This document shows, piece by piece, positions 1 to 35,708 of a stretch of 35,708 bases of DNA. The stretch's first letter is position 1. Every line of letters begins with the position of its first letter. The translations under genes were made by a program, and so were the position numbers. The notes below the pieces were generated by a model that made no database searches, was not told where the DNA came from, and saw nothing but the letters and a program-made list of their open reading frames with translations. Source of the stretch: Kiritimatiellia bacterium (GTDB lineage: Bacteria; Verrucomicrobiota; Kiritimatiellia; RFP12; UBA1067); assembly GCA_017507065.1 (NCBI GenBank), contig JAFWBO010000064.1:1-35708 (forward strand), in the 5' to 3' direction.

Positions 1-649
1 GCTCGCCCGGTTCGTCGTTCACCGCCATCCTGAGCGCCTGGAAAACGCGTGTCGCAGGGTGGTGCGCTCCGCGCCTGCCCAGCAGAGCGGCGATGCCGCC
101 GGCGAGATCCGCCGTCGTCTCGAAGCGTTTTTCGCGGCGGCGCGCGCATATCCACCTCGCTATGCGCCGCGCAAAGCGCTCCTCGCCGTACTCGAGAAAA
201 ATCCTTTCGAGCTCTTCTTCGCTCTCTTCGTTCACGAGCGAAGATGCGCAAAGCGCCTGCGAGCGGTCCATTCTCATGTCGAGCGGCCCTTCGCGCATGA
301 AACTGAAACCGCGAGCGGCGTCGTCGATCTGCGGGCTTGAGACGCCCAGATCGAGCAGCACGCCGTCGGCCGGGATCCATCCGTTCGAACGGGCGATTCC
401 GGCGATGTCTCCGTGGGCGCCCTTTGCCAGACGCAGCGCTCCGCTTTCAACGAATCCCCCGATCCGCGGATCCACGGCCGTCTCCTCGAGCGCCTGTGCA
501 TCGCGGTCGATGCCGAGCACCGACGCGCCGCGGCGGAGAATCTCAAGCGCGTGTCCGCCGCGTCCGAGCGTCCCGTCTACGTATCGGCCGCCTTCGCGCA
601 CGCAAAGGGCTTCGATCGATTCGTTTAGAAGAACGCTTGCGTGTTTCAT
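1..649 (-). CDS. rsmH: 16S rRNA (cytosine-1402-N4)-methyltransferase RsmH, 3' end cut off by the window
   Basis: RsmH uses S-adenosylmethionine to methylate N4 of C1402 in 16S rRNA in the ribosomal P site. My translation from ATG 649-647 begins MKHASVLLNESIEAL. It contains the SAM-binding DGTLGRGGHALEIL, the signature DLGVSSPQID followed by RGFSF and PLDMRMD, and near the left edge HPATRVFQALRMAVNDE. These are the family hallmarks in the expected order. About 216 residues are visible of a family length near 310, so the C-terminus lies outside the window. The start ATG shares one base with the mraZ stop (TGATG), so translation is probably coupled. The mraZ-rsmH order is the usual beginning of the dcw division and wall cluster. 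The identification is firm. Confidence 0.97.
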   Translation of the reverse strand, partial: MKHASVLLNESIEALCVREGGRYVDGTLGRGGHALEILRRGASVLGIDRDAQALEETAVDPRIGGFVESGALRLAKGAHGDIAGIARSNGWIPADGVLLDLGVSSPQIDDAARGFSFMREGPLDMRMDRSQALCASSLVNEESEEELERIFLEYGEERFARRIARWICARRREKRFETTADLAGGIAALLGRRGAHHPATRVFQALRMAVNDEPGE

Positions 650-1104
650 CAGAAACCGGCCTCCTCGAGGGCCTTGTCGAGCGCCGTCTGGTCGACATCG
701 TCTTCCGGCGCGAGCGAAGCGGGATTCCAGAGTTTTATCATGCGCACCGCCCCGACCATCGCCACGGTCCCCGAAAGACCCGCGAACTTGAGAAATCTGT
801 CGCACACCCTGATGCGGCCCTGGCTGTCGAGCGCGAGCAGCTCCGAATTCTCGCCTATCGTCTGGCAGGCTTTGCCGAGCGCGGGATTGAAAAGCGCCTT
901 TTCGCGGAGACGGCCGAGAATAACATCCATCTCCGACATGGAAACGATGTTGACGCAACGGTCTTTTCTGTCCGGCATCGCATAGACATACTCGGGGCAG
1001 CCCATGACGGCGCGCCATTCGCTCGGAATGGTCAGTCGCTTCTTGGGATCGAGCGCATGATCGAAACGTCCGACGAGGACGCCCGATTTCGCTTCCGCCG
1101 ACAC
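649..1104 (-). CDS. mraZ: Transcriptional regulator and cell-division protein MraZ
   Basis: MraZ is a DNA-binding double AbrB-like protein that regulates its own dcw operon. The core contains VGRFDHALDPKKRLTIP, matching the first conserved block. A second block reads LLALDSQGRIRVCDRFLKFAG. I prefer the GTG at 1104 (151 residues) because a perfect AAGGAG (1114-1119) lies 9 bases upstream and the conserved core begins ten residues later. An in-frame ATG at 1134 (161 residues) lies 11 bases after the -10 box and could be used on a near-leaderless mRNA. A TTG at 1146 overlaps the -10 box and is not credible. Repeated TGGG boxes, the usual MraZ operator, are not obvious; only one TGGGG is present in the promoter spacer. 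Confidence 0.93.
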   Translation of the reverse strand: MSAEAKSGVLVGRFDHALDPKKRLTIPSEWRAVMGCPEYVYAMPDRKDRCVNIVSMSEMDVILGRLREKALFNPALGKACQTIGENSELLALDSQGRIRVCDRFLKFAGLSGTVAMVGAVRMIKLWNPASLAPEDDVDQTALDKALEEAGF

Positions 1105-1145
1105 TGCGGCACTCTCCTTGACTGCCTTTGACATTTTGTGACACA

Positions 1146-1174
1146 ATTATACACTTTGCCCCACCCGAATGCAA
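1146..1174 (-). promoter_or_regulatory. Promoter of mraZ-rsmH
   Basis: Read on the minus strand, a -35 TTGCAT (1169-1174) is separated by exactly 17 bases from a perfect -10 TATAAT (1146-1151). Immediately upstream lies an A-rich tract (about 1176-1200) resembling an UP element. The transcript would start near 1139. The -35 lies inside the nine-base word CACTTGCAT, which recurs inverted in the divergent tRNA promoter. Confidence 0.85.
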
Positions 1175-1233
1175 GTGTTTTTTTATTTTTTTCAAAAAAA
1201 AATCGCGATCGCTGTTTTCCTGAAAACTTGCAC

Positions 1234-1263
1234 TTGCATGATATCCGTCGAATATGGTATAAT
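1234..1263 (+). promoter_or_regulatory. Promoter of the tRNA-Gly-Leu-Ser cluster
   Basis: A -35 TTGCAT (1234-1239), an 18-base spacer and a perfect -10 TATAAT (1258-1263) preceded by TGG form an extended -10 promoter. The -10 ends 23 bases before the first tRNA, which fits a short 5' leader. The word CACTTGCAT (1231-1239) is the exact inverse of 1169-1177 in the divergent mraZ promoter. Confidence 0.85.
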
Positions 1264-1286
1264 ATGCGCCGTTCGTTTGAGAAAAA

Positions 1287-1360
1287 GCGGGCGTAGCTCA
1301 ATGGCAGAGCTCCAGCCTTCCAAGCTGGCTACGAGGGTTCGATTCCCTTCGCCCGCTCCA
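1287..1360 (+). tRNA. tRNA-Gly (anticodon TCC)
   Basis: The sequence folds as a cloverleaf. The acceptor GCGGGCG pairs with CGCCCGC. The anticodon arm is CCAGC-CTTCCAA-GCTGG with TCC at 1319-1321. The T arm holds GGTTCGATTCC. The discriminator is T1357 and CCA is encoded at 1358-1360. It reads GGA and GGG glycine codons. It is first in a three-tRNA cluster and six bases separate it from the next tRNA. Confidence 0.97.
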
Positions 1361-1366
1361 GCAGAC

Positions 1367-1452
1367 GCCAGGGTGGCGTAATGGCAGCCGCGGCAGACTC
1401 AAAATCTGCTATACGAGAGTATGTGCGGGTTCGAGTCCCGCTCCTGGCACCA
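1367..1452 (+). tRNA. tRNA-Leu (anticodon CAA)
   Basis: This is a class II tRNA. The acceptor GCCAGGG pairs with TCCTGGC. The anticodon arm is GCAGA-CTCAAAA-TCTGC with CAA at 1400-1402. A long variable arm around TATACGAGAGTATG is followed by a T arm with GGGTTCGAGTCCC. The discriminator is A1449 and CCA is encoded at 1450-1452. It reads the TTG leucine codon. Confidence 0.97.
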
Positions 1453-1483
1453 TGCGGAAAAGCTTGAACGGGCGGCAACGCAA

Positions 1484-1573
1484 GGAGAGATGTCCGAGTG
1501 GTCGATGGTGCAACCTTGGAAAGGTTGTGTGGGGGCAACTCCACCGAGGGTTCGAATCCCTCTCTCTCCGCCA
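1484..1573 (+). tRNA. tRNA-Ser (anticodon GGA)
   Basis: This is a class II tRNA. The acceptor GGAGAGA pairs with TCTCTCC. The anticodon arm is CAACC-TTGGAAA-GGTTG with GGA at 1518-1520. A long variable arm (TGTGGGGGCAACTCCACC region) and a T arm GAGGGTTCGAATCCCTC follow. The discriminator is G1570 and CCA is encoded at 1571-1573. It reads TCC and TCT serine codons. It is last in the cluster. Confidence 0.97.
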
Positions 1574-1594
1574 ATTTTCCCGAGACACGGTCCG

Positions 1595-1613
1595 TCGCGC
1601 GCTGCGCGCGCGA
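1595..1613. terminator. GC-only hairpin between convergent tRNA-Ser and HAD gene
   Basis: A perfect inverted repeat has eight-base arms, TCGCGCGC and GCGCGCGA, around a TGC loop. It lies between the 3' end of tRNA-Ser and the end of the convergent HAD gene. No T-run follows on either strand, so intrinsic termination is only a possibility. It may instead be processed or simply reflect base composition. Confidence 0.35.
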
Positions 1614-1617
1614 ATCT

Positions 1618-2220
1618 TCAAAGCCGGCACGCCGCGCGGGCTTCGTCCGCATTCGTAAAGCGGACGGCCTTCCACCCGGCCGCGCGGGCCGCGGCGCAGT
1701 TTTCCTCCAAGTCGTCGAAAAAGCAGATTTCGCCCGCTTCCACTCCGAGCCGCGAGGCGGCGAGATCGTAAATCTCGCGCATCGGTTTGTAAAGATGCTC
1801 TTCGCCCGATATCACAAGCGCGTCTGCAAGCTCGACATAATCGGCGAAGACGCGTTTGAAGCGGCGTGAAAAAGGCGTGTTCATGTTCGTCAAAATCCCG
1901 ACGAGGAAACCTTCGGCCTTGACATCTCTCATCAGCGAGAGCGTTTTTTCGTCGCGCTCGAGAAAACTCCCGGTATCGGCATTGAGGATTTCTTCAAGAT
2001 CTTCCTCGCCGACAGTCGCGCCCATGTCGCCGAAAATCCTCCCGTACATCTCGCGAAGCGTCATGAAATCGCCGTCCATCCGGCGGCGGTATCTGCCGTA
2101 TCCTTCCAGCACTTTTTCCCAGACGAGCCCGAGACGCTCGACGAGAGGCTTTACGAGATACGGATGGAGGGCGGGCGTCATGACTCCGCCGAAATCGAAC
2201 ACAAAAGCCCTGATCTTCAT
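1618..2220 (-). CDS. HAD superfamily (subfamily IA) hydrolase, probable phosphatase
   Basis: This 200-residue protein has the four HAD motifs. Motif I is FVFDFGGVMTP near residue 6; the usual second Asp is replaced by Gly, as in the DFGGV subgroup that includes YihX-like phosphatases and epoxide-hydrolase N-domains. The cap is helical. Motif II is GILTNMN, motif III is the Lys in YKPMREIYDLA, and motif IV is CFFDDLEENCAAARAAG. The start ATG at 2220 overlaps the stop of the U32 gene by four bases (ATGA), so it is the last gene of the rplY operon. The substrate cannot be predicted. The in-frame extension further upstream is only a shadow of the U32 gene. Confidence 0.88.
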   Translation of the reverse strand: MKIRAFVFDFGGVMTPALHPYLVKPLVERLGLVWEKVLEGYGRYRRRMDGDFMTLREMYGRIFGDMGATVGEEDLEEILNADTGSFLERDEKTLSLMRDVKAEGFLVGILTNMNTPFSRRFKRVFADYVELADALVISGEEHLYKPMREIYDLAASRLGVEAGEICFFDDLEENCAAARAAGWKAVRFTNADEARAACRL

Positions 2221-3473
2221 TTTCCTTTCCCGCGCTCCCTTTCTTCGAGCAGAAACACCTTGTCCCCCACGCGGCAGCGCGGAGATTTGAACGTCACCCA
2301 CGTGCCTCGCTCCGCCGTCTCGGGCGTCTCGTCGTCGCGCCGCAGCTCGCCCAGACGGAGCTCGACGACTCCCGTCGCGTTGCCGTGGATCTGAACGAGA
2401 TCTCCGCGCCTGAGAGAAGCATCCTCTATCTTCACCTGCGCGATTCCCGCTTTGATGAAATAATCGACAACCCGTCCCGAGTGGCGCTTGACATACCTCG
2501 AAAGCGAATCTTCGCTCGCGGTGAACTGGCCGGTGCCGGGGCGTCCGAAGTAGAGACCTTCCGAAAATTCGCGGTGGAACACGTTCTCGAGGCTGCGCCT
2601 TAGCTCCGCGACAAGAGCCGGAGTGTATTCGCCGCAAGCGACGGCGTCGACGGCGCGGCGGTATGCCTCGACGCACGTTTTCACGTATTCGGCGTTTCTC
2701 GCGCGCCCTTCTATCTTGAAACTGGAGACGCCCGCGTCCACGAGCCTGTCTACAAAACCGATGGAACACAGATCTTTGGCGGAGAGAACGGTGTGCGGTT
2801 CGATCTCGAATGCCGTGTCCGATTCGTGCACGGGTTTCCCGGCCGCATCGGTGTACAGATCAACCGCCTTTACGACATACCTCCTCCTGCATGGCTGCAC
2901 GCACTCCCCGCGGCACGCCGATTTGCCGAACGCGTCCTGGCTCATGAAGCACCGGCCCGACACCGCCACGCACTGCGCACCGTGCACAAAAGCCTCTATC
3001 TCGGCGCCGGTCGCCTCCTTTATCGCCTTGACCTCGGCGAGAGTGCATTCTCTGGCGAGGACGATTCTTTTGGCGCCGAGGGAGAGGAGAAATTCGACCG
3101 CAGCCGAATTCGACACCGACATCTGCGTCGACACGTGTATCTCCGCGCCGCGCCGCCGCAGCATGTCGAACGCGCCCCAGTCGGCGACTATGAACGCGTC
3201 GACATGGGGCATGGCCGCGTCGATGACGTGTTCGAGCTCTTCCTTCTCGCCTTCGAACACGATCGAATTCAGCGCGAGATATGCGCGAACGCCGCGGCCG
3301 CGGCAGCGCGCCGATATCTCGGGCAGATCCGCAAGCGAGAAATTCACTCCGCTCCGCGCGCGCATATTAAAGGCGCCGAGACCGAAATACACGGCATCGG
3401 CGCCTGCATCAAGCGCAGCTTGAAGGCATGTGAAATCCCCGCACGGAGCGAGTATTTCAGGCCGCCGCGTCAA
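2217..3473 (-). CDS. U32 family protein (peptidase U32-like; RlhA/TrhP-type RNA hydroxylation candidate)
   Basis: The 418-residue product starts RPEILAPCGDFTCLQAALDAG, the usual U32 N-terminus. It carries the family signature around EAFVHGAQCVAVSGRCFMS. Four cysteines follow the known pattern (QC, RC, AC..EC and QPC within the same segment), likely Fe-S ligands. Although named peptidases, U32 members with this cysteine set act in tRNA or rRNA hydroxylation (TrhP, RlhA) or ubiquinone hydroxylation (UbiU/V). A SFKIEGRARNAEYV block and a C-terminal beta domain are present. The start is most likely TTG at 3473, overlapping the rplI stop (TTGA), because no ATG or GTG precedes the conserved N-terminus in this frame. 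Its location after ribosomal protein genes fits an RNA-modification role, but that is inference. Confidence 0.88.
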   Translation of the reverse strand: MTRRPEILAPCGDFTCLQAALDAGADAVYFGLGAFNMRARSGVNFSLADLPEISARCRGRGVRAYLALNSIVFEGEKEELEHVIDAAMPHVDAFIVADWGAFDMLRRRGAEIHVSTQMSVSNSAAVEFLLSLGAKRIVLARECTLAEVKAIKEATGAEIEAFVHGAQCVAVSGRCFMSQDAFGKSACRGECVQPCRRRYVVKAVDLYTDAAGKPVHESDTAFEIEPHTVLSAKDLCSIGFVDRLVDAGVSSFKIEGRARNAEYVKTCVEAYRRAVDAVACGEYTPALVAELRRSLENVFHREFSEGLYFGRPGTGQFTASEDSLSRYVKRHSGRVVDYFIKAGIAQVKIEDASLRRGDLVQIHGNATGVVELRLGELRRDDETPETAERGTWVTFKSPRCRVGDKVFLLEERERGKGK

Positions 3474-3940
3474 GCTTCTTCTGACGACTCGTCGGCCGCG
3501 ATGTTGATCTTGAACTTGACGACGACGCCGTGGCCGAGATCGATTTCCGCGGTGTGTTCGCCGACGGTCTTGAGCTCGTCCCCGAACGAAATCTGCGAAC
3601 GTTCGAGCGCGATGCCGCGGTTGGCCTCGATCGCCGCGAGAATGTCCGCGACGCTGATGGAACCGTAGAGCTTCGTGCCGTCCGTCGTCGGAGCGGTGAC
3701 GTTGAGCTCGAGTTTTTCGAGCTTGCGGGCGGTCTCGAGAGCCTCTTTCTTGAGCTCGGCCGCCTTGGCGGCGCGCTCGGCCTCGAGCTTTTTGAGTTTG
3801 CGCTTGGCCGCCTCGGTGGCGAGCGAGGCGAGTCCCTTCGTGAAGAGATAGTTGCGGGCGTATCCGGGGGCGACCTTGACGATCTCGCCGGACTTGCCGA
3901 GCTTCTTCACGTTGTCCATGAGCATTACTTCGATAGCCAT
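3470..3940 (-). CDS. rplI: 50S ribosomal protein L9 (bL9)
   Basis: The 156-residue product begins MAIEVMLMDNVKKLGKSGEIVKVAPGYARNYL in windows of conserved bL9 residues: the N-terminal 23S-binding domain with GYARNYL. A long connecting helix rich in Lys, Glu and Ala follows at about residues 42-75. The C-terminal domain starts near the LYGSISVADILAAI segment. Length is typical. It follows rpsR with a 23-base gap and overlaps the TTG start of the U32 gene. This is the standard rpsF-ssb-rpsR-rplI order. Confidence 0.97.
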   Translation of the reverse strand: MAIEVMLMDNVKKLGKSGEIVKVAPGYARNYLFTKGLASLATEAAKRKLKKLEAERAAKAAELKKEALETARKLEKLELNVTAPTTDGTKLYGSISVADILAAIEANRGIALERSQISFGDELKTVGEHTAEIDLGHGVVVKFKINIAADESSEEA

Positions 3941-3963
3941 TTATTGAATTCCTTTCTTCCGGA

Positions 3964-4194
3964 TCAGGCCATGAGCCCCATGTTGCGCGCACGCTTCACG
4001 CCCTGGCGGATCTGACGCTGCTGGGCGGCCGTGACGCCCGTGATGCGGGCGGGCAGGATCTTGCCGTAATCGGTGATGTAGTGCTTGAGCGTCTCGACGT
4101 CGTTGACGTCGATCTGGTCGTCTTTGCCGAGCGGCGGACGCTTCCTCGCGGCGAATTCCTCGCCGGCCGAGCTGTTGGATTTCTTGAAAGCCAT
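3964..4194 (-). CDS. rpsR: 30S ribosomal protein S18 (bS18)
   Basis: The 76-residue product contains KDDQIDVNDVETLKHYITDYGKILPARITG in its core, matching the bS18 pattern for the segment that contacts bS6 and the central domain of 16S rRNA. The C-terminus reads QIRQGVKRARNMGLM. The start ATG at 4194 was chosen because the family length is about 75 residues and the upstream in-frame extension is a shadow of ssb. AAGGAAGGAA lies just upstream. There is no cysteine zinc motif. It sits between ssb and rplI as in many bacteria. Confidence 0.97.
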   Translation of the reverse strand: MAFKKSNSSAGEEFAARKRPPLGKDDQIDVNDVETLKHYITDYGKILPARITGVTAAQQRQIRQGVKRARNMGLMA

Positions 4195-4229
4195 TTGTGT
4201 TGTTCCTTCCTCTTGGAATTGTTTTCGTT

Positions 4230-4670
4230 TCAGAACGGGATTTCGTCGCTGTCGCCGTCGAGCGGCGCTGCGGACTGCTGGAACGATGGCGCGTCGCTCT
4301 GCGCGGCCGGATCTCTCCGGTCGGCGGAAGCGAGGCTTTCGCCGCGCTGCAGAAACTTGATCGTGCTCGCGCGCACTTTCAGTTTCTGGTGCTTTACGCC
4401 GTCGCGCTCCCAGCTGTCCATCTGAAGCCTTCCTTCGACAAGTACGGGGCTGCCCTTGGAGAGATGCTGTCCGCAAAGCTCCGCAAGCTTGTCCCACGCG
4501 TCCACATCAACGAACACGGGAAATTCCTGCGTGTTGCCGTTGCGGTCGCGGCGGCGTTCGTTGACCGCCATCCCGAGACGTGCGACCTTGATGCCTGTAG
4601 CTCCGGTGGAGCGGACGTCCGGGTCGCGGGTGAGATTTCCCATCAGTATTACTTTGTTGAAAGAGGCCAT
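4230..4670 (-). CDS. ssb: Single-stranded DNA-binding protein SSB
   Basis: The 146-residue protein has an N-terminal OB fold (about residues 4-108). It begins MASFNKVILMGNLTRDPDVR and includes FVDVDAWDKLAELC and KGSPVLVEGRLQMDSW. A disordered linker follows, and the acidic tip DSDEIPF at the extreme C-terminus recruits replication and repair partners. Length is slightly short of the 150-180 common in the family. It lies between rpsF and rpsR, the classic arrangement that links ribosomal and replication functions. Confidence 0.97.
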   Translation of the reverse strand: MASFNKVILMGNLTRDPDVRSTGATGIKVARLGMAVNERRRDRNGNTQEFPVFVDVDAWDKLAELCGQHLSKGSPVLVEGRLQMDSWERDGVKHQKLKVRASTIKFLQRGESLASADRRDPAAQSDAPSFQQSAAPLDGDSDEIPF

Positions 4671-4695
4671 TTCGACATCCTCCCTTTAAGGTCTG

Positions 4696-5067
4696 TTATT
4701 CGGCCGCAACGGCCGCAGCCTCCTTCTTCGCGATACGCTCGGCCCTTGCCGCGCGCTCGGAAGCGATTTTGGCTTCGCGCCGCTCGTCCACGGCGAGAAT
4801 CTGCACTCTGAACACGTCGTCCACGAGGCGGTAGCGGTTCACGAGCTCCGCGATCTTCGAGGGATCGAGCTCGAAACGGACCTTGACATACACTCCGGCG
4901 TCCTTCTTCGAAAGCGCTCTTGCGAAAACACGCTTGCCGAGCGAATCGACCGAGGCGACAACGCCTTCGAGACGCGTAACTTCGGCGAGGGCCTTCTCGA
5001 GCTTCTCGTTCAGGGCATCGTCCTTGGACACGCCCGTGAAAATGTAGAGAGCGTCGTACTTCTTCAT
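4696..5067 (-). CDS. rpsF: 30S ribosomal protein S6 (bS6)
   Basis: The 123-residue protein begins MKKYDALYIFTGVSKDDALN and contains LGKRVFARALSKKDAGVYVKV and IAELVNRYRLVDDVFRV in windows, the beta-alpha-beta pattern of bS6. An alanine- and arginine-rich tail (about residues 95-123) extends beyond the folded core. bS6 pairs with bS18 in the 30S platform, and the two genes flank ssb here. The start ATG at 5067 is two bases from the rplY stop, which suggests translational coupling. Confidence 0.97.
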   Translation of the reverse strand: MKKYDALYIFTGVSKDDALNEKLEKALAEVTRLEGVVASVDSLGKRVFARALSKKDAGVYVKVRFELDPSKIAELVNRYRLVDDVFRVQILAVDERREAKIASERAARAERIAKKEAAAVAAE

Positions 5068-5069
5068 GA

Positions 5070-5732
5070 TTACTTGGCCTCCTTCTTGGCTTCTTCTTCC
5101 TTGCCCTTCTTGATGACTTCGGGAGCCTTGGCGGCATCGCCGGCCTGGGCCGCGGCGCCGGCGGCAGGAACGTCGTCCGGAGCCTTGACCACCGCGAGAG
5201 CAAGCTCGCCGCGCGTCACGAGAGAATACTTGTCGCCGAGAGCGAGATCCTTGACGAAAAGCGTCTGGTCGAGATCGAGAGCCGAAACGTCGACCTCGAA
5301 CTTTTCGACGATGTCGGTGGGAAGGCAGGCCACGTCGACGGAACGGAGAACCTGCTCGAGGACGCCGCCGCCGAGCTTGACGCCGACCGCTTCGCCGGTG
5401 AGATACACGGGCACCGTGACCCTCACCTTTTCGGACAGCGACACTTCGCTGAAATCCACATGGATGGGAGTTCCCGCGAGAACATCGTTCTGCATTTCGC
5501 GCATGAGCGCCGGAACTTCCCTGCCGTCGAGATCGATCGACACGAGAAGCTGCTTGCTGGCCCTCCCGCGGATCGCCATCATGAAGTCGTGCGCGGGAAG
5601 CTTGATCAGCTCCGTGCCGCCCTTCTTCATCTTCATCACCGAAGCGGGAATCATCCCCGCGCGGCGCAAACGGCGGACGGCTCCTGTACCCTGTTCGGTA
5701 CGGGCCTCTGCCTTGATTTTTATCTGATCCAT
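5070..5732 (-). CDS. rplY: 50S ribosomal protein L25/general stress protein Ctc (bL25, long form)
   Basis: The 220-residue product is the two-domain CTC/TL5 type. The N-terminal 5S-rRNA-binding domain holds ARTEQGTGAVRRLRRAGMIPA at about residues 10-30 and the HVDFSEVSLSEKVRVTVPV region. The C-terminal beta domain has GGGVLEQVLRSVDVACLPTDI. A Lys/Glu/Ala-rich tail (about residues 185-220) ends the protein. It is the first gene after a promoter at 5804-5812 with a leader of about 65 bases. In many genomes pth follows rplY, but here rpsF does. Confidence 0.96.
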   Translation of the reverse strand: MDQIKIKAEARTEQGTGAVRRLRRAGMIPASVMKMKKGGTELIKLPAHDFMMAIRGRASKQLLVSIDLDGREVPALMREMQNDVLAGTPIHVDFSEVSLSEKVRVTVPVYLTGEAVGVKLGGGVLEQVLRSVDVACLPTDIVEKFEVDVSALDLDQTLFVKDLALGDKYSLVTRGELALAVVKAPDDVPAAGAAAQAGDAAKAPEVIKKGKEEEAKKEAK

Positions 5733-5803
5733 TTTCTACCTTTGCTTTTTTTCGGCCGCATACTCTCGCGCACCCGCGCTACACTCTGCGGCAAGATTTG
5801 CAT

Positions 5804-5812
5804 ATTATATCA
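5804..5812 (-). promoter_or_regulatory. Extended -10 promoter of the rplY-rpsF-ssb-rpsR-rplI operon
   Basis: On the minus strand the site reads TGATATAATATG, with TATAAT at 5804-5809. No good -35 is visible at 17-18 bases; the nearest sequence is TGCGCA. The upstream 60 bases are rich in A and T tracts, partly shared with the terminator of the preceding gene, and could serve as an UP element. A small inverted repeat TTTGTC-A8-GACAAA (5837-5856) lies in this tract. Confidence 0.75.
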
Positions 5813-5842
5813 GATTTTTTGCGTTTTTGCGCATTGTTTGTC

Positions 5843-5900
5843 AAAAAAAAGACAAAAAAATCACAAAAACATTGCAAAGCAGGTCCGACCTGCTTTGCAA
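5843..5900 (-). terminator. Rho-independent terminator after the phosphofructokinase gene
   Basis: A perfect 13-base inverted repeat (TTGCAAAGCAGGT and its complement, 5872-5884 and 5888-5900) encloses a three-base loop. On the minus strand it is followed by TGTTTTTGTGATTTTTTTG and a further T8 run, a classic U-tract. It lies 31 bases after the phosphofructokinase stop codon and closes the tkt operon. Confidence 0.92.
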
Positions 5901-5931
5901 CGTTTCCCGGTTCGGTTCCGTATTCGGCGCC

Positions 5932-7296
5932 CTACGGAGCGATTCCGGCAGATCCTATGCGCGAACACTCGCCGGCGTTGAAATAGTATTCCTGCCCGGT
6001 CGCATCCATCACGCTGCGCCAAAGATCGCTCTTGAGCGAAAGTTTCTGCCGCTCTATCGTCGCAAGACGTATAGGCACGAGCGCATAGCTCTCGCCGAGA
6101 TTCCCGACGACGCAATCCGTACGCCCGGCCATCGCCGCATGGACGGCGTTTCTCGCCAGCATATAGCAGCGTATGGCATCGGTGCCTTTCGCGGGCACGG
6201 AACGTATCGTATAGCTCGGGTCGAAATATTTCACGCTGCTCGCGACGCCCTTTTCCTTGAAGTGCGCGGCGATTTTCGCCTTGAGCCATTCGCCGATGTC
6301 CTTTTTGAGAATATTGCCGCTCGCATCGCGCTTCACATCGCCGTCGTTGAAAAGATCCTGTCCTGCGCCTTCGGCGACCACGATTACGGCATGCGTCTTT
6401 CCGGCGGCGAAACGGTTGTCGAGCGCGCTCGCGAGGCTCTCGAACGAAAACGACATTTCCGGAACGAGACAGAAATTCACGACGGGATTGGCTATCGACG
6501 CATACGCCGCGATGAAGCCCGAGTCGCGCCCCATGAGCTTTACAAGGCCGATTCCGCCCGGCGCGCCCTTCGCCTCCACATGGGCGTTGCGTATTACGTT
6601 CGCCGCCTCCGCGACCGCCGTCTCGAAACCGAAGCTCCTGCCGACGAACTGCAGATCGTTGTCTATCGTCTTGGGAATGCCGACGACCGAGATTTTGAGC
6701 CCTCTCTTGGCACAGCAGGCGGCGATGTCGCCCGCGCAGCGCAGCGAGCCGTCGCCGCCGATGCAGAAAAGGATGTTTATGTTCATCCTCTCGAGCGTGT
6801 CGACGATTCTGTCGGTCGGCTGCTGGCCGCGCGACGACCCGAGAATCGTGCCGCCGAGCTCGTGTATCGTATCGACATTGTCGGGATCGAGCATCACCGG
6901 TTTGTAGCCGAAATCCGGGTTGAGCCCGGCATAGCCGAAGCGTATGCCGAATATGCTCTTCACCCCGTAATCGAAGGAGAGGATTTCGACAAGCCCCTTG
7001 ATCACGTTGTTCAGCCCGGGGCAGAGGCCGCCGGCGGTCACTATGCCGACCCGCGTCCAGCTCGGGTCGTGGAAAATCTTCGCCAGAGGGCCTGCCCGCT
7101 CGAACGAAGGCATGTCGCCGAGACGCCCGCGGAGATGCTCCAGGACCGATACGTTCTCCGTGACGAGTATGCGCTCGCCGTCGCGTATGAATTCGTGGTG
7201 GCGGACAGGAGAATCTATATTGCACGGGCCGAGCGTTCTCACGTTGGACGTGTAGAACTCCGGGTCGGCCGCTATCTTGTCGAGTGTGGACGGCAT
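5932..7296 (-). CDS. 6-phosphofructokinase, plant-type/PRK06830 clade, predicted ATP-using
   Basis: The 454-residue enzyme phosphorylates fructose 6-phosphate to fructose 1,6-bisphosphate. It contains GGLCPGLNNVIKGL at about residues 89-102, CIGGDGSLRCAGD around 178, GIPKTIDND at 206-214, GLVKLMGRDSGFIAAYAS around 250 and VVAEGAGQD around 306. These match the clade of plant ATP-PFKs and bacterial proteins often annotated as diphosphate-dependent. The phosphoryl-donor residue after GGD is Gly, the ATP-type residue, while Lys in PKTIDND is shared with PPi enzymes. The ATG at 7296 is preferred: AAGGA (7306-7310) lies 9 bases upstream, whereas the TTG at 7320 has no such site. It is the last gene of the tkt unit, 20 bases after folE. 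Confidence 0.92.
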   Translation of the reverse strand: MPSTLDKIAADPEFYTSNVRTLGPCNIDSPVRHHEFIRDGERILVTENVSVLEHLRGRLGDMPSFERAGPLAKIFHDPSWTRVGIVTAGGLCPGLNNVIKGLVEILSFDYGVKSIFGIRFGYAGLNPDFGYKPVMLDPDNVDTIHELGGTILGSSRGQQPTDRIVDTLERMNINILFCIGGDGSLRCAGDIAACCAKRGLKISVVGIPKTIDNDLQFVGRSFGFETAVAEAANVIRNAHVEAKGAPGGIGLVKLMGRDSGFIAAYASIANPVVNFCLVPEMSFSFESLASALDNRFAAGKTHAVIVVAEGAGQDLFNDGDVKRDASGNILKKDIGEWLKAKIAAHFKEKGVASSVKYFDPSYTIRSVPAKGTDAIRCYMLARNAVHAAMAGRTDCVVGNLGESYALVPIRLATIERQKLSLKSDLWRSVMDATGQEYYFNAGECSRIGSAGIAP

Positions 7297-7316
7297 GTCA
7301 AACAATCCTTTTTTAA

Positions 7317-7904
7317 TCAACCGTGAACGAGAGAAAGAAATTCCTGGCGCACCTTTTCATCGGAGCGGAACGAGCCGAGAACGGCGGACGTGGTCATCTG
7401 CGAATTTTTCTTTTCCACGCCGCGCATCATCATGCAGAGATGCCGCGCGTTTATGACGACGCCCACGCCTTCCGCGCCCGCTTCTTCCATGACGGCGTTG
7501 GCGATCTGCTCCGTCATGCGCTCCTGTATCTGGAGCCTGCGCGCGAACATATCCACTATTCTCGCGAGCTTCGACACCCCGAGAACCTTGCCGCGCGAAA
7601 TGTAGCCTATGGAACAGCTCCCGTAAAAAGGAAGCATGTGGTGCTCGCAAAGCGAATAAAGTTCGATGTCTCTGAGGACCACCATGTGGTTCGTGCCGCT
7701 GGCGAACTTCGCGCCGTTCACCACCTTCCTGAGATTCTGCCTGTAGCCGCGGGTAAGGAACGCAAGCGACTTCGCCACCCTTTCAGGCGTCTTCACGAGC
7801 CCTTCCCTCGAAGGATCTTCGCCGAGAAGCGAGATAAGCTCCTTGACGAGAGAGGCTATCCTCTTTTCATCCGGGAGCGGAGCCGTCGGTGCTTTCTTAT
7901 TCAT
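7317..7904 (-). CDS. folE: GTP cyclohydrolase I (FolE, type IA)
   Basis: The 195-residue enzyme converts GTP to 7,8-dihydroneopterin triphosphate, the first step of folate or pterin synthesis. The sequence shows the zinc and active-site block [12 protein letters not shown], then [27 protein letters not shown] in windows, and the second zinc-ligand region [15 protein letters not shown]. Family length is about 190-220. The ATG at 7904 overlaps the hisD stop by four bases (ATGA), so it is co-translated with hisD. The much longer upstream open frame is a shadow of hisD. Confidence 0.96.
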
Positions 7905-9205
7905 GCGCCCTTCCCCGTCTTGCCGGCGAACCTGATCGTCGCGGCCCTGCCGTGGGCCGCAAGACCTTCCACTTCCGCGAACGTCTCGATAGCGCCGCGC
8001 GTATCCTCGAGATCGCGCCGCGTGAACTTCACGAAACTGTGGCGGCGGCGGAAATCGTCGGGCGTAAGCCCGCTGAACATGTTGGCCGCCCCGCCGGTCG
8101 GCAGGACATGGCTCGGCCCTGCGACGAAATCGCCCGCGCTTTCCGGCGTCCACGCGCCTGCGAACACCGCGCCCGCGGCCCTCACGCCCTTCATCGCCGA
8201 CATGGGATCGGCCGTCATTATCTCGAAATGCTCCGGCGCGAAACGGTTGACCGCCTCTATGCCGGTGGCGACGTCGGGGACGACCGCTATTAGTATGCCG
8301 CCGCGCTTCACCACGCGCTCGACGAGAGCCCTGCGCGGAAGCGTCTTCATCTGCCTCAGGACGGCCGCCTTGACGGCCTCGGCAGTTTTTCTCGATGTCG
8401 CAACGCAGAACGACTTCTCGAAACCGCTGCCGTGCTCGGCCTGCGAAAGGAGGTCTGCCGCCGTCCACTCGGGGTCGACGGATCCGTCGGTGAGGACGGC
8501 TATTTCGCTCGGGCCGGCCACCTGGTCGATGGCGACATATCCGAAGACCTGCCGCTTTGCCGCAGTGACGAAAGCGTTGCCCGGGCCCGCGATCTTCTGC
8601 ACCTTTCGGCACGTCGCCGTTCCGAACGCCATCATCCCGACGGCCTGTATGCCGCCGACGCGGTATATCTCCGTCGCTCCGGCGAGAACGAGCGCGTAGA
8701 GAAGAACGCTGTTCACCTCGCCCGTCCTGCCGGCGGGCGTGCATGCCACGATCTCGCGCACGCCGGCCGCCTTCGCGAGCGCCACGGTGTGTATCGAGGT
8801 CGACGCGAGAGGAGCCGTGCCGCCCGGCACGTAAACGCCCACGCGGTCCATCGGGGAATAGAACTCGCCGGCCCTGCCGCCGCGCGGCGTGGCCATGCTC
8901 CACGGCTTTCTCAACGACGCTTTCGCAAAAGCCGATACGCGGCGGAGCGCCGTCTTCACGGCCTTTGCCGTCTCTGCGGGAATCTCCTTTTCGAGATCCG
9001 ACGCCTTCGGCAGGACGATGCGGAACTGCGACGGCTTGAGTTTCGCTCCTTCGAATTTCGCCACGGCGTCGGCCACCGCCCTGTCGCCGCGTTTTCTGAT
9101 GTCGGCGAGAACGGCCCTCGCGGCCTCTTCAGCCTCTTCCGGGAAGGCCGGCCGCAAATTGAATTTCGCGACGGATTTGTCGCGCCAGTCTGCTATTTTT
9201 ATCAT
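7901..9205 (-). CDS. hisD: Histidinol dehydrogenase
   Basis: HisD oxidises L-histidinol to L-histidine with two NAD and zinc. The roughly 434-residue product carries [20 protein letters not shown], then the [10 protein letters not shown] zinc/active-site motif. Further on are [14 protein letters not shown] with the catalytic Glu-His pair and [19 protein letters not shown]. Those are the diagnostic blocks in order. I chose ATG 9205 ([11 protein letters not shown]) because homologues begin at this point. In-frame ATG 9229 and TTG 9238 lie upstream, and no clear ribosome-binding site decides between them. It is separated from any other his gene in the window and sits between glnA and folE. Confidence 0.95.
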
Positions 9206-9260
9206 GTCTGATGCTGCAATCGGCCGCATGCGCCGCAAGGCAGAGTATGCCTGCGCCGCG

Positions 9261-10760
9261 TCAGCCGCAGTGGAAATAAGTGCGTACGGTCTTCGCGAGA
9301 AGAGCCTTGTCTTTCATGAGTTTCGCGCGGAGCGTCCTGTCGTCGAACGCCTTTAGCTCGGCTGCGATGCCGTCGATCATGGCTTTCGAGAAAACGCCCT
9401 TCTCCTCGTACGCGGAGCGCTGCTTCTCGAGAACGCACGCCGAGGCCCAGCAGCTGTCTGGAAGAGTGGCGAGCGTCTTGAGAAGAGCGGCGTTCTCCTT
9501 CTTGTGGATGTTCACGTTGACATACGTCGCATCGGCCTTGGCCACGGCGTCTTTCATCTCGAAACCGCGGCGGCACGCAACGGCGAGAGAAGCCATGAGA
9601 AGATAGACGTTGGCGGAAGCGTCGGGAGAGCGCATCTCGACGGTCTGCTTCTGGCGGAGCTCGCCGGCAGAAGCCTTCTCGCCGGGATTCACGGCGCCGA
9701 GCATGTCGGCCTTCGACGACCATCCGAGCGGGACGCGGACGAGGACGGAACGGTTGCGGTCGCCCCAGCATACGTTCGTCGGGGCTTCCTGGTGGGGAAC
9801 AAGCCTGAGATAGCTCGTGGGGTTGCGGTTGCCGAAAGCAGTTATCGAAGGCGCGAGCTCCATCATGCCCGCGATGGCGCGCTTGGCGGTATCGCTGATC
9901 CTGCCGTTCTTGAGCATCTGGTTGACGCCGTTCTTCATGATGCGCATATGGATGTGCAGCCCGGAGCCGGCCTTGCCGACGGTGATTTTCGGCGCGAACG
10001 TGATATCGAACCCGTATCTGGCGCCGAGATTTCTGATCATCCACTTGGCGATCGTGAGCTGGTTGGCCGCGTCGACCGGCGAAGCTGGCAGAAACTCGAT
10101 TTCGTTCTGTTCGTACACGAGGCCGTTCTCGGTGAAATTGCCGACCTCGGAATGCCCGTACTTGATAAGCCCGCCCGCAAGCGCTATCGCAAGCATGCAT
10201 TTCTGGCGGAACTCGCCGAACTTGGCGAAAGGAGCGCTCTCGTGGTAGCCGCGCTGATCGACGGCCGGGAACGCTCCGGTGTCGGGAGCTATCACGTAAT
10301 ACTCGAGCTCGCCCATGGCCTCGAAGTCCATGCCCGTCTCCTTCTTGAACGCGGAAACGGCCTTCTCGAGAGTATACTCGGGAGAAGACTCGAGCCTCTC
10401 GCCGTCCTTGTTGAAGAACGAGCAGAGGAGGCAGAGGGTGGGAAGCTCGGCGAAAGGATCCATGAACGCCGTGGAATAGCGCGGCATCACGTAGAGATCG
10501 GAAGAACTCGCCTCGATGTAGCTGAAGAGCGAAGAGCCGTCGACCCGCTCGCCGCAGGAGAGTATTTCGTCGAGATATGCTTTGGAATGCACGACGAAAT
10601 TGAGGGTTTTAAGCCTGCCGTCTCCGCCGGCATACATGAAATTGACATGGCGCACGCCATGCTTTTCCATGAACTTGACGATGTCGGCCTTCGTGAATGC
10701 GGAGCGCTTCTTGCCGATTGCGGCGACTATGTCTACTATATTGATTTTCACGGGTTCCAT
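9261..10760 (-). CDS. glnA: Glutamine synthetase, type I-like, divergent
   Basis: The 499-residue enzyme would make glutamine from glutamate, ammonia and ATP. Visible motifs are VDGSSLFSY (DGSS block), GELEYYVI, VYEQNEIEFLP (metal-binding Glu residues), AGSGLHIHMRI and FGNRNPTSYLRL. CWGDRNRSVLVRVP and VEMRSPDASANVYLL follow. The order and spacing match GS family I/III catalytic domains. The adenylylation motif NLYDLP of GSI-beta enzymes is not present near the C-terminus, so adenylylation control is unlikely. AAGGA lies 8 bases before the ATG at 10760. It sits 13 bases after purB. The subfamily is uncertain, and some GS-like proteins act on other amines. Confidence 0.9.
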   Translation of the reverse strand: MEPVKINIVDIVAAIGKKRSAFTKADIVKFMEKHGVRHVNFMYAGGDGRLKTLNFVVHSKAYLDEILSCGERVDGSSLFSYIEASSSDLYVMPRYSTAFMDPFAELPTLCLLCSFFNKDGERLESSPEYTLEKAVSAFKKETGMDFEAMGELEYYVIAPDTGAFPAVDQRGYHESAPFAKFGEFRQKCMLAIALAGGLIKYGHSEVGNFTENGLVYEQNEIEFLPASPVDAANQLTIAKWMIRNLGARYGFDITFAPKITVGKAGSGLHIHMRIMKNGVNQMLKNGRISDTAKRAIAGMMELAPSITAFGNRNPTSYLRLVPHQEAPTNVCWGDRNRSVLVRVPLGWSSKADMLGAVNPGEKASAGELRQKQTVEMRSPDASANVYLLMASLAVACRRGFEMKDAVAKADATYVNVNIHKKENAALLKTLATLPDSCWASACVLEKQRSAYEEKGVFSKAMIDGIAAELKAFDDRTLRAKLMKDKALLAKTVRTYFHCG

Positions 10761-10773
10761 GTCGGCATTCCTT

Positions 10774-14084
<3,311 letters not shown>

Positions 14085-14093
14085 ATTTTCCGT

Positions 14094-14102
14094 ATTATAT
14101 CA
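14094..14102 (-). promoter_or_regulatory. Extended -10 promoter of the tkt operon
   Basis: The minus strand reads TGATATAATACGG, with TATAAT at 14094-14099. A convincing -35 is not visible; the nearest is TGTAAT at 17 bases. Nine bases separate the -10 from the tkt ATG, so the predicted start point is only about three bases before the codon and there is no room for a Shine-Dalgarno site. Confidence 0.75.
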
Positions 14103-14122
14103 TATTTACAGCCGAAATTACA

Positions 14123-14163
14123 GAAAAGAGACGGTTCGCATGGAAGCGGGGTTCTCTCTTTTC
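14123..14163 (-). terminator. Possible terminator overlapping the stop of the Gph-like phosphatase gene
   Basis: Nine-base inverted arms, GAAAAGAGA (14123-14131) and TCTCTTTTC (14155-14163), flank a 23-base loop. The outer arm overlaps the stop codon of the phosphatase. The sequence after the stem on the minus strand (TGTAATTTCGG) has only a short T run, so termination is plausible but weakly supported. Confidence 0.4.
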
Positions 14164-14803
14164 AGACATATGCGAGAAGATCTTTCATCTTCGAAAGACG
14201 CACGTGCGCTGCGCTGGAACGCATCGTGCCGAATCCGAAATCGCAGTACGCCGTCTTCACGCCCGCGTTGCGGCCGCATTCGACGTCGGTCCAGTTGTCG
14301 CCGACCATCCAGTCGTCTTCGCCGACGGAATCGACGCCGAGGCGCGCGGCGCAGGCGAGAAGCGGCTTGGCGCTCGGTTTCATCTCGTCGCAGTCGCCGC
14401 CGGCTATCACTGCGTCTCCGAAAAAACCGGCGACGCCGAGGCGCTCGAGAATCGTGTGCGTGGCGAACGACGGCTTTGCGGTATTGACGCCGAGAAGCAC
14501 TCCGCGGCGGGAGAGTTCTTCAAGCGTTTCTCCGACGCCGGGATACAGAGCCACCGTGTCGAGCATGTGCTCTTCGTAATGAGAGCGGAAAATCTTCCAG
14601 AGGCCGTCGGGATCGCCGGAGAGTTCCGGAATCGAGTTCACGAGCAGATGTCTTGCTCCGAGGCCGACGTTTCTGAGAATCTCGTCGACCGGAAGTTCGG
14701 CGAGCAAAAGATCGCGCCGCGTGTGGTTGACGGCGGAGCAAAGATCGAATCTTGAATCGACCAGTGTTCCGTCCATGTCGAAAAAACAGCATCTCACGTT
14801 CAT
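14162..14803 (-). CDS. HAD family hydrolase, phosphoglycolate phosphatase (Gph)-like
   Basis: The 213-residue protein begins MNVRCCFFDMDGTLVDS, with motif I DMDGT. A helical cap with GARHLLVNSIPEL follows. Motif II is the Thr in GVNTAKPS, motif III is the Lys in EMKPSAKPL, and motif IV is WMVGDNWTDVECGRNAG. This pattern is that of the Gph/PGMB branch. The substrate (2-phosphoglycolate, a sugar phosphate or a nucleotide) cannot be settled from sequence. The start overlaps the stop of the large upstream ORF by four bases (ATGA), and AAGGAA lies just upstream. Confidence 0.88.
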   Translation of the reverse strand: MNVRCCFFDMDGTLVDSRFDLCSAVNHTRRDLLLAELPVDEILRNVGLGARHLLVNSIPELSGDPDGLWKIFRSHYEEHMLDTVALYPGVGETLEELSRRGVLLGVNTAKPSFATHTILERLGVAGFFGDAVIAGGDCDEMKPSAKPLLACAARLGVDSVGEDDWMVGDNWTDVECGRNAGVKTAYCDFGFGTMRSSAAHVRLSKMKDLLAYV

Positions 14804-17800
14804 TTTCCTTTCTTTATCTTTACCATGCGAGCGCCGCGGCCGGACGCGGCCATGGCGCGCGCCCTGTCGCCGGCGGCGTGTTCAGGCCCTCTCACCACCG
14901 CGCGCCGGGCAGACCGCTCGCGCGTGAAAACAAGCTCGTTTCCGCTTCCGGCGGGCTTCTCGACGACGAACGAATCGACGATGCCGAGAGACGGGTCGTC
15001 AAAACAGAACGGCTGCGGGCAGCTCTCTATCGCGTTCCAGCCTTCGGGCAGATGGACGCGCACGGTCGTCTTCGACGGAGAGGACGCGCCGAGGACGAAC
15101 GGCGTCTTGCGCCTCGACGACGCGAGATCGCATTCTCCGCCGTCGAAACCGACGAGGGAAAACGTCATGCATCCGTCCGCGACGACGGCGAAATCCGGCA
15201 CGTGGAACGAGTGGCTCACTCTGGCCGGATACGACTTCACGTCGGCTGAGAGGCCGCTCGTCGCCGCGGCGCTCCTGAAATATCCCTTCAATACGGCCAT
15301 ATGCATGCGGGCGAGATCTTCAGGCAGGATCTCGGAATAGTATTTGCGAACGGCCCCGGCAGGATTGCCGTATATCCTTTCCTCCACGTCCACATCGGCC
15401 GAACCGTCCGCGCAGAGGCGGATCGCGACCGTCTTCTCTCGCCTCGACGAAAGATCGGCGCGAACGCACTCTACCGTGCCGGTGGCGCCGCCAGCCGGGT
15501 CGATGTAGCTGCCTCCCTCGCACGCGGCGGAGCCGAGCGGAGTGTATTCGTTCTCGGTGCCGATGAAATACACGCCGCCATCCGCCGACACGCGGCAGAA
15601 CGGGAGGGAGAAACGGCCGCAGTCGGGATTCGCCTCGCTGTGTTTCTTCTTTTCCAGGCTGTCGCGGGCGTCGTCGGCGACAAAGACCACCGATGCGTCG
15701 AGCCCCTGCCCTTTCATGAGCGAAACCATCGTGCGGATGTAGTCGAGCCGCGTGGCGTAGCGCTCGGCGATGACGCGTCCGGGTGAGGTGAGCTGCATTT
15801 CGGCCGGAAGAGAGAAGAGCGACGGTCCGGCGATGCGGACGTGGCGGGCGGTCCAGTTCCTCACGGCCTCCACCCGTCCCGTCGCGGAGAGAGCGCCGTC
15901 GACCTCGAACGGCGCGGCGCAGGGCTCCGTCTCGGCCGCTTTCAAGAAAAAGCGCATCGAATCTTCGCGCGTCCTGAAAGAAACCGTGCGAGTGTCGCGC
16001 CAGAGGACGGAATCGGGCTGCGCCGGCTCGCTGTCGAGCCGCACGGCATTCTTCACGACGCGCGAAAAAACGTTGCTGCCCGCCATCGAGACGGAAACGG
16101 CGATTTCGCCCGCCGGATCGGTCGAATCGAAAACAAAAGTCTTTCTGAAAGCAAGCGGCGAAAAAGCCGTCTCCACGACGGACGTCACCGTGACGACGCT
16201 GCCGATTTCGACAGACGGAAGATTGACGACGAGTTTTTTGCCGGCCGGGTAGCGCGGCGCCGCCGACACCCATCCAGCGTCCATGACGTTCGTCTCGCGT
16301 TCGCCGGCGAAAACCGTTTCGCGCCCGGGATTCGCGACGCAAGCCGATATCACGCGGACGGTTTCGACGGCGGGATTGTAGTTCCAGACGAGCTCTGAAG
16401 AGCGTTTCTTGCCGTCGTAAGTGAGTATCTCTTTGGAAAAAACGTTCGTGGCCACCCACGAATGCGCGGAAGAAAGGTTGTACGACGACGACGAAAAGAT
16501 GCGGCGCACGTCGGCGGATGCGAGAGGGTTTTTCGCGAACGAGACGTGTCGGCGGCCTGCGGCCTCCCGCTTTTCGAGAGTGTCGAGAAGCGCGGCATAC
16601 TCCTCAGGCGGAAAGGCGAGCGTATCGACGGAAAAGACGCTCTTCACCGAAAAGCGGCCGCGGGACGCCGAGAAGACGCGCGAGAACGAGCATCCGGAGC
16701 CGATCTCGACATTCTCCGGAATGTAAAGACACTCCCCGAACGAATCGGGCAGTTCGAGTTCTATCTCCTCGACATCGCGCGCGGTCGAAAACATTTCGAG
16801 CGTGAAGCGGCGCTTGTCGAGCGAAGCGGACGACGAAAGCATTCTCGACGCGATGCCGGCCGCGCCGGAAACGAACGGCGGGCACAACTCGTAGGAGCCG
16901 GCCCCTTCGACGCCTATCTCGCGGACGCGCGAAACGAGGGCGACTTCGAGCGGCTTTGCCATGTCGGAAAGATTCGCGGGAGAGATTTCGCACGAAAGGA
17001 CTTCCGCCCCGCCCGCCGCGGCCGACACGACGCTCTCGAGATATTCGCGCCGCTCGTCTTCCGTCATGCGCATGAAAAGACGGCGGCACGCCGTGTCGTT
17101 GATCCCGCGGAAGGACATCTTCGTTTCGAGAACGGCCGATAGATCCTTGGCCACAGTGCCCTTCGTCTTCACGACCAGCGAATTGTGCTCGGAGCTTTTC
17201 ACGGGGGAGACGAGAAGCTTCTCCCCTCCGGGACGCGCCACGAGATACGAGCGCATGCCGAGATACGCGGGGAATTCGTCGCGGCTCGTTTCCGGCGTGG
17301 GATCCATGAGCCTGTATCCGTCGGGAGCGGAGGGGTCGGCGACGGCGACGACGGCGTGGTTGAAAAACGGCCACGGGACTTCGCTGTCCATCTTCGCTCC
17401 GACATGTATCAGCGCCGGATACGCCTCGTGCCCCGCTATGCGCAGAAGCGCCGCGAGAAGAGCCGCCTTGTCGCGGCAGACGCCGTAACGGTTGGCGAAG
17501 GTAATGTCGACATCGTGCGGCGAATAGCCGGGCGACGTGTCTTCCATCGTAAGCCCCATGTAGCGGATGTTCTCGGCGGTCCAGATCCTTATCCTGTCGA
17601 TGTCGCGCCCGAGAGATTCGACGAGATTCGTCATCTCGGCCGTAGTCTTCTCCATGTGCGGAAGGGAAAGATTCCAGTACCACTCCGATATTTCGCGCCA
17701 GTCTCCCGCGGTCGACACCCTGACGGATTCCATCTCGCTCCAGAGCGGAGGCATCGAAGGCTCTGGGAACGCCTGGGGCGAATTGGTGGCGGTCCACTCG

Positions 17801-18447
17801 TGGAGGACGCTGCCGTCATCGAGCGTCCTGCTCGAATATGAAACGTTGCCGGCGTCACGGCGCACCGCGATCGACTTGAGAGGCCGTCCGGCCGGGGCTC
17901 TCACCGAATACGTGCTTTTCAGGACGGGGACGTCCCACTCGAACACGGAAATGTCGGCGAAGACGTTCTCCATGCGCGGCTTGAAGGCGATGCGCCGCGT
18001 CGATATGACGAGCGTGTCTCCGACCTTCAATCCCGGCAACTGGCATGAAAGAGTCCTGTCGAGGGGATCGTAGATGTTCGACGCCATCGACGAGTTGTCG
18101 GTGGAATCTTTGAGCGTCGCCGCGAAATCGATCTTGCGCACGCTTCCATCTTCGCCGCGCGCCTCCGCGGAAAGTATCTCGGCCGTTCCGTACCGGCGCG
18201 AATATCCAGTCGAGAAGACGCTCTCCTCGCGCCTGCCGCGTTCGGTGAGAATCTTCACGGTTCTGGTGACGATGCTCGTGTACGTGCCGTCGCAGGCGAA
18301 GGAAACGTCTTCACGGCTGTCCACGAGAACGGTGTCCGCGTCGGGGAATCGCTCCGTCGTTATTCCGTCATCCGCTCTGAGGATGCAGGAAACCGAGGAG
18401 GCGAGAAGCACGAGCGCGGCGATTCTGATTTTTTTCTTGAGTGTCAT
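14800..18447 (-). CDS. DUF3857 / transglutaminase-like exported protein from internal start (alternative product)
   Basis: ATG 18447 begins a canonical signal peptide (MTLKKKIRIAALVLLASSVSC, then a likely cleavage near LRA-DD). The product is 1215 residues. Residues 30-250 resemble DUF3857. A transglutaminase-like core follows with Cys324 in YGVCRDKAALLAALL, His364 in FNHAVVAV and Asp382 in YRLMDPTP, a complete triad. A second, degenerate copy lies at about 860-990: RYATRLDYIRTMVSLMK aligns with the first helix but lacks the Cys, while an Asp in SYIDPAGG remains. The rest is beta-rich. A -10 site 10 bases upstream would give a nearly leaderless mRNA. The role is unknown; related proteins are usually periplasmic. 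Confidence 0.7.
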   Translation of the reverse strand: MTLKKKIRIAALVLLASSVSCILRADDGITTERFPDADTVLVDSREDVSFACDGTYTSIVTRTVKILTERGRREESVFSTGYSRRYGTAEILSAEARGEDGSVRKIDFAATLKDSTDNSSMASNIYDPLDRTLSCQLPGLKVGDTLVISTRRIAFKPRMENVFADISVFEWDVPVLKSTYSVRAPAGRPLKSIAVRRDAGNVSYSSRTLDDGSVLHEWTATNSPQAFPEPSMPPLWSEMESVRVSTAGDWREISEWYWNLSLPHMEKTTAEMTNLVESLGRDIDRIRIWTAENIRYMGLTMEDTSPGYSPHDVDITFANRYGVCRDKAALLAALLRIAGHEAYPALIHVGAKMDSEVPWPFFNHAVVAVADPSAPDGYRLMDPTPETSRDEFPAYLGMRSYLVARPGGEKLLVSPVKSSEHNSLVVKTKGTVAKDLSAVLETKMSFRGINDTACRRLFMRMTEDERREYLESVVSAAAGGAEVLSCEISPANLSDMAKPLEVALVSRVREIGVEGAGSYELCPPFVSGAAGIASRMLSSSASLDKRRFTLEMFSTARDVEEIELELPDSFGECLYIPENVEIGSGCSFSRVFSASRGRFSVKSVFSVDTLAFPPEEYAALLDTLEKREAAGRRHVSFAKNPLASADVRRIFSSSSYNLSSAHSWVATNVFSKEILTYDGKKRSSELVWNYNPAVETVRVISACVANPGRETVFAGERETNVMDAGWVSAAPRYPAGKKLVVNLPSVEIGSVVTVTSVVETAFSPLAFRKTFVFDSTDPAGEIAVSVSMAGSNVFSRVVKNAVRLDSEPAQPDSVLWRDTRTVSFRTREDSMRFFLKAAETEPCAAPFEVDGALSATGRVEAVRNWTARHVRIAGPSLFSLPAEMQLTSPGRVIAERYATRLDYIRTMVSLMKGQGLDASVVFVADDARDSLEKKKHSEANPDCGRFSLPFCRVSADGGVYFIGTENEYTPLGSAACEGGSYIDPAGGATGTVECVRADLSSRREKTVAIRLCADGSADVDVEERIYGNPAGAVRKYYSEILPEDLARMHMAVLKGYFRSAAATSGLSADVKSYPARVSHSFHVPDFAVVADGCMTFSLVGFDGGECDLASSRRKTPFVLGASSPSKTTVRVHLPEGWNAIESCPQPFCFDDPSLGIVDSFVVEKPAGSGNELVFTRERSARRAVVRGPEHAAGDRARAMAASGRGARMVKIKKGK

Positions 18448-19503
18448 GGCGGCTGATATTATACCAATAACGGCGGCGATTGTGTTGAAATTGACGGAAG
18501 AAAAAACGCACCACGAAACATGGGCCTTTTCGGAAACGTCCCATATGCACATCCCGGCGAACGACACCGCGGCAGAACACATCATGGCCGTCGACACCGG
18601 GCGCACGAAAGACAGCACGTTTTCGAGAAACCCTCCGCGCGCGCCCCTCTCCATCGCCGCGAGAACGGCCCAGAGCAGGAGCGCGCCGGGGAGGAGAAGC
18701 GCGACAGACGCCGCCACGGCCCCGGGGAATCCCGCCATCTTCCATCCGAAAAACGTCGCCGCGTTTATTCCGATCGGCCCGGGCGTCATCTGCGAAAGAG
18801 CCATCACGTTCGCGAATTCGGCGGACGGTATCTGCAGGAAACGCGCGCTCTCGCCGACGAAATCGTTTATATACACGGGCACGAGAACATATCCGCCGCC
18901 GAATGCGACAAGAGCGTATTTTACGAATATGAAAGGCAGGAGAGTGAAAGAGGCGAGCCTTTTCCCAAGAGTCTTGAAAAGAGAAACCGCGATGCCGGAG
19001 GCCAGGGCCGCCGCTATCGCGAACACCGCCGGGATGCCGGTAAAAAGGAGAAGCGAAAGCGTGACTGCGAAGACGGCGCGGTCGAGCGGCGACGAGACGC
19101 TCTTTCCCCATGATCTCGCGGTCATGGCGGCGATGATCCCGACGAGCGAGGCGCGGAGCCCGACGAAAGCGCTTTCGAGCCACGGGTTGCCGACCGGGAT
19201 GAAATCGTATCCGGCCGAAACGAGTGAAAATATGGCGATGCTCGGAAGCGCCACGCCGACGAGCGCCGCGACCGCGCCGGCGGCGCCTCCTTCCTTGCGG
19301 CCGAGATACACGGCCGCATGGCCGGCCATTATGCCCGGCACCATCTGGAAAACGGGAAGCATCGACACGAGCTGCCCTTCCGATATCGTTTTCCTCTTTC
19401 TCGAAAACACCTCGTCCGCAAGCGCGATGACTGCATATCCGCCGCCGACGGCGACGAGCGCGATGCGGAACATTTCGGAAAAGATCGAGAAAAACTTTTT
19501 CAC
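14800..19503 (-). CDS. In-frame fusion: chromate transporter (ChrA) plus DUF3857/transglutaminase-like protein
   Basis: One uninterrupted frame of 1567 codons runs from GTG 19503 (overlapping the exonuclease stop, GTGA). Residues 1 to about 350 are a two-domain CHR transporter. The first half has VGGGYAVIALADEV and FQMVPGIMAGHAAVYLG; the second has FGGGYVLVPVY and LSQMTPGPIGINAATFFGW. The expected last membrane helix would be KKIRIAALVLLASSVSC (357-373). The same segment is the signal peptide of the DUF3857 protein whose Met is residue 353. There is no stop codon between them. If translated through, the large C-terminal part would be tethered to the inner membrane and face the periplasm. CHR proteins export chromate or related anions; the physiological substrate here is unknown. 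Two overlapping products remain possible (see the next entry). Confidence 0.8.
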   Translation of the reverse strand: MKKFFSIFSEMFRIALVAVGGGYAVIALADEVFSRKRKTISEGQLVSMLPVFQMVPGIMAGHAAVYLGRKEGGAAGAVAALVGVALPSIAIFSLVSAGYDFIPVGNPWLESAFVGLRASLVGIIAAMTARSWGKSVSSPLDRAVFAVTLSLLLFTGIPAVFAIAAALASGIAVSLFKTLGKRLASFTLLPFIFVKYALVAFGGGYVLVPVYINDFVGESARFLQIPSAEFANVMALSQMTPGPIGINAATFFGWKMAGFPGAVAASVALLLPGALLLWAVLAAMERGARGGFLENVLSFVRPVSTAMMCSAAVSFAGMCIWDVSEKAHVSWCVFSSVNFNTIAAVIGIISAAMTLKKKIRIAALVLLASSVSCILRADDGITTERFPDADTVLVDSREDVSFACDGTYTSIVTRTVKILTERGRREESVFSTGYSRRYGTAEILSAEARGEDGSVRKIDFAATLKDSTDNSSMASNIYDPLDRTLSCQLPGLKVGDTLVISTRRIAFKPRMENVFADISVFEWDVPVLKSTYSVRAPAGRPLKSIAVRRDAGNVSYSSRTLDDGSVLHEWTATNSPQAFPEPSMPPLWSEMESVRVSTAGDWREISEWYWNLSLPHMEKTTAEMTNLVESLGRDIDRIRIWTAENIRYMGLTMEDTSPGYSPHDVDITFANRYGVCRDKAALLAALLRIAGHEAYPALIHVGAKMDSEVPWPFFNHAVVAVADPSAPDGYRLMDPTPETSRDEFPAYLGMRSYLVARPGGEKLLVSPVKSSEHNSLVVKTKGTVAKDLSAVLETKMSFRGINDTACRRLFMRMTEDERREYLESVVSAAAGGAEVLSCEISPANLSDMAKPLEVALVSRVREIGVEGAGSYELCPPFVSGAAGIASRMLSSSASLDKRRFTLEMFSTARDVEEIELELPDSFGECLYIPENVEIGSGCSFSRVFSASRGRFSVKSVFSVDTLAFPPEEYAALLDTLEKREAAGRRHVSFAKNPLASADVRRIFSSSSYNLSSAHSWVATNVFSKEILTYDGKKRSSELVWNYNPAVETVRVISACVANPGRETVFAGERETNVMDAGWVSAAPRYPAGKKLVVNLPSVEIGSVVTVTSVVETAFSPLAFRKTFVFDSTDPAGEIAVSVSMAGSNVFSRVVKNAVRLDSEPAQPDSVLWRDTRTVSFRTREDSMRFFLKAAETEPCAAPFEVDGALSATGRVEAVRNWTARHVRIAGPSLFSLPAEMQLTSPGRVIAERYATRLDYIRTMVSLMKGQGLDASVVFVADDARDSLEKKKHSEANPDCGRFSLPFCRVSADGGVYFIGTENEYTPLGSAACEGGSYIDPAGGATGTVECVRADLSSRREKTVAIRLCADGSADVDVEERIYGNPAGAVRKYYSEILPEDLARMHMAVLKGYFRSAAATSGLSADVKSYPARVSHSFHVPDFAVVADGCMTFSLVGFDGGECDLASSRRKTPFVLGASSPSKTTVRVHLPEGWNAIESCPQPFCFDDPSLGIVDSFVVEKPAGSGNELVFTRERSARRAVVRGPEHAAGDRARAMAASGRGARMVKIKKGK
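18458..18466 (-). promoter_or_regulatory. Internal extended -10 site before the DUF3857 start
   Basis: Within the chromate-transporter coding sequence the minus strand reads TGGTATAATATCAG, with TATAAT at 18458-18463 spanning the codons GGT-ATA-ATA. Ten bases later is the ATG of the DUF3857 protein. A weak -35 (TCAACA, 19-base spacer) is the best available. The same extended -10 appears at five independent gene starts in this window. Confidence 0.55.
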
Positions 19504-19970
19504 GCGGAGAATCCCGTCTTCATGAAAAGAAGCGCGCACGCGACGGCGTCGTAAAGGCCGTCGTGCCACGTCCTGCCGGCGAGCATCCCTTCGGGCGCGG
19601 GCACCGCGCCGAAAAGAGCGCACAGGTCTCCGAGCTTGTAAGAAGGCAGGCGCGGATAGCGCTTTTTCGCGAGGCGCAGCGTGTCCGTCCACGGGCCCCA
19701 CTTTGTGAACGGAGCCAGACGCGTGAGAATGGTGCGCTCCGTGGCGATGTTGTGCGCGACGAGATTTCTGCCGGCGAGAAGCGAATGTATCTCTTCCCAG
19801 TGCGCTTCAAGCGGTTCGAAATCGGGCGTGAGGGGAGTGCCGAAAAACCACTCGCGCATGGAAACGATCTTCCCGTCCTCCGCAAAAACCGCGCCGAGCT
19901 GCCACGGCTCGTTGTCGGCGCCCGTCTCGTATCCCGTCGTTTCGAAATCTATGGCGATGAACGAATCCAT
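19500..19970 (-). CDS. DEDDh 3'-5' exonuclease (DnaQ-like)
   Basis: The product of about 156 residues has the exonuclease motifs. ExoI is FIAIDFETTG at residues 4-13 (Asp and Glu metal ligands). ExoII is in LVAHNIATERTIL, with DTLRLAKKRYPRLPSYKLGDL typical of the DnaQ/RNase T fold next. ExoIII-epsilon is WHDGLYDAVACALLF with the His-x4-Asp pair. It is a stand-alone domain with no polymerase or helicase attached, so a role in repair or RNA processing is possible but not decided. The ATG at 19970 is chosen because the alternative ATG at 20009 lies inside the terminator hairpin of the preceding operon. It overlaps the next ORF by four bases. Confidence 0.88.
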   Translation of the reverse strand: MDSFIAIDFETTGYETGADNEPWQLGAVFAEDGKIVSMREWFFGTPLTPDFEPLEAHWEEIHSLLAGRNLVAHNIATERTILTRLAPFTKWGPWTDTLRLAKKRYPRLPSYKLGDLCALFGAVPAPEGMLAGRTWHDGLYDAVACALLFMKTGFSA

Positions 19971-19982
19971 TTCTTTCAACCG

Positions 19983-20015
19983 AAAAAGGCCGCAGGCTTT
20001 TTCAAGCATGCGGCC
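19983..20015 (-). terminator. Rho-independent terminator after rpsU
   Basis: On the minus strand GGCCGCA-T-GCTT-GAAA-AAGC-C-TGCGGCC (19988-20015) forms a seven-plus-four base-pair stem with one mismatch and a GAAA tetraloop. It is followed directly by TTTTT (19983-19987). It lies 23 bases after the rpsU stop and closes the ribosomal operon. Confidence 0.95.
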
Positions 20016-20038
20016 CTTGCGGTTTGGTCGAACCGGTG

Positions 20039-20242
20039 TCAGTTCAACTCCATACGCCCGCGGCGCGAACGCGCGCGGATGCGGGCGCGCTGGGATTTCT
20101 TGCGCGCCTTGACGCAGGGCTTTTCGAAGTAGCGCTGGTCGCGGAGGGTCTTCAGGAGGCCTTCCTTGTCGAGGATCTTTTTCATCCTCTTGAGACCGCG
20201 CTCGACGCTCTCGCCTTTTTTGAGCTTGAGTACGATGGCCAT
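20039..20242 (-). CDS. rpsU: 30S ribosomal protein S21 (bS21)
   Basis: The 67-residue product begins MAIVLKLKKGESVERGLKRM in the bS21 pattern. It continues with KTLRDQRYFEKPCVKARKK and a very basic arginine-rich tail. bS21 binds the 30S platform near the anti-Shine-Dalgarno end of 16S rRNA. The start at 20242 shares one base with the rplQ stop (TGATG). GGAGGTGAAGTG before it gives a strong ribosome-binding site. The 26-codon upstream extension of the frame is not conserved. As the last gene of the alpha operon its position is unusual; elsewhere it is mostly next to dnaG or rpoD. Confidence 0.95.
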   Translation of the reverse strand: MAIVLKLKKGESVERGLKRMKKILDKEGLLKTLRDQRYFEKPCVKARKKSQRARIRARSRRGRMELN

Positions 20243-20658
20243 CACTTCACCTCCTTCGCAGGCTCTTTGGCCTCGGCAGGCGCCGCTGCGGCCGCGGTGT
20301 TCTCGGGCATGACCCACTGGAGGATGCAGATTTCCGCACCGTCTCCCTTGCGGGTGCCGAGCTTCACTATGCGTGTATAGCCGCCGTTGCGGTCCTTCAT
20401 CGCCGGGGCGATTTTCTCGAAGAGCTTCTTGACGGCCTTGGGCTGGGCGAGACGGCTCGCCGCGAGACGGCGCGCCGCGAGAGTGCCCTTCTTGGCGATC
20501 GTCACGATGCGGTCCGCGTCCTTGCGGGCCTCCTTGGCCTTGGGAAGCGTGGTCTTGATGGATTCCGCAATGACGAGGTTCGCCACGAGGCTCCTCATGA
20601 GCATCTTGCGGTGGGCGGTGGAACGCCCGAATTTCTTCATTACTCTCTGATGACGCAT
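20242..20658 (-). CDS. rplQ: 50S ribosomal protein L17 (bL17)
   Basis: The 138-residue protein starts MRHQRVMKKFGRSTAHRKML with RSLVANLVIAESIKTTLPKAKEAR next, in windows of the diagnostic bL17 pattern. NGGYTRIVKLGTRKGDGAEICILQ closes the conserved core. An Ala/Glu/Lys-rich tail of about 20 residues is added. It follows rpoA by 16 bases, the usual rpoA-rplQ order. Confidence 0.97.
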   Translation of the reverse strand: MRHQRVMKKFGRSTAHRKMLMRSLVANLVIAESIKTTLPKAKEARKDADRIVTIAKKGTLAARRLAASRLAQPKAVKKLFEKIAPAMKDRNGGYTRIVKLGTRKGDGAEICILQWVMPENTAAAAAPAEAKEPAKEVK

Positions 20659-20674
20659 TTAAGTTACTCCAATC

Positions 20675-21673
20675 TTATTTCTTGGCGTCGAGAAGTTCGC
20701 GATCGAACTTGTAGCCGAGCGAAAGGCCGAGCTGCACGAGCTTCGCCTTGATTTCCGTAAGAGACTTCTTGCCGAAGTTGCGGTACTTGAGCATGTCGGC
20801 CTCGGTCTTCGAAGCGAGCTCGCCGACCGTGAGAATGTTCGCGTTGTTGAGGCAGTTGGCCGCACGGACGGAAAGTTCGATCTCGTTGACGGACATGTTG
20901 AGAAGCTTTTTGAGCCTCGCACGCTCGTCGCCGCCCTGTCCGGAGACGTCGTCGAACTCGAGATCGTCCTCGCCGGCGTAATCCACGAACACGTCGAGAT
21001 GCCTGCGGAACACCGCCGCCGCCGTCTTGAGCGCATCCTCGGGATCGACGCGGCCGTCGGTCCATACGTCGAGAACGAGCTTCTCGTAGTCGGTCTTCTG
21101 CCCGACGCGCGTGTTCTCCACGAGGAAGTTGACGCGTGTCACCGGGGAGAAGATCGAATCCACCGCTATGCGGCCGATTTCCTGATCTGGCTTTTTGTTG
21201 CCTTCGGCGAGGCAGAAACCGCGGCCTGTCTTCACTTCGCACGTCATGTCGATTTCGCCGTCGACGTCGAGAGTGCAGATTTCCTGGCCGGGGTTGAGGA
21301 CTTCCACGTTGTTCGCTTCGGCGAAAGCCGCCGCCGTCACGGTGCAAGGGCCTTTGGCCTTGAGCGTGATCGTCTGCGGTTCGCGCGAGAACGTCTTGAG
21401 AAGAACCCTCTTCAGGTTGAGAATGATGTCGGCGACATCTTCCGTGCAGCCTCTGATCGTGGAGAATTCGTGGCTGACGCCGTCGATTTTGATCGACGTG
21501 ATCGCCGCTCCCTCGATCGAAGAAAGAAGCACTCTCCTGAGAGAATTGCCGATCGTGCGGGCATAGCCGATTTCGAACGGCTCCGCCACGAACCTCGCAT
21601 AGGTCTTTGTGGCGGTCGACTCGTCCTTTTCAACGCCTTTCGGCATTTCAAACCGGCTCAAACGGATAGGCAT
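20675..21673 (-). CDS. rpoA: DNA-directed RNA polymerase alpha subunit
   Basis: The 332-residue protein has both alpha domains. The N-terminal dimerisation domain includes EPFEIGYARTIGNSLRRVLLSS (about residues 31-52) and EFSTIRGCTEDVADIILNLK in windows. An acidic linker (GEDDLEFDD) follows. The C-terminal domain has ELSVRAANCLNNANI, containing the UP-element-contact Arg and Asn, and NFGKKSLTEIKAKL. An intact C-terminal domain means A-tract UP elements, as seen at several promoters here, could be read. It lies between rpsD and rplQ as in the classic alpha operon. Confidence 0.98.
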   Translation of the reverse strand: MPIRLSRFEMPKGVEKDESTATKTYARFVAEPFEIGYARTIGNSLRRVLLSSIEGAAITSIKIDGVSHEFSTIRGCTEDVADIILNLKRVLLKTFSREPQTITLKAKGPCTVTAAAFAEANNVEVLNPGQEICTLDVDGEIDMTCEVKTGRGFCLAEGNKKPDQEIGRIAVDSIFSPVTRVNFLVENTRVGQKTDYEKLVLDVWTDGRVDPEDALKTAAAVFRRHLDVFVDYAGEDDLEFDDVSGQGGDERARLKKLLNMSVNEIELSVRAANCLNNANILTVGELASKTEADMLKYRNFGKKSLTEIKAKLVQLGLSLGYKFDRELLDAKK

Positions 21674-21728
21674 TGCTTTTCTCCTGTTGTGTAATTGTTT
21701 TCGGGACTGCTTGATCCTTCGGAAAGAA

Positions 21729-22337
21729 TCAGCGCGAGAAGAATTCGACGATCAGCTGGACCTCGATGTCTTCAGGTATCTCGGCGCGCTCCGGAGCGCT
21801 GAGGAGAGTTCCCTGCATCGTCGCTTCGTCCCACGAAAGCCACGTAACGGCCGGAGAGGTGCGGCGCTTGAGAGCGTCGGCCACGGCGATCATGTCGCGG
21901 TCTTTCTCGCGGACGGAAACGACGTCTCCGGCATTGACCGTCGCGGAAGGAACGTTGCAGACCTTGCCGTTGACGGTGACGTGGCGGTGCGTGACGAGCT
22001 GCCTCGCTCCGGCTCTCGTCGCCGCGAGACCGAGACGGTAGACGATGTTGTCGAGACGCGTCTCGCACATCGCGAGAAGCTTGTCGCCCGTGATGCCCTT
22101 CTGCGCTTTGGCGCGCTCGAAGAAGAGACGGAACTGCTTTTCGCGCATGCCGTAGATGGCCTTGGCCTTCTGCTTCTCCCTGAGCTGCACGCCGTATTCG
22201 GACATTTTCCTGCGGCGTTTGACCGGACCGTGCTGCCCCGGAGGATAGGCACGCCTGTCGAGAACCTTGTCTGGCCCGAACACGGGCTCGCCGAAACGAC
22301 GCGCAATCTTGCTGCGCGGACCTGTGAAATGACCCAT
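21729..22337 (-). CDS. rpsD: 30S ribosomal protein S4 (uS4)
   Basis: The 202-residue protein contains YPPGQHGPVKRRRKMSEYGVQLREKQKAK in windows, then MCETRLDNIVYRLGLAATRAGARQLVTHRHV, which includes the S4 RNA-binding fold. The N-terminal CxxC zinc motif found in some S4 proteins is absent. uS4 starts 30S assembly and often represses its own operon. GGAGG lies 8 bases before the ATG. It is separated from rpsK by only two bases. Confidence 0.97.
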   Translation of the reverse strand: MGHFTGPRSKIARRFGEPVFGPDKVLDRRAYPPGQHGPVKRRRKMSEYGVQLREKQKAKAIYGMREKQFRLFFERAKAQKGITGDKLLAMCETRLDNIVYRLGLAATRAGARQLVTHRHVTVNGKVCNVPSATVNAGDVVSVREKDRDMIAVADALKRRTSPAVTWLSWDEATMQGTLLSAPERAEIPEDIEVQLIVEFFSR

Positions 22338-22339
22338 TG

Positions 22340-22774
22340 TTACACCCTCCTGCGTTTACGTGCACGGCATCCGTTGTGGGGAACGGGAGTCGTATCGGTG
22401 ATCTGAGTGACGCGGATGCCAGCGGCCTGGATCGCGCGGACAGCGCTCTCGCGGCCGGCGCCTGCGCCCTGCATTCTCACTTCGCACTCGTGCATGCCCT
22501 TGGCAATCGCCACCTTCGCGGCATCCTGCGCGACCATCGTCGCGGCGAACGCCGTCGATTTGCGGCTGCCCTTGAACCCGGCCTTGCCGGCCGAACTCCA
22601 GGAGATCACTCCGCCGCGCGCGTCGGCGATGGAAACCTGGGTGTTGTTGAAAGTGCTGCGGATGAACGCGATCCCCGCGGGGATGGACTTTCCGGAGCGC
22701 TTTTTCGCCTCGCCTTCGGCGGGAACCGCCGGCTCGTCTGCCGGAGCGGCTTCTTTCTTGACTTCTTCGCTCAT
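22340..22774 (-). CDS. rpsK: 30S ribosomal protein S11 (uS11)
   Basis: The 144-residue protein has the uS11 core: [38 protein letters not shown] in windows, then [19 protein letters not shown] and the basic terminus [16 protein letters not shown]. An extra N-terminal segment of about 25 residues is rich in Glu, Ala and Pro and is not part of the usual fold. AAGGAG lies 9 bases before the ATG at 22774, which supports this start and hence the extension. Confidence 0.97.
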
Positions 22775-22787
22775 AAAGTGCTACTCC

Positions 22788-23168
22788 TTAACGGCCCGCC
22801 TGCTTGGGCATTGCTATGGAAACGCGCTTGCCTCCCTTGCGGGTGCGCGCATTCGTCTTGGTGCGCTGGCCGCGGACGGGAAGGCCCTTCTTGTGGCGGA
22901 GCCCGCGGTAGGAACCGATCGAAATGAGACGGCGGATGTTCTGGGAAATCTCGCGCCTCAGATCGCCCTCTACGCGGAAATGGTCCTGGATGTACGTAGT
23001 GAGCGCATGGATCTCGTCTTGAGTGATGTCGTCCGCCTTCTTCATCGGATCGACGTTGCAGGCCGCCAAAACATCGTCAGCGCGTTTTGGCCCGATACCG
23101 TGGATATACCTCAGAGCATAGCGGATATGCTTTTTCCCGGGGATGTCCACACCCATCATTCTTGGCAT
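22788..23168 (-). CDS. rpsM: 30S ribosomal protein S13 (uS13)
   Basis: The 126-residue protein begins MPRMMGVDIPGKKHIRYALR and includes YIHGIGPKRADDVL, INIRRLI-like NIRRLISIGSYRGLRHKKGLP and RGQRTKTNARTRKG, the standard uS13 blocks, in that order. It binds the 30S head and touches uS19 and tRNA. GAGGT lies 9 bases before the start. It follows rpmJ by 19 bases. Confidence 0.97.
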   Translation of the reverse strand: MPRMMGVDIPGKKHIRYALRYIHGIGPKRADDVLAACNVDPMKKADDITQDEIHALTTYIQDHFRVEGDLRREISQNIRRLISIGSYRGLRHKKGLPVRGQRTKTNARTRKGGKRVSIAMPKQAGR

Positions 23169-23187
23169 GTGTGTTTACCTCTTTTCC

Positions 23188-23301
23188 TCAACCCTGGCGC
23201 TGTTTGTGGCGCGGGTTTGTACAGATGACGCGCACGACGCCTTTGCGGCGCGTGATGCGGCAGTTCTCGCATATGCGACGGACTGAACTACGTACTTTCA
23301 T
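23188..23301 (-). CDS. rpmJ: 50S ribosomal protein L36 (bL36, zinc-binding form)
   Basis: My own translation of the minus strand from ATG 23301 gives 37 residues beginning [20 protein letters not shown] and ending NPRHKQRQG. The zinc ligands Cys-x2-Cys, a third Cys in VICTNP and a His in PRH are all present. Thus this is the zinc-containing C+ form, which is one of the smallest bacterial proteins. It is the first gene of the alpha operon here, directly before rpsM, as in many bacteria. Confidence 0.97.
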
Positions 23302-23339
23302 TGTTGTTTTTACTCTTTTGAGTGGTCGAATAAGTGCGT

Positions 23340-23368
23340 ATTATATCATTTTCGCCGCTTTTACGCAA
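23340..23368 (-). promoter_or_regulatory. Promoter of the rpmJ-rpsM-rpsK-rpsD-rpoA-rplQ-rpsU operon
   Basis: The minus strand reads -35 TTGCGT (23363-23368), a 17-base spacer and TGATATAAT with the -10 hexamer at 23340-23345. The -35 lies in CACTTGCGT, which differs by one base from the word in the mraZ and tRNA promoters. The leader before rpmJ would be about 32 bases and contains a small ACTC-AAAA-GAGT hairpin. Confidence 0.88.
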
Positions 23369-23437
23369 GTGGCAAAATGAAAAGAGTCGAAAAAAGCGGA
23401 AAGTCGACAAATACGCCTGGAAAATTGCGGAAACGCG

Positions 23438-24472
23438 CTATTTAAGAAGGCTGCGGACGATCGCCTCGTACTCGTCCCGCTGCGCTTCCATCGATTCCAC
23501 CATCTTGAACTGCGTCCTCGCGCGCACGAGATTGTGCTCGGGATATGCGGTGTGGAAATACTTGTCGCCGTTGAGATAATCGGCGAGAAAGCGTATGCCC
23601 ACCTCGAATGTCGAAAGCCTGCCGGCGAACGCGAGATTTTCCTTCTCGGCGTCGTTCAGGAATTTCGCCCCTTCGAGATACCCCCTCGCGAGAGCCTCGA
23701 AATAATCCTTCTTCGAATATACCTTGGAAAGATCCTTCTCGTCTTCGGCAGCCGCGGCCGAAGAAGTGCGGACCATGTCGCCGAAATCGAAGAGCGCGGA
23801 GCCCGGCATCGTCGTGTCGAGATCGATGACCACGGCCGACCCGTCAGGGGCCGTAAGCACGTTGTTGATCTTCGTGTCGTTGTGCGCGATGCGCTCCGGG
23901 ATTTCGCCCCTGGCCATCATGTCGACGATTTTCGAAGCCTGCGGCCGCCACCTGTCGACGAACGCCATTTCGGATGAGACTTTCGCGAGCCTCCCTTCGA
24001 AATCCACCTTCGCCGCCTCGTCGAGCTGGCGCAGGCGGTCGGGAGTGTCGTGGAACTTCGGGATGATGTCGTCGAGGCGCGGCTCGGGGAAGTCGGCGAG
24101 GTCGTTCTGGAATTTGGCGAACGCCCTCGCGACATCGTAGGCGTGGCGCGGCTCTTCGGCGATGTCGCGCGAATCGTAGCCCTCGAGAAAGTCGTAGATG
24201 CGCCAGGGGCTGTCGTATGCCACGACGCTGAGCGACTTGACGCCCTTCTTTTTCAGGAATTCCGTCACGCGCATCACGTTGCGCTTCAAAGGCGCTTCGT
24301 CGAAAATATCGGTGTTGACGCGCTGCAGGATGTAGCGTTTCCCGCCGGACGTCTCGACCTTGAACGTAATGTTGATATGCCCCGAACCGTACCGGGAGAC
24401 GTCCGTCACGCCGCCGATGCCGGCGGCGTCGAGGACCGACAGAAGTTCTTCGCGCGTGAACTTTTCCTGCAT
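23438..24472 (-). CDS. APH-family phosphotransferase, N-acetylhexosamine 1-kinase (NahK)-like
   Basis: The 344-residue protein has the aminoglycoside-phosphotransferase/choline-kinase fold. An N-lobe includes GSGHINITFKVETSGGKRYILQRVN in windows. The catalytic loop is IAHNDTKINNVL (His197, Asp199), and the metal-binding VIDLDTTMPGSALFDFGDMVR lies around residue 215-236. The DLDTxMPG form resembles NahK-type sugar 1-kinases rather than antibiotic-resistance enzymes. Substrate assignment is inference. It is the last gene of the secretin-led unit, four bases after the ROK-like kinase, so the two probably act on related sugars. Confidence 0.82.
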   Translation of the reverse strand: MQEKFTREELLSVLDAAGIGGVTDVSRYGSGHINITFKVETSGGKRYILQRVNTDIFDEAPLKRNVMRVTEFLKKKGVKSLSVVAYDSPWRIYDFLEGYDSRDIAEEPRHAYDVARAFAKFQNDLADFPEPRLDDIIPKFHDTPDRLRQLDEAAKVDFEGRLAKVSSEMAFVDRWRPQASKIVDMMARGEIPERIAHNDTKINNVLTAPDGSAVVIDLDTTMPGSALFDFGDMVRTSSAAAAEDEKDLSKVYSKKDYFEALARGYLEGAKFLNDAEKENLAFAGRLSTFEVGIRFLADYLNGDKYFHTAYPEHNLVRARTQFKMVESMEAQRDEYEAIVRSLLK

Positions 24473-24476
24473 GGCG

Positions 24477-25841
24477 TCACTTCCTTTTCTTTATCTCGGG
24501 AATCTGGGCCGCCGCCACCGACTGGCCGAGGCGGCGCGCTTTTTCGTCGGGCATGAAAATGTCGATCTTCTCTGCCCATTCGGGATAGACGTCTTTGAGC
24601 ATCGTCTTCGCCGTTTCGAGGATGACCTCGCCGCCGAGCCCCGAGGTGACGCGCCCGAGGATCATCATGTTCTCGTAGTCGTAGAACTCGTTGTACCACG
24701 GTATCGCATGCGCGAGGAAGCGGCCGATCTGGATGTAGACCTTGAGAGCCTTCGCGTCGCCTTTCTCCATCGCGGCCTGCACGACTTTGAGGCGCTCCGG
24801 GAGCTTCATCGACTTCGGGAACTTGAAGCCGTTCTCGACAGCGAGCCAGTTTACCGCCTGCTGCGAAAACGCCATCGCGCCCACGCCGTAGTCGCCGGAC
24901 CATTCGTCCTTCGGGGCGGCCGGGTTGAAGTCGACCGGCGCAAACGCGAGCTCGCAGATGCGGCCCGTCATGCGGCGCTTGGGATCGACGTATCCGACGG
25001 CCTCGGACGAGCCCATCGCCACTCCGAGGATGCCCTTCTTGTCCATCGAGATCATGCCGGCGAGCGCGGTGACGTCGCCGTCGTTGTACACCGCGAACGG
25101 CACGTTCCAGTCTTTCTCGATGCGGTAGAAGAGATTCTGCGCCTCTGGGAATTTCGAGGGGTTTTTCTCTTTGACGGCGCGGAAGAGAGAGGCGAGCCCC
25201 ATCTTCTGCCCGACGAGCACGCCCGCCGTGGAGCCGCCTATCGCGTCGACGCGCGGAAGGGCCGCCGCCGCCTCCTTGAGGCCGGCGGTGAGCTTCGAAT
25301 AGTGGTATTCGGGGTCGGCGTTGTTCCTCGGGTCCCACGGGAACTCCTTCGAGAAGACGACCTTGCCCTTGTCGAGCGCGGAAATCTTGAAGTCGCTCGC
25401 GCCGAGATCGAAGCCGATGCGGCAGCCGTCGGCCACCGTCTTGACCTGGCGGAGCTTTTCGGAAAACTCGGGCATCTTCTTCTGCGGGACTACGACGGCC
25501 TCGACCGGCCTGCCGTATATCGAAGAGAAGAAATCGAAATCGAACGCGCGAGCCCCTTTCTTCGCGTAGGCTTTGGCGACCGGCTTCACGACGGCGTCCG
25601 GCCCCGAGAGATAAAGCTTCCAGCCGCCCGCCGCCCAGAGCGCGAACTTGGCGATGCGCTCGACGACGTGCGAGACCTTCTTCGCCGCCGCGGGATCGAG
25701 CCTCTTCGGGATGGGCATGTCGTAGCGGAAAACCTTGCCCTCTTCGCGCTCCCATGCGACGGACACGATATCGCAGGACGATCCTATCCCGTCGTACACT
25801 TCCCAAAGCGCGCTCATCGGCGCGATGAATTCAGATGCCAT
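24477..25841 (-). CDS. ROK/hexokinase-like sugar kinase with an extra N-terminal domain
   Basis: The 454-residue protein has an N-terminal region of about 140 residues without a recognised motif. An actin-fold kinase begins at GFDLGASDFKIS (DxGxSxxK phosphate-1 loop, near residue 144). IGGSTAGVLVG (201), the catalytic-Asp block FAVYNDGDVTALAG (249) and MGSSEAVGYVD follow. Compared with ROK enzymes the zinc-binding CGxxGC segment is missing; the equivalent stretch reads GDYGVGAMAFS. AAAGGAG lies 9 bases before ATG 25841, which supports that start over the upstream in-frame alternative. It is immediately followed by the NahK-like gene. Confidence 0.78.
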   Translation of the reverse strand: MASEFIAPMSALWEVYDGIGSSCDIVSVAWEREEGKVFRYDMPIPKRLDPAAAKKVSHVVERIAKFALWAAGGWKLYLSGPDAVVKPVAKAYAKKGARAFDFDFFSSIYGRPVEAVVVPQKKMPEFSEKLRQVKTVADGCRIGFDLGASDFKISALDKGKVVFSKEFPWDPRNNADPEYHYSKLTAGLKEAAAALPRVDAIGGSTAGVLVGQKMGLASLFRAVKEKNPSKFPEAQNLFYRIEKDWNVPFAVYNDGDVTALAGMISMDKKGILGVAMGSSEAVGYVDPKRRMTGRICELAFAPVDFNPAAPKDEWSGDYGVGAMAFSQQAVNWLAVENGFKFPKSMKLPERLKVVQAAMEKGDAKALKVYIQIGRFLAHAIPWYNEFYDYENMMILGRVTSGLGGEVILETAKTMLKDVYPEWAEKIDIFMPDEKARRLGQSVAAAQIPEIKKRK

Positions 25842-26277
25842 TTTGTTTTTCTCCTTTGCTTTCCCTGTCTTTCTTCCGCCCGGCACGCATCACCGCGCCC
25901 GAGACGAAACTGATTTTACCAAATAGCCGCGAAAACTTCAACATTAAAATAGACCTGACGCGCGTCACGACGAAGCGCCCTCCCCGGACCGGAACGAAAA
26001 GAAACACCGTTCTTTCCGCAAGCGCGAGCGGGACGGGGAACTCCGCTATCGCCGCGCGCGACCGGGCGAGAGCCCTCTCTCCGCGCGGGCCGGCCAGAGC
26101 AAAGCGCCCGCTGTCGAGATCGAGCGTGTATGCGCCGGCCTCGGGAAGTTCGATTTCAAGAAGCGTGTCGCGCGGCCGTTCCGAAGCGAGGGCGATAAAC
26201 TCGTCCAGAAAGGACGCGATCCTTCCCGCCGAAAGCGTGAAAGGATCGGGCCGGAATATCGCCCTCTCCGGCATCAT
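25831..26277 (-). CDS. Small protein of unknown function between acyl-CoA ligase and sugar kinase
   Basis: This 148-residue protein is not recognised. It overlaps the stop of the acyl-CoA ligase (ATGATG, four-base overlap) and the start of the kinase gene by 11 bases, so it is almost certainly translated within the operon. Residues 1-35 look helical and acidic. Residues 37-105 alternate hydrophobic and charged residues and look like a beta barrel or sandwich (LLEIELPEAGAYTLDLDSG, then VFLFVPVRGGRFVVTRV). The tail (about 130-148) is very basic and charged. No signal peptide or long membrane helix is visible. Predicted function: none. Confidence 0.7.
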   Translation of the reverse strand: MMPERAIFRPDPFTLSAGRIASFLDEFIALASERPRDTLLEIELPEAGAYTLDLDSGRFALAGPRGERALARSRAAIAEFPVPLALAERTVFLFVPVRGGRFVVTRVRSILMLKFSRLFGKISFVSGAVMRAGRKKDRESKGEKQNGI

Positions 26278-28013
26278 GCGTCGGGCCAGAGATCGTGGGC
26301 CATCTCGCGGAGCTTGTACTTCTGTATCTTCTGCGAAGCGGTCATCGGGAAGACGTCGACAAAGTGGACGTACTTCGGAATCTTGAACCACGAGATGCGG
26401 TCTTTGCAGAACGCCGCGACGTCGGCCTCGGTTATCGCCGAACCGTCGGACCGGATTATGAAAGCGGCCGGCTGCTCGCCGTATTTCTTCGAAGGGCACC
26501 CCACGACGGCTACATCCTTCACCCCCGGCATCGTGCCGAGGAAGTCCTCCACCTCCTTGGGGCTGATGTTCTCTCCGCCGCGGATGATGAGATCTTTGAG
26601 ACGTCCCGTGATGTAGAAGTAGCCCTGTTCGTCCATGCGGCCGATGTCGCCGGAATGGAGCCAGCCGTTCGCATCGATGCACTTGGCCGTCTGCTCGGGC
26701 ATCTTGTAGTAGCCTTTCATGTTGCCGTATCCGCGGCAGCATATCTCGCCGTCCTGTCCGAGCGGAGCGATATCTCCCGTTTCGGGATCGATGATGGCCA
26801 CTTCGACGCCCGGGAGCGCCTGGCCTATAGTCTGGCATTTGCGCTCTATCGACTCCTCGAAATAACGCGTCATGGTCATCACCGGGCCGGACTCGGTAAG
26901 CCCGTAGGGATTGGTGATCTCGCGCATGAACATCTTCGTCTGCGCCTGCTGCATGCGGTGGACCGGGCAGGCCGAGCCGGACATGATGCCTGTTCTGAGG
27001 TTTCTGAAATCGAATCTCTGGAAGAGCGGATGGTCGAGCATGGCGATGTACATCGTAGGCACGCCGTACGTAGCCGTGCACTTCTCCTTTTCGATCGACG
27101 TCATCACCTGCACGGGGTCGAACTTCTCGAGAAACACCATCGTCGAGCCGTGGTTGACGCAGCTCATAACTCCGAGCACGCATCCGAAACAGTGGAAAAG
27201 CGGCACCGGTATGCACACTCTGTCGCGGCTCGAGAGATTCTGGCACGCCCCGATCCAGAAGCCGTCGTTGGCGATGTTCCAGTGCGTGAGCTGCACGCCC
27301 TTGGGGAAGCCCGTCGTCCCGGAAGTGTACTGCATGTTGACGACATCGTGCACATCGCACTCGCTCTGGCGCTTCAGGTAGTCTGCAACCGGCGTCTCCA
27401 CCGCCAGCGACTCCACTTCGTTCAGAGAATACATGCCGCGGAACTTCTGGCCTCCGAGGAACATGACGCGTTTGAGGCACGGATAGCGCGACGACTTCAG
27501 CTCGCCTCTCGGCTGCGTCTTGAGTTCGGGGACGAGCTCGTTTATCACTTCGACGTAGTCGCAGTCGCGGTAGCCGTTTATGATGAAAAGGTTTTCGGCG
27601 TCGGACTGCTTGAGGGCGAAGTCTATCTCCTCGCGCTTGTAGTTGATGTTGAGCGGCAGGAGGATGGCGCCGATTTTGGCCGTGGCGAACATGAGCACGA
27701 CCCAATGCGGCACGTTCGTGGCCCACAGCGCCACCTTTTCGCCGTGCTTGACGCCTAGCGCCATCAGGCCGCGCGCCACGCGGTCGACCTCCTCGCCGAA
27801 CTCGAACCACGAAAGCCTGAAGTCGCGGTCGGCGTAGACTACGGCGTCGTTCGGCCCGCAGCGGGCTATCGTCTGGTCGAGAAGCTGCCCGAGGGTGTAT
27901 GAACGCGTTACGGGGAGGTTGTTCCACGGCACTCCGGTGGACACGCTTTGCGTGAACGGGCCTTTGGAAGGGGCGGACCCGAACGGATCCGAAAGTTTGA
28001 ACTCTTTTTTCAT
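26274..28013 (-). CDS. AMP-dependent acyl-CoA synthetase (fatty acid-CoA ligase family)
   Basis: The 579-residue enzyme activates a carboxylic acid to acyl-AMP and then acyl-CoA. It contains the ATP-binding loop YTSGTTGFPKG (229-239), YGLTESGP (370-377), the hinge-region WLHSGDIGRMD (451) and GRLKDLIIRGGENISPKEVE (470) in windows. The catalytic Lys lies in ASQKIQKYKLRE near the C-terminus. The family usually includes medium- and long-chain acyl-CoA ligases; chain length cannot be read from sequence. It follows the lipid A acyltransferase gene by 31 bases, suggesting a lipid or fatty acid role. No strong Shine-Dalgarno site is seen before ATG 28013 (only GGAAAG 14 bases away). Confidence 0.92.
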   Translation of the reverse strand: MKKEFKLSDPFGSAPSKGPFTQSVSTGVPWNNLPVTRSYTLGQLLDQTIARCGPNDAVVYADRDFRLSWFEFGEEVDRVARGLMALGVKHGEKVALWATNVPHWVVLMFATAKIGAILLPLNINYKREEIDFALKQSDAENLFIINGYRDCDYVEVINELVPELKTQPRGELKSSRYPCLKRVMFLGGQKFRGMYSLNEVESLAVETPVADYLKRQSECDVHDVVNMQYTSGTTGFPKGVQLTHWNIANDGFWIGACQNLSSRDRVCIPVPLFHCFGCVLGVMSCVNHGSTMVFLEKFDPVQVMTSIEKEKCTATYGVPTMYIAMLDHPLFQRFDFRNLRTGIMSGSACPVHRMQQAQTKMFMREITNPYGLTESGPVMTMTRYFEESIERKCQTIGQALPGVEVAIIDPETGDIAPLGQDGEICCRGYGNMKGYYKMPEQTAKCIDANGWLHSGDIGRMDEQGYFYITGRLKDLIIRGGENISPKEVEDFLGTMPGVKDVAVVGCPSKKYGEQPAAFIIRSDGSAITEADVAAFCKDRISWFKIPKYVHFVDVFPMTASQKIQKYKLREMAHDLWPDA

Positions 28014-28044
28014 CGTTTATTGCATCTTTCCAATGTGCTTTAAA

Positions 28045-28863
28045 TCATCTCCATCTGCGGTGCGCCCAGAGATACTGTTCCGGATACGCCCTTATCGCCG
28101 CCTCGAGCCTGTCGTTCAAGAGCTGCGTCGCCGCGGCGATATCGTCGTCGGGCCCGAACTCCACGGGATCCGATCCGACAAGCCTGTATCTGTACGGCGC
28201 TATCCGCACAAAAGACCCCACCACTATCGGCACCGAATATTTTATCGCCATGCGCGCCGCCGTGGGGAACGTCTTCGCGTCGCGCCCGAAAAACCTGAGT
28301 TTGAGCCCATTCGACGCGTGCTGGTCCATGAGGATGGTCATGGCCGCGTTGTCGGATAGCCACGATTTTATCGCGGCCGTGGTGAAACCGTGGTTCTTGT
28401 CTATTATCGTCACCGGGCCGCGGAAATGGTGCTTTTTCATCCAGTTCGCCGCGAACTTGTTGTTGAGGACGCGCGCTATGGCTATCATCGGCCGGGCGAA
28501 CGAAAGAAGGTTCGTGGCGGCCTCCCACACGCCGTGGTGGGCGCTCACGAGGAGAATAGGCCTGCCGGGAGTGTCGAGGAGCAGCTTCACGGCCTTTTCG
28601 CTCGCGCCCTCGACGACGAGATGCTCGCGCCAGTTCTCTGCGTTCACGACGCCGGGGACGAAAAGCGCCTCGGCGATGTGCCCTGCGATGTGCCGCCACG
28701 CTTTTTTCGCTATCCTGCGCGCCTCTTTTTCGTCGGACGCGACGCCCGCCTTGAGAATATTGTCGACGGAAAGGCGTCTCCTCGACGGCATGAACGGCCA
28801 TACGGCCGACGCTATTGCGCAGCCGATGGAATATGCATGCCGCTGGAAGAAAGTGAGCTTCAT
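28045..28863 (-). CDS. Lipid A biosynthesis acyltransferase (LpxL/HtrB family)
   Basis: The 272-residue inner-membrane-associated enzyme transfers a secondary acyl chain to lipid A precursors. It has an N-terminal hydrophobic stretch (about residues 8-24). The catalytic His-x4-Glu is in LVSAHHGVWEAATN (His109, Glu114). LLMDQHASNG-like ILMDQHASNGLKLRFFGR and TAARMAIKYSVPIVVG blocks follow, as does the C-terminal YPEQYLWAHRRWR. All are characteristic of the HtrB/LpxL fold. The gene starts three bases beyond the ychF stop. It indicates that this organism makes an LPS-type outer membrane. Confidence 0.9.
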   Translation of the reverse strand: MKLTFFQRHAYSIGCAIASAVWPFMPSRRRLSVDNILKAGVASDEKEARRIAKKAWRHIAGHIAEALFVPGVVNAENWREHLVVEGASEKAVKLLLDTPGRPILLVSAHHGVWEAATNLLSFARPMIAIARVLNNKFAANWMKKHHFRGPVTIIDKNHGFTTAAIKSWLSDNAAMTILMDQHASNGLKLRFFGRDAKTFPTAARMAIKYSVPIVVGSFVRIAPYRYRLVGSDPVEFGPDDDIAAATQLLNDRLEAAIRAYPEQYLWAHRRWR

Positions 28864-28865
28864 TA

Positions 28866-29984
28866 TCAGTTGAACATGAACTCCACGACGTCGCCGTCGC
28901 GCATTTCGTATTCTTTGCCCTCGGGCCTGAGCGCGCCCGCCTCGCGCGCGCCCTTCTCGCCGCCGTATTTGACGTAGTCGTCGTAAGAGACCACCTGCGC
29001 GCGGATGAAGCCCTTCTCGAAATCGGTGTGTATGACGCCGGCGCACTTGGGAGCCTTCCATCCGCGCTTGAAAGTCCACGCGCGGACCTCCTTCGGCCCC
29101 GCCGTCAGGTAGCTTGCAAGCCCAAGCGTATGGTAGGCGAGCTTTATCGTGCGCTCGAGCGACGATTCCTCGAGCCCGTAGCTCTGAAGGAACTCTTTCG
29201 CCTCCGCGTCGGAAAGCCCGGCGAGATCGGCTTCCATCTGCGCCGACACCGTCACGCACTCGGCTCCTTCCTTCGCCGCGTACGCGCGAAGCGCCTCCAC
29301 GTGGGCGTTGCCTTCGCCCGTGACGTTGTCGTCGGCGACGTTGGCGCAGTATATGACCGGCTTGTCGGTGAGGAAATGGAGATCTTTGAGGACCGGGAGA
29401 ATCGCGTCGCCTTCTTTCCTCGGAAACGAGCGCACGCTCTTCCCTTCTTCAAGATGCTTCAAAAGGGCCTCGCACGCCTCGGCCTCCGGACGAAGCGGCG
29501 GCTTCGCCTGGGCCTCTTTCTTCACCTTCTCGTAGCGGCGCTGGAGCTGCTCCATGTCGGCGAGGACGAGCTCGGTCTCTATAACCTCCGCATCGCCGAC
29601 AGGGTCTATGGGAGCGGACTTGTTGCCGCCTTCCTGCACGTGGATGATGTCGTCGTTCTCGAAACACCTCACCACATGGAGTATGGCGTCGCATTCGCGT
29701 ATGTTGGCGAGAAACTTGTTGCCGAGGCCTTCGCCCTTCGATGCGCCCTTGACGAGCCCGGCGATGTCGGTGAACTCGACCGTCGCGCGGATTATCTGCT
29801 GGGGGTTCACGATTTTCGCAAGCTCTTCGAGACGCGGGTCGGCCACTTCGACTATGGCGGAATTCGGTTCTATCGTGCAGAACGGATAATTCTCCGCCGC
29901 CGCCTGCTGTCTCTTTGTAAGCGCGTTGAAAAGCGTCGACTTGCCAACGTTGGGAAGCCCTACGATACCTACGCTCAGACTCAT
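28866..29984 (-). CDS. ychF: Redox-regulated ATPase YchF (Obg-like ATPase 1)
   Basis: The 372-residue protein is a translation-associated P-loop NTPase that prefers ATP. It begins MSLSVGIVGLPNVGKSTLFNAL (G1) and has FTDIAGLVKGASKGEGLGNKFL in windows (G3). The specificity motif is CANVADDNV instead of NKxD, the known reason for ATP use. A helical insertion follows, then the C-terminal TGS domain (AWTFKRGWKAPKCAGVIHTDFEKGFIRA in windows, ending VVEFMFN). The start overlaps the coiled-coil gene stop (ATGA). Confidence 0.97.
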   Translation of the reverse strand: MSLSVGIVGLPNVGKSTLFNALTKRQQAAAENYPFCTIEPNSAIVEVADPRLEELAKIVNPQQIIRATVEFTDIAGLVKGASKGEGLGNKFLANIRECDAILHVVRCFENDDIIHVQEGGNKSAPIDPVGDAEVIETELVLADMEQLQRRYEKVKKEAQAKPPLRPEAEACEALLKHLEEGKSVRSFPRKEGDAILPVLKDLHFLTDKPVIYCANVADDNVTGEGNAHVEALRAYAAKEGAECVTVSAQMEADLAGLSDAEAKEFLQSYGLEESSLERTIKLAYHTLGLASYLTAGPKEVRAWTFKRGWKAPKCAGVIHTDFEKGFIRAQVVSYDDYVKYGGEKGAREAGALRPEGKEYEMRDGDVVEFMFN

Positions 29985-30934
29985 TTCTTCTCTTCTTCCT
30001 TCTTTTGTTCCAGATCCGCGGCGTCGAAGCCGGGATACATCGTTTCCATGCATTTGCCGTAAAAGTCGGCATCGACCATGCGGTCTTCGCGGAGCGCCCT
30101 TTCGCGAAGACGGCCGAGCGACAAGACCGCGACACGCTTCAATTCTTCGTCTCTCGCGTCCGACGCCTCCGATACGATGCGCATAACGCGCGAAAGCTCC
30201 CGCGTCGCGCGAGGCTTGGAGCGATCGTTTTCGGGGAGAGGTTTCCCGGCGCGTCTGACGCGGTTCGTCGCGCCTCCGATCGTGTCGGCTTCGCGCTCGC
30301 CCGCCCACTGGAGATCGGCAACGGTCTTTTCGGGCCTGAGCGCCTTCTCGCGCTCGTCGAGCGCCGCTTTGAATTCGAGGAGATCGCGCTCGAGCGACGC
30401 GAGATCGATCTGCCGCATTTCCAAAAGTTTCGCCTCGGCAATCGTGCGTTCGGAAGAAAGCCTTTCTTTTTCGAGCACGGCCTGCGCGGCGGCGAGGCGT
30501 GCGGCCTCGGCGGCTTCTTCGGCGCGGGCCTTTTCCGCGGCGGCCTTCGCCTCTGCGGCCTGCGATTTCTTGGCGTCTCTCTCCGCCGCGGCCGCGGCGG
30601 AGAGCTCCTGCGCCTCCTGCCTGGCCGCCTCCTGGCGCGCGGCTTCGCTTTCGGCAGCCGCGGCGTTGTGCCGCGCGGCTTCGCGATCGGCCTCGGAAGC
30701 CTTTCTGTTGTCCAAGGCGGCCTGAGCGTCGAGCCTTGCGGCTTCCTCGCGGGCCTTGGCGGCAGACTCTTCGGCCTTTGCCTTCTTGAGCGCGAGCCGT
30801 GCTGCTTCTTCCTCGCTCTCGGCCCTGACGGCCGAAAGCCTCGCCTCTTCGGCGCGGGAATAGAAGACGACGGCCGTCGCCGCGGCCGCGGCAATGACGG
30901 CAACCGCCGCCGCCGCTATCGCAAAGGCTTTCAC
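29981..30934 (-). CDS. Membrane-anchored alanine-rich coiled-coil protein (TolA-like composition)
   Basis: The 317-residue protein starts with a single hydrophobic segment (residues 3-24, mostly Ala/Val), a signal anchor. About 150 residues of Ala/Glu/Lys/Arg heptad-like sequence (about 28-180) follow, then a more complex C-terminal part with GERE and a MVDADFYGKCMETMYPGFDAADLEQ stretch in windows. The composition resembles the TolA rod, but no TolA C-terminal domain is seen, so orthology is not claimed. It overlaps the stop of the secretin gene (ATGA) and the ychF start. Its location suggests a periplasmic partner or scaffold for the secretin, which is inference. Confidence 0.75.
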   Translation of the reverse strand: MKAFAIAAAAVAVIAAAAATAVVFYSRAEEARLSAVRAESEEEAARLALKKAKAEESAAKAREEAARLDAQAALDNRKASEADREAARHNAAAAESEAARQEAARQEAQELSAAAAAERDAKKSQAAEAKAAAEKARAEEAAEAARLAAAQAVLEKERLSSERTIAEAKLLEMRQIDLASLERDLLEFKAALDEREKALRPEKTVADLQWAGEREADTIGGATNRVRRAGKPLPENDRSKPRATRELSRVMRIVSEASDARDEELKRVAVLSLGRLRERALREDRMVDADFYGKCMETMYPGFDAADLEQKKEEEKK

Positions 30935-33684
30935 TCCCTCGCCCCCGCGGGTTTCGGCTGATTTTCGCCATCGCGTATTTCTTTGACAAGAGCTTTCAGC
31001 TGAGCCTGCTCCTTTTCGTACTCGGCATTCTGCTGCCTAATCTCCTCGGAGTGGAGCTTCTCCCACTCCTTGCGATCTCTTTCATCCATCTTTTCGAGCG
31101 TCTTGGCGCGCTCGAGTTTCCACTTCTCGATTTCTTTTCTCGCCGCACGCTCCTCGTCCTGCTTCTTGGCCTCGTCTTTGAGGCGGCGCATCTGCTCTTT
31201 CTTGGCGACGGGATCTGCCAGTTTGGATGCGCTCCAGCCGTTGTCGTCCCAAGGCGACTGATCAGACATAGCCTTCTTGCGGCGGGCGGCCTCCATCTGC
31301 GCCGATTTCGCATCGTCGAGAACGTAAGGAGTCATGAAAACGAGCAGTTCCTTGCGTGTCTCCATCTGCGTGACGCTCCCGAAAAGCCATTTGCCTACCC
31401 ACGGAATGTCTTTCAAGACCGGGATGCCCGTCTCGCGGTCGGATTTGTATTTTTCGGTAAGGCCGCCGAGAACGACAGTCTGCATGTTGTCGAGAAGAAT
31501 GTCCGCCGTCATCTTGCGCATGAGCGAAGTGTCGATCGTCGCTTCGTCCTGCTTTCCGCCGCCTCCGTCGACAAGAATCGTCTGCCCGGCGCCGAGCTGG
31601 GAATATTCCTCTTCGACTTTGAGCATTACCGTTCCGTTGGGATTTATCTTCGGCGTCACTTTTATTTTTATGCCGATATCCTTTGAATCGTATTTGGGCG
31701 TCCGGACATACGTGGAATACGAAGTGGACGACTCGTATCCGGCGAAAAACTTGCGGGCCTCGGTAGCGTCTATCGTAGCCTCTTTGTTGTCTACCGTCAT
31801 GATTATCGGCGAAGCGAGATATTTCGCACGGTTGTCGCTCTGCGAAGCCTTTATGACGGCGGCGAGATTGAGTTTGTCGGATTTGAGCAGATAGTTTATG
31901 CCCGAGCCGATCGGATTCGCCGCGCCGAACGCGCTGGAAGCGGTAGTCGCCGACACGGCGTTGGTAAACATGTTCTGGAGTGCCGTCACGCCAGCGCCGC
32001 TGCCGCCGCCGCCCAGACCGGAGCTTCCCCTGTTGGCAAATCCGTCGCGGACGCCGTCTTTCTTCCCGCGGAGGACCCAGTCGATACCGGTGGACAAATC
32101 ATCTCCGAGCGTGACTTCGATTATCGCCGTCTCGATAAGCACCTGGCTGAGCTTAACGTCCATAGATTCGATTATCTGCTCTATCGCCGGGAAGTCCTCG
32201 GTCCGCGCCATCACGACAAGGCCGTTGATGCGCTTGTCGGCAAGAACCGTCACATTCTCCTTTGAAAGCTCTCCCGCCTTCGACGCGCCCTGCGAGCGCT
32301 GGTTTGCCGCAACCGCGCGCGAGGCCGGCGACGAGCCCGTTGTGCCGCGCGTGAGATTGCTGTTTGTTCCGGTCGTCGCGCCGGTGGCCTGCTTGGACGT
32401 CGATTTCGAGCTTGCGGAATTGCCGATGAGATCGTTGATCATCGCGGAAACGTCTTCGGCCTCGGCGTATTTGAGACGGTAGACTTTGACCTGCACGTCA
32501 GGCGTCGTCTCGACATCGAGCTGCTCGATCACTTTGTCGAAGAAGTCCATGTTCGACTTCATGGTGACGATGATGAGCTTGTTCGAGCGCTCGTCCGCGA
32601 TTATGAGGACCTTGCCGCGTATCATGCCGCGGTCGGCATCGGAAACGCTCGTGACGAGGCTCGCGACATTCTGCGGCGCCGCAGGCTCTTTAGAGGCCGC
32701 TCCGCCCATGCCCGGACGGCGCAGAAGCGACGTGCCGCCGGCCGACATGGACCCGAACCGCATGGAGCCGATCTGCGACGCGGGATTCTGCTGCGTTTTG
32801 CCGTTCTTCTCCTGCTCTTTCTGCGATTCCGTGACGATCTGCTCGAGCGCGGTTTTTATCTCGGAGGCCGCCGCATGCTTGATCTGGCGGACGAACACGT
32901 TCTCGAGGACGGGCGATGAAATGTCTATCGCGCGGGCTATCTCCACCATCCTGTTTATGTTCATCTGCGAATCGGTGACGAGAATCTTGTTCGTGCGCTC
33001 GAACACCTGGAGCAGCCCCGAATTCGACTTGAAGCCTTCGAGCGCCTTCTGCGCCTCGTCGACGGGGATGTTTTTGAAATCTATCATCATCGACACCACG
33101 TTCTCGAGCTCGGGAAGCGGCTCGCCGTCGGGGTTGGACACGAGCGGGATGCCCGTCTTGCGCACGTCCTTTCTCGGCAGCGCGCGCACGAATTTCTCGC
33201 CGAACGGTTCGAAATGGATGCCGTTCATCTCCATGACCGTCTCGATGGCCCGTATCTGCTCTTCTTTCGAGAGTTTCTGCCCGGGAAGAGACTGGAGAGT
33301 TATGGAAACGGCCGGCGTCTGCGGATCTTTGAGGACGGTGCGCTCGACGAGCTTGCCGTACACCTCGAAAACCATGTCGCTTGGCGCTTCTTTGAAGTTG
33401 AGATCCGACGAGCCGGCGTCCGACTCCGCGGCCGACGCCGTAGCCACGGCGTTCGCCGAGGGCTTTTTCGCGGCGTTCCTGCCGGAAGCGCCCGCTTTCC
33501 CGGCGGCAGTGGCGGACGGCGAAAGCGACGGCGTCCTCGAAAGCGCTCCGCTCCGCGACACGTTCTGCGCGCGGTGCAGCCCCAGACGGCTTGTGCCGGA
33601 CGCCGGCGCATCGGCCGCGACGGCGGCAAAGACGGCGGCAAAGGCCGCAGCGAAAGCAATCAACATCGTGTTTCTACCGGTCAT
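30931..33684 (-). CDS. Secretin, GspD/PilQ family, with long charged C-terminal extension
   Basis: The 917-residue outer-membrane secretin has a signal peptide (cleavage near AVAADA, residue 24) and a Ser/Ala-rich linker (28-92). An N0/STN-like domain lies at about 95-170. Repeated N-domains lie at about 195-253, 258-393 and 396-510, with low-complexity Gly/Ser/Thr insertions at about 300-345 and 423-470. The secretin core runs from about 515 to 790: IETAIIEVTLGDDLSTGIDW, VTPKINPNGTVMLKVEEEYS, and TVVLGGLTEKYKSDRETGIP followed by VLKDIPWVGKWLFG. Beyond VFMTPYVL the protein continues for about 125 residues of strongly charged, probably coiled helix. It follows the PilO-like gene with a four-base overlap and is followed by the coiled-coil gene. 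It may serve type II secretion or type IV pili. Confidence 0.92.
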   Translation of the reverse strand: MTGRNTMLIAFAAAFAAVFAAVAADAPASGTSRLGLHRAQNVSRSGALSRTPSLSPSATAAGKAGASGRNAAKKPSANAVATASAAESDAGSSDLNFKEAPSDMVFEVYGKLVERTVLKDPQTPAVSITLQSLPGQKLSKEEQIRAIETVMEMNGIHFEPFGEKFVRALPRKDVRKTGIPLVSNPDGEPLPELENVVSMMIDFKNIPVDEAQKALEGFKSNSGLLQVFERTNKILVTDSQMNINRMVEIARAIDISSPVLENVFVRQIKHAAASEIKTALEQIVTESQKEQEKNGKTQQNPASQIGSMRFGSMSAGGTSLLRRPGMGGAASKEPAAPQNVASLVTSVSDADRGMIRGKVLIIADERSNKLIIVTMKSNMDFFDKVIEQLDVETTPDVQVKVYRLKYAEAEDVSAMINDLIGNSASSKSTSKQATGATTGTNSNLTRGTTGSSPASRAVAANQRSQGASKAGELSKENVTVLADKRINGLVVMARTEDFPAIEQIIESMDVKLSQVLIETAIIEVTLGDDLSTGIDWVLRGKKDGVRDGFANRGSSGLGGGGSGAGVTALQNMFTNAVSATTASSAFGAANPIGSGINYLLKSDKLNLAAVIKASQSDNRAKYLASPIIMTVDNKEATIDATEARKFFAGYESSTSYSTYVRTPKYDSKDIGIKIKVTPKINPNGTVMLKVEEEYSQLGAGQTILVDGGGGKQDEATIDTSLMRKMTADILLDNMQTVVLGGLTEKYKSDRETGIPVLKDIPWVGKWLFGSVTQMETRKELLVFMTPYVLDDAKSAQMEAARRKKAMSDQSPWDDNGWSASKLADPVAKKEQMRRLKDEAKKQDEERAARKEIEKWKLERAKTLEKMDERDRKEWEKLHSEEIRQQNAEYEKEQAQLKALVKEIRDGENQPKPAGARE

Positions 33685-34244
33685 TTTCCACGCTCCTTGC
33701 CTGTTTCAACGGCGCCGCTCCTCATATAGGCGCACGTGAGGGTGAACGAACCTTTGAGATAGCCTTTTTTCGAACTCGGACGGAACGATATAGAGCGCAT
33801 GTCGAACATGCCTTCGCCGCCTCCGGACTCCATCGCATGGATGAACTTCACGAGATTTTCCCACGCGCCTTCCCATCCCTTCACTTCGATCGGCAGTTCG
33901 AGTACGTCGCCGGCCTCCGTTTCTTTCCCGGCCTGGCGAGAAGAGATCTGTATGTAGTTCGCGGCCGCCGCCACGTCCATCCTTTTGAGCCACGTAGTAT
34001 CGGTAGACCGGCCTTCTTCAAACACCGGCATGTTGGCCTTTTCGCTTTCGTAGGCGTCGAACCATTTTCGCTTTTCGGAGATGAGCTTCTTCTCCGACTC
34101 GTATTTTTTCACGGCGTTCGCATACGCCTTTTTCGCTCTTTTCAGGCTGTCGGACTGCACGAGAAACCACAACGCCGCCGTCGCCGCATACAGCAAGACG
34201 ATGCCGAACGCGGCAAGAACGGCCTTTTCTTTCAGAGATTTCAC
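33681..34244 (-). CDS. PilO/GspM-like inner-membrane assembly protein
   Basis: The 187-residue protein has one N-terminal membrane helix (residues 8-29, AVLAAFGIVLLYAATAALWF), then a coiled-coil stretch (32-70). A periplasmic domain has VLELPIEVKGWEGAWENLVKF in windows, reminiscent of the ferredoxin-like fold of PilO and GspM. I chose the GTG at 34244 because AAAGGAGG lies just upstream and it forms a GTGA overlap with the preceding gene. The ATG at 34271 precedes that site. The family relation rests on topology, size and position between a GspL/PilM-like gene and a secretin, not on a sharp motif. Confidence 0.75.
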   Translation of the reverse strand: MKSLKEKAVLAAFGIVLLYAATAALWFLVQSDSLKRAKKAYANAVKKYESEKKLISEKRKWFDAYESEKANMPVFEEGRSTDTTWLKRMDVAAAANYIQISSRQAGKETEAGDVLELPIEVKGWEGAWENLVKFIHAMESGGGEGMFDMRSISFRPSSKKGYLKGSFTLTCAYMRSGAVETGKERGK

Positions 34245-35461
34245 CTGCCGTCCTCCTTTGCGAACCTGCATTCAATATCGAAGCGTTGGCTGCCGCCCTT
34301 GCCTGCCGACGGCCCCGTGAGGACGACTTCGGCGAAAAGCGGCTCGCCCTCAGCGCCCTCCGCCGACGAAAGCGCGTCTTTGAACTCGTAGACGGACGCC
34401 GCGACCGCGGCCTCGCCGGAAAAGCGCACGTCCTCGTCGCGCTTGAAATTCCAGCTCGTGAGCACAACGCCCTGCGGAAGACGTTCGGATACGGTCTTCA
34501 AAATCTCGAGAACGCCGGTGGAATGGTCGGAATACTTCCTGACGAGCTTCACCTTCTCGCGCATTTCGCTGACTTCGCGGTATTTCTTCGAGTGTTCGCG
34601 CGACAGGCCTTTTACGCGGTCGGCCATGAAGCCGTACGCCGCCGGCACCGCAAACATCGCCGCCGCCGCGACAAACCACACGGCGAGAGCGGAGACCGCC
34701 CATTTCCTGAGCTTGCGTTTGAAACGCGTCTCTTCGAGGACTTCGCCCCACGACGCGGGCAGCGCGTTGAGAGTGCCTTCCTCGCCGGTCCTTTCCGAAA
34801 CGGCCTCGATGACGCGCTCTCTCGGCGGAGCCGCCACCCGGCGCACCGGGGCGATGCCGCCCCAATCGGCCTCTATGCCGCCCACCGCGACTATTTCGTC
34901 GAGAGGCGCCGCGCAATCGCTCTTCTCGGCTTCGATCATGAGAAAGAGAACTTCGTTTTTCAGATCGGTAGATTTATGCGCGCTCCTCAGCGCGAGGAGC
35001 GACTCGCCGTCGAGAACCGCAAGCGCGAGATAATCGCCCTCGGGGATGGCCACGACCCTGCGCCCGGCAGACGATATCTCAGGCCACAGGGCGCGCAGCT
35101 CGCCGAAAACGAGCGCATCGATGCGCACCACTTCAAGTTTGGCTTCGTCGAGGGCGGCGGCTATATCGTCCACCGACTCTTCGGGCACCGCGAAAGCCGC
35201 GACGCATTTCGAGGATGCGTCTTCGCGCAGCATTTCGCACGATACGGTCAGTTCGGCATCGGGATATGGCGTCATGGAGGCGAGCTCGGCTCGGGCTATT
35301 TCGTCGCCTCTTTCCATTTCTTCGCCGTGGAACGCCAGCACCTTCACGAGCATGCGGTAGAGAGGCAAAGCAAGCACGGCTTCGCGGCTCTTCGCCGTGA
35401 AGCCCTCCACGCTTGCGCGCCCGTCCGAGAAGACGGCAACTGGCACTCTCTCCACCATCAC
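34241..35461 (-). CDS. GspL/PilM-PilN-like inner-membrane platform protein
   Basis: The 406-residue protein has a cytoplasmic N-terminal part of about 250 residues resembling the actin-like fold of PilM/GspL, ending with EIVAVGGIEADWGGI. A single membrane helix (253-278, AVSALAVWFVAAAAMFAVPAAYG) is followed by a coiled coil (280-310) and a PilN-like periplasmic domain (VLEILKTVSERLPQGVVLTS in windows). PilM and PilN functions thus appear fused, as in GspL of type II secretion. The frame starts GTG-ATG; with ATG 35458 the -10 box lies eight bases upstream, so the mRNA would be leaderless. Akkermansia's Amuc_1098-1101 pilus-like locus has similar neighbours, as I recall it. Confidence is moderate for the exact family. 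Confidence 0.78.
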   Translation of the reverse strand: MMVERVPVAVFSDGRASVEGFTAKSREAVLALPLYRMLVKVLAFHGEEMERGDEIARAELASMTPYPDAELTVSCEMLREDASSKCVAAFAVPEESVDDIAAALDEAKLEVVRIDALVFGELRALWPEISSAGRRVVAIPEGDYLALAVLDGESLLALRSAHKSTDLKNEVLFLMIEAEKSDCAAPLDEIVAVGGIEADWGGIAPVRRVAAPPRERVIEAVSERTGEEGTLNALPASWGEVLEETRFKRKLRKWAVSALAVWFVAAAAMFAVPAAYGFMADRVKGLSREHSKKYREVSEMREKVKLVRKYSDHSTGVLEILKTVSERLPQGVVLTSWNFKRDEDVRFSGEAAVAASVYEFKDALSSAEGAEGEPLFAEVVLTGPSAGKGGSQRFDIECRFAKEDGR

Positions 35462-35466
35462 GCCGT

Positions 35467-35475
35467 ATTATACCA
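35467..35475 (-). promoter_or_regulatory. Extended -10 promoter of the secretin-led unit
   Basis: The minus strand reads TGGTATAATACGG, with TATAAT at 35467-35472. No good -35 is seen; A/T-rich GTTTAAAACG lies upstream. The -10 ends eight bases before ATG 35458 and five before GTG 35461, so transcription should start at or next to the start codon. Confidence 0.72.
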
Positions 35476-35539
35476 TTTTTTACGCCGTTTTAAACGATAA
35501 TTGTTGATACGGCCGAAAAATTGCGGAGTGCCGCCCGTT

Positions 35540-35708
35540 TCACCGCGATTGGCCGGCGATGCCGTTTTTCCTGAAGACGCCGGGGCCGTATATCGTCTTC
35601 CAGTCGTCGCGCATGGAAACCGGGATCCATCCGTTTTCCAGCGATGCCTTGCGCATTTTTTCCGCTTTGGCAGCATCGCCGTATTCGCGCACGGTGTCGT
35701 CGCAAAGA
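35540..35708 (-). CDS. C-terminal end of an unidentified protein, 5' part outside the window
   Basis: My translation of the frame open to the right edge gives 55 residues: LCDDTVREYGDAAKAEKMRK, then ASLENGWIPVSMRDDWKTIY, then GPGVFRKNGIAGQSR and TGA at 35540-35542. The composition is protein-like and the frame has no stop up to the edge. The DD near the start and the Lys/Arg helices could suit the end of a HAD-type phosphatase, but this is too short to name. About 65 bases separate it from the next -10 box; I see no clear terminator there. Confidence 0.6.
   Translation of the reverse strand, partial: LCDDTVREYGDAAKAEKMRKASLENGWIPVSMRDDWKTIYGPGVFRKNGIAGQSR

Follow-up and report, generated by a model that had tools for sequence, protein, structure and literature searches.

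A chromate transporter open in frame into a DUF3857/transglutaminase protein: a putative polyprotein with a nested gene in one genus of the Kiritimatiellia

FbcH of Bradyrhizobium (cytochrome b/c1) is a bacterial polyprotein in which signal peptidase separates the two proteins at an internal signal sequence. No papers on FbcH cleavage were found in the open literature. As in FbcH, a membrane protein and a periplasmic protein are encoded in one frame at the locus described here, and cleavage of the product of this locus is a prediction. The two systems differ in that their proteins are unrelated and in that the putative signal of the present fusion is the transporter's own last helix. Unlike FbcH, this fusion also carries an internal promoter element in half of the genomes, and it comes and goes within a single genus.

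The closest described relatives of the membrane half are the long-chain CHR (ChrA, PF02417) transporters. The predicted topology of ChrA from Shewanella has 10 helices and a periplasmic N-terminus (PMC5699817), and a periplasmic C-terminus for the CHR part of the fusion agrees with that prediction. The fusion resembles these transporters in having two normal-sized CHR domains that each pass the Pfam cut-off, in its motifs, and in a last helix at the expected place, but it lacks the stop codon and runs on into a predicted exported enzyme of 1190 residues. For the enzyme half, the nearest solved structure is PDB 3kd4 (Parabacteroides BDI_1141), a "putative protease" that was found with Foldseek (E 1.6e-18); a sequence search of the PDB found no relative. 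The domain order, the fold, and the Cys-His-Asp residues are the same in both, whereas the enzyme described here has two modules, the second without the Cys, and a transporter helix in place of a signal peptide. No papers on DUF3857 combined with transglutaminase were found in the open literature. The parts, and the principle of a bacterial polyprotein parted by signal peptidase, are already known. As far as we have found, the CHR-DUF3857 pairing, the dual use of a last helix together with an internal promoter, and the patchy occurrence within one genus are undescribed.

The DNA that was analyzed, referred to as the window, is a stretch of 35,708 nucleotides from a Kiritimatiellia bacterium (contig JAFWBO010000064.1 of assembly GCA_017507065.1). 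The first-pass annotation of this DNA proposed an in-frame fusion of a chromate transporter to a DUF3857/transglutaminase protein, and the frame was found to be open from its GTG for 1567 codons and to be conserved in 12 genomes (Table 1). In Pfam the fusion matches Chromate_transp in two stretches (combined E 5e-54), DUF3857 in two more (E 4e-33), and Transglut_core (E 6e-8). The length of 1215 residues given earlier for the enzyme part is correct when counted from Met353. By calculation, the fusion has a mass of 169 kDa, the product from Met353 has 132 kDa, and the mature enzyme has 130 kDa.

Table 1. Positions of the fused gene, its parts, and its neighbors in the window
Feature	Position	Strand	Remarks
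CHR-DUF3857/transglutaminase ORF, uninterrupted	14800..19503	(-)	1567 aa, GTG start; same frame open in 12 genomes
RNase_T-type exonuclease gene, upstream	19500..20009	(-)	stop overlaps the start of the fusion (GTGA)
HAD-family phosphatase gene, downstream	14162..14803	(-)	its ATG overlaps the stop of the fusion (ATGA)
Chromate transporter domain 1	18994..19488	(-)	PF02417 E 4.4e-29
Chromate transporter domain 2, match reaching into the junction helix	18400..18933	(-)	PF02417 E 7.2e-29, covering 5-161 of the 166 model positions
Extended -10 promoter-like element TGGTATAAT in the transporter reading frame	18458..18466	(-)	strongest site of the whole gene
In-frame internal ATG (Met353)	18445..18447	(-)	10 nt downstream of the -10 element
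Shared helix, residues 358-377: the transporter's last transmembrane helix and the enzyme's putative signal peptide	18373..18432	(-)	predicted cleavage after Ala377
DUF3857 domain, module 1	17776..18291	(-)	PF12969 E 2.8e-22, whole-genome search
Transglutaminase core, Cys676-His716-Asp734	17296..17646	(-)	PF01841 at residues 620-694, E 6e-8
DUF3857 domain, module 2	16078..16464	(-)	aligned to module 1 by profile with E 2.8e-8
Second transglutaminase-like core	15634..15906	(-)	Arg in place of the catalytic Cys (RYATRLDY versus RYGVCRDK)

The start position of the fused gene is kept in the relatives, often as a GTGA, ATGA, or TTGA overlap with the gene before it. The exonuclease gene also adjoins CHR in G017, G069, G083, G073, G074, and G079. 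In five fused genomes (loci L083, L093, L094, L095, and L098), a gene for 6-pyruvoyl tetrahydropterin synthase replaces the exonuclease gene upstream, and the start/stop overlap is kept.

A search of related genomes for the same junction had been advised earlier. When it was conducted with a junction profile, the uninterrupted junction was found in 12 of the 61 genomes of the same genus (G000, G004, G012, G016, G017, G024, G027, G031, G032, G069, G075, and G083). The remaining genomes of the genus have separate CHR and DUF3857 genes. The first-pass annotation had made the fusion depend on two points: the junction contains no stop codon or frameshift in any of the 12 genomes, and, with 12 of 61 fused, the homologous loci do not always keep the two genes apart. 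A whole-protein search of related genomes found the full open frame in nine genomes of the genus, including that of the window, and the fused proteins were determined to be about 42-45% identical to that of the window over their length and 43-48% in the aligned part. Nine fused copies are also present in named public MAGs from different projects; these are Kiritimatiellae/Verrucomicrobia MAGs from different groups, many of them from the gut of goat, sheep, and yak. Outside the genus, no fusion was found among the listed matches from 162 genomes of the order and 388 of the phylum, and the long matches that contain a stop codon (G182, G302, G218, and G193) have no CHR upstream. Beyond the two matches each within the fused gene, no other PF02417 or PF12969 match was found in any of the 12 fused genomes, which are incomplete MAGs (64-92%), so that a copy may have been missed in any one of them but less so in all.

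Both CHR domains score above the curated PF02417 cut-off (101.2 and 100.4 bits versus 28.6). The earlier description of a full transporter with an MTPGP-type motif in both halves holds for the two domains and for the second half, which reads QMTPGP, but not for the first half, which reads QMVPGI. A profile of stand-alone CHR proteins, built from 22 C-terminal halves, matches the protein of the window to position 183 of 188 and all 12 fused proteins through positions 182-184. Since these matches extend to within about 5 residues of the end of the helix, the junction helix is the transporter's own last helix and the transporter is complete with it; without this segment the last helix would be missing, as had been suggested in the first-pass annotation. 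We take the label "anion exporter" for the CHR part from family membership.

In the fused proteins the junction is a single helix behind a basic cluster, which ends in A/V/L-x-A and is mostly followed by an acidic residue. Alanine occupies position -1 (Ala377) in 12 of 12 fused proteins, compared with a small residue in the same column in 7 of 21 stand-alone CHR proteins (Fisher p 1.6e-4, with the sequences, from about 6 lineages, counted as independent). The stretch from the last basic residue to Ala377 is free of indels. In the unfused genome G074 (locus L086), whose transporter is the nearest to that of the window in the CHR tree, the CHR stop codon is located directly after the aligned LRA: the protein ends "...KKCSIMTLVLASAAVGAALRA-stop" and aligns without gaps to "...KKKIRIAALVLLASSVSCILRA" of the window, which is followed by DD. 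The transporter would thus regain its natural C-terminus if the chain were cut after Ala377. In the unfused genomes the last CHR helix lies a few residues before the stop codon, and the stand-alone enzymes have ordinary signal peptides that are placed just before the same mature start.

By motif, the junction fits the pattern of an internal signal, with a basic end, a hydrophobic core, and an A-x-A-like site. The proposal that this one segment suits both a last helix and a signal peptide agrees with the CHR profile and with the motif. Structure prediction for the junction, another check that had been suggested, gave an AlphaFold helix at residues 361-376, then a loop, and then the strands of DUF3857 (39 sequences, mean pLDDT 82, and pTM 0.59, with a relative domain placement that is not reliable). 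The residue at -3 in the window is Leu, which is acceptable for signal peptidase but not ideal, and the helix exceeds the usual length of a signal peptide. It is common for transmembrane helices to escape cleavage by signal peptidase. We also considered a junction lipobox at SVSC and dropped it, since it is not conserved in the other fused proteins.

DUF3857 and Transglut_core both score above their cut-offs in the fusion. Cys676, His716, and Asp734 are invariant across the 9 aligned fused proteins, and the catalytic Cys of module 2 is absent from all 9. From its residues, module 2 (15634-16464) is probably an inactive duplicate. The fold points to a putative cysteine peptidase or amidase that would act in the periplasm.

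The window contains 7 copies of TATAAT (2.0 expected) and 6 of TGNTATAAT (0.1 expected), nearly all just ahead of the starts of genes or tRNAs; one of them is the element at 18458-18466. The junction was scanned with a -10 matrix built in part from sites ahead of stand-alone DUF3857 genes, so that the scan measures likeness to those sites, and 0 of 283 coding windows of the window's gene were found to match the junction site in strength. In six fused genomes (G000, G004, G017, G031, G069, and G083), no -10 site in the gene scores higher than the one at the junction, and 0 of about 280 coding windows reach its level. The junction site of G016 is doubtful by the same scan, and no comparable element was found at the junction in G012, G032, G075, G024, or G027; in these five genomes the enzyme therefore seems dependent on the fused frame. 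Many unfused enzyme genes have the same -10 element upstream. An internal ATG is present at or near the position of Met353 in most fused genomes and after the basic residues in others, and in G017 and G069 it is accompanied by a Shine-Dalgarno-like AGGAG.

The explanation that we favor, and that we hold to be reasonably probable, is that the locus encodes a polyprotein and a nested gene in the same frame, with one helix shared as the last transmembrane segment and the signal peptide, and that signal peptidase frees the enzyme. Ribosomes that start at the GTG of the transporter would meet no stop codon and would make CHR-DUF3857 as one chain. The last helix of the transporter would be inserted with its basic end in the cytoplasm and its far end in the periplasm, and the enzyme would be exported via this helix. 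Signal peptidase I would then probably cut after Ala377, which would leave the transporter with the C-terminus seen in the unfused relative and set free a periplasmic enzyme of the DUF3857/transglutaminase fold. In the genome of the window and several others, separate synthesis of the enzyme would be possible from the internal promoter element and the in-frame ATG, and the same helix would then act as the signal peptide. The nested-gene and polyprotein routes probably both occur, and some lineages show only the second. Translation, cleavage, and internal initiation, like the activities of the enzyme and the transporter, are read here from sequence.

Three other readings were weighed against a cleaved polyprotein with a nested gene. 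Every genome in the set is a MAG, and an artefact of assembly or sequencing could in principle have removed a stop codon or hidden a frameshift. We regard this as very improbable, since several projects and pipelines yielded the same junction, in 12 genomes and without indels in the helix, and sequencing error as the source of the missing stop is rejected. It is also unlikely that the chain escapes cleavage, with the periplasmic enzyme permanently anchored to the CHR transporter and the two acting as one machine. Such a tether is suggested by the single chain without a stop codon, by the lack of an internal promoter in about half of the fused genes, and by the AlphaFold helix, which ends at residue 376 with a short linker to the DUF3857 domain and is compatible with an anchored domain. 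However, an invariant Ala of the kind used by signal peptidase is found at the natural C-terminus of the transporter, separate proteins suffice in the unfused relatives, and a promoter element for the enzyme alone lies inside the gene in six fused genomes. The first-pass annotation had pictured the enzyme, if the fusion is made, as attached to the transporter. The conserved fusion frame, the junction as the last helix, and its likeness to a signal peptide are retained from that picture, whereas lasting attachment is judged less likely because of the invariant Ala at the stop site of the unfused relative and the internal promoter in half of the fused genes.

We find it still less likely that the locus operates in practice as two genes, so that nearly all of the enzyme comes from the internal promoter and ATG, and the run-on product of the transporter frame is incidental. 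Six of the fused genomes have a strong -10 element and an ATG, and two of these the AGGAG as well, as such an arrangement would predict, but the element is absent or weak in G012, G032, G075, G024, G027, and G016, where the frame is still open. Without a stop codon, moreover, each translated transporter carries the enzyme, which is a large cost unless the enzyme is used.

Neither the CHR tree nor the DUF3857 tree groups the fused genes in one clade, and AU tests rejected such a grouping (p 8e-7 and 4e-81). Six changes between the fused and split states are needed. The junction layout is the same in all fused genes, and the -10 element is found at the same codons in G004 and the G017 group; on these features we tentatively favor a single old fusion that was split repeatedly, rather than many separate fusion events. 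The row rnhB-folP-exonuclease-CHR-enzyme is present in G017 and G083, and it fits the neighboring genes as the ancestral row. In G018 (L100) and G077 (L101), folP is followed directly by the DUF3857 gene, whereas the relatives G017 and G083 have the exonuclease and CHR genes in between; this arrangement looks like a clean deletion. At locus L048 (G034, 1486-2578), a CHR gene is broken by a mid-gene change of frame just upstream of a separate DUF3857 gene.

In the unlikely case that the chain is left uncut, it would be a transporter-enzyme fusion of a kind for which we have found no description. The gene pair occurs within one genus in twelve fused versions and about fifty split ones, which together form a natural set. 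With this set it can be asked how a transmembrane helix can double as a signal peptide, whether signal peptidase parts such a helix, and how fusions of this type arise and break. The pairing also hints at a shared job for CHR (in anaerobes) and DUF3857/transglutaminase proteins, two families of unclear physiological role.

The TATAAT elements at window positions 1151, 1258, 5809, 14099, 23345, and 35472 are located at the starts of genes or tRNAs, mostly with TG one base upstream. In some cases the start codon follows 5-10 nt past TATAAT, as for the transketolase at 14084 and the ORF at 35461, which suggests leaderless or very short-leader mRNAs in this genus.
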